Below, one piece after another: positions 1-64,000 of a DNA stretch of 64,000 bases; the first letter of the stretch is position 1, and each line of letters starts with the position of its first letter. The notes below the pieces were generated by a model, which was not told the DNA's origin, made no database searches, and worked only from the letters and a program-made list of their open reading frames with translations. This DNA is from an uncultured Sulfolobales archaeon (GTDB lineage Archaea > Thermoproteota > Thermoprotei_A > Sulfolobales > NBVN01), in NCBI GenBank assembly GCA_937949785.1, contig CALEDH010000007.1:1-64000 (forward strand), written 5' to 3'. Both the position numbers and the translations under genes were made by a program.

Positions 1-197
1 CGGTATTCCAACATAGTTTCACTAACCCCTCAAAATACCTAAGGTTGAACAACAGGAATGCTGGAAATTCATACTAGCAATAGGTCTTCAGGAGGTCTAC
101 CCATTTGATTCTCTAACAGTATTACATACACTACCTTAGACAGGACTGTAAATAGACTTGCCAGTATCCATACCTCTATCAGTGTCGGTATCTTCAT
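1..197 (-). pseudogene. Frameshifted membrane-protein fragment at the left edge
   Basis: On the minus strand an ATG at 195-197 opens a 42-codon hydrophobic frame (begins MKIPTLIEVW) that stops at 69-71. A neighbouring frame is open from about 73 to the window edge and reads as plausible protein (YEFPAFLLFN). One frameshift near 70-75 would join the two into a single membrane-type product leaving the window. A TATA-like stretch around 213-223 lies about 20 bases upstream of the ATG, which would suit a leaderless transcript. The family is not recognised. It may be a decayed gene, a sequence error, or chance open frame. Confidence 0.35.
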
Positions 198-697
198 TAG
201 TCAGGTTTAGTTCGTATACATAGGTGCATTAACCCTCATACCACCTAGAGGTCATAGCTATTAACTAATGTCTTAATGTTAGGAGTTTTCAAGATAAAAA
301 TATATCCTTGACAGACCCACTTCTACTACTAGACAGAAGGCGTAGCGGTTACTACCCATCCTAACGAATACGTTAATTAGGTTTAAAGTAATTGATGGCA
401 GATATGGAAGTAGTAGATGAAATCTTAAAACCCTTAGGTAGGTATTGCATTTTAGGTTATTTTCTTATTGATATTTCTAAGATAGGCTTTCATATATTCT
501 ATAGTCGTTGAAGTAGTAATGAGATCTGTACTATTATGCTTAATGGTTATTACGACTATATGGCATCACGCTATCACTATAGGCGGTAATCCCAGACATG
601 AACGAATATTAAAGATACTCTAGAGATAAATGAGTACTTAAGAATTCAACTGCTAATAGTGTTAGCTAGATATTAAAGGCTAGTTAGTACTTAAAGT
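198..697. other. Gene-poor stretch with two short open frames
   Basis: No gene can be supported here. Two consecutive short plus-strand frames, 395-511 (38 codons, starts MADMEVVDEI) and 519-623 (34 codons, starts MRSVLLCLMV), have protein-like composition and could be pieces of one decayed gene, but I recognise neither. Bases 681-697 (tagttagtacttaaagt) just before the next start are the only promoter-like sequence, and they lie closer to the start than a leaderless TATA box would. Confidence 0.3.
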
Positions 698-1768
698 ATG
701 GAATCGTATGTGAAGGCATACATAATACATCTATTCGTAAATTGTGGTGGTGCGGAGGCTGTAACGTTTGATATGGCTAGGGTGTTTGAGGGTGTTAGAG
801 TAGAGTGTGGTGAGCTGCTTAATATTTCATGTGATTACAAGGCTATTGAGGTTAGAAATTTTCTTTATGATATGCTCTTCCACACTAGGCAGTTTCTCAG
901 ATATAGGAGGTTGTTATTAGTTTCATCTTTTAAGGAGTTAGTCCATCTACGTTCTGATGGATTGGTCGTAGATACTTGTTCTAACGTACCTGTTAGGGGT
1001 GTTGATATTACCTATATTCACTACCCAGCAGTCTTGAGTACGAATCCATCTAATACTTTAATATGGAGGGTTTATGAGTGGTTGATTAGGCGGAAGGTGC
1101 GGGAATTAATCGGTTCTCCGAGGTATGTCTTAGCGAATAGTTCTTGGACTGCTAGTAAGGTTAGGGAGGTATATGGTATTAATGCTGAAGTCCTCTACCC
1201 ACCTGTTGATGTAGATTATTTTAGATATGATGGTAGGGTGAAGGAGAAAATAATCGTTACTATATCTAGGATTACGTATGAGAAGAAACTACATATATTA
1301 CCGCAGATAGCTTTAAAACTACCTCAATATGAGTGGTATTTAGTTGGGAGTGTAGGTAGGGCTGGGAGGGGGGTGCTGGATAAGTTAGAGAGGGGAAAAC
1401 CTAAAAACCTCCACATACTAACCAACCTATCCAGGAATGAATTAAGAGAATTACTCCTAAGCGCCTCATTCTACATACACCCACCATTTGCAGAACACTT
1501 CGGCATAGCAGTTGCTGAGGCAGCTGCAGCTGGTGTAATACCGATAGTCTATAAAGATGGTGGAGCTTGGACAGACATAGTAGCCCCGATCAGTCCGGAG
1601 TTAGGATATGGGGAGCCTGAGGAAATCCCAACAATCATAAGGAAGTTAGAGAATAGTAGGGATGTAGGAGAGCTAAGGGAGAGAACGGTAATGAGAGCTA
1701 ACCAATTCACAACGCAGAGATTTAGAGAAGAATTCATGAAAATAGTTATGAGCACCATAACACACTGA
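698..1768 (+). CDS. GT4-family glycosyltransferase, ALG11-like
   Basis: This 356-residue protein has the GT-B layout of family 4 glycosyltransferases. The nucleotide-sugar binding half carries an E-x7-E motif (EHFGIAVAE, Glu266 and Glu274) followed by the small-residue turn AAAAGVIP. The EHFGIAVAE wording resembles eukaryotic ALG11 and archaeal relatives that extend lipid-linked glycans, so a role in N-glycan or surface-polysaccharide assembly at the cytosolic membrane face is inferred; the sugar donor is unknown. The N-terminus has a typical nucleotide-binding GGAE turn at about residues 17-20. The length is normal. It stands alone, with decayed sequence upstream and a convergent gene downstream. 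Confidence 0.88.
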   Translation: MESYVKAYIIHLFVNCGGAEAVTFDMARVFEGVRVECGELLNISCDYKAIEVRNFLYDMLFHTRQFLRYRRLLLVSSFKELVHLRSDGLVVDTCSNVPVRGVDITYIHYPAVLSTNPSNTLIWRVYEWLIRRKVRELIGSPRYVLANSSWTASKVREVYGINAEVLYPPVDVDYFRYDGRVKEKIIVTISRITYEKKLHILPQIALKLPQYEWYLVGSVGRAGRGVLDKLERGKPKNLHILTNLSRNELRELLLSASFYIHPPFAEHFGIAVAEAAAAGVIPIVYKDGGAWTDIVAPISPELGYGEPEEIPTIIRKLENSRDVGELRERTVMRANQFTTQRFREEFMKIVMSTITH

Positions 1769-1911
1769 TAACTTTCGGTCTTTTTCCTTATTACTTTAAA
1801 CATCAACTAAGATGTAGACCTTACGATCTAACACTGATTTCCAGCAACTAGAAGAAACTTCATAAGCAGTACGTCGTAAATTGATGAGAGGAAGTAATAG
1901 AAGTTATATGT

Positions 1912-2583
1912 CTATGGTTTGTCTATGTAGAAGCTTTCAGGGATGGCGTTTATGAACCATAGGTAGTAGGTGAAGTAGCCTAGCCATAGCCATAGGTAGA
2001 ACGATACTGGGATTAGATAAGTGCCTCGTACGTAATAAGCGGTTCGTGAGAAGATACGGAGGGTTGTGTCGAGCGGTATCCAACCATCTCTATCACCTAA
2101 ACCGAAAGTCCGGCCCCACTCCCTCGGTATCTTTACTTCAACCCATACGTGGTGGCCTACATACTCTCCCCAGAGTAGGCTAATCCAGCCGAAGACTACG
2201 CGTACATTCTCCCTAGGTACTCCTAAGGCTCTTAGGAGGGATGCTAGTAGGATTGCCTGATCCTCACAATCACCAGTTCCTAGCCTGATCGTAGTACTAG
2301 GTAGTTGCCAGTAATCACGTACTCCCCACATATCCATATCGCTTACATACATTATGTTATTAGAAACCCAGTAATAAGCTAACTTAATATTCTCCAACAA
2401 GTTATCTGAGAAAGGTTCCTTCCCAATCTTCCTAGCTAACTCTACTACAGCAGGTTCATACGGTCTTATGTAATCTGATATGTCATCGCTAGGCAGATCG
2501 CGTCCTAAGCGTTGAGGCATGCCTAAGACTACGAACAATAGTATGAACGCTGTAATCGTTACCCTCCTAACCAAACCCACCAC
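1912..2583 (-). CDS. Membrane-anchored transglutaminase-like protein
   Basis: A 223-residue protein of the transglutaminase-like (papain-fold) superfamily. The catalytic triad is visible: Cys106 in GDCEDQ, His145 in GHHVWVEV and Asp172 in WIPLDTT. Residues 8-22 form a signal peptide or membrane anchor and a second hydrophobic stretch sits near residues 190-212, so the catalytic domain should lie outside the cytoplasm. The start is GTG at 2581-2583. Archaeal members act as proteases or amidases or have unknown function. In bacteria this fold accompanies MoxR, DUF58 and DUF4129 proteins; here such a cluster begins 1.7 kb away on the other strand and lacks its own transglutaminase domain, so a functional link is plausible but inferred. 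Confidence 0.85.
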   Translation of the reverse strand: MVGLVRRVTITAFILLFVVLGMPQRLGRDLPSDDISDYIRPYEPAVVELARKIGKEPFSDNLLENIKLAYYWVSNNIMYVSDMDMWGVRDYWQLPSTTIRLGTGDCEDQAILLASLLRALGVPRENVRVVFGWISLLWGEYVGHHVWVEVKIPREWGRTFGLGDRDGWIPLDTTLRIFSRTAYYVRGTYLIPVSFYLWLWLGYFTYYLWFINAIPESFYIDKP

Positions 2584-2902
2584 CGCCGAGACCGCTAAGA
2601 CCGGTAACCCGCTGCCGGGGACTAGGGGAGGGACTTAACAGGAGGTGTGCCTGAAGAGTTAGGGATCTAGTCGCAGATATGATTTCAGAGAAGTAAATAA
2701 TACTTAACGTTAACTTCCGAAGTCTCTGTAACACAGCATCAAACATATACACGTCTTCGTGGATAAACACCTCCGAATCGCATATCTCTTTAGTCCTACT
2801 TCGACGGACCTGAGAATAATTGATGTGACATACCTCCCTAACCCCATCTAACCAGCTCGTGGAACTCCGGATCAGCACGTCCACTACTTCAAAACCGATC
2901 AT
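2567..2902 (-). CDS. Doubtful 111-residue open frame
   Basis: An open frame with an ATG start upstream of, and slightly overlapping, the transglutaminase-like gene. Residues 1-75 have mixed, protein-like composition (EVFIHEDVYMFDAVL), but the C-terminal part reads through the GC-rich island and becomes low-complexity Ser/Pro/Gly. I recognise no family. It may be a short lineage-specific gene, a decayed gene whose end has been lost, or a chance frame. Confidence 0.2.
   Translation of the reverse strand: MIGFEVVDVLIRSSTSWLDGVREVCHINYSQVRRSRTKEICDSEVFIHEDVYMFDAVLQRLRKLTLSIIYFSEIISATRSLTLQAHLLLSPSPSPRQRVTGLSGLGGGGFG
2575..2645. other. GC-rich island, possible structured RNA
   Basis: This stretch is conspicuously GC-rich against surroundings of roughly 40-45 percent, with runs such as accgccgagaccgc and ctgccggggac and short self-complementary pieces. 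In AT-leaning hyperthermophiles such islands often mark structured RNA. It lies directly upstream of, and reaches into, the start of the transglutaminase-like gene on the minus strand, so it could be a 5-prime leader. It does not resemble tRNA, SRP RNA or RNase P RNA. Confidence 0.25.
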
Positions 2903-3242
2903 GAGGAGATGAGGCCCTATCCCAGGAAGTTGTTGGCCGTCAAAACCGTTTTAACCACCTAATAAACTAAGGTTTCACCTGTTTAATTTTTAACGTTTAA
3001 TAGCTAAGCTGCACCCTACAACGATAAATAAGTACCTAGACGATAGGGGTATTAAGCCTCATCCAATACGACCTCATGATATCAACTAGAATATGAGGTA
3101 TTGATAGGTGATATGCTTGACGGGAGTTAACGTAGAACGTCTGACGAAGATGTTGCTTGGGAATAGGACTACTTCAGCACCGGTTCTAGGACTTATAAAA
3201 CTTTATTAAGCCTTCCCACCATGAAACTACTTAGTTGAGATG
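2903..3242. other. Intergenic region, nothing recognised
   Basis: No open frame or RNA family is apparent on either strand. It lies upstream of the minus-strand genes at 1912-2902 and holds the 3-prime side of the DUF998 gene, so it probably carries only a promoter and a terminator. AT-rich blocks near 2965-3000 and 3190-3215 are candidate TATA or T-rich termination sequence. Confidence 0.4.
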
Positions 3243-3845
3243 TTAATAGGGTTGCTGATTTTGCTGAGGGTTTCGAGAGTATTTCCAGAGGTAGGTTGGG
3301 GTAAACGATGCTACTGATATTAGTTCTGGTACTGCAGCTCCTCTCGGCATGTTATATGTGTAGTGGATATACCAAGATGCGGTGGATATAGCTAGGAGCG
3401 TTAGTGAGGTAATCTTAATGGGTAGGTCCTCGCAGATGGTTATAACTACTAGGAAGGCAGCAAGTCCTATGAAGAACATTACGGAAACTATAAAATGTAG
3501 GAGTCCGTAGACCTCATCGAAAACCCCAACTAATATTAGGGAGAACCCCGAATACATCACCACCGCATTATATATCTTACTAATCCAAGAACTCCTCAAA
3601 CCTACCGTAAATACTAGTAAGCCGCCGACAACTAAACCGAGATTAAATATAGGTGCTACATCACTCCTAACAGCATGGCCTAAATCGCTTAACGCATTGT
3701 TAAGTAGGTTAAACCATGGTGAGAGTGAGGCAGCTATGCATGTAAGGGATAGTGGGATAGCTACTGACAGCATTGTAAGTAATCTCAAATTAACACCTAA
3801 ATAATCTCTCGGAGTAGGAAATAAGTTTACCGAGTAGTGTTTCAC
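3243..3845 (-). CDS. DUF998 family integral membrane protein
   Basis: A 200-residue protein with about six hydrophobic segments and the DUF998 landmark of an N-terminal helix followed by a short loop reading NNALSDLGH, then an IFNLGLVVGG helix. DUF998 proteins are widespread archaeal and bacterial membrane proteins with no assigned biochemical role. The GTG start at 3843-3845 is favoured by an AT-rich TATA-like element (gcttaaatc on the minus strand) about 25 bases upstream, the spacing expected for a leaderless mRNA. The divergent gene at 3899 shares the same 53-base control region. Confidence 0.8.
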   Translation of the reverse strand: MKHYSVNLFPTPRDYLGVNLRLLTMLSVAIPLSLTCIAASLSPWFNLLNNALSDLGHAVRSDVAPIFNLGLVVGGLLVFTVGLRSSWISKIYNAVVMYSGFSLILVGVFDEVYGLLHFIVSVMFFIGLAAFLVVITICEDLPIKITSLTLLAISTASWYIHYTYNMPRGAAVPELISVASFTPTYLWKYSRNPQQNQQPY

Positions 3846-3898
3846 ACCCTTTTAAAGTGATTTAAGCTTACTCCCCTTTATTAGTAGGGGGGTGTTAG
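3846..3898. promoter_or_regulatory. Divergent promoter region
   Basis: The short gap between two divergent genes holds tttaaag and gatttaagctta, usable as TATA elements in either direction. On the plus side it ends with a GGGGGGTG purine block just before the GTG at 3899, a Shine-Dalgarno-like sequence. Confidence 0.45.
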
Positions 3899-4216
3899 GT
3901 GGGTACTACGTTAAGTCATGAGGAATTACTTAAATTATTGATGAGAGGTATAGAGCTCTATAATGAGAGGAGAGCGCCTGAAGCTATTAGCGAGTTAGTC
4001 GAGTTAAGAGGTGATGAAGTAGTAGTTAGGTTTACAGGTACTTTCTGTATGTGGTGCGGTGTTTACGACTGGGTTGAAGACCTAGCCTACATACTACGTG
4101 AGTTAGGTTTAGAGGCTAAGTTAGTTAAGTACGTAGAACCTGAAGACCTATCAGAACCGTATAGGATAGGGGTGTTCAAACTAACTTTACCTAATCCTGA
4201 TGGGTTGGAGACGTAA
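3899..4216 (+). CDS. Conserved small CxxC protein of unknown function
   Basis: A 105-residue soluble protein starting with GTG at 3899 behind a GGGGTG-type ribosome-binding site. It opens with an amphipathic helix (HEELLKLLMRGIELY), then a beta-rich core ending in GTFCMWCGVYDW. The paired cysteines at about residues 50 and 53 could bind zinc or iron-sulfur or act as a redox pair. Similar short proteins occur in other crenarchaea as far as I recall, but no function is known to me. It shares a divergent promoter with the DUF998 gene. Confidence 0.75.
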   Translation: MGTTLSHEELLKLLMRGIELYNERRAPEAISELVELRGDEVVVRFTGTFCMWCGVYDWVEDLAYILRELGLEAKLVKYVEPEDLSEPYRIGVFKLTLPNPDGLET

Positions 4217-4326
4217 TCACCAACTTTTTAAGAACTATCAACTTGACCTAACCACTACGTCGAAACGTTAAGGGAAGTATTACACTAGACTTTTAAAACT
4301 ATGTTAGTTAAGAGTATTGGTTATAT

Positions 4327-5019
4327 GTGTTGAGTATGTTGACGGCTTATCAGGCTGTTGGTGCGGTGTTAGTTATAGCATGTCTAACCCTTACATTACT
4401 TAGCTATGTTTTCTTCGGCCTTACCCCTCTAATAGCTTTATGGATTGGCTTAGCTGTGGTTGGGGCTTCTATGGCTTTAACTCCTAGTAGGGGTTTGAAG
4501 CCTAATGAAGTTATTTTAGAGATGCTTAATACGTTTACATATAACGTTAACGCTACTATAGAGTCTTTAGGGTTAGGTTCTAGTAACGTCTACGTATCTA
4601 AGGGTGGTGATGTGTATATAGTAGCTACGCTTAAACCAATAGATCCGAGGGCTGAGTTAGACTTAAGCACAGTACTTAAGTCTTACGGAGATAACGTTGG
4701 TGTGGTGTTTAAGTCCCCTATCAGTAGGGGGCTTGTAGGTGAGGTTAGCGATGTATGCTCATCTATAGAGTACGTAGCTGTAGACCTACTAAGCATTGCT
4801 AGTATGGTTGAATGTGTAGATGTCGGTATGAGGACTACTGCTAAGTTTATCAGGCCTAAGGTAAGCTCACCCTACAGGATGGGTAGGACTGTCGGGAGTC
4901 TATACGGAATTATAACTACGTCTATTAAGGCCTTAGCCGTAGGTAGGGCTGTACTCATATCAGATAGTGAGGAAGGTAGTGTTAGGATGGTAGTAGTTGA
5001 GGGTGTGGGTAGTGGATAG
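4327..5019 (+). CDS. Two-helix membrane protein, first gene of the MoxR/DUF58 operon
   Basis: A 230-residue protein with two membrane helices in the first 55 residues and a mixed alpha-beta soluble remainder, probably cytosolic. No domain is recognised. The start is GTG at 4327; a TATA-like gacttttaaaa lies about 30 bases upstream, and no gene precedes it on this strand for 110 bases, so this is probably the operon promoter. The next gene starts inside its last codons. Its role is presumably tied to the envelope-related genes downstream. Confidence 0.72.
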   Translation: MLSMLTAYQAVGAVLVIACLTLTLLSYVFFGLTPLIALWIGLAVVGASMALTPSRGLKPNEVILEMLNTFTYNVNATIESLGLGSSNVYVSKGGDVYIVATLKPIDPRAELDLSTVLKSYGDNVGVVFKSPISRGLVGEVSDVCSSIEYVAVDLLSIASMVECVDVGMRTTAKFIRPKVSSPYRMGRTVGSLYGIITTSIKALAVGRAVLISDSEEGSVRMVVVEGVGSG

Positions 5020-5260
5020 AGAACACCTAGCTAATACAGCATTAGCTATGCTAATAACCCTAACTACGTGGGCATTATGGTCTGTAGGTGAGGGTAGGGT
5101 AGATGCATACATATCAGCCTTCACAGTAGAATACCTAGCAGTTAAATCCGTCCTAAGACCACGTAAGCTATTTAAAGACCTAGTAGCAGTGATTTTAGTA
5201 CTTATATTCACATTCATCGTAGCTATTAAAGTATATGAAGTGCTGAGTGGTGTTAGATGA
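5012..5260 (+). CDS. Small three-helix membrane protein
   Basis: About 82 residues and almost entirely hydrophobic, with three likely membrane helices (around TALAMLITLTTWALW, YISAFTVEYLAV and LVAVILVLIFTF). The frame is open from a TTG at 4997, but GTG at 5012-5014 is the better start: it overlaps the upstream stop codon at 5017-5019, and a GAGGGTG ribosome-binding site sits 6-7 bases before it. The gene ends in ATGA overlap with the next. Family unknown; inferred to be a small subunit of a membrane complex formed by this operon. Confidence 0.65.
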   Translation: MDREHLANTALAMLITLTTWALWSVGEGRVDAYISAFTVEYLAVKSVLRPRKLFKDLVAVILVLIFTFIVAIKVYEVLSGVR

Positions 5261-7047
5261 CTCTAATTAAGACCGCCTCTGCAGTAGCTGTAATTATCCT
5301 AGCCCTAACCGCAGCTATAACCTCAACAATACCTAGGCATGTAGACCCATTAACAGTTAGTGATAGCGTTCCAAACCCCGTAGAATTAGCTAACCTATAC
5401 AGCATCATAGCTAATAACATAGCCTACTTAGACCTAACCTCAGCTATAGGTAATGTAAGTACTGCTAAGAACATCTACATACCTAAGAGGTTTGAAGGCA
5501 TCATACTTAGAGTTAATGAGTTATTAGAGGAGTACATACTCAGTATTAACAACAGTAAATCACTCATAGATATGCTGACCACCTTAGTTAGTAGGGGTGA
5601 TTATAAGTCCTCAACAACACTCCTACCTGAAGCGTATTTAAGCCTAGCTGAGGCTAGGATAACCCACATCTCACTAACCAAAGCTGTAGACGGTTTAAGA
5701 GTTTTAGGAGTGCCTAGCAGTGAGGTTAGGGAGCTAGCTAACTCTACGGGAACTCCATTAGAGGTGTTAGGGAGGTACTTAGACGGGTTAAGAAGTGTGG
5801 TTGAGGAAGCTATAAGCAACGCTACTGAGACAGAACTCACGGTATGGGTTAGTAGGGCTGAGGTATCATACGGTGATGTCGTTGAGGTATATGGTAGGCT
5901 AACAACAACGTCTGGGGAACCTCTAAGCAATCAATTAGTCATAACCCACTTCGGACCTAAGAATACCTACGTAATCACTGACTCCGAAGGATTCTTCAAA
6001 ACAACATTCATAGCTGATATATACATACGTGAAGCCCTAACCTACGCTGAATTCATGCCTAGGGGTGAAGGCCTAACTTACTGTAGGTCTAATGAGGTCT
6101 TAGTGATGGTAGACTTCTACACACCAAACCTAAGGCTGACGTTAAGTGATGAGAAGGTCACACCAGGTCAGACCACATACCTAACCATAAGTACTGATAC
6201 CTACTTAGAGGTATACGTATCTACGAAGCTTGTAGGTGATTTAAAACTCGATGTTTATGGGGAGATGGTAGTACCGATTAGAATTCCTAAACTAGTCGAT
6301 GAGGGTAGTTACTTAATAGTAGCTAGGAGTGCTCCAAGAGGTTACGTAGGCCCTACCACTAACAGCATAACATTAGAAGTAGTTAGGTTAGGGCCTAAGT
6401 TCTACTTAGACATACCTAAGTACGTCATCGTAGGTTTTCCGGCAACGATTAAGGTGATGTCAGACATAAGCTACGTGTTAGAAGCGTATACCATACCCCC
6501 AACACAGACAGTAGTTATAGGTGATGAGGTTTATTTAAACATACCTCTAAGCTACTTAGACCCTGAAATCTCCGTAGTATTTAAGATGATGCCTACAGAC
6601 CCTAAATTCAGGTCTGAAGAAACAGTATTTAAAATACCTACGTATAACCCCATATCAATAACTACTTCCTTAATCGGTGTTGGGTTAATACTGACGATAA
6701 CTATGTTTAGGGGTAGGAGGGGTAGGCATGAAGTCCTGAGGGGTAGTGGTTTAGAGGTGGTTAAGGAGGGTGGAGGTATTGATGACCCAATTAGGAAGTC
6801 CTTTAACGAGTTACTAGGCATTCTTAGCAAGCTAACCGGTGTTCTATTCGAGGCCCATCAAACGTTTAGAGAGTATGTTAGAGCTATTGAGGGTAGGGTA
6901 TCGGAGGGCGTTAGGGATACCCTAAGTAATTACTTCATGAGGGTTGAGGGCGTTGTTTACGGACCTCCTACTACTAAGGGTTTGAAGGATGTCCTAGCCG
7001 ACCTACTTAAAGAGTTGATTAGCTGGCTTAGAGGTTTAATGCCATGA
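5257..7047 (+). CDS. Secreted, membrane-anchored protein with Ig-like domains and a DUF4129-like tail
   Basis: A 596-residue protein. Residues 1-22 form a signal anchor. A helical region follows to about residue 190, then beta-sandwich repeats (about residues 195-460), the first of carboxypeptidase-regulatory/Ig type with GEPLSNQLVITHFG and a GFFKTTF strand. A membrane helix spans about residues 463-483. The roughly 110-residue cytosolic tail (FREYVRAIEG, ISWLRGL) resembles DUF4129, the module at the end of bacterial transglutaminase proteins linked with MoxR and DUF58. No transglutaminase Cys-His-Asp triad is present. ATGA overlaps at both ends tie it tightly into the operon. A surface sensor or scaffold is plausible. 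Confidence 0.78.
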   Translation: MTLIKTASAVAVIILALTAAITSTIPRHVDPLTVSDSVPNPVELANLYSIIANNIAYLDLTSAIGNVSTAKNIYIPKRFEGIILRVNELLEEYILSINNSKSLIDMLTTLVSRGDYKSSTTLLPEAYLSLAEARITHISLTKAVDGLRVLGVPSSEVRELANSTGTPLEVLGRYLDGLRSVVEEAISNATETELTVWVSRAEVSYGDVVEVYGRLTTTSGEPLSNQLVITHFGPKNTYVITDSEGFFKTTFIADIYIREALTYAEFMPRGEGLTYCRSNEVLVMVDFYTPNLRLTLSDEKVTPGQTTYLTISTDTYLEVYVSTKLVGDLKLDVYGEMVVPIRIPKLVDEGSYLIVARSAPRGYVGPTTNSITLEVVRLGPKFYLDIPKYVIVGFPATIKVMSDISYVLEAYTIPPTQTVVIGDEVYLNIPLSYLDPEISVVFKMMPTDPKFRSEETVFKIPTYNPISITTSLIGVGLILTITMFRGRRGRHEVLRGSGLEVVKEGGGIDDPIRKSFNELLGILSKLTGVLFEAHQTFREYVRAIEGRVSEGVRDTLSNYFMRVEGVVYGPPTTKGLKDVLADLLKELISWLRGLMP

Positions 7048-8009
7048 TTAAGTACATATTCTACGGGCTGGCCATAGCTCTAATAATATCATCAGGCATT
7101 GTAGTAGCTATACCGTCTACCGATGACTTCTCACCTAATAACCCGCTGTGGAACGGGTTAACTAAGTTCGTCAAATACTATAACACCACCTTAATCACCG
7201 CCGTAGATGTTGGGAAGGTCCCTAAGGGCGGTGTAGTACTCATCTTAGGCCCTAGCACTACGTTTAGAGATGATGAGTTAGGAGTTTTAGTAGACTTCGT
7301 AGGTAGTGGTGGGACTTTAATCATAGCTGATGACTTCGGGACTTCAAACCAATTACTCTCAGGCCTAGGCCTAAACTACTCGTTTACAAATGCCTTACTA
7401 GCCGATGACCTATTCATGTATAGATCGCCTAGAATGCCTAGGGTTAGGGCATACCTTAGCGGTAGGGATTATGAACTATATCTAAACTACCCGACAACGA
7501 TTGACGTAGGCTCTCTAAGCAGCTGTATAGCCCTATCATCCCCGTTTAGCTACCTCGACCTAAATCTAGATAACTCTAAGGGTGTTGAAGAGCCGTACGG
7601 CCCGTTCTGCATATCCTACCTAATTAAACATCAATTAGGTAATATCATCCTAATCTCCGACTCAAGTATAGTCATAAACGCTATGATAGATTTAGGGGGT
7701 AATAGAGCTTTCATAGACGACGTAGTTAGGGGTAGGGAGGTTTATGTGGTTAGTGATAAGTGGGTTAGAAGTACGTATGCAGTGGTTAGAGATGGTTTAG
7801 TAGGTGTTTTAATTTTAGCGTATACCTCTAACCTAAGGTACTTAACAATACTCATCACATGTCTAACCACATACTTAGGTATAAGACGTCTGCCTAAGGC
7901 CGTTAGGGTTAGGTATGTAGATGAGGTTATTAAGGAGGTCTTAGAGAGGAATAAGGGTTGGAGCTTGGATTTATTAAAGAGATTGGCGAGGGACCTAGGT
8001 TATGAATAA
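7044..8009 (+). CDS. DUF4350 domain membrane protein
   Basis: A 321-residue protein with a signal-anchor helix at residues 3-22, an external Rossmann-like domain and a second membrane helix near residues 250-275, ending in a short basic cytosolic tail. The external part shows DUF4350 features: DDFSPNNPLWNGL, then GGVVLILGPSTTF and a GGTLIIADDFG strand-loop. DUF4350 proteins routinely accompany MoxR and DUF58 genes in bacteria and archaea; their function is not established. It overlaps both neighbours, consistent with translational coupling. Confidence 0.8.
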   Translation: MIKYIFYGLAIALIISSGIVVAIPSTDDFSPNNPLWNGLTKFVKYYNTTLITAVDVGKVPKGGVVLILGPSTTFRDDELGVLVDFVGSGGTLIIADDFGTSNQLLSGLGLNYSFTNALLADDLFMYRSPRMPRVRAYLSGRDYELYLNYPTTIDVGSLSSCIALSSPFSYLDLNLDNSKGVEEPYGPFCISYLIKHQLGNIILISDSSIVINAMIDLGGNRAFIDDVVRGREVYVVSDKWVRSTYAVVRDGLVGVLILAYTSNLRYLTILITCLTTYLGIRRLPKAVRVRYVDEVIKEVLERNKGWSLDLLKRLARDLGYE

Positions 8010-8958
8010 CCTTAATACGTATGTAGGTAAGCTCGTAGAGGTAGGTGACTTCATTAGGAAGTACATAGTAGGTCTTGAAGACATGGTAAAGCTACTCCTA
8101 ATATCCATACTTACTAACGGGCATATACTTATCGAAGGTCCTGCTGGGACCGGTAAGACAGTCCTAGCAAGACTATTCTCACAGACTATAGGGGGTGTGT
8201 TTAAGAGGGTTCAGATGACTTCTGACCTCCTACCGCAAGACCTACTAGGCACGTACTACTTCGACTTAAAGAGGGGTGAGTGGGTCTTCAGGGAGGGCCC
8301 GGTATTTAGCAATGTCCTCATGGTAGATGAGTTGAATAGAGCCCCGCCTAGAACTCAGTCAGCCCTACTTGAGGTAATGCAGGAGAGGCAGGTATCCATT
8401 GAGGGTAGAACCCATAGAGTTCCAGAACCATTCCTAGTCATAGCTACTCAGATGCCCGTAGGTTCTGAAGGTACGTATCCCCTAACCCCAGTCCTAATCG
8501 ATAGATTCGCATACTCAAGTAGGTGTGATTACCCAACACCCGATGCTGAGGCTGAAATAGTTAGGAGGGCTAATGGGATAGATGAGCTACTAACATCCGG
8601 TGGTGTTAAGCAGATGTTAAGCCCTGACGAAGTAGTTGGTTTGAGGGAGGTCCTTAAGGAGGTCTACACATCTGATAAGATACTTAAGTATATCGTAGAT
8701 TTAATAAGTACTATTAGGTCTTATGAGGAGGTATTAACCGGACCATCAGTTAGGGCTAGTATATGGCTTTATAGGGGGTCTAAAGCCCTAGCCCTACTGG
8801 AGGGTTTAAACTACGTCATACCGGATCACATTAAATCATTAGCTAAGTTTGTAATACCTCATAGGGTAAGTATTAAGCCTGAGTTTAGGGCTGAGGGCAT
8901 CTACCCTGAGGCATTGGTTGAGAGAGCTCTTAAGGCTGTGGAGGTCCCTAAGATTTGA
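8002..8958 (+). CDS. MoxR-family AAA+ ATPase
   Basis: A 318-residue cytosolic AAA+ ATPase of the MoxR branch. Walker A is GPAGTGKT at residues 46-53, Walker B is MVDELNRA near residues 107-114, and LLEVMQERQVSIEG and the sensor region ATQMP follow, all in their normal order. MoxR ATPases act as chaperones that assemble or remodel partner protein complexes, commonly with a DUF58/VWA protein encoded next door, as here. The ATG start at 8002 overlaps the stop of the DUF4350 gene, and its own stop overlaps the TTG start of the DUF58 gene. It is the energy-consuming centre of the operon. Confidence 0.95.
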   Translation: MNNLNTYVGKLVEVGDFIRKYIVGLEDMVKLLLISILTNGHILIEGPAGTGKTVLARLFSQTIGGVFKRVQMTSDLLPQDLLGTYYFDLKRGEWVFREGPVFSNVLMVDELNRAPPRTQSALLEVMQERQVSIEGRTHRVPEPFLVIATQMPVGSEGTYPLTPVLIDRFAYSSRCDYPTPDAEAEIVRRANGIDELLTSGGVKQMLSPDEVVGLREVLKEVYTSDKILKYIVDLISTIRSYEEVLTGPSVRASIWLYRGSKALALLEGLNYVIPDHIKSLAKFVIPHRVSIKPEFRAEGIYPEALVERALKAVEVPKI

Positions 8959-10220
8959 TTAAACTTAGTGTTAAGGGGTTAGGTCTAACCACTTCAACAC
9001 TGCTAATAACTACGCTATCCGTAGTCCTAGCAGACTACATATTAATGATTACCGCATCAGTACTAACCACACTACTAATAGCGGACCTACTACACTACTT
9101 AATTAGACGTAGGGAGCTATGCTCATGCAGCCCTGACGTAGCTGAGGTTTTACAGATCCGCAGACCTAAGGACTTAAGCTTAGATATTAATTGCTGGGGC
9201 GTTAGAAACGTTTCTAAGCTACCTAAGTGGTTGAAAGTAGTTAAGACTTCAACCAAGCCTGAAGGACTGAATGTGGAGGTGAGGACTGACTTCAAATACT
9301 CAGGTAAGTACGAACTGAGTTGTGTTGAGGTCGTTAGGTCTAGTAGGTTAGGTTTTTTCTCAGAGGTTGTAGTGGTTAGGTCTAACATATCGTTTAAGGT
9401 CATACCTAAAACTCTCTACTGGGTGGTCATAGCATTAGGTATACTAGGTATTGGGACTAAGATCGGGTTATCTAAACACGACGTATCTGATGTTGTAGAT
9501 AAGTTAAGCCATCTTAGGAGTGAGGGAGGTATTTACTACCTAACTAGGGAGTACGTACCTGGAGACTCTATGAGGAGGGTTGACTGGAAGGCTACGGCTA
9601 GGGTAGGTGAGCTATGCGTTAAGGAGTTCAAAGAACCTCTCGGAGGTTCAGCCCTACTATGCTTAGACCTAAGATGTGTGGGTAGGTATACATGTGATGC
9701 GGTTGCCTCAGCAGCACTATCAACTATTATAGCATCGCAGAGCGGTGGTTTAGGAGGGCTATACGACATAGCTAACAATAAGTTAATACCCACCGCTAAC
9801 TACGAAGGTATGCTCACATACACCTTAAGTAAGGTCCTCGAACCACCGGTAGTTGATGAGTTAGACCTCTACGAATACATCACACCTCAGACGCTAAGCG
9901 AGTTAAGAACCGCTCTAAGTAAGTTAGACGTAGTTATCGGTAAGCCTACAGATCCAGGTAGGGCCGTAGTTAACTGGGACGAAGCAATAATTATATCAGC
10001 GCTAATCCACGAGCTGGGTAAGGTGTTAGATGTTGTTGAGGTTATTAGGGGTAGGGGCGGTAATGCAGTCCTAATCACACCTCTAAAACCCTGGATAGAT
10101 ACTGAGGACCTAGAACTCGCCTACAGACTATACGTAAGCTATAGTAAGTCGTTAGAGAAGCTTAGGTCTTTAGGGGCTAAGATAGTTGTGTGGGATAGTG
10201 ATGTCATTGAGTTCGGCTAA
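8955..10220 (+). CDS. DUF58 protein, MoxR partner
   Basis: A 421-residue protein with two N-terminal membrane helices (about residues 10-50), a beta-rich middle and the diagnostic DUF58 motif REYVPGDSMRRVDWKATAR near residues 195-215. DUF58 proteins often carry a von Willebrand factor A-like fold and are the usual partners of MoxR ATPases; the C-terminal third (LLCLDLRC, an Asp-rich strand) fits that fold. The start is TTG at 8955, overlapping the upstream TGA. The following gene starts about 20 bases before this stop. Confidence 0.9.
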   Translation: MIKLSVKGLGLTTSTLLITTLSVVLADYILMITASVLTTLLIADLLHYLIRRRELCSCSPDVAEVLQIRRPKDLSLDINCWGVRNVSKLPKWLKVVKTSTKPEGLNVEVRTDFKYSGKYELSCVEVVRSSRLGFFSEVVVVRSNISFKVIPKTLYWVVIALGILGIGTKIGLSKHDVSDVVDKLSHLRSEGGIYYLTREYVPGDSMRRVDWKATARVGELCVKEFKEPLGGSALLCLDLRCVGRYTCDAVASAALSTIIASQSGGLGGLYDIANNKLIPTANYEGMLTYTLSKVLEPPVVDELDLYEYITPQTLSELRTALSKLDVVIGKPTDPGRAVVNWDEAIIISALIHELGKVLDVVEVIRGRGGNAVLITPLKPWIDTEDLELAYRLYVSYSKSLEKLRSLGAKIVVWDSDVIEFG

Positions 10221-10611
10221 GCTATCAGTCCTCATAACCTTAGCGCTACTCACCATAAACCCTATAATGATATGTGACGGTATTGATGACGTGGTCGGCG
10301 GTTTGATATCTGAGTTAAACTACCTCAGAGGTAGGGGCTTAGATATATCTAACCTGACAGCGAGGCTTAGCGAAGCTGTTAAGGCCTACTACAGCGGTGA
10401 TGTAAACCTAACCCTTAAGTTAGTTGGCGATGTTAGGTCTGAGGTTAGTATGCTTAAAGACGTTGCTGAGGTTACTTACCTCAGACTCACCATCGCTAAA
10501 TACGTTACTATAGCCTCACTCCTCTCAACCCCGATAATAACCTACTTCCTACTCCCGACGGTATATGCGTACATATGGTACTACCTTAGGAGGAGGTGGG
10601 TTGTGAGGTGA
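10201..10611 (+). CDS. Small membrane-anchored helical protein
   Basis: About 136 residues. The open frame reaches a TTG at 10186, but ATG at 10201 (with GTG at 10198 as an alternative) gives a compact signal peptide, MSLSSAKLSVLITLALL, and is preferred. The external part is charged and helical (two pairs of helices around KAYYSGDVNLTLKLVGDV), followed by a C-terminal membrane helix (IASLLSTPIITYFLLP) and a basic tail RRRW. No family is recognised. It overlaps DUF58 upstream, and its GTGA end overlaps the next start. Confidence 0.68.
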   Translation: MSLSSAKLSVLITLALLTINPIMICDGIDDVVGGLISELNYLRGRGLDISNLTARLSEAVKAYYSGDVNLTLKLVGDVRSEVSMLKDVAEVTYLRLTIAKYVTIASLLSTPIITYFLLPTVYAYIWYYLRRRWVVR

Positions 10612-11099
10612 TATTAGATGATGAGGTCCTAGCCGTAATCACCGCCGTAGCCACCATCGCTTCTGTATTAGGTGTTGCCCAGCTGATCAGGCCTGAGGTA
10701 TCTGAGAGTTTCACAGCTGTAGGCCTGCTCAGCGAGGACTGCAGGGTAGGTGGGTACCCAAATAAGGTCTTAGTAAATACATCTATTAAGCTATGCATAT
10801 ATGTCTACAACCATGTGGGTGAGGCTATCTACTACTCGATTAAGTATAAGTTAGGGACTGACACCACACTACCTACTAACACTACGCCATCACCAGCTGC
10901 AGTATTAGCTGAGTGGGGAGGTGTTTTAAATCATGGAGTAGGGGAGACTACGTTGGTAGGCGTCCCAATCCCGGAGGTAGGACTTAACAACGCTGTACTG
11001 ATATTCGAGCTATGGCTCTACGACGTAGGCAGTAATTCGTGGGTATACTCAGGTAGGTGGACACACCTACATGTAGAGCTAATTAGACCGGTGGGTTAG
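10608..11099 (+). CDS. DUF1616 extracellular-domain half, as a separate gene
   Basis: About 163 residues: one N-terminal membrane helix (VLAVITAVATIASVLGVAQL) and an external beta-rich domain. The wording of that domain (FTAVGLL, VGGYPNKV, VYNHVGEAIYY, LIFELWLYD) matches the part that normally follows the membrane helices in DUF1616 proteins. Here it is encoded separately and upstream of the membrane half. The frame opens at GTG 10596, but GTG at 10608 is preferred because a strong AGGAGGTG ribosome-binding site sits at 10591-10598 and the codon overlaps the upstream TGA. Function unknown. Confidence 0.68.
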   Translation: MILDDEVLAVITAVATIASVLGVAQLIRPEVSESFTAVGLLSEDCRVGGYPNKVLVNTSIKLCIYVYNHVGEAIYYSIKYKLGTDTTLPTNTTPSPAAVLAEWGGVLNHGVGETTLVGVPIPEVGLNNAVLIFELWLYDVGSNSWVYSGRWTHLHVELIRPVG

Positions 11100-11100
11100 G

Positions 11101-11643
11101 TTGGGTAAGACCCTTGAGGAATTAGTACTTAGTAGGACTTCTAAGGGTATGCCGCTACGTAAAGTTGTTAATGAAGTGTATAGGGAGTACGTATCTGGTA
11201 AGTTAGACCTTACAGACCTAAGCCCACCTAAAACCATACTTAACTACTTGATTAGGTTAGACTACAGCCTATGGTTCTGGACCATTATAACGTTAACAAC
11301 GCTAACTAACATCTTAACATATATTACTAATTACATACCACAGCTAATACCGCTTAGATGGGTTTTAGGGACTCTTTACGTCCTATTCATGCCTGGCTAC
11401 GTATTAGTTGAAGCACTATACCCTACGAGAGGTGGGTTAAGCCCCCTGGAAAGAGTAGCACTAGCTGTAGGACTCTCACTAGCTATCACACCACTACTAG
11501 GACTCATACTAAACTACACGCCGTGGGGTATAAGGCTAACACCGATACTCATAACCATATCAACATATGTCATAGTCATATCACTACTAGCAGCGTTCAG
11601 AAAGTTAAGGAAGACTACACTACCGCCAAACATAGGAGAATAG
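11101..11643 (+). CDS. DUF1616 membrane-domain half, last gene of the MoxR operon
   Basis: A 180-residue protein with a charged N-terminal helix and four membrane helices. The signature PGYVLVEALYP, then LSPLERVALAVGLSLAI, identifies the N-terminal portion of DUF1616. The usual C-terminal extracellular domain is absent and is found in the gene immediately before. The start is TTG at 11101, one base after the preceding stop. DUF1616 proteins are archaeal membrane proteins often found near S-layer or glycosylation genes, which supports an envelope role. It converges on the glycosyltransferase gene at 11682. Confidence 0.78.
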   Translation: MGKTLEELVLSRTSKGMPLRKVVNEVYREYVSGKLDLTDLSPPKTILNYLIRLDYSLWFWTIITLTTLTNILTYITNYIPQLIPLRWVLGTLYVLFMPGYVLVEALYPTRGGLSPLERVALAVGLSLAITPLLGLILNYTPWGIRLTPILITISTYVIVISLLAAFRKLRKTTLPPNIGE

Positions 11644-11681
11644 TTGAATCAACTAAGATGTGAGGAAATATGGTTGATGTG

Positions 11682-12926
11682 TTAACTCATTAAGTTCTTA
11701 ACCCTTGTGAGGAGCTCTCCTAACATCTTAGACATAAGGTAGTTCTCAGCTCTCCCACGTGCCTTCCTAGCCATGAAGTCTCTCCTATCTACATTTCTAA
11801 TTAAATCTTCAATAGCCTTAGCAGCTCCGTCTATGTCGTCAGGCCCCCGTACATGAATTCCTTCAACACCGTCGGTGATTAACCATTTCTGACCATATGT
11901 TGCACTAGTTATTACTGGGACCCCGCCGTACATGAATTCTATCTGAGTTAGCCCTAATGCCTCCATCTTAGACATTATAATGTTTAGGTATGAGGCCTTA
12001 ATGAGGGAGGCCTTAGTCTCCTCATCTAATTCACCGGTCACGATGACGTTATCTAAGCCCTTCACCTCCCTAATAACTTCATCCCACTGATCTCCAGGCT
12101 TACCAGCAATTACGAAGACAACGTCTTTTAACTTCCTTAACTTCCTAGCAACTCTAACCACTGCTAAGGGGTTCTTCCTCTCCTCCACGGTACCTAAGTA
12201 GGAAACCATTATCTTATCACCACCTACCCTGTACTTACTTTTAAATAAATCCGGTTTTGACGTATCTATAAGTGATGCTAAGTCATCATCTAAACCCCCT
12301 GGGAATACGTATATTTGCTCAGGCCTAGCCCCATGAATTACCATCTCCTCAGCCTCTACGTTAGTCACGCATAAGACCATATCAGCTGCTTTGAAAATAG
12401 GTTGGAAAGCCGTTGTATTCCACGCCATACGGAAAGCTCTCTCTATGGGGTCATACCTACTCGGGTCTGGTGGTTGGTAGTGTGACATATGACCGTAAAC
12501 AGTCTTTGTTACTGCCTCACCTAAACTCCTCATAAGCCTCTTCCACATAATCCACTTAGCAGCTTCTTCGGGACCGTTCCAAAGGGTTGAATGCGTTATT
12601 AGGAAGTCAATACCTATTGATTCATCAATACTCTTCAAGACGTTGATGAAGTCTCTGAACATTATCCTCCTAGGGGGCCAGAAAGTCTTACTGCTATCAA
12701 CTCTAATTACCGGTAAGCCTACCTTAGGGTCGTTATCAAACTTTACATAACCTTCAATACTCTTCATAACCTCGCTTAACGGTACTACAGCCTCCCCATC
12801 ATGATATATACTACTTATCAACCATGACTGAACCCCCAGCCTCCTAGCCCACTTAACCATTCTCTGAGCTACTAATTCCTGGCCCTTACTATTCGACGTC
12901 TGGTATATTGCTGTGAAGAACTTCAT
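11682..12926 (-). CDS. GT4 glycosyltransferase of a trehalose-type operon
   Basis: A 414-residue GT-B glycosyltransferase. The E-x7-E motif is visible as EALGLTQIE in the C-terminal half, preceded by VSYLGTVEERKNP, a typical donor-side strand-loop. In Thermoproteus tenax a glycosyltransferase encoded in an operon with a mechanosensitive channel and a trehalose-6-phosphate synthase/phosphatase activates the synthase; the same neighbourhood here suggests the equivalent gene, though no synthase domain is present. It could instead synthesise another compatible solute. It starts 12 bases after the MscS-like gene. Confidence 0.82.
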   Translation of the reverse strand: MKFFTAIYQTSNSKGQELVAQRMVKWARRLGVQSWLISSIYHDGEAVVPLSEVMKSIEGYVKFDNDPKVGLPVIRVDSSKTFWPPRRIMFRDFINVLKSIDESIGIDFLITHSTLWNGPEEAAKWIMWKRLMRSLGEAVTKTVYGHMSHYQPPDPSRYDPIERAFRMAWNTTAFQPIFKAADMVLCVTNVEAEEMVIHGARPEQIYVFPGGLDDDLASLIDTSKPDLFKSKYRVGGDKIMVSYLGTVEERKNPLAVVRVARKLRKLKDVVFVIAGKPGDQWDEVIREVKGLDNVIVTGELDEETKASLIKASYLNIIMSKMEALGLTQIEFMYGGVPVITSATYGQKWLITDGVEGIHVRGPDDIDGAAKAIEDLIRNVDRRDFMARKARGRAENYLMSKMLGELLTRVKNLMS

Positions 12927-12938
12927 CCCTATACTCTA

Positions 12939-13562
12939 TTACCTCCTAATAACCTGTTGTAGTATTTGAGCCAGTATTATGAGAACCATAGCTATTGTAA
13001 GACCCCAGATAACAGGCATTAAAAGCATGTTCAAAGAATATATGCTTAAACCCCCCTGCTCTAATGCAAATACGATCACAGCTAAGTAGATCATGATCCT
13101 TAAATACTCAGCAACAGGTATTAACAACCTAGTCTCACTCCTTAACTCACTACTCTTATAGATATAGCCGACGAAGGTGTCTGTGAGTATGAAACCTGCA
13201 ATTATTATTAGAAAAGCTTTGATGAAGCCCGTAATGTAGACGTAGATTATGATGTAGAAAGCTTCGGAAAGCCATCCAATACCTAAGCTAGCTGCTACCA
13301 GGCCTAAAGCCAGTAACGTGAAAGTTAAGTATATAGTCCATGAGGAAATCAGCCCGAAGAACTCGCTGACAGAGTAGCCGCCCCTCAATATAGCCTTACC
13401 AACAGCGAATCTCTTAAACCATTCATCAAAGCCAACCTTACTTAGCACGTAGATCACGAACCTCTTAGTGAGGATACCTACTATGTAACCTACAACGATG
13501 ATTAGGACTGAATACCCTAAAGTTATCAGTAGGTCAACGTATTCTAACGCCTCATATAACAT
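12939..13562 (-). CDS. MscS-type mechanosensitive channel-like membrane protein
   Basis: A 207-residue protein with four to five membrane helices. The first pair (IVVGYIVGILTKRFVIYVLSKVGFDEWFKR) shows the conserved helix-plus-amphipathic linker of the MscS-related TM-helix family; the beta-domain and cytosolic cage of full MscS are missing. A homologous gene lies in the T. tenax trehalose operon, where initial evidence for channel activity was reported. A role in releasing solute on osmotic downshift is therefore inferred. It overlaps the phosphatase gene by 11 bases and precedes the glycosyltransferase. Confidence 0.75.
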   Translation of the reverse strand: MLYEALEYVDLLITLGYSVLIIVVGYIVGILTKRFVIYVLSKVGFDEWFKRFAVGKAILRGGYSVSEFFGLISSWTIYLTFTLLALGLVAASLGIGWLSEAFYIIIYVYITGFIKAFLIIIAGFILTDTFVGYIYKSSELRSETRLLIPVAEYLRIMIYLAVIVFALEQGGLSIYSLNMLLMPVIWGLTIAMVLIILAQILQQVIRR

Positions 13563-14259
13563 GGCTAGCTAACCACCTATGCAATTCTTCATAAGGAACC
13601 TCGTAATCTACTTCCACGCTTAAGCCGTAGTTATGTTGATGTCGTACAAGGACTGAGGTATCGGAGACCTTAAATGCTGGTATGTCGTTCTCACCATCAC
13701 CTACATACACAACCCTATCTAAACCTAATAACGTCCTTAAAGTCTTGACAGCCTCCCCCTTACCCTTCTCAGATATGTAGATGTCTACGAAGGGGTTTAA
13801 CCTGTACTCCAATACCTTAAGCCCCCTACCCCTCGCCACCTGTAACAACCCCTCCAAACCTTCGGGGGCCTCCCCATACGTACTCCAATCAATGCTTAAG
13901 CCTAGAAGTAGGTTTGTCAACGACTTCTTCTCCTCAACATACGCTCCCGACAGCTCACCGGCTAAATTCCTAACATCGGTTATGGCGTCTATTAGGTGTT
14001 TCTTAGTTAGTGCTGTATCGCATAGTAGGTAGTCCTTAGCTAGTATTTCTAAGCCGTTAACACATATATAACTGTGGAATATGGGGGCCTTACTTAACAG
14101 GAAGTGGCAGTCCTTACTACTTGCTACGACTAATACGTACTTACCTGATAGTTCCGTAAGGACCTTAACTAACTCACTACGTATTCCCGCTTCCTCCCTA
14201 CTAATTTTAAGGGGGCTTAAGGTGCCGTCGAAGTCGAAGAAAATCCCTATAACACCCAT
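13552..14259 (-). CDS. Trehalose-6-phosphate phosphatase-like HAD enzyme
   Basis: A 235-residue HAD IIB phosphatase. Motif I is FFDFDGTLSPL (nucleophile Asp9, acid Asp11), VASSKDC is the motif II region, and motif IV is GDGENDIPAF at residues 187-196. The cap segment YVEEKKSLTNLL resembles trehalose-6-phosphate phosphatase. It corresponds to the C-terminal domain of the fused T. tenax synthase/phosphatase; the GT20 synthase half is missing here. It is the first gene of a phosphatase-channel-glycosyltransferase operon. Mannosyl-3-phosphoglycerate phosphatase or another sugar phosphatase cannot be excluded. Confidence 0.78.
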   Translation of the reverse strand: MGVIGIFFDFDGTLSPLKISREEAGIRSELVKVLTELSGKYVLVVASSKDCHFLLSKAPIFHSYICVNGLEILAKDYLLCDTALTKKHLIDAITDVRNLAGELSGAYVEEKKSLTNLLLGLSIDWSTYGEAPEGLEGLLQVARGRGLKVLEYRLNPFVDIYISEKGKGEAVKTLRTLLGLDRVVYVGDGENDIPAFKVSDTSVLVRHQHNYGLSVEVDYEVPYEELHRWLASHVI

Positions 14260-14311
14260 AACTAATCACCACACTAACTGGGATTTATTAGAAAATCAAA
14301 CTTTTAAATGT
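14260..14311 (-). promoter_or_regulatory. Promoter candidate for the phosphatase-channel-GT operon
   Basis: The 52-base gap between porB and the HAD gene holds, on the minus strand, tttaaaagttt and ctaataaat; the latter lies about 25 bases before the ATG, the spacing for a leaderless transcript. The trehalose-type genes could thus be transcribed separately from por. Confidence 0.35.
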
Positions 14312-15274
14312 TTAAGAATGCCTTACAGCACATCTATTCAGGAGGTCTTCCCACATAGCATCTACGTATGCTTGAAGTTCTTTAATTATCCGCTGATCAT
14401 CGCTTACCGCATGTCTAAACCTCTCCTGAACCTTAACGAATTCCTCCACAGGCTTCTTCAACGCTGGATTCCTAGCTATTTCTAAACTCCTACTAGTCAA
14501 CCTCCACACCCCACCCCCATACTCCCATAACGGGAAGTAACACGTATCAACAGCTAATCTGCATATCTCTATAGACATGCTTTCATCAAACCTCCACCCA
14601 CGTGGGCAAGGTGATAGTACGTGCAGGAATTTAGGACCGATAGTGCTTAAAGCCCTCCTCACCTTATTAATGAGGTCTACCCAATGCGCTGGTGTGGCGG
14701 TTGCTACGTAGGCTGCTCTATGAGCGACCATTATATCGGCAATCGGCTTCTTATGCTGAGGCTTGCCTGGAATTACGGTGCCGTAAGGTGATGTAGTTGT
14801 TAACGCTCCGTACGGTGTGCCCCCACTCCTCTGAATCCCGGTATTCATGTATGCCTCATTGTCGTAGAGAACGTATAGTATGTTATGACCTCTCTCAACC
14901 ATCCCGCTTAACGATTGGAAGCCTATGTCGTATGTCCCACCATCACCGCCGAAGACAATTACGTTAACCCCCACATCACCTACAACCCCCCTCTTCCTAA
15001 GGGCTTTGAAGGCTGCCTCCACACCAGACGCGGTAGCGGCAGCGTTCTCAAAGGCGTTATGTATCCATGGAACATTCCATGATGTGTAGGGGAATATCGT
15101 TGTCGCTACTTGAAGGCATCCAGTAGCATTAACCACGACTACCGGCTCATCTATAGTTGCTAGTACTAACTTAACTATTATTGGTGCAGCACATCCAGGA
15201 CAGTGCCTATGCCCCGGCAGTAATTTAAGTTTAGACCTCGCTAACTCCTTAATATTTATGCTTGAAGACATCAC
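14312..15274 (-). CDS. porB: Pyruvate:ferredoxin oxidoreductase, beta subunit
   Basis: This 320-residue subunit binds thiamine diphosphate and takes part in oxidative decarboxylation of pyruvate (or a related 2-oxoacid) to acyl-CoA with ferredoxin reduction. The TPP motif starts GDGGTYDIG and closes with the metal-binding NEAYMNTG. Four iron-sulfur cysteines characteristic of the subunit are seen, including HRHCPGCAAP near the N-terminus and a later CPRGW. The HKKPIADIMVAH segment is typical of the family. It is the last gene of porGDAB and overlaps porA by four bases. Confidence 0.93.
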   Translation of the reverse strand: MMSSSINIKELARSKLKLLPGHRHCPGCAAPIIVKLVLATIDEPVVVVNATGCLQVATTIFPYTSWNVPWIHNAFENAAATASGVEAAFKALRKRGVVGDVGVNVIVFGGDGGTYDIGFQSLSGMVERGHNILYVLYDNEAYMNTGIQRSGGTPYGALTTTSPYGTVIPGKPQHKKPIADIMVAHRAAYVATATPAHWVDLINKVRRALSTIGPKFLHVLSPCPRGWRFDESMSIEICRLAVDTCYFPLWEYGGGVWRLTSRSLEIARNPALKKPVEEFVKVQERFRHAVSDDQRIIKELQAYVDAMWEDLLNRCAVRHS

Positions 15275-16503
15275 CGCCTCACCCCGACGTACTCCACATA
15301 CGAAGCTGGCTTAACACCCCTCCCAAATTCAAGTAACTTCTCACATATCCGTTTAACAGTCAACGGCTCTAAGTCCCTCCCACCAATGCCGTAGATGAAG
15401 TTAACGACCGTAGGCCTACTATCTAAGTCGTAGAGAGCGCTTCTTAACTCGTTAAATAGGGGGGCTCCGTAAGCACCTGGCGATGTCGCCCTATCCATAA
15501 CACCGATAACCTTCACACCGCTTAACACCTTAACCACCTCCTCATATGGGAACGGTCTGAAGGTCCTTAGCCTGAGAACCCCGACCCTCAACCCACTCTC
15601 CAATAACTTCTTCACAACATATTTAACCGTGCCTGCAGCTGACCCCATAATAACTAATACTATGTCAGCTCCATCCACACCGTAAGGATCTATTAACCCA
15701 TCACCGTACCCCCTCCAACTCACTTTAAGGTAATCATTGTGGACTTCCTTTATTACTGACTTAACCTTATCTATAGCATCTACTAACATCATTTTGAACT
15801 CGTAGTAGTAGTCTGAAAGCGCTATTATCCCTAACGAGATTGGTGTGACCCCATCTAATACTGCAGGGACTTCCCTACCTAGGTATTCCACCCTAACGTT
15901 AGCAGGTTTTCTAAACCCTACGAAGTCGCTGACCACTTGGTCTGGTAGGATGTTTACGTTCTCTAACGTATGGCTTATGTGGAACCCGTCTAGATTCACC
16001 ATGACTGGGAGCTGTATATCACTATGTTCAGCTATTTTAAAGGCCTGTATTACCGTGTCGTAGGCTTCCTGAGAATTCTCCACGTAGAACTGAATCCATC
16101 CTGAGTCCCTAGCACCTATTGAATCGCTATGGTCGCAGTGTATGTTTATAGGGGCTGAAAGAGCTCTATTAACAACTGCCATAACCACAGGTAGTCTAAG
16201 CCCTGAAGTCACGTAGAGTAATTCCCACATCAACGCTAGGCCCTGTGAAGATGTGGCTGTGAAGGTCCTTGCACCGGCTGCAGCCGCACCCATACACGTG
16301 CTAAGAGCTGAATGCTCAGACTCAACGTTTACGTACTCCGCATGTATCTCACCATTAGCTACGAACTCTGAAAGCCTCTCAACGATGATTGTTTGAGGGG
16401 TTATAGGGTAGGCTGAGATAACATCTACATTACTCTGCTTTACAGCATATGCTACTGCTTCAGCCCCGTTCAACGCCTTAACACTACCTAATAATGCCCT
16501 CAT
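15271..16503 (-). CDS. porA: Pyruvate:ferredoxin oxidoreductase, alpha subunit
   Basis: A 410-residue alpha subunit. The N-terminus has the family pattern NGAEAVAYAVKQ, then ISAYPITPQT, and ESEHSAL, which form the 2-oxoacid and TPP-proximal site; ATSSQGLALM and the C-terminal GVMDRATSPGAYGAPL follow in the expected order. It works with porB to make the catalytic heterodimer. It lies three bases after porD, and its stop overlaps the porB start. Confidence 0.93.
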   Translation of the reverse strand: MRALLGSVKALNGAEAVAYAVKQSNVDVISAYPITPQTIIVERLSEFVANGEIHAEYVNVESEHSALSTCMGAAAAGARTFTATSSQGLALMWELLYVTSGLRLPVVMAVVNRALSAPINIHCDHSDSIGARDSGWIQFYVENSQEAYDTVIQAFKIAEHSDIQLPVMVNLDGFHISHTLENVNILPDQVVSDFVGFRKPANVRVEYLGREVPAVLDGVTPISLGIIALSDYYYEFKMMLVDAIDKVKSVIKEVHNDYLKVSWRGYGDGLIDPYGVDGADIVLVIMGSAAGTVKYVVKKLLESGLRVGVLRLRTFRPFPYEEVVKVLSGVKVIGVMDRATSPGAYGAPLFNELRSALYDLDSRPTVVNFIYGIGGRDLEPLTVKRICEKLLEFGRGVKPASYVEYVGVRR

Positions 16504-16506
16504 AAC

Positions 16507-16779
16507 CTACCCCTCAGGAACCATCTCTACAGCTTTAACTGGGCACTCCCTATAGCATATACCGCAGCCCTTACAGAAGTCGTAGTCCACCCTCACGCAC
16601 TCACCATCCCATACAATACTTGATTCCGGACAGTACACCCAGCATATGAGGCACCTAACACACCTACTCGAATTTATTACAGGCCTCCGACCCCTCCACG
16701 AACCTGTCTTAACCTCCGTTGACTGCCTTACTGTAGTCGGTACGAGCGGTAATTCCTTAATATAATCACTCTCCGACAT
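16507..16779 (-). CDS. porD: Pyruvate:ferredoxin oxidoreductase, delta subunit (ferredoxin)
   Basis: A 90-residue polyferredoxin subunit with two [4Fe-4S] cluster motifs, CVRCLICWVYCPE and CKGCGICYRECPV, that carry electrons from the catalytic subunits to external ferredoxin. The N-terminal TGSWRGRRPVI stretch is typical of PorD. The ATG start overlaps the end of porG by 14 bases, so the two genes are translationally coupled. Confidence 0.93.
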   Translation of the reverse strand: MSESDYIKELPLVPTTVRQSTEVKTGSWRGRRPVINSSRCVRCLICWVYCPESSIVWDGECVRVDYDFCKGCGICYRECPVKAVEMVPEG

Positions 16780-17332
16780 GGGTTACACATCCGTAAGACG
16801 TTTTCAGGAGCTCTACGTTTTTCTTAGCGATTAAACCCTTAAACCTCTCCATAACGACCTCCTCAACAACGTCAAGCCTAACCACAGGTAGGACTCTAAG
16901 TAGGGCACCTAGTAATGAGGTATTAGTTATAGGTCTCCCTAAGATCTTTAAGGCTAGATCAGTTGCCGGTACAACAAATACTTTATACTGAGTTAGGTCA
17001 ACCCCCACTAAATTCGATAACTCCCTAATACTAACACCTATAACGTAGTTTAGGAGTAGGACACCGCCACGTTTTAAACCATATACGAAGTTCTCAGAGC
17101 CTACTAACGAACTATCTAAAACCACTACTACGTCTGGCTCGTAAATACCTGAACGGATTAAGATCTCCTCATCTGAAATTCTAGTGAACGCAGTTAGCGG
17201 TGCCCCAGTCCTCTCAGGTCCGAATGTAGGGAAGGACTGAGCGTACTTACCCTCCCTAATCGCGGCCTCAGCAAGGATGTTACCAACACTCCAAACCCCC
17301 TGACCCCCCCTACCATGCCACCTAATCTCAAT
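16766..17332 (-). CDS. porG: Pyruvate:ferredoxin oxidoreductase, gamma subunit, with apparent ATT start
   Basis: Translating the minus strand upstream of the first ordinary start (GTG 17123-17125) recovers the whole conserved N-terminus: IEIRWHGRGGQGVW, then SFPTFGPERTGAPLTAF and IYEPDVVVVLD. With it the protein has about 188 residues, normal for PorG; without it 69 conserved residues are lost. The frame is closed by TAG at 17333-17335, and the codon right after it is ATT, where relatives have ATG or GTG. No in-frame ATG, GTG or TTG exists before 17125. A TATA box lies about 24 bases upstream of the ATT, so a leaderless mRNA would begin at this point. First gene of porGDAB. Confidence 0.85.
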   Translation of the reverse strand: MEIRWHGRGGQGVWSVGNILAEAAIREGKYAQSFPTFGPERTGAPLTAFTRISDEEILIRSGIYEPDVVVVLDSSLVGSENFVYGLKRGGVLLLNYVIGVSIRELSNLVGVDLTQYKVFVVPATDLALKILGRPITNTSLLGALLRVLPVVRLDVVEEVVMERFKGLIAKKNVELLKTSYGCVTHVGE

Positions 17333-17344
17333 CTATAATAACCA

Positions 17345-17362
17345 CCGATAATTAATTAATTC
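17345..17362 (-). promoter_or_regulatory. TATA box of the por operon
   Basis: On the minus strand the block ttaattaattat (forward 17349-17360) is centred about 24 bases before the ATT at 17330-17332, the spacing of a leaderless archaeal promoter. This placement supports transcription starting at the PorG N-terminus rather than further down. Confidence 0.5.
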
Positions 17363-17498
17363 TCAAATTAATATTCCTTCATTAACTGTAATATTTTGAA
17401 ATTATGAGTAATCTAAGCTCTACATTCTAAAGATTAAGCTCTTCACAGAATTTAAGATTAAAAACTATTTGAGTTCTAATGAAGACTTCAACCCTTCC

Positions 17499-17591
17499 TT
17501 AAGCATATTTAACTATGCCCAACACTATTAGTGATATTGCAGCAATTACCTCAACCATAGCAACCAACGTAATTATCCATTTCATACCCAT
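17499..17591 (-). CDS. Predicted 30-residue single-helix membrane protein
   Basis: Minus-strand ATG at 17589-17591 opens a 30-codon frame: a short basic start (MGMKW), then one continuous hydrophobic helix (IITLVAMVEVIAAISLIVLG) and KYA before TAA. A GGGTGAT ribosome-binding sequence lies five bases upstream. A strongly AT-rich TATA region (about 17625-17655, with atatataa and gtttaaaag) is placed for a promoter. It sits alone between the PhoU-like gene and the por operon. Short one-helix proteins of this kind are often subunits of membrane complexes, but none is recognised. Confidence 0.45.
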   Translation of the reverse strand: MGMKWIITLVAMVEVIAAISLIVLGIVKYA

Positions 17592-17703
17592 CCTATCACC
17601 CGATAATATTTTTAGCAGTATAACTTTTAAACTTATATATATTTATATATATTTGATACGTTTGAAAACTTATAGAAACATACTATATACTAAAGCTAAG
17701 CCA

Positions 17704-18714
17704 TCATAGCGGTGTGTAAAGACTTACTAATAAGTTTACTAGTACCTCAGCTATGTCAGCAATGATCCCATATATCCTGATGACGTGGTATGCTACTAAC
17801 TCATAACCCTTCTCGTAAATAGTCTTACTTAGGTTCTCCCGTACCACCCTCTTCCTCTCAATAACATGTATTAGAGTGCTTAACGTTAGTAATGTATTAC
17901 TACTATCGTATCCCTCAGTTGTGATTCTCTCCACTACCTCGGACAACTTCTTATAAACGTTATTAAATTCTTGAAGGTAGGTCAACACCTTCATAGCATC
18001 TGAGAATCCGTTAGATGCTTCCTTCACTAGTAATACTAAGTGGTCTGACAGCCTCTCAAGAAGTGTTGAGATAATCGCTGCTGATATTACGTATTTAACC
18101 CTCCCCATATTTGTGAGGGGTTTCTCAACTAATCTATATGCAGCTCTCTCCACCTCAAGTTGAGCTCTATCAACCTCGTCGTCAAGCTCATTTATTGATT
18201 CATAGTAGTCACTTAATGTTTTATAACCCCCTTCAAAAGCCTCTATGGTATACTTAAAAACTGTGGTCACTGAGTTAAACTCGCGTTTAAGCGCTTCAAG
18301 GATGTCCTCAACCTTACCCACCTCCCCGATAACTATGTAGTTCTCCCCCTCATCAATGACGTCGTAGTCTGGCGTATAACGTAGTACTGATAGTATAAAC
18401 CTCCTTAGCGGTAGGTTTACCTTCTTATGGGAGGTAAGCTTAACACGTTCATAACCTACAATGTAGAAGGATATGAGAAGATATCTCAACTCATCCTCCG
18501 GTAGGGATGTGATATCAAGTACCGCACTCCTCCCCGCCCCACCCTCTTCCCCAAGGTCGATGCAGAGGAATTCCTTAGCATACCTTAAAATTACCTTAGA
18601 ACCCTTCGTAAGCCCGTTAACTTCACACCACTCCTTAGGTACGTAAATAGCTAGGGAACTACCAACCCTTTGAAGCGTACGTAGTTCAGACCTCACATCA
18701 CTCATAGGCTTCAA
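17704..18714 (-). CDS. AbrB-PhoU phosphate-signalling regulator
   Basis: A 336-residue protein. Residues 10-55 form an AbrB/SpoVT swapped-hairpin domain (LQRVGSSLAIYVPKEWC, GLTKGSKVIL), a DNA-binding fold. From about residue 120 two PhoU-type helical repeats follow (for example DELDDEVDRAQLEVERAAYRL-like acidic helices). Archaeal AbrB-PhoU proteins are taken to regulate phosphate uptake, but no pst genes are nearby. The upstream region 18715-18780 is AT-rich (aatttaaatatatatac) and probably holds its promoter. The start could also be the internal Met at residue 4. Confidence 0.87.
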   Translation of the reverse strand: MKPMSDVRSELRTLQRVGSSLAIYVPKEWCEVNGLTKGSKVILRYAKEFLCIDLGEEGGAGRSAVLDITSLPEDELRYLLISFYIVGYERVKLTSHKKVNLPLRRFILSVLRYTPDYDVIDEGENYIVIGEVGKVEDILEALKREFNSVTTVFKYTIEAFEGGYKTLSDYYESINELDDEVDRAQLEVERAAYRLVEKPLTNMGRVKYVISAAIISTLLERLSDHLVLLVKEASNGFSDAMKVLTYLQEFNNVYKKLSEVVERITTEGYDSSNTLLTLSTLIHVIERKRVVRENLSKTIYEKGYELVAYHVIRIYGIIADIAEVLVNLLVSLYTPL

Positions 18715-18895
18715 CCTATATAACTAGTAAATATGTAGAATTTAAATATATATACTAGTATATTTAAGCTGCTAAGTCCACAGCCCACTAAAACGATGTG
18801 AGTAAGGACCTAACACCGTAAATGAACCTCCTAATAGTGTAGGGTAAGTTTTGTTGGAGACTACTTCACCTAATTTAAAAGCTAGGTATATTAAT

Positions 18896-18909
18896 CGCTT
18901 TATACATAA
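18896..18909 (+). promoter_or_regulatory. TATA-like element supporting a downstream start of the aldo-keto reductase
   Basis: The sequence ctttatacata is centred about 24-26 bases before the ATG at 18926, the spacing for a leaderless transcript. It lies inside the longer open frame that begins with TTG at 18851, and so argues for the shorter protein. Confidence 0.4.
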
Positions 18910-18925
18910 GGTCTATGGTTGTAGT

Positions 18926-19747
18926 ATGCCTTTATTTCCTGTAGACTTAATGGATAGGAAACCTATCGGTAAGTCAAATGAGTTCGTATCAGCCATAGGT
19001 GTTGGTACGTGGGGGATCCGTAATTACTTAGATGCTGAGAAAGCTTTAAGACATGCGTTAAGCATAGGCCTCACGTTAATAGATACTGCTGAGATTTACG
19101 GTTCGGGGAGGGCTGAAGAACTTGTAGGTAGGGTTGTTAAGGACTTCAGCAGGGATGTGTTCATAACTACGAAGCTACCGCCAGAACGTTTTAGAGATAG
19201 GGATGAGGCTGTAAGTGCGGCTAGGGCCAGCCTCCGTAGGATGGGGTTAAGGACTGCTGACCTAATACTCATTCATTGGCCCCATAAATCAGTGCCGATT
19301 AGCAGGCAGGTTAAGTCTTTAGAGGTTTTAGCCGACTTAGGTCTTTGTAGGTATATCGGTGTTTCAAACTTTAATGCTGATGAGTTAGTGGAGGCGTTAG
19401 AATCTACTAGTAAGTATGAATTAGTAGTTAATCAAGTTAAGTACAGCGTCTATGATAGACATGTGGAGAGGGACCTACTACCACTATGTATACGTGAAGG
19501 TATAACCATACAAGCATATACCCCGCTTGAAGGCGGTGCAGTGGCCGCTGATAAGACCCTAACAGACATAGGCTCTAAGTATGGGAAGACCGCGGTTCAG
19601 GTAGCCCTCAACTTCCTAATATCAAGACCCTCCGTAGTAGCAATACCTAAGTCTGAGAGGTCTGAGAGGATAGGTGAGTTTAAAGGCGCCCTAGGCTGGA
19701 GATTAAACGATAGAGATATAGACGTCATAGAGAGGGTTTCTAGGTGA
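18926..19747 (+). CDS. Aldo/keto reductase
   Basis: An NAD(P)H-dependent oxidoreductase of the aldo/keto reductase superfamily. The catalytic tetrad is in place: Asp in LIDTAEIYG, Tyr in the same motif, Lys in VFITTKLP and His in LILIHWPH. The C-terminal cofactor-binding segment VVAIPKSERSERI is present. The open frame reaches TTG at 18851 (298 residues), but ATG at 18926 gives about 273 residues, the usual family length, begins just before the first conserved strand and is matched by a TATA box. The substrate is unknown. The UxaA-like gene follows five bases after the stop. Confidence 0.85.
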   Translation: MPLFPVDLMDRKPIGKSNEFVSAIGVGTWGIRNYLDAEKALRHALSIGLTLIDTAEIYGSGRAEELVGRVVKDFSRDVFITTKLPPERFRDRDEAVSAARASLRRMGLRTADLILIHWPHKSVPISRQVKSLEVLADLGLCRYIGVSNFNADELVEALESTSKYELVVNQVKYSVYDRHVERDLLPLCIREGITIQAYTPLEGGAVAADKTLTDIGSKYGKTAVQVALNFLISRPSVVAIPKSERSERIGEFKGALGWRLNDRDIDVIERVSR

Positions 19748-19752
19748 TGTAG

Positions 19753-20067
19753 TTGAGGAAGGTAATAGTCTTAAACCCTAATGACAACGTAGCCGTGGCC
19801 CTAACAGACCTGAAGGCTGAAGAACTAGTTGAAATCCCTATAGGGAAGGAAGTAATTAAGGTAAGAGCTATTGGTGAGATCCCCTCCGGCCATAAAATAG
19901 CTATTAAGGAGATCGCCGAAGGCGAGCCAATCATCAAGTATGGGGAGGTAATAGGTGTTGCAACCAAGCACATAGGTGTGGGGGAACACGTACACGTACA
20001 TAATGTAAGTGGTCTGAGGGGGAGGTCAACACCTAACCCTGTAATGGTTGAAAACCCTCCTACCTAA
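19753..20067 (+). CDS. UxaA-type SAF-domain protein (altronate dehydratase small subunit family)
   Basis: A 104-residue protein of the UxaA/SAF family, recognised by GKEVIKVRAIGEIPSGHKIAI, then KYGEVIGVATKHIGVGEHVHVHN. In altronate, galactarate and sulfolactate lyases this domain is the small subunit or N-terminal domain that works with a large catalytic subunit. No large subunit is in this window, so it is an orphan here. It is probably cotranscribed with the aldo/keto reductase. TTG start at 19753. Confidence 0.85.
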   Translation: MRKVIVLNPNDNVAVALTDLKAEELVEIPIGKEVIKVRAIGEIPSGHKIAIKEIAEGEPIIKYGEVIGVATKHIGVGEHVHVHNVSGLRGRSTPNPVMVENPPT

Positions 20068-20247
20068 CCCTACTAATAGATATTGTTTGAGGGGAAGTAA
20101 AGTACGTTAAAATCGAGTTATGACTTCACCCACCTCGAAAGCCTTATGACGTGAGGGGGGTCTGGCAGGAGTTTACGTTCAGTTGGAGCAGGTCTTAAAT
20201 ATTTGAGAAGTCTATGATTTTTAGTACTGATTATTACTTAAGTAGTG

Positions 20248-20862
20248 TTAAATACTAAATAACTCCTTAACCCCGCTTACCAACATCTCAACAGCGAATG
20301 ATGCGATTACTAGCGACATAAACCTACCTAACCCGTTTACGAACGTGGGGCCGACTAACCTCACTATCTGTGATGATAGCTGTAATGTGATGTAAACGGC
20401 TATGAATGCTATATACGCTGATATTAACGTATTTACCACCCCGTAAATGCTTGTAGACACTATGAGTAAGGTCATCGTGCCGGGCCCTACTATCAGCGGA
20501 GTTGCTAGTGGGACTATGATGTACTCCCCAACCTCTATCTTCGACGGTTTATGGCCGGTTATTAAGGTGTCTAAAGCAACTGCCATTAACACCACCCCAC
20601 CAGCGATTTTAAGAGATGTAGTGCTTATGCCAAATAATCTCAGTATGTAATTACCGCATAGGGTGAAGACTGTAAGTAGTACGAATATAGCTATTGAGGT
20701 CTTATTAGTAACGCTTCTTACATTGCTAGTATCAATTGATTCTAAGATCCGCATAAATTGAGGTAATGCAGCTATCGGATCCATGATCGCGTAGAGCTGT
20801 ACTGAAAGTCCTAACATAATACCTAAGTCAAACAAAGTATGACCACCTACATCATTAACCAT
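20248..20862 (-). CDS. MarC family membrane protein
   Basis: A 204-residue integral membrane protein of the MarC/UPF0056 family with six helices. Landmarks are MDPIAALPQF in the first helix region, and PLATPLIVGPGTMT in the middle of the protein, both diagnostic. The link of MarC to antibiotic resistance in bacteria has been withdrawn, and its substrate is unknown. ATG start at 20860-20862. The 180-base gap on its downstream side holds no recognisable gene. Confidence 0.88.
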   Translation of the reverse strand: MVNDVGGHTLFDLGIMLGLSVQLYAIMDPIAALPQFMRILESIDTSNVRSVTNKTSIAIFVLLTVFTLCGNYILRLFGISTTSLKIAGGVVLMAVALDTLITGHKPSKIEVGEYIIVPLATPLIVGPGTMTLLIVSTSIYGVVNTLISAYIAFIAVYITLQLSSQIVRLVGPTFVNGLGRFMSLVIASFAVEMLVSGVKELFSI

Positions 20863-20896
20863 TCACCTTTAATTACTGATAATGTCTACAGGCATA

Positions 20897-21772
20897 TCAC
20901 TTCTTGAAGGTAACTTTAAACCCGGAGTGGATCTTATGGAGGTTATCCTTAAACGTATCGCTTATTATTTTCTCAGCCTTAAACCCTGTGCAGTGCCCGA
21001 CGTAGACCTGCTCAACACCTAATTCCATCAACGCGTTCGCTGCCTCCACGACGTCGTTATCATCATACCTCAACATGTGGAAACCCCCTACAACAGCGTA
21101 TACGTTTTCCTTAAGCATTTCTGACGCATGTCTAACTATGTTTGATATCCCGCTATGACTACACCCGCTGATAATTATTAAGCCTAGGCCGTCAACCTTA
21201 ACGGCTATGCCCGTATCATCAGGTAGGTCGTCAGGGACTAACTCACCGTCATCAAGTACAGTGTAGAAATTACTTTTATATCTCGATAAGTCGTAGTAAT
21301 TCCCTACCTCCCCTAAGTAGTGTGTTGAAGTTGCTACCTGCATAGAACTCTTAGTTAGTATTAAGTTAGCGTTAAACTTGGTGAAGATATTGTTGGTGTA
21401 AGGCATGCCCTTATCAAATTCCTGCCTACTCTCATCTAAGACAATAGATGGTTTGAATATCCAAGGATGTGCTATAATAGTTAACCGTTTATTGACGTCC
21501 TTCAAAGCCTTCATCAAGTATTTAAGACCGCCTGTATGGTCGTAATGCCTATGACTTAACACCACCGCCTTCACACCGCTTAAGTCAATACCTAATGACG
21601 TAGCGTTGTACTTTAATATGTGATTACTCGGACCTACATCAAGTAGTAAGTTCTCCAGCGCTGTGTCGGAGTAAATCTTTAGAAGTATTGAGAGGCCGTG
21701 CGATGATAGGAGCTTCGTAAACCCTGAATAATCATCGTTTAAAACAATTACGTCAACCCTATATACTCCCAT
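20897..21772 (-). CDS. Metallo-beta-lactamase fold hydrolase, dihydropterin-synthase-like
   Basis: A 291-residue metallo-beta-lactamase-fold protein. The metal-binding motif is SHRHYDHTGG, followed by GCSHSGISN and a late HCTG. Its overall shape matches the archaeal group (MJ0301-like) annotated as 7,8-dihydropterin-6-methyl-4-(beta-D-ribofuranosyl)-aminobenzene-5-phosphate synthase, which is linked to modified-folate biosynthesis. That reaction cannot be read from sequence alone. It lies 34 bases before marC on the same strand and may share its transcript. Confidence 0.82.
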   Translation of the reverse strand: MGVYRVDVIVLNDDYSGFTKLLSSHGLSILLKIYSDTALENLLLDVGPSNHILKYNATSLGIDLSGVKAVVLSHRHYDHTGGLKYLMKALKDVNKRLTIIAHPWIFKPSIVLDESRQEFDKGMPYTNNIFTKFNANLILTKSSMQVATSTHYLGEVGNYYDLSRYKSNFYTVLDDGELVPDDLPDDTGIAVKVDGLGLIIISGCSHSGISNIVRHASEMLKENVYAVVGGFHMLRYDDNDVVEAANALMELGVEQVYVGHCTGFKAEKIISDTFKDNLHKIHSGFKVTFKK

Positions 21773-21862
21773 ATAACATCTCGACTAACTGTTAATGGAA
21801 ATTAAAAAGCTTTCATCAATTAAGCTTAATAATTTTAACGATGACTATTAGATTGTGGGATT

Positions 21863-22906
21863 ATGACTGAATACGTAAGGATATTACCAGACGATTTAAG
21901 AAGGTTCACAGCAACCTGCTTTATAAGGTATGGAGTACCCTCAGAGGATGCTGAGTTAATAGCCGACCACTTAGTACTAGCTAATTTAAGGGGGGTCGAC
22001 TCCCACGGCGTTATTAGGATTCCCTACTACACTGAAGGTATTAGGAAGGGGTATGTTAGGGGGAGGGGGGAGGTTAAAGTCGTTAAGGAAACTGATACCA
22101 TGGCATTAGTTGACGGTGATAACTACTTAGGGATACCGGTCGCCACTAAAGCAACCGACTTAGCTATAAGTAAGGCTAAGTCAGCTGGCGTAGCTGCTGT
22201 TGGTGCTAGGAATTTAGGTCATGTAGGTATGCTCGCATATTATACGTTGAGGTTTGCGAGGAACGGTCTAGTAGGTATGGTATCTGTTAACGCGCCAGCA
22301 CGTGTAGCTCCGTGGGGAGGTTCTCAAGCATTATTTGGGACGAACCCCATTAGCTTCTCCTTCCCTACAAGTAGTAAGCCTATAGTAGTTGATATGGCTA
22401 CAAGCGCTATAGCAGCTTTTAAGATAAGGCTTGCAGCCCTGAAGGGGGAGAGAATACCTGAGGGAATAGCATTGACTAAGGATGGGAGGCCGACGACAGA
22501 CCCTAAGGAAGCGTATGATGGGATACTACTCCCCTTCGGAACCTATAAGGGATACGCTATATCGTTAGTCGTCGAGATACTTTCAGCAGTAATTTCAGGA
22601 GGTACTCTAAGTAAGTACGTGTTTAACCACCCATCAACCCAAGGCGGATTCTTCGCACTTGCTTTAAACCCGTCAATACTTAGAGACTACAGCGAGTTCT
22701 TAAGAGATGTAGATACCTTAGTAAACTTAATAAAGACATGCCCACCAGCACAAGGCTTCGATGAAGTCCTAGTACCAGGAGATCCTGAGGACAGACATTA
22801 CGAAGATAGGGTTAAGAACGGAGTCCCCATAGACTTAAGCACGTGGAAATTACTTGTGGAAGTAGCTAAGGACTTAGACGTAGAATTACCGAAAATTATA
22901 GGTTAG
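21863..22906 (+). CDS. Malate/L-lactate dehydrogenase family oxidoreductase (Ldh2 type)
   Basis: A 347-residue NAD(P)-dependent 2-hydroxyacid dehydrogenase of the Ldh2/ComC/YlbC family, which is unrelated to Rossmann lactate dehydrogenases. The catalytic motif RGVDSHGV and the cofactor segment FGTNPISFSFPT, VDMATSAIA and GTYKGYAISLVVEIL are all present, and the length is standard. Substrates in the family include malate, sulfolactate, ureidoglycolate and 2,3-diketogulonate. It stands alone, divergent from the metallo-beta-lactamase gene, with a T-rich sequence (aaaattttt) about 15 bases after the stop as a possible terminator. Confidence 0.9.
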   Translation: MTEYVRILPDDLRRFTATCFIRYGVPSEDAELIADHLVLANLRGVDSHGVIRIPYYTEGIRKGYVRGRGEVKVVKETDTMALVDGDNYLGIPVATKATDLAISKAKSAGVAAVGARNLGHVGMLAYYTLRFARNGLVGMVSVNAPARVAPWGGSQALFGTNPISFSFPTSSKPIVVDMATSAIAAFKIRLAALKGERIPEGIALTKDGRPTTDPKEAYDGILLPFGTYKGYAISLVVEILSAVISGGTLSKYVFNHPSTQGGFFALALNPSILRDYSEFLRDVDTLVNLIKTCPPAQGFDEVLVPGDPEDRHYEDRVKNGVPIDLSTWKLLVEVAKDLDVELPKIIG

Positions 22907-23123
22907 TAGGTTAGGTAGTTCAAAATTTTTACCCAACCTACTAAGTTATACACCAATCTCAACGGCTTCACAAGATGTTAAGTAAGTTTTAAAAAGTTAA
23001 GATAGTAGGTAAAGTTGTTTACAAGGTAATGTCGGTTTTAACTATAATTTATTTACGAAATCGACTTTACACCATAAAGATTTTAAGTAGGTAACTACTA
23101 TATTACTTCTAAGGTGGTATTAG

Positions 23124-24602
23124 TTGGCTACTAGCTTCGGTCTTAAGGAAGTAGAGGTCGTAGATGAGTTACCTACACCTGAAGATGCTTTCAGAATACC
23201 TAAGATGGGTTTTAAGGAGATCACCTTCAAGGTCTTAGGTCCTAGTATAATCGCTGTAGGTGTTGCGATAGGTGGTGGGGAGTGGTTATTAGGTCCTGCA
23301 ACTGCGGTGCGCTACGGCTTAGGGATGGCGTGGATAGTTTTAGTATCTTCTCTACTGCAAACAATATATAACGTATGCTTAGTTAGGGTCACAGTATACT
23401 GCGGAGAACCGCCGATAGTATACCTTAGGAGGGTCCCTCCAGGCCCTAAGTTCTGGTCGGTCTTCCTACCACTTATGATTATTGGCTGGGGTGCTTGGGG
23501 GTTAGCTGGAATAGCTGGTTCTGGAGCTACTGCATTAGGTTCAATATTGCTTGGCAGGCTACCGACCGCTGCTGATGCTGACCTCGTCAGATTACTAACC
23601 CTGATCATCATAGCGTTATGCGTTACCATGGTTTCAATCGGTTCGAAGATTGAGAGGACTTTAGAAATACTTAATTGGTTCTTCGCCCTATTTATACTGC
23701 TAACACTTCTGTTAATTGTTGCCCCACTAACGGTGAGGCCGTCTATAGTTTACGAAGCGTTTGTAGGCACCTTCAACTTCGGTTACATACCTCCAGGAGC
23801 TGATATGAGTTTAATAACTGCTTGGTGGGCTTATACAGCTTTAGCTGCAGGGCTTAACTTCATCTTCATGAATTGGTATAGGGATAAGGGCTACGGTATG
23901 GGTTCTGTAGTGGGTTACATACCAGCATTAATAGGTGGTAGGAAAGTATTCTTATCACCTGTCGGTAAGGTATTCAGATTAAGTGATGAGAATATCGGTA
24001 GGTTTAAGAGGTGGGTAAAGCTCCTTAAATACGATCAGTGGCTTATCTTCTTCCCCGGAGCTATTCTAGGGATGTACCTACCAGCATTAATAGCTGCCTC
24101 ACTCCTACCGAGGGGGCAGCAACTACCTCCGTGGGGTGTTGCAGCACACATAGCTAATGAATTCGCTGCTAGGGTGGGTAGTGCTTGGGGTTACTACTTA
24201 ATATGTTTAATAGGCTTTATAGTGCTGCTTAGTTCGGCGTTAGGTGCTTACGTAGACGCAGTACCTAGGAACTTAACAGACCTTCTATGGGGTTCAGAGA
24301 AGGTGAGGAGGTGGGCTGGCGGGGATGTGAGGAAGGTGTACTACGCCATACTCCTAACATACGTTATGTTTACTATATGGGCGCTCTACCAAGCCCAACC
24401 GCTAATCCTAGTAATCATAGCTGCTAATGCTGCTAACTTCGTGGGAATATTCGTAGTGCCTGCAGTAATCTACCTTACACATAAGTTACCACGTGAGTTA
24501 AGACCGGGGATGTGGGAGTACGTAGCGCTCATAATATTCTTAATGCTCTCAACGTACTTCTTCCTACTCTCACTACTAGGTCTGCTAGGAATTAAGATTT
24601 AA
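23124..24602 (+). CDS. Nramp-related transporter without the canonical metal motif
   Basis: A 492-residue protein with 11-12 membrane helices that belongs to the Nramp-like group. The first helix carries GPSIIAVGVAIGGGEWLLGP where true Nramp transporters have a DPGN metal-binding motif, and the MPH motif of helix 6 is also not seen (the region reads AGLNFIFMNWY). The substrate is therefore uncertain and may not be Mn or Fe. TTG start at 23124 follows an AAGGTGG ribosome-binding site. It is a single gene, flanked by the Ldh2-type gene upstream and a convergent phosphoesterase. Confidence 0.82.
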   Translation: MATSFGLKEVEVVDELPTPEDAFRIPKMGFKEITFKVLGPSIIAVGVAIGGGEWLLGPATAVRYGLGMAWIVLVSSLLQTIYNVCLVRVTVYCGEPPIVYLRRVPPGPKFWSVFLPLMIIGWGAWGLAGIAGSGATALGSILLGRLPTAADADLVRLLTLIIIALCVTMVSIGSKIERTLEILNWFFALFILLTLLLIVAPLTVRPSIVYEAFVGTFNFGYIPPGADMSLITAWWAYTALAAGLNFIFMNWYRDKGYGMGSVVGYIPALIGGRKVFLSPVGKVFRLSDENIGRFKRWVKLLKYDQWLIFFPGAILGMYLPALIAASLLPRGQQLPPWGVAAHIANEFAARVGSAWGYYLICLIGFIVLLSSALGAYVDAVPRNLTDLLWGSEKVRRWAGGDVRKVYYAILLTYVMFTIWALYQAQPLILVIIAANAANFVGIFVVPAVIYLTHKLPRELRPGMWEYVALIIFLMLSTYFFLLSLLGLLGIKI

Positions 24603-24630
24603 AAAATTAGGTTTTTCCAATCATCTTAGA

Positions 24631-25398
24631 TTACAGGGGTTTTAAAACACTCCCACTCATTAAGATATGCTCTAACCACCTAACATAGTCCGAGCTTAAC
24701 CCTAAAGACCTTAACTTCCTAATAGTTACATCAACATCGTACTTAACTCTATACCACCTCAACCCCTCAGAGTTTAAATCTACTGAGAGCGCAGATGCCC
24801 TCGGATCCCCATCTCTTGGCTGCCCAACACTTCCAGGATTTAATACCTTCAAACCGTTAACCCCGACATTCATCGGTATGTGTGTATGTCCTACGATAAC
24901 GTAATCAGCTTCGACTAAATTAGGCCTAACTGCAAACATGCTCGGTGTTAACGCTAACCTCATCTCATCTACCGGTAAGTCAGGTTTTAAATACCCATGT
25001 AAGTTATTCCTCGGAGAACCGTGGGTAGCGTAAACCCTCAACCCACCTAATACAGCCCTACGAACTTTCGGGAGGGTTTTAAGCCACCCAACCTGATCCT
25101 CCGTTAATAGCTTAAACGATATGTTAACCCTCGTATACTCGCTGAGCTCGTGGAGTTCAGGGGCACACCTACAATCAGTTTTAAACGCAACAGCGTAGTC
25201 GTGGTTCCCCATTAAGACCGTGTCAGGCTTCAGATCTCTAATTAAATCAACTACCACATGCGGTTCAGGCCCATAATCAACTAAATCCCCTAAAACCCAG
25301 AGGTAATCCCAACCACTAACACTACCTAACAAAGCTTTCAACGCATCAGCATTTCCATGTATGTCCGAAATAATTAATAGCTTCAGAGTGGCCACCAA
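24631..25398 (-). CDS. Calcineurin-type metallophosphoesterase
   Basis: A 255-residue metallophosphoesterase of the YfcE/MJ0936 type. The five metal-binding motifs are present in order: ISDIHGN, LGDLVDYG, GNHD, THGSP and VGHTHIP. These bind two metal ions and hydrolyse phosphodiesters; the natural substrate is unknown. The start is TTG at 25396-25398. A TATA-like ggttttaag lies about 22 bases upstream on the minus strand. It is divergent from nurA and convergent with the Nramp-like gene. Confidence 0.9.
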   Translation of the reverse strand: MVATLKLLIISDIHGNADALKALLGSVSGWDYLWVLGDLVDYGPEPHVVVDLIRDLKPDTVLMGNHDYAVAFKTDCRCAPELHELSEYTRVNISFKLLTEDQVGWLKTLPKVRRAVLGGLRVYATHGSPRNNLHGYLKPDLPVDEMRLALTPSMFAVRPNLVEADYVIVGHTHIPMNVGVNGLKVLNPGSVGQPRDGDPRASALSVDLNSEGLRWYRVKYDVDVTIRKLRSLGLSSDYVRWLEHILMSGSVLKPL

Positions 25399-25514
25399 GT
25401 TAGATCATTGCTTAAAACCTAAAAAGTATGTACTACCTTAACCGTAAGTACCTGCACTGAAATCGCTGACTGCTTAACACTTAATCGTTAGTGAACACTA
25501 CGTGTTTGCCCTAT

Positions 25515-25530
25515 AACCTTAAAATTTCAG
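25515..25530 (+). promoter_or_regulatory. Promoter of the nurA-herA-mre11-rad50 operon
   Basis: The block ccttaaaattt (about 25517-25527) ends some 22 bases before the GTG at 25550, which is the usual position of a TATA box for a leaderless transcript. Confidence 0.5.
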
Positions 25531-25549
25531 CTACGTTACCTAGAATTAG

Positions 25550-26605
25550 GTGTTTGTAATCCCAATACATGATTTATCGATAGATAATCTGTCTGCAGCC
25601 ATAAAAGATTTAACCAGTAACGTTGATTCGGTGAATACCCTACATAAGTACCTACGTAGAGTAGATGTTTACCTTCTTAAGACTTCGCAGTTAGTTGAGC
25701 CTCCAGACGTTGTTGCCAGTGACTCCAGTAGGGTGGCTAGGATGCTGTCCCTAGCAACAGTATATGTTATACAGGCAGCATCTTTAAAGGCCTCCTTAAG
25801 AAGTCCCTCAGCAAGTAGGTTAGTTGTTAAGCCCTTAGCCGGTTACTACATACCGACTTATGAGGAGGTTATCCCCCATGAATTACTTGGGCGTATACTA
25901 CAACTTGCTTCTAAGGCCTTAGAGGTGAGGGTTACGATTGAGAACGTAGAGGGTTGTAGTATTGCCCTATTTGACGGCTCACTCATATCGTTTTTATGGG
26001 GTTATGGTTTGAGGGAAATACCTAAGACCTTCTACCCACATAACTATAAGAGCATTAAAGACCTATGGTATGATATCTCCTCAGGTATTATCAAGATTTT
26101 AAAGTATGTTAGGCCTTTATTCATATCTAAAACGCCTATAAGGAGTTACTACATAGATAAGATCTTATCGGATAACATATCTAAGGACGTTAAGGATAAG
26201 GTGAATGACTTACTACTGATCAATGCCTTAAGGGGTAAGGGAGAACTGCCTAAAACCCCATACCTACTTGACCCAGTCTACGTTGAGTATGAGAAATTAC
26301 CGGAGCCGTTGAATAGGCTGAATGTAGATTTTCTAAAACCACTGCTACCTATAACGATAACTTACGTTAGTTTTAACCCGTCAACATATCCCTACCAAGT
26401 ATCGATTCCGGGGAGGTTAGAACCTGATGAATTAGTAGATCTGATAAGTACGATATATCCCTACTCATATAGCGGCTATCCGGACCCGCTTAAAGTAATT
26501 CATAGTAAGTGTAAGTTAACTAATGCTGAGTTTAGAGCGATATTGTATAAATTAGGTGTTTCCTCTATACCTACTGGGCGTGAATTACTGGGTGAGTTCT
26601 TATGA
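25550..26605 (+). CDS. nurA: NurA nuclease
   Basis: A 351-residue NurA-family nuclease, a 5-to-3 single- and double-strand exonuclease that acts in a complex with the HerA motor during DNA end resection. The fold is RNase H-like: the first acidic motif is ASDSSRV and a second is ALFDGS, where Asp residues coordinate the catalytic metal. It is first in a four-gene operon with the order nurA, herA, mre11, rad50, and its end overlaps herA in ATGA. GTG start at 25550. Confidence 0.9.
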   Translation: MFVIPIHDLSIDNLSAAIKDLTSNVDSVNTLHKYLRRVDVYLLKTSQLVEPPDVVASDSSRVARMLSLATVYVIQAASLKASLRSPSASRLVVKPLAGYYIPTYEEVIPHELLGRILQLASKALEVRVTIENVEGCSIALFDGSLISFLWGYGLREIPKTFYPHNYKSIKDLWYDISSGIIKILKYVRPLFISKTPIRSYYIDKILSDNISKDVKDKVNDLLLINALRGKGELPKTPYLLDPVYVEYEKLPEPLNRLNVDFLKPLLPITITYVSFNPSTYPYQVSIPGRLEPDELVDLISTIYPYSYSGYPDPLKVIHSKCKLTNAEFRAILYKLGVSSIPTGRELLGEFL

Positions 26606-28209
26606 GTGGGTTCAGGCCTGTAGGCATAGTGGGTGAGGTCTCAAGACCTACTGAGGTTATGGTTAACGCGTTAACACCCATACCTTCAGGGACATACATA
26701 TACGTTAAATTTAAGGCGAGAGACCCTCAAGGCCTTGAAGAATTTGAGAGGGAGGTCGTAGGTATTATAGGTTCCTGCCTCTACAAATCTTTAGTACCCG
26801 TAGTGACTGCCCCCACCATCTCTATGTATGGATCTACGTATGGTGGGACCCCGCCATTAAGCAATTTAAAGATTGAGAGCTATATGACTGCCCTAATCAT
26901 AGCTGATATAACTGGGGGGCAGGTTGAAGCGCCTAGATACCCGCCCCCGCCTGAAACACCTGTATATTTAGCAGAACATAAACACCTAAGCACTATCTAC
27001 GGGTATAAACCGACTTCAGATGTTGAGGTAGGTTCCTTAGTAGGCTTCGATAAATTAAGAGTAGGTATTAACGTAAACTCACTAGCTAAGCACCTACTAA
27101 TCACAGGGACTACAGGCTCTGGGAAAAGCAACCTCATAGCAGTACTGGCTGATAGGATTGCGCGGGGAGGTGGTTCTGTAGTGATATTTGATGTACATGG
27201 TGAGTACCGCAGCTTAGAAAGTGAGTCTCCGAACGATGTAGACGTAAAGCCGTATGAAGCTGCGATAAACCCTATAGAGATGCCGGTGAACTCCTTAGTA
27301 AAATTCATAATTCCGGAGGAGCAGGCCTCCAGGCAGAGGAGACTCCTTAGAAATGCCTTAAGGGAGTTAAACGATAAGATCGTTCAGAAGGCTAAGTCGG
27401 GTAGGAAGTCATACGAACTCGTAGTTAAGGAGCTTGGTAGTAACATGTCATTAGCTAGCGATAACTGCGTGGATACCTACAGAGAACTACTTAAGAATTA
27501 TTTAAAGAAGGATAAAGCAGTTGAAGATGTTGAAGTTAAAATCGATGATTTCTTCGAATGGCATAACGTTGACTTAAACGTACGTAAGGTCAGTGAGTTA
27601 ATAAGTAGTAGTAGGATTATCGTAGTTGACGTATCAAAGCTTACAGATGATGAGAAAGACTACATGCTTAAGGTAATAGCTGAAGACATCCTATGGTATC
27701 TTAAGATGTGGGGTAGGGGTACTAACCAACCAATACCAACATTACTAGTTGTAGAGGAAGCCCACATATTCCTAGGTGAGAGGACTGCCAGTAGGTCTAA
27801 GGAGATCCTACAGAGATTTATTAGGGAGGGGAGGAAGTTCGGGGGGATGTTAGCGATAGTTAGTCAGAGGCCTAGAGCTTTAGACGTTAACGTAGTTTCC
27901 CAAGTGCAGAACTACGCATTCCTCAAACTAGTTCAGAGGACTGATAGATCAACCGTTATGGAGTTAACAGATATTTTAAGTGATGAGTACGCTAATATCC
28001 TACCAACCCTACCGCCAGGACATGCCATACTGATGGGTGAGTGGGTTGGTGAGTACCCAGCATATGTTAGGGTTGATAGGCATTCAGGTAAGAAGGTAGG
28101 TACGACTCCGGACATCACTAAGATATGGAGGGAGTGTAAGGAGAAGTATAGGGAAAGCGTTAGTAAGGCGTTAGAGAAGAAGTCAATGATTAGCGAGTGG
28201 GAAGGGTAG
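26602..28209 (+). CDS. herA: HerA hexameric DNA translocase
   Basis: A 535-residue HerA/FtsK-superfamily ATPase. An N-terminal HAS-type beta-barrel (residues 1-110, with GIVGEVSRPTEVMV) precedes the motor. Walker A is GTTGSGKS at residues 169-176; Walker B is TLLVVEEAHIFLGE, and an arginine-finger region ends in AIVSQRPRALD. HerA forms a hexameric ring that pumps DNA into NurA, yielding single-stranded 3-prime tails for recombination. The stop lies six bases before mre11. Confidence 0.95.
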   Translation: MSGFRPVGIVGEVSRPTEVMVNALTPIPSGTYIYVKFKARDPQGLEEFEREVVGIIGSCLYKSLVPVVTAPTISMYGSTYGGTPPLSNLKIESYMTALIIADITGGQVEAPRYPPPPETPVYLAEHKHLSTIYGYKPTSDVEVGSLVGFDKLRVGINVNSLAKHLLITGTTGSGKSNLIAVLADRIARGGGSVVIFDVHGEYRSLESESPNDVDVKPYEAAINPIEMPVNSLVKFIIPEEQASRQRRLLRNALRELNDKIVQKAKSGRKSYELVVKELGSNMSLASDNCVDTYRELLKNYLKKDKAVEDVEVKIDDFFEWHNVDLNVRKVSELISSSRIIVVDVSKLTDDEKDYMLKVIAEDILWYLKMWGRGTNQPIPTLLVVEEAHIFLGERTASRSKEILQRFIREGRKFGGMLAIVSQRPRALDVNVVSQVQNYAFLKLVQRTDRSTVMELTDILSDEYANILPTLPPGHAILMGEWVGEYPAYVRVDRHSGKKVGTTPDITKIWRECKEKYRESVSKALEKKSMISEWEG

Positions 28210-28215
28210 TCTAAG

Positions 28216-29379
28216 TTGCAACTATTACACGTATCAGACACTCACTTAGGTTCAAGTAGGCCGGGTAGGCTTCGGGAGAGGGAGTTAGACTTCTACGAAG
28301 TCTTCGACGAGGTTACTGACATAGCTATTAAGGAGAGGGTTGACGCTGTACTACACTGCGGGGACTTCTTCGACGAGTTCAGACCTAATCCCCAGGCATA
28401 CCTCTACGCTTTTAGGTCCTTAAGGAAGTTGAAGAACGAAGGTATAGAATTCCTAGTTATTGCAGGCCAACATGACCAGCCTAAGATATCGGCTTTACCA
28501 CCTATTAAGGTGTTGGAGGAGGTAGGCCTGGCTAAGGTATTAGCTACTGCAGACGTTTTTACGGGGGTACTCAAACTACGTAGCGGTGAGTTAGGTATTA
28601 CCGCCATACCATATGCAGACCCTAAGGTTATGCAGGAACTTGTTAAGGGTGTCCGAAGACCTACGTCTAGTAGGAACGTAATGGCGGCCCACCTCCTACT
28701 TAAGGAGTTAAACATACCTGGAGCCCACCTCTCATTAGCTGAGCTCAGGGCTTCAGAGTATAGCTACGTAGCATTAGGTGATTACCACCTAAGATACGAG
28801 ACTAAGTACGGCGGTACCCCAGTAGTTTACCCAGGGTCTACTGAGGCATTAGACTACTTAGAAAGTAGTGATGAGAGGTTCGTAGCCGTAGTTGACTTAA
28901 GCACTGCTGACGCCGTAGTTAGTTGGGTTAAGTTAAGTAGGTTTAGAAAGTGGTTAGTAGTAGAGGTAAGTAGCTATAATGAACTGCTTAAATCGTTAAG
29001 TAGGGTTAATTATGGTGAATTCGCTAAACCTCCAATACTTTACGTTAAGGTAAGCGGTAAGGACCTACTGAACGTCAACCCTAGAACCATAGCTGATTAC
29101 CTAAGTGCTCTAAGAGATAACGGTAAAATACTTAACTATAGGTTAGAAATCCCAGGCATATCTGAAGATTATGAGGAGGTCATATATGAGGAACCAACGC
29201 AGACCCCAACACTTGACTCAGTAGTTCACAACTTACTGAAAGACCCTAAAGTAGCTGAGTACATCCTAAACATCGTAAAGGGCTGTGATGATGAGGGTTA
29301 CGTCGAGACCTTAATCACCGCATTAGTAAACGATCAGGAAATGATTAGTAGGTTAGATAGGTTGGTGAGGTTGAAGTGA
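28216..29379 (+). CDS. mre11: Mre11 nuclease
   Basis: A 387-residue Mre11 subunit. Phosphoesterase motifs run in order: SDTHLG (Asp8, His10), HCGDFFDE (Asp50), GQHDQP (Gln85, His86, Asp87), AAHLL and GDYHLR. Motif III is normally GNHD, where the Asn is a metal ligand; here Gln replaces it. The C-terminal helical part (after residue 330) matches the Rad50-binding region. With Rad50 it opens and trims DNA ends before HerA-NurA resection. TTG start at 28216; the end overlaps rad50 in GTGA. Confidence 0.92.
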   Translation: MQLLHVSDTHLGSSRPGRLRERELDFYEVFDEVTDIAIKERVDAVLHCGDFFDEFRPNPQAYLYAFRSLRKLKNEGIEFLVIAGQHDQPKISALPPIKVLEEVGLAKVLATADVFTGVLKLRSGELGITAIPYADPKVMQELVKGVRRPTSSRNVMAAHLLLKELNIPGAHLSLAELRASEYSYVALGDYHLRYETKYGGTPVVYPGSTEALDYLESSDERFVAVVDLSTADAVVSWVKLSRFRKWLVVEVSSYNELLKSLSRVNYGEFAKPPILYVKVSGKDLLNVNPRTIADYLSALRDNGKILNYRLEIPGISEDYEEVIYEEPTQTPTLDSVVHNLLKDPKVAEYILNIVKGCDDEGYVETLITALVNDQEMISRLDRLVRLK

Positions 29380-31664
29380 TTATCAGACGTGTTAAACTTG
29401 CTAACATCTTATCCCATGAGAGCTCCGAGGTGTTATTCCCCGACGGTATAGTGGCTATCGTAGGTCCTAACGGTGCTGGTAAGTCATCCATCATAGATTC
29501 GATATACACCGCGCTCTTCACAGACACATCTATAGATATTAGAGGGCGTAAGAAGGAATTCATCGTGATGAGGGGTAGGAAGAGGGGTGAGATAGAGGTT
29601 TTACTAGAAGTAGGAGGTGTTAAGTACTTAATCGCTAAGGAGTTAGGTGTTGATACCCCTGCCCAAGCAACTCTCTACATCTTAGACGGGGACCGCAGGA
29701 AGGTTAGGAGTACCGGTGTGTCAAACGTGGTCAACGAGTTGGGTAAGGTCTTAGGCCTATCAGCAATAACTGTTAAGGACTTAAGGAACATGGTTAGGAG
29801 TACTGTGATATCACTTCAAGACGAATTAACTAAGATCGTAGATATAACCGATTCTGAGAGGAGGGAGTGGATACTCTCACTCCTAGGTCTTAGCTACTTA
29901 GAGAAGTCCTTAGAAGTCGTTAAGAAGTACACCGGTAAGAAAGACATGTTGGAAGGTAGGTTAGAAAGCGAGAAATCATTGCTGAGTAGGAGGAAGGAAG
30001 AACTAAACAAGCTTAAATCTGAGAGGGACTCGTTAAACAGTAAGTTATTAGAGGTTAATAAAACAGTAGGTGAGTTGAAGAGCAAACTCAGCAGTATTAA
30101 CGAGAAAGTGGGGTTGGTTAAGGAGTGTGTTGAGCTGGTAGGGAGGTTGAAGTCGTTGATCATATTTAAGAGGGTTAAGGAGTTGGAGGGCATCATATCT
30201 GAGCTTGAAGTCTTAGACGGGTGGGATGCTAACGAGTACTCACATACGTGTAAGAGGTATGAGGATATGCTGAACGAGTTAAGGACTACTAAGGATCAAA
30301 TCACTACATCACTGCAGAGTACCTCAAATAAGTTAGGGGTTCTTATAGAAACATATGAATCTTTAAATACGTTAGTAAATCGGCTTAGGTCTAAGAACGA
30401 AGAGTTAACCGGGTTAATCAATAAGAAGAAAGCCCTTAAAGAACTATACAGCGTATACGTCGATAAGCTCGAAGCTACTAAGGAGTGCCCTATATGTGGG
30501 TCGTTGATAAAGGACCAAACAGCTATTAAGGACCGCCTAACTCAGGAGTTGATTAGGTTAAACGATGAGATTAAGGAGTTAATCAGTGAATACACGATGA
30601 CTAAGGTAAAAGTAGATATGGCTCAAAACTCCTTAGAGAGGTTAAGTAAGTTGACTAGTAAGGCAGAAGTCTTGGAGAAATCCCTGCAGGAACTCAGCGA
30701 TAAGTTAAACACTTTAAATGATAAAGCCTTAAACATATGTAGTAGTTTATCGGAGGACTTCAACATACCTACCTCGCTGAGGGAATGTGTTGAATCGCTT
30801 AACACTTTGAAGAGCAGACTGTCTAAGCTTAGAAGTGAGTTAGAACTACTGCGTAGCTTAAGAGCGGGACATGTCTACGGCGACGTAGATGTTGAGGTTA
30901 AAGCTCTGCAGGCCAGGCTAACCGCCATCACATCTAGGCTGGCCTTACGTATAACCACCCCTCAGGAGTTGAAGGACGTAGATGATGTGATAGAGGTGTT
31001 GACCGCGGTTGATAGGGAGTTAAACTCAGAATTAAGTAGTTTGAGGGATAGGATTACCGAGGTTGAAGCTAGTAGGAAGTCTTTAGAGACCTTACTAAGA
31101 GATGTTGAGGGTAGGATAAGTAGGTTAGGGGAGGAAGTTAAGGAGTTTGAGAAGAGGGTTGCTGAACTAGAAAGTCAGATTAAATCGTATGGTATAATCT
31201 ACGAGTTCTGCAGTAAGTACTTAGGTAAGAACGGGTTAATAGCTAGAGAGTTAACCAGGATTGCGAGAGATGAGTTGGAGAGGAGGACTAATAGGATATT
31301 AAGTAGGTTAGGGCTAAGACCTATAGAAATTAACGACGATTTTCAAATACGTGTTAAGGTCTTAGGCAGCGAGCTACCGATAAGTAATGCAAGCGGTGGT
31401 GAGAGGGTCGGTATTTCAATCGCCCTCCGACTAGCACTTGCCGAATTGATTATGGGGAAAGCCCCCACCACTTTAATACTTGATGAACCTACTGTTTACT
31501 TAGATGATGAGAGGCGGAGGCAAATATTTGAAATCGTTAAGGAGTTAAGTAAGTCTTTAAGGCAGGTCATAGTTGTAACCCATGATGAGAGCATTATCAA
31601 CATAGCGGATAAGGTGATTAGGGTTGAAAATATTGGGGAGGTTAGTAGGGTTACTACGCAGTAA
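29376..31664 (+). CDS. rad50: Rad50 ATPase
   Basis: A 762-residue SMC-like ATPase. Walker A is GPNGAGKSS at residues 30-38. Long coiled coils flank a zinc hook CPIC at residues 371-374, almost exactly mid-protein as expected. The C-terminal lobe carries the signature ASGGERVG and Walker B LILDEPTVYLDD. The position before SGGE usually holds Leu; here the motif reads NASGGE. The protein is shorter than many Rad50s (around 850-900 residues), so the coiled-coil arms must be shorter. It binds Mre11 and tethers DNA ends. Confidence 0.93.
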   Translation: MIIRRVKLANILSHESSEVLFPDGIVAIVGPNGAGKSSIIDSIYTALFTDTSIDIRGRKKEFIVMRGRKRGEIEVLLEVGGVKYLIAKELGVDTPAQATLYILDGDRRKVRSTGVSNVVNELGKVLGLSAITVKDLRNMVRSTVISLQDELTKIVDITDSERREWILSLLGLSYLEKSLEVVKKYTGKKDMLEGRLESEKSLLSRRKEELNKLKSERDSLNSKLLEVNKTVGELKSKLSSINEKVGLVKECVELVGRLKSLIIFKRVKELEGIISELEVLDGWDANEYSHTCKRYEDMLNELRTTKDQITTSLQSTSNKLGVLIETYESLNTLVNRLRSKNEELTGLINKKKALKELYSVYVDKLEATKECPICGSLIKDQTAIKDRLTQELIRLNDEIKELISEYTMTKVKVDMAQNSLERLSKLTSKAEVLEKSLQELSDKLNTLNDKALNICSSLSEDFNIPTSLRECVESLNTLKSRLSKLRSELELLRSLRAGHVYGDVDVEVKALQARLTAITSRLALRITTPQELKDVDDVIEVLTAVDRELNSELSSLRDRITEVEASRKSLETLLRDVEGRISRLGEEVKEFEKRVAELESQIKSYGIIYEFCSKYLGKNGLIARELTRIARDELERRTNRILSRLGLRPIEINDDFQIRVKVLGSELPISNASGGERVGISIALRLALAELIMGKAPTTLILDEPTVYLDDERRRQIFEIVKELSKSLRQVIVVTHDESIINIADKVIRVENIGEVSRVTTQ

Positions 31665-31665
31665 T

Positions 31666-32961
31666 TTAAGTTTCTAAGTACTCCATCCCTAACCAATCAC
31701 TCACCAACTTTAGCTCATCCCTAATATCACCGAAGGCTAGTACGTAGTGGTTTCCAACAACGTTCTCTATAAACCCTGATGGGTTGTCTATCCTAACATT
31801 TATCTGTAATGCCTTACCTACGTCATAGCTCACTACATTGCCATGTACTACATGTATCTTATCTATTAACTTACCGTAGATTCTGAAGATCGTTACCTCA
31901 GTTAATGGTATTTCAGGTCTGCAGTGAACTACTGGAATTCTAAACTTTATTATTGAGGGCGGCTCACTCAACATTATGTGAACCTTAGACTGTGACTCAG
32001 CTATAGATGCAGGTGCTGCGCAGTGCATGAAGGTCAGCACGCCATCCCTACTCACTGAGAACGGGTCTGAGATCAGCGCTTCCCTACCAGATAACCACCG
32101 AGCTATGAGTAAGCCTACAGCGTTTAACACCTCACCCTCACAGCCGACGATAACGTCATCTACATACCCTAAACATGGGTTGACGTTGAACGTCTGGAAT
32201 AACTCAGTATAACATTCTAACGCTACGGCATCCAACCTTAACGACTCCTGTAATTTCCTAGTAGCTAAGTAGAACTTTAAAGCCTTCTTAACACCCTCCT
32301 CAGGAGCTTCTACGGAGTACTTAGAACTTACCTCCCTAAACTTATTGCTTACTTCATCGTCGCTGACCTCGTTATAAGCCTTAGTAACATCGTTTACAGG
32401 TATGCGGACAACGTCAACACCGAACCTATCCTTAAGTATCGTCCTATCGTAATGTGATGCAACCATAGGCGGTATTATCCCACCTATAACGCCTACCCTA
32501 ACACTACTTAACTTATTAATTACTGAGGCAACCTTAACGAACTGCTCAATGCTTCTAATAACCCCCACATCTGTAGGAGGTCCGTGAACCAACCTCACCT
32601 TAAGACCTCTCTCCCTCAGGTACCCAACAGCGCTTGCAGCTGTTGGTAAGGAATACCTAACCGGTAACGTCCAAATAGCTGCAGGTAGGCCTAGGACGTC
32701 TAAGAACAACGCGTGTAGATGCCCCGTAAATCCGTGAAGTGATAGGAGTACAGCTGCGTCGAAGCCTACCTTCCTAACCTCCTCAGCCCTCTGAATTATG
32801 CTTACTTCATCATTTAAAGGTGAGCCGAACACTAACTCGGCATTCAACTTCTTAAGCGAGTTTAACATACCTTCATAATCGCTTAGCACATCAGGTGATG
32901 TGGTTGAACCCACAGGCATTACGTAGACCTTAGGCTTAATACCGAACATAGTAAACCTCAA
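31666..32961 (-). CDS. L-fucose/L-arabinose isomerase-like protein
   Basis: A 431-residue protein with the fold of the L-fucose isomerase family: an N-terminal Rossmann-like part (KVYVMPVGSTTSPDV, AAVLLSLHGFTGH) and a C-terminal domain with VALECYTELF and MHCAAPASI. Archaeal members of this group mostly lack characterised substrates. The frame starts at TTG 32959-32961, but ATG at 32947-32949 (MFGIKPKVYV) fits a TATA-like gatata about 22 bases upstream and may be the true start. It converges on rad50 with a one-base gap. Confidence 0.8.
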   Translation of the reverse strand: MRFTMFGIKPKVYVMPVGSTTSPDVLSDYEGMLNSLKKLNAELVFGSPLNDEVSIIQRAEEVRKVGFDAAVLLSLHGFTGHLHALFLDVLGLPAAIWTLPVRYSLPTAASAVGYLRERGLKVRLVHGPPTDVGVIRSIEQFVKVASVINKLSSVRVGVIGGIIPPMVASHYDRTILKDRFGVDVVRIPVNDVTKAYNEVSDDEVSNKFREVSSKYSVEAPEEGVKKALKFYLATRKLQESLRLDAVALECYTELFQTFNVNPCLGYVDDVIVGCEGEVLNAVGLLIARWLSGREALISDPFSVSRDGVLTFMHCAAPASIAESQSKVHIMLSEPPSIIKFRIPVVHCRPEIPLTEVTIFRIYGKLIDKIHVVHGNVVSYDVGKALQINVRIDNPSGFIENVVGNHYVLAFGDIRDELKLVSDWLGMEYLET

Positions 32962-33020
32962 AATAAGTTATATCATAAACACTAATAACTGTTAATTGAG
33001 TAGTAGATATGATGTAGGCA

Positions 33021-33755
33021 ATGCCGGCTGTAGAGGTTAGGGAGCTAGTAAAGAGTTACGGAAGCTTCACAGCTTTGAAGGGAATTTCCTTCAGCGTTGA
33101 TGAGGGTGAGGTATTCGGGCTCATAGGCCCTAACGGCGCAGGTAAGACCACGACCTTCAGAATATTATCAACATTACTACTCCCCACATCGGGAAACGTT
33201 AAGATATGTGGTTACGACGTTGTTAAGGACTCATATACTGTGAGGAAGCTTATCTCATACCTACCGGAGGATGCCGGCATATATAGGAACATAACTGCCT
33301 ATGAGTACTTCAAGTTAATTGCTAAGACGTACTTTAACTCCACACATGATTACGCCGAGTGCTTAGAGTTAGGGATAAAGCTTTCAGGCTTAGGTAGTAG
33401 GATCTACGATAAGATGAAGACCTACAGTAAGGGTATGAAGAGGAGGGTTCAGGTAGCGAGGGCTTTAATGATTAAACCTAAAATAGCTTTATTAGATGAA
33501 CCAACCGCAGGTTTAGACGTAATATACTCACATAACATTAGAGAGTTAATAAAGGAATTCGTAAGGACTTATAAGACGACGGTGTTGATCTCAAGCCATA
33601 ACATGCTTGAGGTAGAGGGACTCTGCAGTAAGGTTGCGTTAATATCGGAGGGTAGGTTATTAGTTGAGGGTGTTGTGAACGAATTAATTAACCAACACGG
33701 CGTTAAAAACCTTGAAGAACTCTTCATCAGCTTAGTAGGTGCTTTAAATGTTTGA
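33021..33755 (+). CDS. ABC exporter ATP-binding protein
   Basis: A 244-residue ABC ATPase of the drug/sodium exporter (NatA/CcmA-like) type. Walker A is GPNGAGKTT, the Q-loop region YLPEDAG, the signature YSKGMKRRVQ (a variant of LSGGQ common in this branch), Walker B ALLDEPTAGLD, and H-loop ISSHN. It pairs with the permease encoded immediately downstream; the two genes overlap by eight bases. The transported substrate is unknown. Confidence 0.93.
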   Translation: MPAVEVRELVKSYGSFTALKGISFSVDEGEVFGLIGPNGAGKTTTFRILSTLLLPTSGNVKICGYDVVKDSYTVRKLISYLPEDAGIYRNITAYEYFKLIAKTYFNSTHDYAECLELGIKLSGLGSRIYDKMKTYSKGMKRRVQVARALMIKPKIALLDEPTAGLDVIYSHNIRELIKEFVRTYKTTVLISSHNMLEVEGLCSKVALISEGRLLVEGVVNELINQHGVKNLEELFISLVGALNV

Positions 33756-35043
33756 GGAATTAATTAAGAAGGAGTTTAAGGACTTAGTAAGAGACCCCCG
33801 TATCTGGATCCCCTTCATCATCTCAGCCCTCATACTACCTGTTATGGGCCTCGTACTCTCATTAGGTGTGAGGGAGTCAATATCTGGGGCTATATCGCCG
33901 TCAAGTATTTTAATAAGTGATTTAGACCGCACAGAACTGACTGCATACCTCATAAACAGTTTAAGGAGTGGGCAGGTAGTGTCGAATGTAGAGGTAGTTA
34001 ATATCTTAAGCTTAGATGTGTTGATGCAGTTAACGTCAGGCCTCAATTTCGACGTCATAATACTCTTCGAGAAAGGCCTTACTGAAGCGGTAAACCTCGG
34101 TGTGAGGCCTAACATCACAGTAGTCGATGTTATTAAGTCTACATCATTCATACCATCCCTTAAGTCAACCATCATCATATCTACTATTAATGATTTACTA
34201 GGAGATTACATCCTAAGACGTCATGGAGTGAACGTTACGTCGTATTTTATAAAGTCCCCGACAAACGCCATCACGCTAACATATATAACTACACGTAATC
34301 AGACATTACCTGGGAACCCCGCGGTCTTCACTCAGCTAAGTATGACGTCATTCATACTACCCATAGCGCTCATGATAATAACTATCGGCGTACTTCAGAT
34401 GGCCGCTACATCTACCGCAATTGAGAATGAGGAGAAAACGCTTGAAGTCCTACTCACCCTACCTATCCCTAGGTTTAAGATATTGTTAGGTAAGCTTTTA
34501 GGCTCATTTGCCGTAGCCTTAATAGGCTCTTCATTGAACATAGTTGGCTTCATCCTGTACATCTACATATTCTCCATCGGTATGCCATCCACCATAGGTG
34601 GTGCTACAGAGTTCACTCAAACACTCCTACTCATCCAACCAGAATCTCTGATATACCTAGCAGTTAGCTTAATCCTAACATCGCTTGCCATGGCTACCTT
34701 AGGAGTTGCTATAGGTGTGTTAAGCTCCGATGTTAGGATAGCTACGACTGCATCAGGCCCTATATCTATGCTCATCATCATTCCAAGCTACTACGTAATG
34801 TTCACAGATATAAGTAGGTTAGACCCCGTTGCTAAGTCAGTGCTTTACGCAATACCGTTCACACAGCCTATGATTATGTCTAAAGAACTCATACTCTCAA
34901 ACCCGGATTACCTAACACCGGTCTGGCTGTTAACCTCCCTAACCTTCTCATTAATCTTAATACTACTAACTTCAAGGATTTTAGCGTTTGAAAAACTGGT
35001 TAGAGCTCAAAAAGCTTTCAGCAGGTTTAGAAGAGTTAAGTAG
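33748..35043 (+). CDS. ABC-2 type exporter permease
   Basis: A 431-residue ABC-2 permease (NatB-like). The first helix (IWIPFIISALILPVMGL) is followed by a large external domain (residues 50-200) and then five to six helices, with the ENEEKTLEVLLTLPI coupling segment characteristic of this family. It forms the exporter with the preceding ATPase. The downstream gap to 35240 holds only promoter-like sequence. Confidence 0.9.
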   Translation: MFEELIKKEFKDLVRDPRIWIPFIISALILPVMGLVLSLGVRESISGAISPSSILISDLDRTELTAYLINSLRSGQVVSNVEVVNILSLDVLMQLTSGLNFDVIILFEKGLTEAVNLGVRPNITVVDVIKSTSFIPSLKSTIIISTINDLLGDYILRRHGVNVTSYFIKSPTNAITLTYITTRNQTLPGNPAVFTQLSMTSFILPIALMIITIGVLQMAATSTAIENEEKTLEVLLTLPIPRFKILLGKLLGSFAVALIGSSLNIVGFILYIYIFSIGMPSTIGGATEFTQTLLLIQPESLIYLAVSLILTSLAMATLGVAIGVLSSDVRIATTASGPISMLIIIPSYYVMFTDISRLDPVAKSVLYAIPFTQPMIMSKELILSNPDYLTPVWLLTSLTFSLILILLTSRILAFEKLVRAQKAFSRFRRVK

Positions 35044-35195
35044 CTTAAATAATTACTTTAAGCACTTACAGATTTGAGAGGATCTAACCTAATGCCTAAC
35101 TAAGGTTAGAAAGCTAGCTTACAGTTTAAGGACCACGTATTGAGGTCGCGTAGCCCAGAATTCTTAATAGGGTTCACTGCGATGGGTTTGTAATG

Positions 35196-35239
35196 TATGT
35201 TTAAATATATTTGCTAGTAGACTCTGTTGGATGAGGTAG
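35196..35239 (+). promoter_or_regulatory. Promoter and ribosome-binding site of the first ArsB/NhaD-type gene
   Basis: A TATA-like tttaaatata near 35200-35212 lies about 30 bases before the TTG start at 35240, and GGATGAGGT just upstream can pair with 16S rRNA. Confidence 0.4.
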
Positions 35240-36742
35240 TTGAACAACGGTCTTAGGAAGATCTTAGTTGCTGTCTTGATCTCAATTATGGCCGCAATAA
35301 TATTAGCGACTAACGTGAGGATTTCCGTAGATGAAGTCCTTGGTCGCATCATGGCGAAGAACTGGTGTGATGAGCGTAGCTGTTTTAGCATAACTGAGAT
35401 CAACGAGGTTCGTATAGTTTTAGAAGAAGTAGTAGTGTTAGGTGCTTTCTTCTTCATTGTGGCTAGCATGATGATCTCACCTGATTATAGATACTATTCC
35501 GCCCTACTTGGAGTGGCGATAATCGTGTTTAGTGGGGCAGCTCCCCCGCAGTCACTGATCGAGGGAGTTGAATGGAGGTTGATCATGTTTCTCATAGGGA
35601 GTATGTCGCTTGCATACCTTCTTCAGAGGTTTGATGTCTTCAGATATCTCTCCATTAAGATAATTCAAGCTTCTAGAGGGGATTCAAAGCTATTAGCATT
35701 ATATATTTCGATCCTCTCATGGTTCCTAGCAATAGCGGTGGGTGAGGCTACAAGCATTATTTACATGGTAATGCTTATCCTAAACCTCTACAAGTTAACC
35801 AGCTATGAAGTACGCCCATTAATTATACTCTCCGTATTAGCTACTAACGTAGGTAGCCTAGCACTCCCCGTAGGAAATCCTATAGGCCTATATTTAACTT
35901 TCACCGTCGGTCTAACAGTAGGTGATTTCCTTAAGATGGGGTTACCGCCATCGTTTATAATCCTCTTAATCACCGCCGCCCTCTTCCTCATACTAATGTA
36001 TAATTACCTTCAGAACTTCGGAAAAGCTCTTTCACGTGATAGGTCTCAAACATTCGTCCAGACTTACTACACAAATCTAACTGAGAGAGACCTTAAGAAC
36101 ATTTACGGGGGGATTGGAATCCTAATAATGTTTCTGGTCACAATTGCTATGAATGACTTAATCGCAGAAAGTATTTCCTATTTCGCATTAATTACTGTTT
36201 CCCCACACGCTTTACTTTCATTTACTCCATACCTTTACCTCATAGTCGCTGCTATATATGAGAAAGTTGGCGGCCTTAGAGAGGTCTTAGAAAAGGGAGT
36301 TGAGTGGTCCTCAATAATCTTCTTCATATCGCTATTCATGGTAGGATATTCTTTAATGTGGAGTGGGGCATCTCATAAGATCGCTTACCTAACTACTAAG
36401 ATGGGACTCATAGCAGGAGGTCTGGACAACATCGTCCCGCTGTACTTACTTTTATCAGCATGGCTGAGCTCAGTATTAGATAACTTATCAGTAGTAGTAG
36501 CGTTTACAGGCATTGGGAAGGCGTTAGTAACTACTGGGATATCATATAAGATATTCTGGGGGATACTTTACGGAGGGGTACTAGGGGGAAACTACACACC
36601 AATAGGAAGTACAGCTAACTTAGTAGCCCTAGCCTTAACTGAAAAGTATATGAAAATCTCTTGGAGAGATTGGCTTAAAATCTCTGGACTCATCACTACT
36701 ACGCAGATTATCATTGCATTAACATGGATATCCCTGGTCTAG
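35240..36742 (+). CDS. ArsB/NhaD-type ion transporter, copy 1
   Basis: A 500-residue transporter with about 11-12 helices, of the ion-transporter superfamily that includes ArsB, NhaD and CitM. Hairpin motifs typical of the fold are seen twice, LALPVGNPIG and GGNYTPIGSTANL; the inverted pair forms the substrate site. The protein at 48187 is a clear paralogue with the same landmarks. Possible substrates are arsenite, sodium, or a di- or tricarboxylate. TTG start at 35240. The sequence just downstream is decayed. Confidence 0.87.
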   Translation: MNNGLRKILVAVLISIMAAIILATNVRISVDEVLGRIMAKNWCDERSCFSITEINEVRIVLEEVVVLGAFFFIVASMMISPDYRYYSALLGVAIIVFSGAAPPQSLIEGVEWRLIMFLIGSMSLAYLLQRFDVFRYLSIKIIQASRGDSKLLALYISILSWFLAIAVGEATSIIYMVMLILNLYKLTSYEVRPLIILSVLATNVGSLALPVGNPIGLYLTFTVGLTVGDFLKMGLPPSFIILLITAALFLILMYNYLQNFGKALSRDRSQTFVQTYYTNLTERDLKNIYGGIGILIMFLVTIAMNDLIAESISYFALITVSPHALLSFTPYLYLIVAAIYEKVGGLREVLEKGVEWSSIIFFISLFMVGYSLMWSGASHKIAYLTTKMGLIAGGLDNIVPLYLLLSAWLSSVLDNLSVVVAFTGIGKALVTTGISYKIFWGILYGGVLGGNYTPIGSTANLVALALTEKYMKISWRDWLKISGLITTTQIIIALTWISLV

Positions 36743-36881
36743 GCCTTTTCTACTTATTATCAAGTTATAGCGATGTTCTCTACGCTTAATATTAGTATGT
36801 TAGGAGCCGTGTAGTAAAGGTAATGTAGCTTAGAACGCCTATCTAACACCTTTACTTTAATATTTATGATATTTAAGACCT

Positions 36882-37046
36882 CCTTTATATGGGATAGGCG
36901 TTAGCCTCTCCCTTAACGTAGTCTACGACCTATTGGAAGCTCTATCAACGGATACTGCTGAAGCGTCTCACAGGCATCGTAGCGTAGTACTAAAATAGTC
37001 TCTTACCTCTGAGGACCATGCCGTCATAGAAATAAATATGTTTTAG
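36882..37046 (+). pseudogene. Relic A: decayed small gene, copy 1
   Basis: One plus-strand frame is open for about 55 codons apart from a single internal TAG and reads as protein: VSLSLNVVYDLLEALSTDTA, then SHRHRSVVLK, stop, SLTSEDHAVIEINMF and TAG at 37044-37046. The same peptide ending, LTSDDYAVIEV, occurs in relic B at 39267-39329, and tactgctgaagc and cttacctctga are exact in both. The parent family is not recognised. Ten-base inverted arms (aacgcctatc at 36834-36843 and gataggcgtt at 36893-36902) lie near its start. Confidence 0.45.
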
Positions 37047-37096
37047 TGGTCAAAAATCCTTAAAGTATTTACTCAACTTACAGTCCTTACGAGCTG

Positions 37097-37786
37097 CTAA
37101 GAGTAGATATTCTTATCTACTTCTTTAATTATCTCACTAGCTACAGTCTTAGCAAATTCCTTATACTTATCATCAGCTTTATACCAAATACTAGGCGGTC
37201 TTCTCAACCCTTTAAGTATTTGAGACATTAAAGTAACTGCCCTCCCAACATTAGCTGCATCTAGTAGTAGTTTAATGTCTTCTAAGGCACTCCCCTCACC
37301 GACGTAGTAGGCTAGGGCCCAGGGCGGTATGACCATGCCGAAGCTATTTACCGTAATCATTAAGTTGGATATGACTGATGCTGCACCTTCATCGTTCCCC
37401 AAGGCTATGAACCCAGCTACCTTACCTTCAAGCCAGCTCCTCCCATCTACGTATATCATGTTTTCTAGGACTGTTAGCCTATCGATTAGGTTTTTAAGCT
37501 GTCCGCTAACGCCGAACCAGTAGATAGGGGATGAGATTATTAAGCTGTCGGCTGCGATTATCTTAGGATATAACTTCACCATATCGTCGTCTATAGGGCA
37601 TGGGTACGTACAGGCCATAACGTTATCACTTACACAGCCCATACATGGCTTAATATCGTATTCGTAGAGATTCACTAACTCTACCTCACCCCCCTCTAAC
37701 TCAGCTGCCCGTAACGCTAGACGTAGTGCCTGGAACGTGTTTCCGTAAGGCCTAGGCGACCCGTTAATACCTAAAATCTTCACCAT
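37097..37786 (-). CDS. Iron-sulfur flavoprotein (NADPH-dependent FMN reductase family)
   Basis: A 229-residue flavodoxin-fold protein. The FMN phosphate loop is NGSPRPYGNTF, and SSPIYWFGVSGQLKNLIDR is the conserved isoalloxazine-binding region. Between them a cysteine cluster (CMGC, then C and CP further on) matches the compact [4Fe-4S] motif of iron-sulfur flavoproteins. It probably transfers electrons between ferredoxin or NAD(P)H and an unknown acceptor. ATG start at 37784-37786. It is a lone gene between relic A and the M50 protease gene. Confidence 0.87.
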   Translation of the reverse strand: MVKILGINGSPRPYGNTFQALRLALRAAELEGGEVELVNLYEYDIKPCMGCVSDNVMACTYPCPIDDDMVKLYPKIIAADSLIISSPIYWFGVSGQLKNLIDRLTVLENMIYVDGRSWLEGKVAGFIALGNDEGAASVISNLMITVNSFGMVIPPWALAYYVGEGSALEDIKLLLDAANVGRAVTLMSQILKGLRRPPSIWYKADDKYKEFAKTVASEIIKEVDKNIYS

Positions 37787-37920
37787 AGCTAATCACCCTC
37801 AGCCGATGTCAACACCTTCTATAGTCCCTTAAGGTGGTAAACGTCGGATAAATATTTAAGCAATCATGAGACTGACTGAGGTCAGGGCCTGAATGGTTTA
37901 GGAGGTTAATTACTTAATAC

Positions 37921-39102
37921 TTATACGAAGCGTGTGAACCCTAAGACTAATAACGTAGCTGTAATCCCTACCGTAGCCCACTGAATGATATTGCCTAACC
38001 TAACCATACCGTATTTCCTGAAGACCTCCTGAACTATCTTACCTCCGTCAGTCACTACTAGCGGTGCGGCGTTAAAAACCGCTAAGCTAATATTAATTAC
38101 GTAGGCCCAGTATAAGACCCTGCTTAAGTAGTATAGGTATATCGGGGTTGTTGGTAGGAGGGCCTCACCGACCAGTATTCCCAGCCTAGATATGTTAGCC
38201 TGCTTATGAACTACGACTAATTCGTTACCTAGCAAGTTGTTGATCAGTACGTCGTCGACTAACGTTTTAAACCTAGATATATTTAATATCAGCGTGGTGT
38301 CCTTATCAGCTATTGATTTTAGGTAATTCCTTAGGTCTGCTAAGCTCTTAATCCTAGTCCCGTTGATATCATAGATTACTGAGGGGGTCGGTAGGTCTGC
38401 CTTAATAGCAGGTGCTTCAGGACCTAAGTTCCTATCCAACTCATATACTACAACTGCTGAGTACTGCTCTATCACAGTAGTTACTGAGCTCATAGTGGTT
38501 AGGAATATCAACGCTAGTATAGTATTCGATAACACACCGGCTGAAAGCACCCTAATCTTACTGCTAAGCGAGGATTTGTTGAACGCCTCATCATCGATCC
38601 TAACATATGCGAATGGGAATATGAGGAATACCCCTAAACCCCATGACACTACCTTAATCCCCTCATTCAAAGCTGTTAAGGCATGTAGGAGTTCATGGGC
38701 AATCACAGCCACACCTATACCTACTAGGAAGTAGGGTATGCTACCACCGCTGATTGTAACGCCTGGAACCACAGGTACGAACGGTGATGGAATAACCTCC
38801 CGAGCTACTACTAAGGCCTTAATAACATCAATAACTGATGGAACTACTATCCAGTAAAATAAAAGTATAAGTATAACTAAGTTAATCAACCCCACAACAC
38901 CTACGGCCCTACCAACTACTTCAGACCTCCTAACCCTAAACCCTACAGACCTCCTAACATCTAGCATTACAGTAAATACACCTACTGTAACGCCCATCTT
39001 CTTAAGCCTCGACGACAGCGAACCCCAATAATTAAACATCAGATACAAAAGCAGCTCAACAACTAATACTGCGAACATACCTTCTAAGACCACATCAAAC
39101 AC
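37921..39102 (-). CDS. M50 family intramembrane zinc metalloprotease
   Basis: A 393-residue site-2-protease-like protein. The zinc motif HELLH is at residues 136-140 in a membrane helix; the second active-site motif NAAPLVVTDGG, with its Asp ligand, lies near residues 355-365. Between them is a PDZ-like external domain (IYDINGTRIKSLADLRNYLK-type strand and helix). Such proteases cleave membrane-bound substrates, for example anti-sigma factors in bacteria; an archaeal target is not known. GTG start at 39100-39102. Confidence 0.88.
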   Translation of the reverse strand: MFDVVLEGMFAVLVVELLLYLMFNYWGSLSSRLKKMGVTVGVFTVMLDVRRSVGFRVRRSEVVGRAVGVVGLINLVILILLFYWIVVPSVIDVIKALVVAREVIPSPFVPVVPGVTISGGSIPYFLVGIGVAVIAHELLHALTALNEGIKVVSWGLGVFLIFPFAYVRIDDEAFNKSSLSSKIRVLSAGVLSNTILALIFLTTMSSVTTVIEQYSAVVVYELDRNLGPEAPAIKADLPTPSVIYDINGTRIKSLADLRNYLKSIADKDTTLILNISRFKTLVDDVLINNLLGNELVVVHKQANISRLGILVGEALLPTTPIYLYYLSRVLYWAYVINISLAVFNAAPLVVTDGGKIVQEVFRKYGMVRLGNIIQWATVGITATLLVLGFTRFV

Positions 39103-39227
39103 ACCTCCAACTATGTTAATAAGAATGGTAATATAAAATAGTTAACAGTCATTGACGTAGGAACTCTTCAGTGGTTGCCAGCATACCAACTCCTCTCAAA
39201 CAAGCTCACAGATCGTTGGTTCGTTGA

Positions 39228-39329
39228 GGACCCCGTCAACAACTACTGCTGAAGCCTACGCAGACCCTTACCTCTGATGACTACGCTGTCATCGAAGTTA
39301 GTGAGTTCCTAGTCATCGATGGTAGATAA
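39228..39329 (+). pseudogene. Relic B: decayed small gene, copy 2
   Basis: This copy shares tcaac plus tactgctgaagc and cttacctctga with relic A, in the same order, but about 25 bases between them are missing, which breaks the frame. After the break it reads LTSDDYAVIEVSEFLVIDGR and stops at 39327-39329, a slightly longer end than relic A. The parent gene is unknown. It lies upstream of the M50 protease gene on the other strand. Confidence 0.42.
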
Positions 39330-39376
39330 GAACCCTTAAAAACTTCACTCAGCATATAGTCTTTAGGTGTATTAGG

Positions 39377-39604
39377 TTGAAAACATCTCGACGAAGATCG
39401 TTTGGAGGGGTGTTCCTACTAGCGGTTTTAATGGGTGTGACGGTAATTCTAGCTGTTATAGGTGCTTTAGAGGAGAGGGCTGTTGAAACCCCAACGATAG
39501 GTATGACTGAAACCCGGCCACAACTTACTAACACTACGTTACCTACTGAGATAACTACAGCTCCTGAGGTAGGTAATACGTCAACGACAACTATAAGGAT
39601 TTGA
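39377..39604 (+). CDS. Small Thr-rich membrane-anchored protein
   Basis: A 75-residue protein: a basic start (KTSRRR), one membrane helix (GVFLLAVLMGVTVILAVIGA) and a 45-residue Thr/Pro-rich external tail with several N-[ST] sites. This type II layout, helix followed by a Thr-rich stalk, is common in archaeal surface proteins and may be heavily glycosylated. TTG start at 39377 with a weak TTAGG site before it. Family not recognised; it converges with the nuclease gene at 39621. Confidence 0.6.
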   Translation: MKTSRRRSFGGVFLLAVLMGVTVILAVIGALEERAVETPTIGMTETRPQLTNTTLPTEITTAPEVGNTSTTTIRI

Positions 39605-39620
39605 TTAAGTTGTAGTGTTA

Positions 39621-40301
39621 TTAAGAATGGCATTTGTTAATTATTAAGTCAGACTTACTTACTAAGGTATCTATGTAGAACTTAGCATTGCTTATGAAGT
39701 CATTAAACCTCAGTATCGGTACTACGAACGAACCGCCTACATATCCATGCATGACGTCCGTTAAGGTTACGATGACCGGGATTAAAACCTTAGCCTTACT
39801 TAAAACTCTATACTTACTTGTAGTTGGGGCGCATTCCTCAGCTAATCTCATAACCTTAGCTCTATGTTCTCCGGCAATGCGGTTTAGCCTCCCTTTCTTA
39901 CTGTAGCCCGGACCCCAGTGCTTGCAGTCCACAACTATTGCAATGCCTGATGTATGATCAACCCCTAACACATCTACCTCATACCTCCTACGGCTAAACC
40001 TTAAGTTCCTTAAGACGTGGTAACCATTTAAACTTAAGTACTCATTAACTAATTCCTCGAAGTCCTTCCAACTAAGCGGTTTTGAAATAACTTCAACATC
40101 TAAACCTAGTCTAACTAACTCTAAGGCTAGCTTAACGGCGGACTTAACACATACTTCGTTATTTAAGCTTAGGTATATGAGTTCTTTACTCGTTAAGTAT
40201 TCCATCAATTCTTCAGAGACCTCACTGCTCTGCACACACGGGCTTACGGAAAACCTACTGTATAGCCTTGTAAGCCCTTTTAGGAGGTCAGACGAGAACA
40301 C
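39621..40301 (-). CDS. Mrr/RecB-like PD-(D/E)xK nuclease
   Basis: A 226-residue protein with a PD-(D/E)xK nuclease core: Glu82/83 in the first helix (FEELVNEYL), Glu108 and Asp110 in YEVDVLGVD, and Asp125-x-Lys127 in AIVVDCKHWG. This wording is typical of archaeal Mrr-like nucleases that act on foreign or modified DNA, or of repair endonucleases; the N-terminal 70 residues form a small helical (winged-helix-like) part. No methyltransferase is nearby, so a classical restriction-modification system is not supported. GTG start at 40299-40301. Confidence 0.78.
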   Translation of the reverse strand: MFSSDLLKGLTRLYSRFSVSPCVQSSEVSEELMEYLTSKELIYLSLNNEVCVKSAVKLALELVRLGLDVEVISKPLSWKDFEELVNEYLSLNGYHVLRNLRFSRRRYEVDVLGVDHTSGIAIVVDCKHWGPGYSKKGRLNRIAGEHRAKVMRLAEECAPTTSKYRVLSKAKVLIPVIVTLTDVMHGYVGGSFVVPILRFNDFISNAKFYIDTLVSKSDLIINKCHS

Positions 40302-40470
40302 CGCTCTTCACCTATCTAAGATCACCTCCCTCATCATCGGTTTAATGGTTTATACGATAGTTAATAAAGTTAATTAATTACATTAACGAAGTTGTTAGGG
40401 GATTATAATTATATTCGGTGTTACTATAACTGCTAACAGTGGAGTGTCGTATACGGCTCGGTGATGGTTT

Positions 40471-41421
40471 ATGAGCTCAAATCTGGATAGACTTATCAGG
40501 CTTATAGATTCGGCGGACTTTAAAACTTACAGTAAATTAGTACTTACGTCAACTAATGAAGACCTCAGCGTTCTGAGGAGTGTGTTAGGAGGTACTAACG
40601 TTATATACTTACTTATAGGTGATGAAGTCCAACCGATAACTCAGAAATGTTTTTGGTTCTCAAAGCTTGGGGACCCCTCCTACGACACACCTACGAAGCT
40701 GAAGCTCTACGCCATAAGCGAGGTTGAGGAGGCAATAACTTTCATCGAGTTAACACCTCTCCACCTACTGATTTCCTATGAGTTAATGAGGGAGTTAAGG
40801 AGGGTTAACCCGAATTGTAGATTAATTGCTGTGGTGAAAGTACCTTCTAACCAATCTGAGTGTGACCTTATTAACTTACTGACCTATGCAGCATCTCTAA
40901 TTAAGGGGGGCACCTTTAACTTCATGCTTTTAATCAATAAGGACTTAATAGAATACTTAAAACTACTTAATATTGATAGTGGCCTACTTCACCTATGCAT
41001 AGCTGATATGCTTGGACACTCCTCAAATATAGGGGAGTACCTAAGCAATTATAGGAAGGTAGGTGTGTTTACATGCTTTCCAAAAGCTGATTTAGAGGTA
41101 TTCGGCAGCCTCGTAAACATCATTAGGTTTACACATCACTTAATGCGTGACTACAGCGGTCTCATCAACACCGCCTTAGTAATAACCCGTAACTTAAAGG
41201 ATTTAAATTCTGAGATAGCTGATGTGAGAGATCGGTTAGGGGCCGGAGATCTAAGATTAATTAACGTTAGAGATGGTGATAGTTTAATAACAGTGATAAC
41301 TGTTGAGCCTAATAACGACTTAATTCTAAGACTGCGGGAGTTTATCATTAAGGCATATGATGTGATTAGGGAGTCTCAACTGGATATCTCCCTAGCAGAC
41401 CTAGCTGAGGTTGTAGGTTAA
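40471..41421 (+). CDS. Unrecognised soluble protein, first gene of a three-gene operon
   Basis: A 316-residue soluble alpha-beta protein. Alternating strands and helices are visible (LVLTSTNEDLSVLRSVL, VIYLLIGDE, CRLIAVVKVPSN, FNFMLLINKDLIEYLK, NTALVITRNLKDL, LITVITVEPN), suggesting a Rossmann-like or tubulin-like order. Neither a P-loop nor the tubulin GGGTGS signature is present, so no NTPase is claimed. ATG start at 40471 sits three to four bases after a GGTGATGG ribosome-binding site. The stop overlaps the start of the next gene (TAATG). I do not recognise the family. Confidence 0.7.
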   Translation: MSSNLDRLIRLIDSADFKTYSKLVLTSTNEDLSVLRSVLGGTNVIYLLIGDEVQPITQKCFWFSKLGDPSYDTPTKLKLYAISEVEEAITFIELTPLHLLISYELMRELRRVNPNCRLIAVVKVPSNQSECDLINLLTYAASLIKGGTFNFMLLINKDLIEYLKLLNIDSGLLHLCIADMLGHSSNIGEYLSNYRKVGVFTCFPKADLEVFGSLVNIIRFTHHLMRDYSGLINTALVITRNLKDLNSEIADVRDRLGAGDLRLINVRDGDSLITVITVEPNNDLILRLREFIIKAYDVIRESQLDISLADLAEVVG

Positions 41422-43574
41422 TGAGGCTCTATGAAGTATCGGGTTTGGCTTTATGTGTTATATCGTTCAACCTCCTAACCTACTCATTAGGTTTTGCTAA
41501 GAACGTCGCGATATTCATAGCGGTATCCCTCCTCCACGCTGCGTTATTAGCGCTTACCTCATTCGTTATCTTCAAAGACGTTAGGAAGGGGTTAGCCGTA
41601 ACGTATTTATTCATAACGCTAACCTTCATGTACACGTATAGCGTAGCTCCTCCTCTAGTCTTCAGGTCAGACCTAGAGCGCTACGTACTACTCATAATAT
41701 CACTAATTTCCGGTCTAGCAGCAGGTGTCCTAACGCTTCAGGGAGGTCGTGAGGTCTCATTAGCTCAAACACTGATAGTTTTATCGCTTCCAGCAGCTAT
41801 ATTAGATGGTGGGGGATTCCTACCCATCGGTTTAATGGCCCCGCACATCTTATTCCTTAGGACGGCGGCTAATGGTTTGAGGTTTAACGGTATTTCCTTC
41901 CTACTATACCTCCCACACCTACTCCTACCTATGCTCGTAGTCGATACATCGTTAGTACCCCATATAAATCTATGTAATGTCCTCTACGGTGTTGGGAGCG
42001 AGTTAAACCTACTCCCCACCATGTTATTAGTTAACGCTGTTTTCTTAGCTTTTAACGCAGCGTATCATAAGTTCTTAAAGTACCGCCTACCTAAGATAGT
42101 TGAACTTAAGCATATAGTACATCACTCCTTAGCCTCATATATGATGTCGCTAACCATGATATCCGTAATACCTATGCTTGCAGGCATATTCCTACCGGTC
42201 AGACCCCCTAACTCCTACTTAAGCATACTATACGCTTCAATCCCTGCGTTCCCCATCTCATTACTAGGTAGTTCGTGGAGTCTTGACTTAGAATTAAGTC
42301 CTATGAGGGATGAGTTAAACAGTAATTTCCAGCAGGTTAGGAACGAGTTAAACACACATGCATACGTCTTAGATGTCCTAGCGGTAAGCCCTATATTTAA
42401 AGCTAAAATCGGTGGGTGCCTCAGTACGTTAGAGCGTGTAGGTAAGCAGTTAGACTCTATTGAAGTGTTCTTAAGTAAGCCGATATTATCACAAAGCAGT
42501 ATCCTTAATACCGCTACCTTATTGATGAGGCTTAGAAGCGATTTAGCGGGGATTAGAGATCAGGTAGTAAGTACGTATCAATCAGTAGTTAATGAGGTTA
42601 AAGAGCTCTACAAATGGTATATACGTATTAACGGTTTGAGAGATGTTGAGTTAGATGAGTTAATTATACTAGCAGAACATGTTAAACGCTTCGAAGACAT
42701 TCCAAGCATTAGTGAAGGACTTACTAAGACGTTAAAGAAGGTTTGCGAGCTATATGTGAGGACTTTAAATAGGTTAGCTATTATTGTTGAGAGGGTCTTA
42801 GACGTTAAGGTAGGTGTTAGTACGTTAGCACAGTGCTCTGATGAAGCACTGCTACTAAGTGTTGTTGGGACTTATAGGAATTTACTGGAGGATATGTTAG
42901 CCAGTAATGAGTTAACCTCTAAAATATCTAAGATGGTTAATGATTTATCGAATTTAAAGAGCTCTATTGATAAGCTTATCGAAGAATATACTGGTAAGGT
43001 GGGTTCAGACCTACTTAACTCACTTAAAGAACTCTCAAATACTTTGAGAGTCCCTCAACATCAGGAAGTTAACATGTATAAGGTCCTCACCAACATGATG
43101 AACACATGCGATGTTTTAAGAAATATCTTAGCTAAGCTGGTTAGGTCGTTAAGTTATGAATTAAGCAGTAGGGAGGAATACCTCGTAAGAGCTGCGAATA
43201 GTTTGGGGATAGACTACAATCTCTTAACACCTATACCTCCAGACGTTATGAGTAAGTCTTTAAGTAGTCTAACAGCTTTTCAGGACATACTAACATGTTA
43301 CGACTTAATTAACTGGATTAGTTCTAAGGGTTTAGGACTTATTCACAGTCACTTACTCTACATAGAAATGTATGTTAGAGTACTCCGCCGTATTAACTAC
43401 CTACAGCTCCTCATGAAGTACTTCGATGATAGGTTAGAGCACGGTGATGTGGTATTAGATGACGTCCCACTATCTAAGGAGTCTCTGAAGTGGTTTGTTA
43501 ACGTATATGTAGGTGTTAGGAAGGACGTCGTACTCGACGGGAATACCTTAAAGAGGTTAAGAGGTAGGTATTGA
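41421..43574 (+). CDS. Unrecognised large polytopic membrane protein with a long helical cytosolic tail
   Basis: A 717-residue protein. The first 290 residues hold about eight to nine membrane helices; residues 295-717 are soluble, almost entirely helical and rich in Leu, Ser and charged residues, with heptad-like patches (for example LNSNFQQVRNELNTHAY and MVNDLSNLKSSIDKLIEEY). The layout suggests a membrane platform with coiled-coil arms into the cytoplasm. No known domain is recognised. It is coupled by stop-start overlaps to genes on both sides. Confidence 0.7.
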   Translation: MRLYEVSGLALCVISFNLLTYSLGFAKNVAIFIAVSLLHAALLALTSFVIFKDVRKGLAVTYLFITLTFMYTYSVAPPLVFRSDLERYVLLIISLISGLAAGVLTLQGGREVSLAQTLIVLSLPAAILDGGGFLPIGLMAPHILFLRTAANGLRFNGISFLLYLPHLLLPMLVVDTSLVPHINLCNVLYGVGSELNLLPTMLLVNAVFLAFNAAYHKFLKYRLPKIVELKHIVHHSLASYMMSLTMISVIPMLAGIFLPVRPPNSYLSILYASIPAFPISLLGSSWSLDLELSPMRDELNSNFQQVRNELNTHAYVLDVLAVSPIFKAKIGGCLSTLERVGKQLDSIEVFLSKPILSQSSILNTATLLMRLRSDLAGIRDQVVSTYQSVVNEVKELYKWYIRINGLRDVELDELIILAEHVKRFEDIPSISEGLTKTLKKVCELYVRTLNRLAIIVERVLDVKVGVSTLAQCSDEALLLSVVGTYRNLLEDMLASNELTSKISKMVNDLSNLKSSIDKLIEEYTGKVGSDLLNSLKELSNTLRVPQHQEVNMYKVLTNMMNTCDVLRNILAKLVRSLSYELSSREEYLVRAANSLGIDYNLLTPIPPDVMSKSLSSLTAFQDILTCYDLINWISSKGLGLIHSHLLYIEMYVRVLRRINYLQLLMKYFDDRLEHGDVVLDDVPLSKESLKWFVNVYVGVRKDVVLDGNTLKRLRGRY

Positions 43575-44425
43575 TGGTGCTGACAAGATGTGTGGTTGAG
43601 GGTGAAGTATTTGTATGTGATATATCGTTAATAGGTGGTAGGATAGTAATCCATAACGTCCCTAAGGGTTTAGTATACGATGTAAGGGTCTCAGACATCG
43701 TAGGCATATATAAGAGGGATAACATGTTAATCGTTAAAACATCTGCTGAGGAGGTATTAATTAACGTTTCCGGGGCTTCATCATCTCTGATTAACGAGGT
43801 AGGTAGGGTGGTAGAGCTTAAGGTTAGATATGATGAACTCTCAGCAACTACTAAGGACTTACTACTCGCTACTGCTAAAGCCCTCCACGTAATAGTTGAC
43901 TTAGTTAAGGCCTTCTACGAAGACTTCGTGGATAGGTGGATTTCAGCCCTACATCATGTTAAGGAGTTATACCGCATTTCCGAGGTTTTAATTGTTTATA
44001 ATATTAACATAAAGCAGCACGTAGATGAGTTAAACCGTAATGTTGGCTTAAGAAGTGTAGGGGGTGTTAAGAGGGCTGTTAGGGAGCTGACGTTTAACAT
44101 GATTCGCTTAGTTGAAGAACGTGTTAGGTCATTGCTTACTTTTGAAGACTTAAAGCCTTTAATCAATTTAGTAGTGATTACCTACGTAGCCAGGCTTGCA
44201 TACCTAACTAATCGACGTATAGAGGCGTTAAATGCTGAGGAAGACTTGATGAGGGAATGCACTTCCGAGATCTACGTTAAGATGCTTAACAGGCCTGAAT
44301 TAGATATATGTAGGAACTTCATGGAGATGTTAAGAAGTGGTGATCCCTACAAAGCCGTTGAGGTGTTCTTAGATAACTACCTAAGGTTATTAGATGGGGT
44401 TATTAAGAAGTTGTTAAGTAGTTAA
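43574..44425 (+). CDS. Unrecognised protein with a beta-rich head and helical tail
   Basis: About 283 residues. The first 95 are beta-rich (GEVFVCDISLIGGRIVIHN, then VSDIVGIYKRDNMLIVKT), resembling a PH-like or small barrel domain; the rest is helical with coiled-coil potential (LNRNVGLRSVGGVKRAVREL). No membrane helix is seen. ATG at 43574 overlaps the TGA of the membrane-protein gene; a TTG three bases earlier is the alternative start. The protein probably binds the cytosolic side of the upstream product. Family unknown. Confidence 0.68.
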   Translation: MVLTRCVVEGEVFVCDISLIGGRIVIHNVPKGLVYDVRVSDIVGIYKRDNMLIVKTSAEEVLINVSGASSSLINEVGRVVELKVRYDELSATTKDLLLATAKALHVIVDLVKAFYEDFVDRWISALHHVKELYRISEVLIVYNINIKQHVDELNRNVGLRSVGGVKRAVRELTFNMIRLVEERVRSLLTFEDLKPLINLVVITYVARLAYLTNRRIEALNAEEDLMRECTSEIYVKMLNRPELDICRNFMEMLRSGDPYKAVEVFLDNYLRLLDGVIKKLLSS

Positions 44426-44439
44426 CCATGGCTAACTTT

Positions 44440-45108
44440 TTAAAGGACTTTATCTACAAACGCTATTAAGTCGTATAAGTCGTCAACTACTAGGTAATCC
44501 CTCCCTAACTCATTAAGCATATCTAAACATTCCTCACAGTTGATTACTACTGGATAACCTACCACTCTTAAAGCACATAAATCCCATATAGTATCACCTA
44601 CATACATGAAGTTATTTAGAGGTATCCCCAACTCAGATGATATTGCTTTAAGCACTACGTCCTTCCTCAGAGGGTTGACAACCTCTACTCCGTAAGGCTC
44701 TAAGCAGCCTAACTCATTAAATACTAACTTGTTAGAGTAAACCCTCCTAACGCTTAAGGCGTTACCAACCAGCTGAGCTAGTATGTCAATACCCCCACTC
44801 ACAATTGCTAACTCCACATTATTGCTGAGTAAGTACTCACATAGTTCCTTAGCCCCATGACTTAACCCCACACTTCTGAAGGCTTCGAAGACCTCATCTC
44901 TAGTAATACATCTCTTAGAGCTCAGTAACGTTAAGTCCCTCCGCATCCACTCCTCATATGATATTAAGCCATTGTAGAACAGCTCTACGTTTACATTCCT
45001 TAAAGCATCATCAGCAACTCCGAAGTACCTATGCAGGAACTCCCAAGAACTCCTAAAAGGTACTAAAACGCCGTCGAGATCGAATACGACTACTTTAAGC
45101 GAGGTCAT
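44440..45108 (-). CDS. HAD phosphatase, phosphoserine-phosphatase-like
   Basis: A 222-residue HAD-superfamily hydrolase. Motif I is VVFDLDGVLVPF, motif II VSGGID, and motif IV YVGDTIWDL, in normal order and spacing, with a helical C1 cap (residues 20-90). The cap type and the SGG motif II resemble SerB and related phosphatases, so phosphoserine phosphatase is possible, but the substrate is not proven. ATG start at 45106-45108. It converges on the three-gene operon. Confidence 0.82.
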   Translation of the reverse strand: MTSLKVVVFDLDGVLVPFRSSWEFLHRYFGVADDALRNVNVELFYNGLISYEEWMRRDLTLLSSKRCITRDEVFEAFRSVGLSHGAKELCEYLLSNNVELAIVSGGIDILAQLVGNALSVRRVYSNKLVFNELGCLEPYGVEVVNPLRKDVVLKAISSELGIPLNNFMYVGDTIWDLCALRVVGYPVVINCEECLDMLNELGRDYLVVDDLYDLIAFVDKVL

Positions 45109-45170
45109 ACCACCCCCACCATATCATACATTAAACACTGCTATAACCTATTAAATTAATTTCCGTAGAA

Positions 45171-46364
45171 CTACGTATGCCGACGATCATACCTTACCTT
45201 CACAGCTATAAGTAATATAGCTATTAACACTGCCGTAGTTACTAAAACCCCTAGGAACTCAGCGCTTATGCCCGGATTCGCTAGGATTGGTAGTAGCATT
45301 AACCCGCCGAAAGCGCTGAACATTAAGGCAGTCCCAAAACCTGATGTCATCCCATGCTTAGGTAGGTACTTAGCTATGTACGTGTTTATGGAGACATCTA
45401 AGAATGGGTATAGCGGTAATTGCCATATAATCACCGGTATTAAACCGGTAGTGCTTACGAACAACCAGTAAGTAATGAGGTATGCTGAACTAGTAGTAGC
45501 TAGGATGATTAAAGGGTTAAACCTGTCTGAGAGCCTGCCGGCAGCAATCCTGGCGGGAACCGATAGTAGAGCTGTGAAACTCCCGAACACCACTCCGAAA
45601 ACAGCGTACTCTACTAACTCAGAACGTGTGTTGAGGAGTTTCTGAATCTCCGAAGATAGCTTCACAGGCGCTACTGAGTGCAGTAACTCCATAGCGAAGA
45701 TGGTGAGTGAGAACGCTGCTAAGACTGGAAGTAACTTATTAATTACTTCCAACGTCCCACCACCCTTAACCTCAGACACCTTAAACACGTTAGTAGGGTA
45801 TAGTAGGAAGAATAGTGAGTACGTTACTACATACATAGCCGCTATTGCTGTGAAGACCCCCTCAGGCCCTGCAAGACCGTATAAAGCACCCATAACCGCA
45901 GAACCTAAACTAAATCCAAGGCCTGAGCCGATCGTAAAGTAGCTGTAAGCCCTACCAGGTGTGGGGGTACCATCACTAAGCACTGCTGAGAGTATTGAAG
46001 GCCATGCAATAGCCCAAGAAAAGCTTGCCAGACTTAACACTACAGCCAGTAAGTTAGGGTCGTAAACATTTAAAGCCGCTATGAAGGGTAGTGCCCCACT
46101 AACACCTAATAAAGTAACATACCTACCACCAACCCTCTCCGCTAACTTACCGGAAAGCACTGCAAACAACGTAAACAACCACTCAAGCCCAGTTATTAGG
46201 AGGATTACGTAGGTCCCACCGCCTAACTCAACACTTAAGTAACGACGTGTAAATGAGAAGTACAACCCCCATATACTAGAGTTCAGCGTAGCCCCTAAGG
46301 CATACATGGGCTTCCAACCACTCCTAATAGCCGTTAAGCCTCTAACCATACCACCGACCACCAA
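45171..46364 (-). CDS. Major facilitator superfamily transporter
   Basis: A 397-residue MFS protein with twelve hydrophobic segments in two halves. The cytoplasmic loop between helices 2 and 3 reads SGKLAERVGGRYVTLLG, matching the G-x-x-x-D/E-R-x-G motif A, and a similar AGRLSDRFNPL occurs in the second half. The substrate is unknown. Open to TTG at 46362-46364; ATG at 46347-46349 (MVRGLTAIR) is the likelier start as it leaves a short basic leader before helix 1. Confidence 0.88.
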   Translation of the reverse strand: MVVGGMVRGLTAIRSGWKPMYALGATLNSSIWGLYFSFTRRYLSVELGGGTYVILLITGLEWLFTLFAVLSGKLAERVGGRYVTLLGVSGALPFIAALNVYDPNLLAVVLSLASFSWAIAWPSILSAVLSDGTPTPGRAYSYFTIGSGLGFSLGSAVMGALYGLAGPEGVFTAIAAMYVVTYSLFFLLYPTNVFKVSEVKGGGTLEVINKLLPVLAAFSLTIFAMELLHSVAPVKLSSEIQKLLNTRSELVEYAVFGVVFGSFTALLSVPARIAAGRLSDRFNPLIILATTSSAYLITYWLFVSTTGLIPVIIWQLPLYPFLDVSINTYIAKYLPKHGMTSGFGTALMFSAFGGLMLLPILANPGISAEFLGVLVTTAVLIAILLIAVKVRYDRRHT

Positions 46365-46747
46365 GCTATTACTGCAAATAAGTCTGGTAGTACCAAAAAT
46401 AGATCAGTAGATAAACCTATTAACCTTGATCAGCTAGTGATACATGATTGACGCGTAATAATCAAAATAACTAATAGTTATAAGTTCTACGAGGATGTTA
46501 AAGAAACGAGGCTAAGATTACTAATTTTAACAGTAATTACCTTTACCTACTCAGACCTAAAGTGTTTGAGGTCATATATTGTTTAAGATAACTAAGGGTA
46601 GGTTAACCTGACTGAGGAAGAAGTTGATGAGAGCTCCGATAAATTCTTAAGGAGCTTAGATTTGGATAAGTCTATTAAGGACTAAGTAACTCAGAACTAA
46701 ACGATACGATTTGATAAAAGGTTTAAAAATTAAACTAAAAGTTGGCG
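46365..46747. other. Region with coding-like fragments, no gene supported
   Basis: Two plus-strand stretches read as protein without a usable start: about 46453-46582 (contains YKFYEDVKETRLRLLILT) and 46610-46685 (LTEEEVDESSDKFLRSLDLD, then SIKD and stop). They do not join in one frame and may be remnants of small genes. A TATA-like ggtttaaaaatta near 46719-46732 lies before the glycosyltransferase relic. Confidence 0.25.
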
Positions 46748-47707
46748 ATGATGAAGCCTAAAGTCACAGTAATAACGGTTAACTATAATTCCAGTAGGAA
46801 GATACTGTAGCTTGAGTATAGACCGCTTGAAGCCCTAGTCGTTGACAACGGATCTGATGATGGAAGCTATGAGCGCGTTGTCGAACTCGAGATCCGAGCT
46901 GTCAGACTACTGAAGAACTACGGGTTCGCAGTTGCGAACAACATTGCGTACAGTCAGCGAAGCCCTGATGCGAAATACGTTAGCACTGATCGACAACGAT
47001 CCTGCGCCAGAACCGAAATCTTTGGAAGTATTAGTGGGAGGGGCAATTCTCAAATGGGATGGTGAGCGCTTAGAGAGTTACGGGTACATGGTGATCACCA
47101 TGGGGTGAACTACGGTGTGGGTTTCGGTATGGATAGTGCGACTGTTAACAATATGAGACCCACTGCTGTAACGTATGCGGACGGTGCATTCTCGGCTTGT
47201 AGGGTTGAGGCGATCGAGAAATGCGGCGGGCTTTTTCTTCCTTACTTTTCATGTGAGGGATGACTACGAGCTCGGCATCCGTTTATGGTGATGTGGATAC
47301 ATGATGGCGGCGATACCGATAGTAGCCGGTAAACACTACGGAGGGGCTGCGGCATCGATTTCGAGAGGTGAAAGCCTGTTGGAGCGGCCTGTATTGCCCC
47401 CAACCTAGAGTATTGGTCTTTAGCTAGTATGATTGCCGTATCAGTGCTCTACAGCCGTCTATGGGCTGTGCAAGTTCTTAAAAGACTACTAGCTATTGTA
47501 GCTGTGTTTCTTATAAGGCGGAAGATAATAATTTTGAACGGTTTCTTATGCGGTGTTAAGTTAGGTTTAAAACTTCGCAAAGGGAGATGTTGTGTAGTTG
47601 TAGAGGGGGGAGGACCGAGGATAAGGGCTGGTCTACTGGACGTTTTGAAAGGATTTATACTACGGTTCGAAAGCTCCGCAGATATACTCTTTAGAGATTT
47701 CACGTAG
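46748..47707 (+). pseudogene. Decayed GT2 (family 2) glycosyltransferase
   Basis: The plus strand carries, across several frame changes and stops, the full order of a GT-A family 2 glycosyltransferase: KVTVITVNYNSS, LEALVVDNGSDDGSY, LLKNYGFAVANNIAY, then ALIDND-like sequence, TYADGAFSACRVEAIEKCGG and a final helical tail ending LFRDF before TAG at 47705-47707. An in-frame TAG occurs after 19-20 codons, and at least four frameshifts are needed to restore the protein. The intact open frame 47429-47707 is only its C-terminal end. A TATA-like element still lies upstream. Confidence 0.85.
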
Positions 47708-47814
47708 CCTAGGCGAAGGGGTGTTGTCAAACCAAGATCTTCTCTTGTTCCCTCACCACCCTGTTTAAAGATTTAGAAGGGAAAACATTTAAGTTATAGA
47801 GAGGTGTGTTTAAC

Positions 47815-48130
47815 AATTATCAATAGTACATGTGTTCAGTAGTGGGGAAACCTTAGATAATTACCTTTTGGCTAGTTTAAAGCTCAGATAACTGAATTTG
47901 AGCTTATACTTCTAAATAGTACCCAGGGAAGATATTCATCGGCAGTTGAAGCGTTAAATTAAGGTAGGAGCCGTCTACGTGGTTAGATAATTGTGAGAAG
48001 CTGTTAGGCAAGCTATCCCGGTTGTGGGTTGGGGAGGTGGATGAGCTGCATACTCGGTAGTTGGGTTAGAGGATCCTTCTTCGGCGATCACCTCATGTAA
48101 AAGCTTGTATGACGTGGTTGTGATGTTGGA
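47815..48130 (+). pseudogene. Fragment of a second decayed GT2-like glycosyltransferase
   Basis: About 20-30 bases past 47800 the plus strand reads VHVFSSGETLDNYLLASLK, then after a one-base frame change QITEFELILLNSTQGRYSS and AVEALN before a stop at about 47961. This looks like the N-terminal part of another family 2 enzyme (the strand-helix-strand and ALN segment common in dTDP-rhamnosyl-type enzymes). Sequence after it is open only in pieces. It is too damaged to encode a protein. Confidence 0.5.
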
Positions 48131-48186
48131 TAATAAATTTAATTGATGTAGTTAACGATATGTTAACTAAGCTTTGTTAGTATTAG

Positions 48187-49725
48187 GTGATTGCTATGAG
48201 GTCTTCACTATATAGGATGGTAGTAGTGTTTGCTGTGCTCTTCGTAGCCTCATTTATAACTATGTGGTTAGTTGAGGTTGGTCAAGATAGTATTGGTCAG
48301 AAGGTAATTAACTTATGGATTGGTGTGAGAGCTCCTCATACTAATGATGTTAACATAAATTCAATTAATAACATTTTAAAGCAGGCGATATCGCTTACCT
48401 TCTTCTTACTCGTAGTTATTGGGAGTGCTATAAATATGGAGTGGAGGGTTGAATTAGCTATTTTAGGGATGATTGCCATCATCTTCACAGGTGTAGTCCC
48501 TCCGGAGGTCCTTGTGAGTAGGTCTGTTAAGTGGAGCTTAGTACTGTTCTTAGCAGGTTCTATGACTTTCACAGGTCTATTACATCGGTTAGGGGTGTTC
48601 AGGTATATCGTAGTTAATATTATTAGAGTAACACGTAGGAATCCGGTATTACTCCTCCTACTCCTCCTAGTCTTCTCATTCATATTATCAGCTGTGGTTG
48701 GTGAGGTTATCAGCGTAATCTACGTAGTGACCCTTATCTTCGAACTCACCTCACTTATGAGGATTGACCCGAAGCCTCTGCTGATACTGGCTGTCCTAGC
48801 TGTTAATACGGGTAGTCTAGCCCTACCGGTAGGGAATCCCATAGGTATATACTTATTCTTTGAGACCGGGCTGTTAATGACTACGTATGTTAGGTATTCT
48901 ATAACCTTAGCCTTACTATGTTTTACAGCTTTACTTATCTTAACCCTTCTCACTGAGAGGAGGTTAATTAAGGATATAGGTAGAGCTATTAGTGAAGGTG
49001 TTGATGGGGTTAATGCGTTCATAGACTATTACTACATAGAACTTGAGAGGGAGAAACACTCTACTGCCCGCTTGAGGTATGGGTTGGTAATGCTGCTTGG
49101 ATTCGTAGTGATGGTCGTACTTAACGACGTCACAGCATCGGTTCTGGGAACGGCTTTTGGTCAGGGTGTAGACTCACACGCACTCCTAGCATTCATACCG
49201 TATATCTTCATAGTCTTAAGCGCTATAGCGATGGATATAGGGGAAGTATCAAAGCATTTAGAGAGGAGTGTTAGATGGCCCTTACTGATGTTCTTTATAT
49301 ATCTCTTCATACTGAGCTACTCGCTAACCTATAGTGGTGTTATGGCTAAGTTAGCCTACGCATTACTCCGCGAAATTCATAGCACTCCATCAATAATCCT
49401 ACTAACCACTCTTAGCTCAGCGTCTATCGGTTCGGTCTTAGACAACCTATTAATGGTTGTAACGTTCACACCTATAGCAATCCTCATAGAGGAAGTTGGA
49501 ATTACAAACCACTTAATATACTTCTCAGTACTCTGCGGAAGTGTTTTAGGAGGGAACTACACACCTATAGGTTCTTCGGCTAACATCATAGCAGTGTCGA
49601 TGGCTGAGAAGAGAGAAGCTAGGATAACGTGGAGTACTTGGCTTAAGACATCGTTAACCCTAACTACTACTCAGATAGTAGTAGCCCTTACATGGATCTA
49701 CTTATGTAACGTATTAAACATATAG
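48187..49725 (+). CDS. ArsB/NhaD-type ion transporter, copy 2
   Basis: A 512-residue paralogue of the protein at 35240, with the same helix order and hairpin motifs LALPVGNPIG and GGNYTPIGSSANI, and matching MFFIYLFILSYSLTYSG and SVLDNL segments. The frame starts at GTG 48187 with an ATG at 48196 as an alternative; the N-terminus has a membrane helix (VVVFAVLFVASFITMWLV). Like copy 1 it is bordered by decayed sequence on at least one side. Substrate unknown. Confidence 0.87.
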   Translation: MIAMRSSLYRMVVVFAVLFVASFITMWLVEVGQDSIGQKVINLWIGVRAPHTNDVNINSINNILKQAISLTFFLLVVIGSAINMEWRVELAILGMIAIIFTGVVPPEVLVSRSVKWSLVLFLAGSMTFTGLLHRLGVFRYIVVNIIRVTRRNPVLLLLLLLVFSFILSAVVGEVISVIYVVTLIFELTSLMRIDPKPLLILAVLAVNTGSLALPVGNPIGIYLFFETGLLMTTYVRYSITLALLCFTALLILTLLTERRLIKDIGRAISEGVDGVNAFIDYYYIELEREKHSTARLRYGLVMLLGFVVMVVLNDVTASVLGTAFGQGVDSHALLAFIPYIFIVLSAIAMDIGEVSKHLERSVRWPLLMFFIYLFILSYSLTYSGVMAKLAYALLREIHSTPSIILLTTLSSASIGSVLDNLLMVVTFTPIAILIEEVGITNHLIYFSVLCGSVLGGNYTPIGSSANIIAVSMAEKREARITWSTWLKTSLTLTTTQIVVALTWIYLCNVLNI

Positions 49726-49809
49726 CTCTAATCTACTGAAAACCTACAGGTATCGCCGAGCCACCACATTAAGACTGTTTGACAAACCCCTATCTCAGAT
49801 ATGCGTTGA

Positions 49810-50097
49810 GGTCTTAACGTCTTCCTGCCGGAATCAGTTGATGAGATCTCCACATATTACTTTAATTAGAGGACTCTTAGAATTTCTAAGAAGTTCCTAC
49901 CCTATCACCGTAAAACCCGTAGGGTTGGGGCCGAGCTATGTGGAGAGCTTCCTAACTTCATCGCCTGCATCATAGCTAGATGGTGTGCTAAGGATTACCT
50001 CTGTAGGTATGGTGTATTTAATCGGTGTTGTAGTATTTAGCGGTTTACTGTTAAGGCCTTCTATAAGTCTTTAAACCCTTACTACTCAACCTATACA
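49810..50097 (+). pseudogene. Unidentified decayed gene
   Basis: One plus-strand frame reads as protein for about 90 codons with only two internal stops: GLNVFLPESVDEISTYYFN, TAG, then RTLRISKKFLPYHRKTRRVG, AELCGELPNFIACIIARWC, AKDYLCRYGVFNRCCSI, TAG, RFTVKAFYKSLN. An in-frame TGA lies just before (49807-49809). The Cys/Trp-rich, basic composition is unlike its neighbours and could reflect a mobile-element protein, but I recognise no family. Its end overlaps the antisense 3-prime end of the FeoC-like gene. Confidence 0.4.
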
Positions 50098-50332
50098 TCC
50101 CTATACTTCTAGACTTACGTCTTAGCGCTATAGGGCATGAACCCTCGATAGAACACCTACTACACTGTACGTATTTAACTTCCTCGATAAGTCCTTCAGA
50201 GATGAGTAGGCCTAAGATGCTTTCAAGCAGTGTTTCATCGATGTTAAGCATCCTCCTTAACTCAACGGTGGACTTACATTCACCACTACTTAGGATTTGC
50301 AGCGTCTTCTGTATGATGTCCGAGTTCTCCAT
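50051..50332 (-). CDS. FeoC-like winged-helix protein with a cysteine cluster
   Basis: A 93-residue protein: a winged helix (residues 1-50, with STVELRRMLNIDETLLESI) followed by CSRCSIEGSC, three cysteines spaced C-x2-C-x5-C that match the iron-sulfur site of FeoC-type proteins, and a short basic tail. FeoC modulates FeoB in bacteria. It follows feoB by two bases on the same strand, so it is the last gene of the iron-uptake locus. ATG start at 50330-50332. Confidence 0.75.
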   Translation of the reverse strand: MENSDIIQKTLQILSSGECKSTVELRRMLNIDETLLESILGLLISEGLIEEVKYVQCSRCSIEGSCPIALRRKSRSIGMYRLSSKGLKTYRRP

Positions 50333-50334
50333 AG

Positions 50335-52449
50335 TTATAACCCCGCAGCCTTCAGTATTAGGTAGGCTGTTAAGGCAATCACGTATGCCGCTACTATCAT
50401 GTACGTTATCTGGGCTAACACCACTTTAATGTTCCTGATTTCTTGGTAGATAGTAGCAACTGTTGCTAGGCATGGTACGTAGAGCGTGGTGAATAGGAGG
50501 AGGGAGTATGCCTGTGTGGTTGAGAGCCCTAAGGATTGTAGGGCATCAGCAACGCTGACACCGCCGTGTAGGAGGGCTATGCTTTCAAGGACTGCTTCCT
50601 TAGCTATAAATCCATGCAGTAATGCGAACGCTACCTTCCACGCATCCTCACCTACGATGTCAAACGGTGTTAACGTTGGGGTGATGGCCCTGCTTAAAAT
50701 ACCTCCGTAGCTAAGCTCAGCATCTACTACGAATCCTGTAGGCCCTAAGTTAAGCATTAACCAGATGATGACGCTTAAACTAAGTATTATGATACCGGCT
50801 TTCTTAAGGAAGTGTTTAGTGTAGTCCCATGAAATCCACCAAACAACCTTTAAGTTAGGCCTATGGATTGCAGGTACCTCTAGGATTAACTCCGGCGGCT
50901 CTGCCTTCTTAAACGCTACTGACCTAATTAGAATTCCTGTAAGTAGGAACATAGCAATACCTACTAAGTATATCGATGCTACAGCCATTGCCTGAGCTAT
51001 AGGTGATTTAAAGAAGGCGGTTACTAAGGCCATAACCACTACTAACCTAGCCTGACATGGTATGAACGGCGTAGCTGCTATAACTTCCAGACGTTCCTCA
51101 TCTTCGATAGCAGTCCTACTGGCCAGCACTCCAGGGACGTTGCAGCCAACACTAACTATTAATGGGTAGATAGCCCTACCTGAGAACCCAAACTTAGAGA
51201 GAACGTTATGAAAGCTTATAGCGAGTCTAGGCGCTATACCGCTATCCTCGAGGACGGCTAGGAAGGTGAACATCATTAAGATTAGGGGTAGGAATGACAA
51301 TACGGCGCCGACCCCAACTACGATGCCGTCAGCTATTAAGGACGTTATTAACGGGTTAACACTGCTGAGGTTCTCACTTACTAAATCCGCTAGTAAGCTA
51401 AACATCATTCCGAGTAGGCCGTTAAGACTGTAGGTCTCAATAAACCCCGCCAACTCATCTAACCCAAAATAGCTTAACATGGTTGTTAGTGGGAAGCCCG
51501 TATTTACTGAGAATACAGCTAGTAAAGCTGTGAATAGTATTAAAACGCTTATTAAGGGTCCGGTAATAGGTCTTTGAAGCAGCTTCTCGAACGATGCTTC
51601 AATACCCCTACTCCTCTCAACCCTAACAACGACTTCCCTAACTATGGAGTGTACGTAGTTAAATCTAGTGGAGATAAACAGTTCGGATGGGTCTCTCCCC
51701 ACGCTACGTCTAATAGCTTCCCTAACCCTCTGAACCTCCCTAAGTATGTATGACTCCCCCGCAGAATTTAGTAATTCCTCGATCCTGAGATCGCCTTCAA
51801 GCAATCTCATCGCTACCCAACGTATTGGGTAATTGCTAACTGCTTTAGATGATTTAAGTATCTCGGAGACCTCAGCTATGAATGGTTCTAACCCACTGTA
51901 GTCTAATTTAACCGCATCACCTCTAAACCTCCTACCACCGGCGAACTCAACGATTTTGTTCAGTAGGTCACGTATGCCGAGTCCTTGAGTAGCTGAGGTC
52001 GGTATTACTGGAATACCTAAGATGGACTCCAATCTATCGAAGTGTATGTGGATGCCTAACCTACTCATCTCATCAACCTTAGTGAATACTAGTATGACGT
52101 TAGGTGTTAGCTCAAGTAGTTGGATCGGTAGGTATAACGTCCTCTCAGGCGTTGTTGAATCGGCTAACACCACTATTAGGTCAGGCTCACCACTAACTAC
52201 GTACTCCCTACTAACTACTTCCTCAAGAGATGATGCGCTTAACCCGTAAACACCTGGTAGGTCGACGAACCTAATCCTCACACCCATATAATCCCTCACA
52301 CCCTCCTTACGGGCTACGGTTACACCAGGCCAGTTAGCCACATGTGCGATCTCACCTGTTAATACGTTGAATAGTGTTGACTTACCTACGTTAGGATTGC
52401 CGATGACAGCTACTACAACTTCATGAGTTTTAGACTTATCTAAACTCAC
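50335..52449 (-). CDS. feoB: FeoB ferrous iron transporter
   Basis: A 704-residue FeoB. The cytosolic GTPase domain shows G1 GNPNVGKST (from residue 17), G3 DLPGVYGL, and G4 as TKVDE; the switch helical domain ends near residue 270. The membrane part (about residues 295-704) has the two Gate motifs, including SVGCNVPGVLASR and the later TLYVPCLATVATI. It imports Fe(II). GTG start at 52447-52449. The gene follows feoA after an 86-base gap with its own promoter-like sequence and an operator-like half-site. Confidence 0.95.
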   Translation of the reverse strand: MSLDKSKTHEVVVAVIGNPNVGKSTLFNVLTGEIAHVANWPGVTVARKEGVRDYMGVRIRFVDLPGVYGLSASSLEEVVSREYVVSGEPDLIVVLADSTTPERTLYLPIQLLELTPNVILVFTKVDEMSRLGIHIHFDRLESILGIPVIPTSATQGLGIRDLLNKIVEFAGGRRFRGDAVKLDYSGLEPFIAEVSEILKSSKAVSNYPIRWVAMRLLEGDLRIEELLNSAGESYILREVQRVREAIRRSVGRDPSELFISTRFNYVHSIVREVVVRVERSRGIEASFEKLLQRPITGPLISVLILFTALLAVFSVNTGFPLTTMLSYFGLDELAGFIETYSLNGLLGMMFSLLADLVSENLSSVNPLITSLIADGIVVGVGAVLSFLPLILMMFTFLAVLEDSGIAPRLAISFHNVLSKFGFSGRAIYPLIVSVGCNVPGVLASRTAIEDEERLEVIAATPFIPCQARLVVVMALVTAFFKSPIAQAMAVASIYLVGIAMFLLTGILIRSVAFKKAEPPELILEVPAIHRPNLKVVWWISWDYTKHFLKKAGIIILSLSVIIWLMLNLGPTGFVVDAELSYGGILSRAITPTLTPFDIVGEDAWKVAFALLHGFIAKEAVLESIALLHGGVSVADALQSLGLSTTQAYSLLLFTTLYVPCLATVATIYQEIRNIKVVLAQITYMIVAAYVIALTAYLILKAAGL

Positions 52450-52458
52450 AGGTCTTCC

Positions 52459-52473
52459 CGATTTTAAATTTAG
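52459..52473 (-). promoter_or_regulatory. Operator-like half-site before feoB
   Basis: Minus strand ctaaatttaaaatcg shares its first ten bases with the 15-base palindrome at the dtxR promoter. It lies 10-24 bases before the feoB GTG. A TATA-like gtttaaaag sits further upstream, so the half-site would cover the transcription start. Confidence 0.4.
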
Positions 52474-52535
52474 AGCTATCTAACTTTTAAACTTTAACTA
52501 ATATTTTACGATTAACATGCTTTAGTTTATAGTTG

Positions 52536-52769
52536 TTAAGTAGGTTCGGCTAGGATTTTCCCAGCCATCCCCCTCCCTAAAGCTACCGTCACACCCCTCA
52601 CTAAGATTAGTAGGGGTCCTGAGGAGTTCTCAACAATCTCAACCTCTGCCCCCGGTGTTAACCCCATCTGCATCAACCTATAGGTAAGTCCCCTACCAGC
52701 AGCGATGCCTACGATCTTAGCCTTAGAGCCCTTAGGCAGTGAAGTAAGTGGTTGAGGCATCTTAATCAC
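52536..52769 (-). CDS. feoA: FeoA-type SH3-like protein
   Basis: A 77-residue protein of the FeoA family: a small SH3-like barrel with the family landmark LMQMGLTPGAEVEIVE and VTVALGRGMAGKI. FeoA binds or regulates FeoB. Its ATG start at 52767-52769 overlaps the end of the dtxR-like gene by eight bases. It is second in the order dtxR, feoA, feoB, feoC-like. Confidence 0.92.
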   Translation of the reverse strand: MIKMPQPLTSLPKGSKAKIVGIAAGRGLTYRLMQMGLTPGAEVEIVENSSGPLLILVRGVTVALGRGMAGKILAEPT

Positions 52770-53427
52770 TTCTAACGTTACTCACATATACAGTCTCAGC
52801 TACGTCGCTAGGTAACTCAACTAATTCCCCACTACCTAACTCGACGACCGTGTAGAAAGGTGTACGTTCAACAACTCTAATTAACGAGTTTAACGCTAAT
52901 CCCCTAAGCATTTTAAGGGGTTTTATCAACTCACCTGCAATCCTAACTACTACGTATTGCCTACCCTCATCAACCTCAGTTAACTTAACCCCCACAGTAG
53001 CTCCAGCCATAACTCCCGGTATGTAGTTACCGTGAGGACATGTTGTAGGCCTACTCATCCTCTCATAGATCCTCTCAATAACTTCCTTAGGTAGGTGTTC
53101 GAAGTGATGTGCATAGAGATGTGCTTCGTAGATATCAAAGCCTAGGAAGACTGCAAGGAATGTCTCAGCAATTCTATGCCTCCTCACAACCTCCTCAGCT
53201 ACCTCCCTACCCTTACCGGTTAAGGTCACACCGCGGTACTTAACCCTATCTACAAGCCCCTTACGCTTTAGATAGTTGATAACCTTAGAAACAGTAGCCG
53301 GCCTTACGTTAAGCTCCCTAGATATGTTAGTAGTCTTCGCATGTCCGTAGACCTCCTGCAACCTATATATAGTTGTTAGGTAGTCCTCAACACGGATCCC
53401 GACGTCACTAACCTTTAAGCCGACCAT
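52762..53427 (-). CDS. DtxR/MntR-family metal-dependent regulator
   Basis: A 221-residue regulator. N-terminal winged helix (residues 8-70; ATVSKVINYLKRKGLVDR), then the metal-binding and dimer domain with RHRIAETFL, HHFEHL and TCPHGNYIPG, whose His, Glu and Cys residues are the usual Fe(II)/Mn(II) ligands, and a C-terminal SH3/FeoA-like domain (residues 150-215). It most likely represses the feo genes that it heads when iron is sufficient. ATG at 53425-53427. A palindrome overlaps its TATA box. Confidence 0.92.
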   Translation of the reverse strand: MVGLKVSDVGIRVEDYLTTIYRLQEVYGHAKTTNISRELNVRPATVSKVINYLKRKGLVDRVKYRGVTLTGKGREVAEEVVRRHRIAETFLAVFLGFDIYEAHLYAHHFEHLPKEVIERIYERMSRPTTCPHGNYIPGVMAGATVGVKLTEVDEGRQYVVVRIAGELIKPLKMLRGLALNSLIRVVERTPFYTVVELGSGELVELPSDVAETVYVSNVRSD

Positions 53428-53441
53428 CTAAACCGCCAACC

Positions 53442-53456
53442 CTAAATTAAATTTAG
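53442..53456. promoter_or_regulatory. Palindromic operator over the dtxR-feo promoter
   Basis: ctaaattaaatttag is a perfect inverted repeat (seven-base arms, one central base). It starts 15 bases upstream of the DtxR-family ATG, and its AT-rich centre is the expected TATA position for a leaderless mRNA. Binding there would block TBP. It is probably the autoregulatory site for the DtxR-type protein; a ten-base match lies before feoB. Confidence 0.6.
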
Positions 53457-53574
53457 ATATGTCTACTATTAAAAGTTAACCTAACAACGCAGTAGGAAAG
53501 TACCGTCACATAAGGTTACCCACCATCACCGTGGGCAGAGGTTTAGGGTGTGAAGGCTTAATACTTTTAAGTAG

Positions 53575-53690
53575 TGTTGATGTGAAACTCGGTGTGGGGT
53601 GGTTAACGCCTCGGCTGGGGAGGGCGTTTACGAGAGCTCTGACGGACCTAAGGGCTAGTAGCTCAGAACCTGTGAGGACCTACTGCATAA
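53575..53690 (+). ncRNA. Candidate structured RNA upstream of the ECF transporter
   Basis: This intergenic stretch is much richer in G and C than its surroundings and contains pairable segments: aacgcc with ggcgtt (about 53604-53627) and gagct with agctc (about 53634-53663), the second enclosing ggacctaaggg. A TATA-like acttttaagta at 53562-53573 could start transcription near 53595, and a second TATA (ctttataaaa) restarts for the next gene. It could be an independent small RNA, a guide RNA (gttgatgtga resembles a C box and ctctga a D box) or a leader riboswitch. No known class matches. Confidence 0.35.
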
Positions 53691-53746
53691 CTTAAAAAGA
53701 CTTATATCTATGAAGCGCTTTATAAAACTGTGCTGGGTGAGGAGGT

Positions 53747-54487
53747 ATGAACGTTGTTAGGGTCTCAATCTACACCGCGTTAGTCTTAGTGGCTACTATA
53801 GTGCTCCAGGTTTACACACCAGCTACTCGAGGGTACTTCAACCTAGGTGAGGCGGCTATATACGTTGTAGCTACGCTCTCAACACCGTTTACAGCTGGGT
53901 TGGCTGCTGGGGTGGGGTCCGCCCTAGCAGACCTAATAACTGGTTACGGGGTCTTCGCACCTGGCACTTTAGTAATTAAGTTTGCTGAGGGCTTCCTAGC
54001 ATCACTCCTTATAAGTAATTTTAGGAGGTTGGTTAAGGACTTAGTTAAGCTACGCTTAATATCTATCTCTGTAGGTGTTGTGTTAGGGGTCCTAATAGCT
54101 GGGGTTGGGATAACTTTCTTCACCGGCGTAGTTGAGTTGTACTCGATACCGCTTAGTTTTATGGCTGTTGAATTAACCTTTATATCCGCAGCCCTCACCG
54201 TCAGCACGTGGTTCTGGATCGCGGTTGGGTTAACTATAGCAGGTTTGACTACGTACGTAGTAGTTAGAGTTAGAGGTGAGAGTTTAAGCTTCGTAGTTCC
54301 GATACTGGTCAGCGGGTTGTTCATGGTCCTAGGCTACTTCCTCTACGAATACTTCATCTCCAACCCGCTTCAAGGGATACCGCCGGAGGAGGCCTTCATC
54401 GAGGTACCTATTAATGTATGCCAAGCCCTCGTAGGGCTAACCCTCTCCTCACCTATCATCTCATTCATCAGTAGAGCTAGGGAGTGA
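53747..54487 (+). CDS. ECF-type transporter, substrate-binding (S) component
   Basis: A 246-residue membrane protein with six helices, resembling ECF S components: an early LGEAAIYVVATLSTPFTAGLAAGVG segment followed by ADLITGYGVFAPGTLVIK, in which a membrane loop typically contacts the ligand. The ligand (vitamin, amino acid or metal) cannot be read from sequence. ATG at 53747 has both a TATA at the leaderless distance and a GGAGGT site immediately before it. It overlaps the ATPase gene in GTGA. Confidence 0.8.
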   Translation: MNVVRVSIYTALVLVATIVLQVYTPATRGYFNLGEAAIYVVATLSTPFTAGLAAGVGSALADLITGYGVFAPGTLVIKFAEGFLASLLISNFRRLVKDLVKLRLISISVGVVLGVLIAGVGITFFTGVVELYSIPLSFMAVELTFISAALTVSTWFWIAVGLTIAGLTTYVVVRVRGESLSFVVPILVSGLFMVLGYFLYEYFISNPLQGIPPEEAFIEVPINVCQALVGLTLSSPIISFISRARE

Positions 54488-55758
54488 TACGTGATTTGAT
54501 AGTTGTGAGGGGCCTCAACGTATGGGTAGACGGCCAACACGTATTGAGGGGTACGAGCTTTGACGTATATGAAGGTAATGTAGTATTGGTTGTCGGCCCG
54601 TCAGGCTCTGGAAAATCAACGCTGCTAAAGACGTTAAGCGGTGTAATACCATCAGTTATTAGGGGGGAGGTCAGAGGTTATCTCAACCCACCGCAGGAGG
54701 TTTTAAGGAGTTGGTCTCTATACGTACATCAAGAACCATGGTTCTTCATCTCAACACCTTATGTCTGGTCTGAAGTAGCTGGGTATACGGGGATTAAGTC
54801 ATTAAACTCTATTAGGGAGGTCCTCAACGAGTTCGGACTTAACCAACACCTCTACAGAACTACCTACACTTTAAGTGCTGGTGAGATACAGAGGTTGGCC
54901 TTCATAATAGCTTCAAACTCTAAGAACGTAGTCCTTCTGGACGAACCTACCTCATACTTAGATAGACGTAATTCGGAGGTCTTAGTGAGGTTTGCTGGGA
55001 AGCTAGTTAAGGATTATGGTAGGACGATAGTCGTAGTAGACCATGATATATCGCTATGGGAAGGCATTGCTAGTAAGGTTCTATACATGTATGGCGGTAT
55101 GCTATCAGAGGTATCGTCAAACCCATTTAACGACGTTGTAGAGTATATGGTGAAGGCTTTAAGACCTCCTGAGTCTAAGGGCGGTGATTGTATGAGGGTA
55201 TGCGTAGATAGTTTTAGGTTTCCTGACTCAGAAGAACTCCTACTAACCGACATAGACTTCGAGGTATGTAGAGGTGAGGTGGTGGTGGTTAGAGGTCCTT
55301 CAGGCTCAGGTAAGACTACGCTACTTAAGTTAATAGCTGAGGGATATCTTAGGGGGGATGGTAAGGTGGTTAGCATGGGTGGGCATCGCGGTAGGGTAGT
55401 GTTAGTACCTGATAACCCGTTGCTCTACCTAACCTCACCAACACCGGTTGAGGAGGTCGGTGAACACGGCATTAAATACCTTGAGTACGTAGGCCTTATA
55501 GGTAAGGCTGAGACCCCTGTCATGAGGCTTAGCAGCGGTGAGAGGAGGAGGTTAGCTATAGCTTCAGCGCTATCGAGGGGGTACGAGTACGTCCTCATAG
55601 ATGAGCCTACAGCAGGTTTAGACCCGCTAAATAAGTCCTACATTATTGAGGTGTTGATTAAGGCTGCTGGGATGGGTGCAGGCTTCATAATAGCTTCTCA
55701 CGACCCATTCTTAGAGAGAATAGCTAATAAGGTAGTGAGTGTTGGACGTCCTCAGTAA
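54484..55758 (+). CDS. ECF transporter double ATPase (fused EcfA)
   Basis: A 424-residue protein made of two ABC ATPases in tandem. Domain 1: Walker A GPSGSGKST near residue 37, signature YTLSAGEIQ, Walker B LLDEPTSYLD. Domain 2: Walker A GPSGSGKTT near residue 270, signature RLSSGERRRL, Walker B LIDEPTAGLD. Domain 1 has a normal Q-loop (VHQEPW), but in domain 2 the corresponding site reads VPDNPLLY, with no Gln. GTG start at 54484. The fusion of both EcfA halves is common in archaea. Confidence 0.9.
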   Translation: MIRDLIVVRGLNVWVDGQHVLRGTSFDVYEGNVVLVVGPSGSGKSTLLKTLSGVIPSVIRGEVRGYLNPPQEVLRSWSLYVHQEPWFFISTPYVWSEVAGYTGIKSLNSIREVLNEFGLNQHLYRTTYTLSAGEIQRLAFIIASNSKNVVLLDEPTSYLDRRNSEVLVRFAGKLVKDYGRTIVVVDHDISLWEGIASKVLYMYGGMLSEVSSNPFNDVVEYMVKALRPPESKGGDCMRVCVDSFRFPDSEELLLTDIDFEVCRGEVVVVRGPSGSGKTTLLKLIAEGYLRGDGKVVSMGGHRGRVVLVPDNPLLYLTSPTPVEEVGEHGIKYLEYVGLIGKAETPVMRLSSGERRRLAIASALSRGYEYVLIDEPTAGLDPLNKSYIIEVLIKAAGMGAGFIIASHDPFLERIANKVVSVGRPQ

Positions 55759-56437
55759 GGTAGTTGAGCTTATAAGATTGTTTACATCACTCCTATTTAA
55801 ATCTATATTTACGTACGGCTACATTGATGGGAGACGCGTACCTACCCTACTCAACCTAGCAGTCCTAATCACGCAGGTATTTATGGCTAGGGGAGGGGTT
55901 GAAAACGTTTTAGTAGTACTTACTGCGGTTATCCTCACATACGTCGTACGTAGGTCTGAGAGAGCTATTATCTACTCGTCAACCATAGCGTTAATTCCAA
56001 GCATATGGTACTTCATAGCATCACTACCCTTCACGTTAAGTCCGCAAACATCAGCGCTAATATCATTAAGGGTATTCACCATAAGCCTCTCAACGCTGTG
56101 CTTCATCTACTTCCTAAACCCCGTGGAGGTATCTGCTATCATTAAATCACTACGACTAGGGAACGCAGCCCTATTCCCAACCCTCACCTGGAAAGTCATA
56201 CCACATATAATGAGGGATGTTGAAACAGCACTACTCATCAGTAAGTTAAAAAACGTAGAGTCTTGGAGAAGCCTAGCTACCTCAATACTAGCTGCAGAGG
56301 AGTACACATCGCTCTATGAGGAAGGACTTCACAGCAAGCCGGAATACAGACCATCCTACGAGTATAGCAGTAAACACACATTAATAACAACGTTGATGCT
56401 GCTCTCCCTAATCACCTCCACGTTCTGGAGGCCTTAG
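55739..56437 (+). CDS. ecfT: ECF transporter transmembrane (T) component
   Basis: A 232-residue EcfT protein with about five helices, overlapping the ATPase gene by 20 bases (GTG start). The coupling helix region near residues 150-185 carries Ala-Arg-type sequence preceded by WKVIPHIMRDVETALLISKL, and SWRSLATSILAAEEYTSLYEE follows. It scaffolds the S component and the double ATPase. The genes thus form a complete importer. Confidence 0.82.
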   Translation: MLDVLSKVVELIRLFTSLLFKSIFTYGYIDGRRVPTLLNLAVLITQVFMARGGVENVLVVLTAVILTYVVRRSERAIIYSSTIALIPSIWYFIASLPFTLSPQTSALISLRVFTISLSTLCFIYFLNPVEVSAIIKSLRLGNAALFPTLTWKVIPHIMRDVETALLISKLKNVESWRSLATSILAAEEYTSLYEEGLHSKPEYRPSYEYSSKHTLITTLMLLSLITSTFWRP

Positions 56438-56553
56438 AGGAAGAACTAAGCATGCAGCGTAATTGTAGGTGTAAGTTAGGTGAGGAACTATGTAAAGGTG
56501 TTTAGCGTGGTTCCTTAAAAATCTATGTTTTAGTTTAGGTTATAACCTCCCGT

Positions 56554-56757
56554 TTAAGGCGGTTGCATATCTTTAAACCTCTCACACGCCTGCTCACCGC
56601 CAATACCCCAATCGTCCTTAGGGATCTCGTGTATTATCACCTCAACAGCGTGTGGCGGTATACCTAGTTCCTCGAATACTTTAGTAATTCCGGCTATGGT
56701 TTTCTTCTTAGCTTGGTCTGAGAAGCCCTTCCAAACATATACGTGGGCTAACGGCAT
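56554..56757 (-). CDS. 4-oxalocrotonate tautomerase family protein
   Basis: A 67-residue tautomerase-superfamily protein beginning MPLAHVYVW; after Met removal Pro1 is the catalytic base. The family pattern GFSDQAKKKTIAGITKVF and the VIIHEIPKDDWGIGG end, with the Arg/Trp region of the active site, are present. Such small trimers or hexamers tautomerise 2-hydroxymuconate-like or other keto acids. It is a lone gene of unknown substrate. Confidence 0.88.
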   Translation of the reverse strand: MPLAHVYVWKGFSDQAKKKTIAGITKVFEELGIPPHAVEVIIHEIPKDDWGIGGEQACERFKDMQPP

Positions 56758-57118
56758 GGTCTAACCCTAACCAACCCGTCTAATACTTAACTTAGACAGT
56801 TATAAAACTGCTTAAGACGTAGAGCTTAGCCTACGTGGCTGAGCGGTTTATCGTACTTAACAGCGTCCCCACTGACGATATCTTCCAACACCTCTAAATC
56901 CCTTAAATACTTCTAACCATGCTAGCTGGGTTGGCCCTACCTACGAGAAATCAGCTTCGCTCCAAGCGTAGGTACTGTTAAGCCTACGCTACGAAACCGA
57001 CCTAATCACTAACCTTTCCCTCACCGCATAGCAGGTCATCTTAACTTAACTTTCAACCGCTCATCACTACCTTCAAGTACTTAATCGTGTTCGATCTCTG
57101 CCGAGTAAGACATGGCCT
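56758..57118. other. Intergenic region with a hairpin, no gene seen
   Basis: No gene was found. A perfect 8-base hairpin, agcgtagg and cctacgct, spans 56965-56990 with a ten-base loop. The stretch 57025-57050 on the minus strand contains gctatgcggtga, which resembles gctatgcgatga on the minus strand at 59310-59330. A piece at 56829-56855 resembles the D-arm of a tRNA, but a T-arm is missing. Part of this region must hold the larA promoter. Confidence 0.4.
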
Positions 57119-58444
57119 ATGAGGATATTAATCCTTAGGTATGAGTTAGTATTGGTAGGAGTTATGCATGTTAATGAGTTTATGAATGTGTGGTTTGATT
57201 CTATAGCTCTCGTAAAGGAGTTGTATGGTGGTAGGGTTGTCTACGAGGTAGGTCCTAATAACTTACCGCCCGTACCTGATTTAAATAAGGCTATCTTAGA
57301 CGCTATTAGAAATCCTATTGGGTGTAGGCCCTTAGACGAGCTGTTAAGGCCTGGGATGAAGGTCGTAATAGTTGTTGATGATATTACTAGAGCCACGCCT
57401 AGGGATAAGATACTCCCAGTACTTCTAAATGAGTTGAATAGAGTTGGTATTCCGGACAGCGACGTAACTGTGGTAATTGCTTTAGGTACTCATAGGTATA
57501 TGAGTGATGAGGAGATACTGAGGTGTTTCGGTGAGGAGGTTGTTAGGAGGGTTAGGGTAGTAAATCATGAGTGGCTTGATAGCAGTAAGTTAGTGTACGT
57601 GGGGACTACTAAGAATGGGACTCCGGTCTACGTCAATAAGTTAGTCTACGAGGCTGACTTCGTAGTAGGTGTTGGTAGTATAATACCACACCTCTTCGCA
57701 GGCTATGGTGGGGGCGCTAAGATCATACAACCAGGTGTGTGTGGTGAGAAGACAACTGCGTACACCCACCTACTAGCTGCTGTGGAGGACCCTATAAACC
57801 TGCTGGGAGATCCTGATAACGTGGTCCGTAGGGAGATGGAGGAAGTAGCTGATGTGGTAGGCCTGGACTTCATAGTTAACGTGGTGTTTAACGGTGAGGG
57901 GGAGGTCGTTAAAGTTGTTGCAGGGGATATGAGGGAGGCGTTTAGGGAGGGTGTTAAGGTCGCCGAGAAGATATATAAGAGGGAGATACCTGAACTAGCT
58001 GATATAGTCATAGTTAATACCTACCCAGCAGTAATTGATTACTGGCAGGCAATTAAGGGCTTCGTACACTGCCAGTTAGGGGTTAAGGATGGTGGTACGG
58101 TAATACTCTACACAGACTGCCCTGATAGGATCTCACCAATACATGGTAAGGTATTTGAGAAGTACAGGAATGCTAGTGTGGAGGGGTTAGATAGGGTGGT
58201 TAAGGAGAGGTCTGAGGAAGACTTAGTTGGACTGGCAACTACTTATATCCATACTAAATACGTACATAGGGTTGAATGTATATGTGTTTCGAAAGGTCTT
58301 ACGTTAGAGGATAAGGAAGTACTTAGATTTAAACATGCTGACACGGTATTAGACGCCCTTAAAACGGCTTTAGCTAAGCACGGAAATAACGCTAGGATAG
58401 GGATAATACATCATGGCGGTGAGGTATACCCAACGCTGAAGTAA
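57119..58444 (+). CDS. larA: Nickel-pincer-type racemase of the LarA family
   Basis: A 441-residue LarA-family protein. Landmarks are VIVVDDITRATP, IALGTHRYMSDEE (catalytic His region), VNHEW, PHLFAGYGGGAKIIQPGVCG (the cofactor-binding Lys and Gly-rich loop) and a later IHHGGEVYP. LarA racemases use a nickel pincer nucleotide made by LarB, LarC and LarE, none of which is in this window; members act on lactate or other 2-hydroxyacids. ATG at 57119 may be too early; ATG at 57164 or 57182 would begin closer to the first conserved strand. Confidence 0.88.
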   Translation: MRILILRYELVLVGVMHVNEFMNVWFDSIALVKELYGGRVVYEVGPNNLPPVPDLNKAILDAIRNPIGCRPLDELLRPGMKVVIVVDDITRATPRDKILPVLLNELNRVGIPDSDVTVVIALGTHRYMSDEEILRCFGEEVVRRVRVVNHEWLDSSKLVYVGTTKNGTPVYVNKLVYEADFVVGVGSIIPHLFAGYGGGAKIIQPGVCGEKTTAYTHLLAAVEDPINLLGDPDNVVRREMEEVADVVGLDFIVNVVFNGEGEVVKVVAGDMREAFREGVKVAEKIYKREIPELADIVIVNTYPAVIDYWQAIKGFVHCQLGVKDGGTVILYTDCPDRISPIHGKVFEKYRNASVEGLDRVVKERSEEDLVGLATTYIHTKYVHRVECICVSKGLTLEDKEVLRFKHADTVLDALKTALAKHGNNARIGIIHHGGEVYPTLK

Positions 58445-58477
58445 GGTTATATTCATGGCTTTACAAGCTTAGTCGGT

Positions 58478-59233
58478 GTGGTGAGCATGACCTCATGTGA
58501 GGAACTACATAAGGACCTCGTAGGTATTGTTAAGTTGAAGTCAGACCCGGTAGGCATTAAACTATTTGAAGATATACGTAGTGACCTACCGTACATTAGT
58601 AAGAACCTAGCTTTATGTCAGGTCATGAAGTTAGCCAGCATCTACGGTAGGGCTGTAGGGGTATCAGCAGATAACGTTGACGCATGCGTCTTAGGTACGT
58701 ACATCCTCGGATTTAGAGGTCTGCCTGAGAACTACTATAAGAGGTGGGTGAGTTTAAGGAGGATGGATGATGATATAGCGAGGTCTGTTATTGCTAGCAT
58801 CCACACCATCCCTATGAGTAAGTATAAATCAGCTGTGATAGCACCGCTTAGGAAGTTCGATGAGTTGAAGGTAGAGCCTGAAGCAGTTATAATGATGGCT
58901 AACTCAGCGCAGGCATACCTACTGCTAGTCAGCTTCTTCGACTCAAAGGGTATTAAACCTAAGTCAGACTTCAACGGCCATGCAGCATGTGAGGTACTCG
59001 CAGCAGTTGTTAATGGTAAATCACCGTGGCTTACAATACCTTGCGGAGGTGCTAGGGGTCTGGCAGAAGCTCAGGACGATGAGCTATGGGTTGGGATGAC
59101 GTTAGAACACCTAAGAAGCAGTGTCATTAGGTTGAAGAGCGTTGGGAGTAGGTACCCACCCCCGGTATTCCAAATGATTATGACCCCGCCAAACCCTGAA
59201 CACTCACTAACATTACTAATAAGTAGAGATTAA
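58478..59233 (+). CDS. DUF169 family protein, probable partner of the LarA-like enzyme
   Basis: A 251-residue DUF169 (COG2043) protein. The family wording DPVGIKLF, ALCQVMKLA, VDACVLGTYILGF, NGHAACEV and WLTIPCGGARG is present, with five Cys residues that could bind a metal or cluster. DUF169 has no known reaction. It follows larA at 33 bases on the same strand and probably forms one transcript. ATG at 58487 (MTSCEELHKDL) would be an equally good start, since the frame opens in MVSMTSC. Confidence 0.85.
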   Translation: MVSMTSCEELHKDLVGIVKLKSDPVGIKLFEDIRSDLPYISKNLALCQVMKLASIYGRAVGVSADNVDACVLGTYILGFRGLPENYYKRWVSLRRMDDDIARSVIASIHTIPMSKYKSAVIAPLRKFDELKVEPEAVIMMANSAQAYLLLVSFFDSKGIKPKSDFNGHAACEVLAAVVNGKSPWLTIPCGGARGLAEAQDDELWVGMTLEHLRSSVIRLKSVGSRYPPPVFQMIMTPPNPEHSLTLLISRD

Positions 59234-59279
59234 CGTGTTACCTACGAAATAGCTTATTCTCCATCATTTTTAAACCACT

Positions 59280-59352
59280 ACTGTAGGAAGCGGTGCTTGA
59301 CATCTTCATCGCATAGCAGTGGGTGGATGGCTACTTCAGAGGTCGTAGGCCT
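59280..59352 (-). other. Coding-like relic, resembling pieces at 36.9 and 57.0 kb
   Basis: On the minus strand this stretch reads ctacgacctctgaag then actgctatgcgatgaag. The first word resembles ctacgacctattggaag of relic A, and gctatgcgatga resembles gctatgcggtga in the region at about 57025-57050. It looks like a third, older trace of the same or a related small gene. Resemblance is short and weak. Confidence 0.2.
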
Positions 59353-59453
59353 TCTATATATAACTTAAAATTTACTATTCTACGAACTTATAATTATAAT
59401 ATTATTATTAAACATTATAAATTTCGATTCGGTTAGGTTAGTGGTGGTGATTT

Positions 59454-60461
59454 GTGAAGGCTGCATTACTTCGTGAGTTTCAAAAACCGTTAGTTATTGA
59501 GGAAGTTCCTGACCCAGTACCAGGTTATGGGGAGGCCGTGATAAGGGTTAGGGCTGCAGGTATTTGCTACTCTGACTTAGAGATTATTGATGGTAAGGTG
59601 GCCCCGCCGAGGCTGCCTTTGATATTAGGTCATGAGGTAGCCGGTGTTGTTGAGGAGGTTGGCGATGGTGTTAAGCACTTAAGTCCTGGTGATAGGGTTG
59701 CCCTTTCATGGCTTTGGTATACGTGTGGTAGGTGTAGGTATTGCTTGGTTGGACGTGAGAACATATGTGAGAACCAGTTGAACACTGGGTTCAGCGTTGA
59801 TGGCGGGTATGCAGAACTTGTTAAGGCCCCTGCAACACACCTACTTAAAATACCTGATAACGTACCGTTCCCAGAAGCTACTTCAGCAACAGATGCTGTT
59901 GCAACCCCGTATAGAGCCCTCACCTTCGCTTCAAGAGTTATGCCGGGAGACCTAGTCTCAGTATTTGGTATTGGTGGTTTAGGACATAACGCTGTTCAGA
60001 TAGCTAAGGCTCTAGGGGCTAGAGTCGTAGCTGTAGATATATTGGAGAGTAAGTTAGAGTTTGCTAAGGATGTCGGGGCTGATTACCTAGTTAACGCATC
60101 TAAGGAGGACCCGGTGAAGTACATTAAGGACTTAGGCGGTGCTGATGTCGCAGTACCAACTGTAGAGTCCTTAAAGGCTATGAGACAGGCGTATGAGTCC
60201 TTAAGGGCTGGAGGTACGTTGGTGTTGATCGGCCTGCCGGTAGGTGAGTTATCGCTACCGGTCATAGATTGGATCCTTAGAGATATTAAGGTTGTTGGGA
60301 ACATAGGCTTCACAAGAAGTGATATTATTAGGAGTTTAGAGTTAGTAGCTGCTGGTAAGGTAAGGCCTAGGGTGGAGTTATTCAAGTTTGAAGAGGTTAA
60401 TGCTGCGGTAGAGAAGCTTAGGAAGGGGGAGGTTAGGGGGAGGGCAGTCCTAACATTTTAA
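59454..60461 (+). CDS. Zinc-containing alcohol dehydrogenase family protein
   Basis: A 335-residue medium-chain dehydrogenase. The catalytic zinc site is formed by GICYSDLEIIDG and GHEVAGVV, and structural-zinc cysteines lie in CGRCRYCLVGRENIC. The Rossmann motif GIGGLGHNAVQ is normal. NAD(P)-dependent oxidation of an alcohol or sugar is expected; the substrate is not given by sequence. GTG start at 59454 follows a GTGGTGGTGA purine block. It converges on the aldolase gene. Confidence 0.9.
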   Translation: MKAALLREFQKPLVIEEVPDPVPGYGEAVIRVRAAGICYSDLEIIDGKVAPPRLPLILGHEVAGVVEEVGDGVKHLSPGDRVALSWLWYTCGRCRYCLVGRENICENQLNTGFSVDGGYAELVKAPATHLLKIPDNVPFPEATSATDAVATPYRALTFASRVMPGDLVSVFGIGGLGHNAVQIAKALGARVVAVDILESKLEFAKDVGADYLVNASKEDPVKYIKDLGGADVAVPTVESLKAMRQAYESLRAGGTLVLIGLPVGELSLPVIDWILRDIKVVGNIGFTRSDIIRSLELVAAGKVRPRVELFKFEEVNAAVEKLRKGEVRGRAVLTF

Positions 60462-60471
60462 AAACGAAATC

Positions 60472-60488
60472 ATTTATTTTTTTTTTTA
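60472..60488 (+). terminator. T-rich terminator of the alcohol dehydrogenase gene
   Basis: Eleven consecutive T residues at 60477-60487, preceded by catttat, lie 11 bases after the stop. Oligo-T tracts of this kind terminate archaeal transcription without needing a hairpin. Confidence 0.6.
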
Positions 60489-60499
60489 ATACGTTTAAA

Positions 60500-61486
60500 T
60501 TACCTAACCATCTTAAGACCTAATTTGTTGAGGAGTATATCTTTCAGCTCAGCTATATCCTCATCTCTGAGGTTTACTAGGGGTAGCCTCATACTACCTC
60601 CTCTAAGTCCTAGTAGGTTCATAGACGCTTTCCTAATACTCATGTATATATATGATGTTGTGTAGGGTGGTTGTAGGATAGCTGTTGATGGGCCGTATTT
60701 CTCACGCATCTTAGCTGTGAATTCTTCAAGCGGTTCCAACTTCTTAATTAATTCGTGTGCTTTCTTCCAATCACCGTCATTCCCAGCTTTAAGCAGTTCT
60801 AAGCTGAATTCAGGCATGACGTTAGCTAGTCCCGACACAAATCCTCTAGCACCGTATGGTAGTGTGGCTACGTACCACCACTCACCACGGCCTTGAACTA
60901 TAGGTATTTTATGTCCAACCGCTTTAACCTGCTGGTAGAACATATCTATAAATGGTGTGTTTTCCTTAACACCGACTATGTTTGGTATCTCAGCCAATTT
61001 CCTCATTAGAGAAGGTCTTACGTACGCCTTAGAGACGCTGGGGTTATTGTAGACCATAACGCCGATGTCCAATGCCTCGGCAATCCTCTTATAATGTAGG
61101 TACATCCCCTCCTCATCAGGTACGTGGTAGTATGGGAGGACTACCTGAACTCCGTCAGCACCGACGTCCTGAGCATACCTACTTAACTCAACAGCTATTT
61201 TAGTTCCTGCAGCACCGGTACCAGCGATTACCGGTGCCTTACCCCCAGCCTCTTCAACCACGACCTTAATAACCTTCTTAATCTCATCCTCACTCATGGC
61301 GTAGAACTCACCGTTACTACCGCATGGGACTAAAGCAAGCCTCCCTCCCTTACTAACCTCAACTAAGTACCTAGTATTTTCTCTGAGACCCTCAACATCA
61401 ACTTCATCATCCTTAGTGAATGGAGTCATCTGAACAACTAATACTGAACCACTCATTAAGAACTCCTTAAGAGATTTAAAACGCAT
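60500..61486 (-). CDS. DHDPS/NAL-family class I aldolase
   Basis: A 328-residue protein of the dihydrodipicolinate synthase/N-acetylneuraminate lyase family. The substrate pocket reads PCGSNGEFYAMSEDE, the catalytic Tyr is in MVYNNPSVS, and the Schiff-base Lys in VGVKENTPF. All are in the order of (beta/alpha)8 aldolases. In crenarchaea this family includes KDG aldolase of the Entner-Doudoroff route, but DapA-type or unknown activities are possible. Start ATG at 61484-61486. It converges on the alcohol dehydrogenase gene. Confidence 0.88.
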   Translation of the reverse strand: MRFKSLKEFLMSGSVLVVQMTPFTKDDEVDVEGLRENTRYLVEVSKGGRLALVPCGSNGEFYAMSEDEIKKVIKVVVEEAGGKAPVIAGTGAAGTKIAVELSRYAQDVGADGVQVVLPYYHVPDEEGMYLHYKRIAEALDIGVMVYNNPSVSKAYVRPSLMRKLAEIPNIVGVKENTPFIDMFYQQVKAVGHKIPIVQGRGEWWYVATLPYGARGFVSGLANVMPEFSLELLKAGNDGDWKKAHELIKKLEPLEEFTAKMREKYGPSTAILQPPYTTSYIYMSIRKASMNLLGLRGGSMRLPLVNLRDEDIAELKDILLNKLGLKMVR

Positions 61487-61730
61487 GGTAACACCGTAGA
61501 AATCTTCTTCACAGTAATTTAAACTTTAGATCTTGACAACACGTTAACACCTAAAGTGCTTTAGCTGTAATGCGTTGATGGTTTGTGAAGGACTTACGTA
61601 GCAATCACATTATTTTTAAGTAGTGGTTACGTATACTTATCCGATACGTTTTTAAGTAAGTCTACTTCCTACAAATAGGGGGTCGTATGAGGAACCAATT
61701 CCAATATCAAATACTTTAAACCCCAATTCT

Positions 61731-62840
61731 GTGGTTCAGGAGTTAGAGGTAGTTAGGGAGATTATTAGGAGGGGCCTCAATAACAATCAGCTAGTACTCC
61801 TCAGCGAGTTAAGAGTTAATTCTTATAGGAGTCTGACCTCAGCTCTTAGAAGTCTGTCTAGGAAGTACAGCATCTCCGTATCCACGCTTAAAGTTAATGC
61901 TAAGGTCTTACGTGACCTCAACTTAATAGATGTTAGAGGTAGTGATAGGGTTAGGGAAGTAGTGTTAACCCCTATGGGTCACTTCGTAGCTGATTTGCTA
62001 GGTATACATCCGGTGATTAAGGACTTAGACCTTGACGGGAAACACGTTGAGATACTGGCTGAGAAGTCAAGACTGGTTAGGAAGTACGTACTTGAGATGA
62101 TTGCTGATGCGGGTTCTGGTCACTTAGGTGCTTCACTATCGGTGGTTGACATACTCACAACCCTCTATATGGCTAGGATGAGGTACGACGTTAAGAATCC
62201 TAGGTGGCCCTTAAGAGATAGGCTAATACTTAGTAAGGGTCACGCAGCGCCAGCGCTCTACGCAGTGCTAGCCATGGTTGGGTTTATATCGTTTGATGAG
62301 TTAAGGAAGTTCAGAGATGTTGAGGGCGTGCTTCAAGGACATCCCGACATCGATGTTCCGGGAGTTGATATGGTTTCAGGTTCTTTAGGTCAGGGCCTAT
62401 CAGTAGGTTGTGGGATGGCCTTAGCGCTTAAGAACGATGGCGTCCCAGCTAAGGTTTACGTGGTTATGGGCGATGGCGAGTTAGATGAGGGTCAGGTATG
62501 GGAGGCTGCGTTAACGGCCAGCAAGTTAAGGCTGGATAACTTAGTAGCCATCATTGATAGGAACGGCTACCAGCAGGAAGGGGTTACTGAGGCCGTTAAG
62601 CCTTTAGAGCCTTTAGTGATGAAATGGATCTCATTTGGGTGGCATGTAATTGAGGTTGACGGCCATGACTTCGAACAACTGATAAGGGCTTTCAATGAGG
62701 CTGATCAAGTGTGGGGGAAACCTACGGTGATAATAGCACATACGGTTAAGGGTAAGGGGTTCCCACCTGCTGAAGGGAATAATAAATACCATAGTAGGCC
62801 TGTGAGTAGGGAGGAAATAAGGTCTGCTGGGATCATTTGA
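61731..62840 (+). CDS. Transketolase, N-terminal subunit, fused to a winged-helix domain
   Basis: A 369-residue protein. From about residue 105 it is a normal transketolase TPP-binding half: AGSGHLGASLSVVDI, KGHAAPALYA, GSLGQGLSVGCG and GDGELDEGQVWEA with the following NLVAIIDRN. The first 90 residues do not belong to transketolase: VSTLKVNAKVLRDLNLIDV and REVVLTPMGHFVADLLG read as a winged-helix DNA-binding domain. The fusion could allow autoregulation. GTG start at 61731 lies downstream of a TATA-like tactttaaa. It overlaps the second transketolase gene. First gene of an aromatic pathway operon. Confidence 0.85.
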   Translation: MVQELEVVREIIRRGLNNNQLVLLSELRVNSYRSLTSALRSLSRKYSISVSTLKVNAKVLRDLNLIDVRGSDRVREVVLTPMGHFVADLLGIHPVIKDLDLDGKHVEILAEKSRLVRKYVLEMIADAGSGHLGASLSVVDILTTLYMARMRYDVKNPRWPLRDRLILSKGHAAPALYAVLAMVGFISFDELRKFRDVEGVLQGHPDIDVPGVDMVSGSLGQGLSVGCGMALALKNDGVPAKVYVVMGDGELDEGQVWEAALTASKLRLDNLVAIIDRNGYQQEGVTEAVKPLEPLVMKWISFGWHVIEVDGHDFEQLIRAFNEADQVWGKPTVIIAHTVKGKGFPPAEGNNKYHSRPVSREEIRSAGII

Positions 62841-63757
62841 TGAGGTTAGTTCTCGGTAAGTCGCTCATTGAGTTAGGGCTTAAGTATAGGGATTTATACG
62901 TAGTTGATGCTGACTCAGCAAGCCATACTATGACCTCACTGTTCGCTGAGAACTTCCCCGACAGATTTGTTAACGTAGGTATTAGTGAGCAGGACTTAGT
63001 TGGTGTGGCCTCAGGCCTAGCTTCATGTGGGAAGAGAGTTGTTGTATGTACGTATACGTCGTTCCTGATGAGGGCGTGGGAGCAGATTAGAAATACTGTT
63101 GCGAGGGCTAAGTTAAACGTGAAGCTCGTAGGAACTCACAGCGGTATCTCAAACTTCGGTGACGGACCTTCACATCAATGCTTTGAGGACATAGCGTTAA
63201 TGCGTGTAATACCTAACGTTAAGGTAGTCGTACCGGCTGACTCCGTAGAGTTGAGGCAGTGTCTTAATGAGTTGCTTAGGGATGAGGGCCCTGCATATAT
63301 GAGGGTGGGTAGGGATGAGGATTTTAGGGTGTACGATGAGTGTAGGTGTGAGTTAGGGGTTGCTAACGTAGTTGTTGATGGGTATGACGTAGTAATAGTG
63401 GCTATAGGTAGTATGGTTTCAGAGTCTGTTAAAGCTGTTAAGGAGTTGGAGGGCTTAGGTATTAGTGCTGCTGTCATAGACTCACATACGGTTAAACCGT
63501 TGGATAGTAACACCATACTTAAATATGTTAGGGCGACTGGGGCTGTAGTAGTTGCTGAGGAACATAACGTCTTAGGCGGGTTAGGCAGTGCTGTCGCTGA
63601 GGTAGTGGTTAGGGACTACCCGGTTCCTATGGAATTCGTAGGTGTTAGGGATATGTTCGGCCACTCAGCTAGGTCTTTAGAAGACCTAAGGAAATTCCTA
63701 GGGCTTACATCCTCAGACATAGTTAGAGCTGCTACTAAGGTGGTTAGGAGTAGATGA
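62840..63757 (+). CDS. Transketolase, C-terminal subunit
   Basis: A 305-residue C-terminal half of transketolase, with [35 protein letters not shown] and [15 protein letters not shown], typical for the pyrimidine-binding and C-terminal domains. It pairs with the preceding subunit to make the full enzyme that exchanges two-carbon units in pentose phosphate and erythrose 4-phosphate metabolism. ATG at 62840 overlaps the upstream TGA; a TTG three bases earlier is the alternative. Its end overlaps the next gene in ATGA. Confidence 0.92.
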
Positions 63758-64000
63758 CGTATAGGTTAGTTGCTAGGAAGTCAGAGGGTGATGACGTAGT
63801 AGTAGATGTAAACGGTGTTGAGGTAGGGGGTAGTAGGGTCGTAGTCATAGCTGGTCCATGCTCTGTAGAAAGCTTAGAGCAGGTCTTAGATGTTGCTAAG
63901 GAGGTTAGGAGGTTAGGAGCGCATATGTTGAGGGGTGGGGCATTTAAACCTAGGACATCGCCCTACAGCTTCCAAGGATTAGGTGAGGAGGGCTTGAAGA
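63754..64000 (+). CDS. aroF: DAHP synthase, type I beta, partial (runs off the right edge)
   Basis: ATG at 63754 overlaps the transketolase stop. The 82 codons visible begin with a ferredoxin-like small domain and then [12 protein letters not shown] and [19 protein letters not shown], unmistakable for 3-deoxy-D-arabino-heptulosonate 7-phosphate synthase of the type found in archaea and Bacillus. It condenses erythrose 4-phosphate (made by transketolase) with phosphoenolpyruvate, the first step of aromatic amino acid synthesis. The rest lies outside the window. Confidence 0.92.

Follow-up and report, generated by a model that had tools for sequence, protein, structure and literature searches.

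A three-gene membrane operon of a Sulfolobales family probably belongs to an archaeal FtsZl1 gene set

Which machinery is encoded by an operon that joins a large membrane protein to two cytosolic partners, all three without an obvious protein family? The window, a stretch of 64,000 nucleotides from an uncultured Sulfolobales archaeon, contains three open reading frames (ORFs) of this kind on the forward strand at positions 40471–44425, here called G1, G2, and G3. G1 (40471–41421) encodes a protein of 316 residues, and G2 (41421–43574) encodes a polytopic membrane protein of 717 residues. G3 (43574–44425) has a beta-rich head followed by a helical domain. Its start is more probably the ATG at 43574, giving 283 residues, than the TTG at 43571, giving 284. 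Stop and start codons overlap at both junctions, as TAATG between G1 and G2 (41419–41423) and as TGATG between G2 and G3 (43572–43576), in agreement with the translational coupling and the three-gene layout described in an earlier note on this DNA.

The same three genes recur in the same order in the family genera g1–g4 and g6–g10, and the identity to a genome of the same genus is 50% for G1, 40% for G2, and 50% for G3. The trio therefore does not consist of chance ORFs. The sample of the window's family comprises 31 genomes, mostly draft MAGs, several of them 97–99% complete. The G1-G2-G3 order is kept in all 18 genomes that are at least 83% complete, and G2 was not found in seven genomes with a completeness of 52–82%. 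The genes flanking the trio differ between genera, the trio itself staying constant, and this variation speaks against a functional tie to the adjoining M50 protease, HAD phosphatase, or NERD-type nuclease. An apparent G1-G2 fusion in g8, hinted at by the open-frame figure, is interrupted by a stop codon, and two scans of viral contigs gave no match indicating a viral origin of the trio. The earlier note had proposed to check the gene order across Thermoprotei; the order is kept family-wide, and beyond the family four more families of the order, plus at least three others of the phylum, contain related trios.

Searches of Pfam, NCBIfam, and PDB sequences, with the single proteins and with family profiles, returned nothing above cut-off except coiled-coil noise. 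The earlier description of an operon matching no familiar family is thus fair for the window's family alone, but it no longer holds once profiles of the relatives are used, with which the operon joins the gene set of archaeal FtsZl1 (Tubulin_2, PF13809) loci. Weak matches of G1 in other families to NMN-adenylyltransferase-like proteins cover profile positions 25–83 only (E = 0.03–0.1) and are attributed to chance. No description of the G1-G2-G3 gene set was found in the open-access literature searched.

The membrane part of G2 (41442–42275) shows ten hydropathy peaks in the mean of 18 homologues, at residues 17, 39, 67, 96, 123, 141, 163, 206, 246, and 277. These peaks indicate about 10 helices instead of the 8–9 given in the earlier note, whose layout of a membrane domain with a cytosolic helical tail is otherwise retained. 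The loop charges are consistent with an N-in/C-in topology (positive-inside pattern), which therefore places the helical tail (42288–43571, residues 290–717) in the cytosol. This tail of about 430 residues makes up about 60% of G2 and, in the family alignment, contains the invariant residues C442 and C472. In addition, a C-terminal motif with the consensus [DE][LI]PF/L, here DDVPLSKESLKWF (43458–43496), is common to G2 of the other families examined.

By sequence, G2 is the firmest link between the trio and the FtsZl1 loci. G2 of the window's family aligns with G2 of FtsZl1 operons by hhalign with P = 99.7% and E = 4e-27 (in the comparisons of G1, G2, and G3, unrelated control families give a background of about 22–33 score units), and an HMM built from the family alone matches the G2 adjoining FtsZl1 in family f11 (E = 1.7e-13). 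These FtsZl1 loci lie outside the window's family and contain five genes: a signal-anchored surface protein (S), FtsZl1, and G1/G2/G3. They are found in three families of the same order (f3, f9, and f11) and in three of the phylum (f12, f18, and f64), and their FtsZl1 retains intact GTP-binding loops (GLGGxGxN-type and GGGTGSG). Profile comparison and gene order together show that the window's family shares the G1-G2-G3 partner genes of these loci.

Among 183 genomes of the order, nine outside the family encode a full-length G2, and these are precisely the nine with this FtsZl1 clade. The corresponding chance value of 2e-15 is inflated because six of the nine genomes had contributed to the G2 profile, so the support from co-occurrence comes from the three genomes independent of the profile, in one of which (G041) the trio is on a different contig from FtsZl1, and from the lack of full-length G2 elsewhere. 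Makarova and Koonin (2010; PMC2875224) predicted a role of FtsZl1 operons in membrane remodelling, and named as partners vWA proteins, P-loop GTPases, kinases, and OmpA, the rest being lineage-specific and having no recognizable domains. Pfam scans of the trio's neighbours in the window revealed no vWA, P-loop GTPase, or OmpA partners, and none was recognised among the neighbouring ORFs inspected at other loci. A likely vWA ORF, recognised by eye, is present beside another FtsZl1 subclade (L260).

The trio might alternatively work independently of any cytoskeleton, with G2 as a transporter or secretion channel, G1 and G3 as its cytosolic subunits, and the FtsZl1 linkage elsewhere reflecting a shared surface-assembly pathway. 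The roughly ten membrane helices would suit such a role, as would the persistence of the trio without FtsZl1 in about 25 family genomes with varied neighbourhoods. We nevertheless consider it unlikely, given that G2 resembled no transporter family in database searches and is more than half helical tail, that no ATPase or GTPase partner is kept next to G2 within the family, and that G2 outside the family accompanies FtsZl1 only.

Judged by its relatives, G1 is a predicted descendant of the tubulin/FtsZ superfamily that has lost both GTP-binding loops. A wider G1 profile, built from homologues in other families, retrieves CetZ first among all PDB sequences (4b45, E = 2.5e-7; 3zid, E = 7e-7), and seven of its eight PDB matches are FtsZ or tubulin. 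In Pfam, the top family for the wider G1 set is Tubulin (PF00091), found with 6 of the 17 members (best E = 3.8e-4); no other family was matched by more than one of them. By hhalign, the G1 homologues match FtsZ with P = 87–89% and a score of 53, whereas unrelated control families stay below P = 4% and do not exceed a score of 22. The G1 of the window's family matches G1 of other families (P = 79–85%), and its own profile gives no hhalign match to FtsZ; its link to FtsZ is therefore indirect, through the homologues. In the alignment, the T4 loop (GGGTG[ST]G) is missing from every G1, with a trace (DGVGSA/DGIGSA) in f12 and f64 only, and the T1 loop (GGxGxN) is likewise missing.

The AF2 models of G1 are of low confidence (pLDDT 52 and 49, alignment depth of four sequences). 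The model of a family member, G1 from locus L123 (pTM 0.55), gave 75 Foldseek matches at E ≤ 1e-3 (best E = 2e-9), and the 50 listed all belong to the tubulin/FtsZ family. The model of the window's G1 (pTM 0.43) gave mixed matches, in which CetZ, at ranks 6 and 11, comes behind Rag GTPases and the RCK domains of MthK. This ranking, together with the lack of an FtsZ match for the family profile alone, would fit a G1 of another Rossmann-like type (RCK, small GTPase, or dehydrogenase), in which case the trio would still partner FtsZl1 and G1 would regulate G2 as a soluble protein, for instance as the ligand sensor of a transporter. We regard this assignment as rather improbable, since the broader profile, the Pfam matches, the better model among its listed matches, and the hhalign score against FtsZ all point to the tubulin superfamily. 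G1 is not a leftover of FtsZl1 either: hhalign finds no similarity of the G1 of the window's family to FtsZl1, and G1 and FtsZl1 coexist elsewhere.

The head of G3 carries two nearly invariant cysteines, C6 and C15, in the family alignment, and may adopt a PH-like fold. The G3 of the window's family aligns with homologues adjoining FtsZl1 by hhalign with P = 55–94% (64–94% for the nearer groups), and the family G3 HMM matches the G3 of one FtsZl1 locus (E = 4.9e-5). Its ties to f11 and f18 are positional. Other weak G3 matches were to unrelated proteins.

To our knowledge, Crenarchaea are the textbook cells without tubulin or FtsZ, sporadic FtsZl1 in Sulfolobales being the noted exception. Canonical FtsZ was found in none of the order's sampled genomes. 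CdvA is present in 30 of the 31 family genomes, and the window's genome carries CdvA and CdvB on another contig (C9), apart from the trio. The trio shows neither homology nor linkage to CdvA, CdvB, or CdvC, and the presence of CdvA/CdvB excludes its replacing Cdv. It is very improbable that the family has the usual FtsZl1 system with its operon split in two and a GTP-binding tubulin that is too diverged or lies on missing contigs. The draft state of most genomes might suggest such a case, as might genome G041, where FtsZl1 and the trio are on separate contigs. However, conservation between families is far stronger for FtsZl1 (hhalign E < 1e-66) than for the trio, and neither PF13809 nor a dedicated profile of 880 positions gave more than coiled-coil noise in the 31 genomes; PF00091 found no match in the family.

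The operon thus probably represents one half of an ancient archaeal FtsZl1 system, its membrane anchor and a pseudo-tubulin, which the family kept when the GTPase was lost. G2 would serve as the membrane platform, with G1 and G3 bound to its cytosolic tail. In genomes with FtsZl1, G1 would not hydrolyse GTP itself but could assist the FtsZl1 filaments at the membrane by nucleating them, capping them, or co-assembling with them. For the window's family, we propose that the complex of all three proteins would act without a tubulin GTPase as a membrane scaffold shaping or organising the envelope, beside Cdv/ESCRT division. We infer a role of the trio in membrane shaping. More tentatively, the whole family may keep a nucleotide-free, tubulin-descended module (pseudo-tubulin, 10-helix platform, and third adaptor) as a membrane scaffold after GTPase loss in Cdv-dividing crenarchaea. 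As the FtsZl1 link and the predicted descent of G1 indicate, the earlier note pointed in the right direction when it suggested that a membrane platform and its cytosolic partners make up a membrane-associated machine, for instance for division or trafficking, and its interpretation is borne out in part.

Our analysis identifies membrane partners of FtsZl1 throughout the phylum and assigns to the FtsZl1 system a second, degenerate protein of probable tubulin fold; the trio half of this system persists in one family without the GTPase. The gene sets of Sulfolobales are now genetically testable, and the operon may be an instance in which a cytoskeletal protein outlived the loss of its nucleotide binding.

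Among known systems, SSO1376 of Sulfolobus solfataricus is described in the accessible text of PMC2875224 as an extended FtsZ-like protein with GTP motifs and its own N-terminal membrane helices. It resembles G1 as a crenarchaeal member of the tubulin superfamily tied to the membrane, and the loci matching that description (L254 and L256) contain no trio. Canonical FtsZ is similar to the G1 homologues in profile (P = 87%) but differs from G1 in its GTP motifs, and the host organisms carry Cdv/ESCRT division genes. The wider G1 family is closest in sequence to CetZ, an archaeal tubulin-like cell-shape protein of similar length, whereas G1 lacks the T1/T4 GTP loops and shares its operon with a dedicated membrane protein. 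The accessible text of the 2010 paper on FtsZl1 systems makes no mention of a second degenerate tubulin or of the G2 and G3 families. The window's family differs from these systems in lacking FtsZl1, and resembles them in its membrane-associated partners, related trios flanking the GTPase in all six families with five-gene loci.

The window contains the three open reading frames described in the earlier note, G1 (40471-41421), G2 (41421-43574) and G3 (43574-44425), all on the forward strand, and the proposed translational coupling is borne out by stop/start overlaps, TAATG (41419-41423) and TGATG (43572-43576). The window lies on contig CALEDH010000007.1 of a 1.39 Mb genome that is 87% complete. 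In the window's archaeal family, the order G1-G2-G3 is present in genera g1, g2, g3, g4, g6, g7, g8, g9 and g10, and the trio occurs in 18/18 genomes with completeness of at least 83%. G2 was found in 24 of the 31 family genomes and remained undetected in seven (52-82% complete), including all three of genus g5. Because the flanking genes change from genus to genus, the trio travels as a unit. Its neighbours are an M50 protease, a NERD-type nuclease and a HAD phosphatase in g1/g4/g6, lipoate-ligase-like and radical-SAM-like genes in g2/g8/g9, and an MGMT-like gene in g7 (names assigned by eye, except Pfam matches). The trio is also fast-evolving, with identities to a same-genus genome of 50% (G1), 40% (G2) and 50% (G3), compared with 58-79% for the flanking genes. 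Upstream of the operon, a divergent gene (39621-40301, reverse strand), kept in g1, g4 and g6, encodes a Mrr/NERD-type restriction-endonuclease-like protein. An M50 site-2 protease with a PDZ-like segment is located nearby (37921-39102, reverse strand), and M50-like genes are close to the operon also in g1, g2, g4, g6 and g10.

Related trios are found beside FtsZl1, an FtsZ-like GTPase (Pfam Tubulin_2), in other families. The PF00091 search, which gave no match in the window's family, picked out Tubulin_2 proteins of ~880 residues in the Sulfolobales families f3 and f4. In f3, these proteins are encoded next to an alpha/beta gene of 335 aa, a membrane protein of 855 aa with IDELPFTKDHSRWMMKLY close to its end, and a beta-headed protein of 296 aa, which together are the trio. 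Similar sets of five genes, composed of a signal-anchored surface protein (S), FtsZl1 and G1/G2/G3, are present in f9 and f11 and, elsewhere in the phylum, in f12, f64 and f18, while f24 has FtsZl1 and lacks G2. The f9 order, S-FtsZl1-G1-G2-G3, is the window order preceded by two genes; in genome G041 (f4), S and FtsZl1 lie on one contig and the trio on another. With a G2 profile built from the window's family only, G2 of f11 was matched at E values between 1e-8 and 2e-13. Between the window's family and the others, hhalign gave P 99.7% for G2, 79-85% for G1 and, by group, 55-94% for G3, the correspondence of G3 to f11 and f18 being based on gene position only. S (for example, L342:7855-8961) combines a signal peptide with an extracytoplasmic domain and a C-terminal membrane helix, beyond which follows a conserved cytosolic helix (EDQIKDLEGL..RASKIDR); Pfam gave no match for the S proteins beside FtsZl1.

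Sequence searches with G1 of the window's family, using single proteins and profiles, gave no match. An AlphaFold model of G1 from the family's hub member, L123 (alignment of four sequences; pLDDT 51.7, pTM 0.55), yielded 75 PDB matches at E<=1e-3, of which the 50 listed are all FtsZ/CetZ/TubZ/tubulin, the best with E 2e-9 over 320 columns. Since confidence in this model is low, the window's own G1 was modelled as a replicate (pTM 0.43), giving mixed Rossmann-like matches in which CetZ came sixth and eleventh. Taken alone, the models are suggestive of a tubulin fold. As an independent sequence test, a profile from 17 G1 homologues of other families was compared with all PDB sequences; CetZ2 (E 2.5e-7) and CetZ (E 7e-7) ranked first, and seven of the eight matches were FtsZ/tubulin. 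Pfam Tubulin was matched by 6 of the 17 homologues (best E 3.8e-4), and hhalign against archaeal FtsZ gave P 87-89% with a score of 53, unrelated families scoring at most 22 with the same query. It is to these homologues that the window family's G1 is joined, at P 79-85%.

The GTP loops are gone from the window G1, which has FIELTPLHLLISYEL at the position of SSIWDGVGSALLPAL in f12 homologues, a site corresponding to the GGGTGTG loop of FtsZ. The T1-type GxGxxGxN and GGGTGSG loops are intact in every examined FtsZl1 of the clade. An N-terminal zinc-ribbon-like segment (C..GH....C..CG) occurs in G1 of f11 and f4 (L252:13476-14507, L255:3971-5002, L257:13383-14393 and L323:7015-8088), and other families are without it.

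FtsZl1 was detected in none of the 31 family genomes, 30 of which contain CdvA, an ESCRT division gene; a TIGR00065 search of sampled genomes of the order gave no match. Outside the family, nine of the 183 genomes of the order carry this FtsZl1 clade, and these nine are also the ones with full-length G2. The formal chance value for this co-occurrence is inflated because six of the nine genomes built the G2 profile; the informative part is that three are independent of it and that full-length G2 occurs in no FtsZl1-free genome outside the family. By parsimony, FtsZl1 was probably lost in the window's family. At L257:8514-11170 (G199, a single-contig f11 genome), the FtsZl1 gene is disrupted by an in-frame TAG as well as a frameshift, and the G2-G1-G3 trio next to it is intact; this is possibly an intermediate stage of GTPase decay with the trio kept, or a sequencing error.

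G2 has 10 hydropathy peaks within residues 1-285 (mean over 18 homologues), followed by a helical tail of ~430 residues. Its loops are positively charged where an N-in/C-in topology puts them inside, and the tail is therefore probably cytosolic. C442, C472 and P683 are invariant in the alignment of 18 homologues, and G2 of other families also carries the C-terminal [DE][LI]PF-type motif. G3 is composed of a beta-rich head with two nearly invariant Cys and a helical remainder. The pattern of the head may be PH-like; a single G3 homologue matched bPH_3 (E 0.062), which is no evidence by itself.

The gene set, its descent, the loop loss and the absence of FtsZl1 are shown by sequence, and the interactions, filaments and phenotype of the mechanism that follows are proposed. 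G2 would serve as a membrane platform, with G1 and G3 binding its cytosolic tail. Where FtsZl1 is present, the likeliest role of G1 would be that of a non-hydrolysing tubulin partner assisting in the placement or capping of FtsZl1 filaments, while S would signal to or from the cell surface. The complex left in the window's family is proposed to form a nucleotide-free membrane scaffold.

In its treatment of FtsZl1, Makarova & Koonin 2010 (PMC2875224) defined the protein, predicted membrane remodelling, noted SSO1376 of S. solfataricus and described most other genes of FtsZl1 operons as lineage-specific, with no domain that could be recognized. In the Culexarchaeia paper (PMC9723716), FtsZL1 is reported from only two Sulfolobales, and the FtsZ/tubulin evolution paper (PMC9871819) set Tubulin_2 proteins aside. 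No description of G1, G2 or G3 was found in the open-access papers searched. A second FtsZl1 type occurs at L254:6552-9707, L256:7807-10857 and L253:7126-9777, and one genome of the phylum (G292, contig C37:2696-6568) has four tandem FtsZ-like genes. The L254 and L256 copies of the second type (1,016-1,051 aa, three predicted membrane helices) are reminiscent of SSO1376; they adjoin different large membrane proteins and are without the trio. At L260:3373-7198 (G093, f9) a 930-aa FtsZl1-type protein is located beside a vWA-looking protein (FLIDLSLSICW), the kind of partner that the literature reports for FtsZl1.
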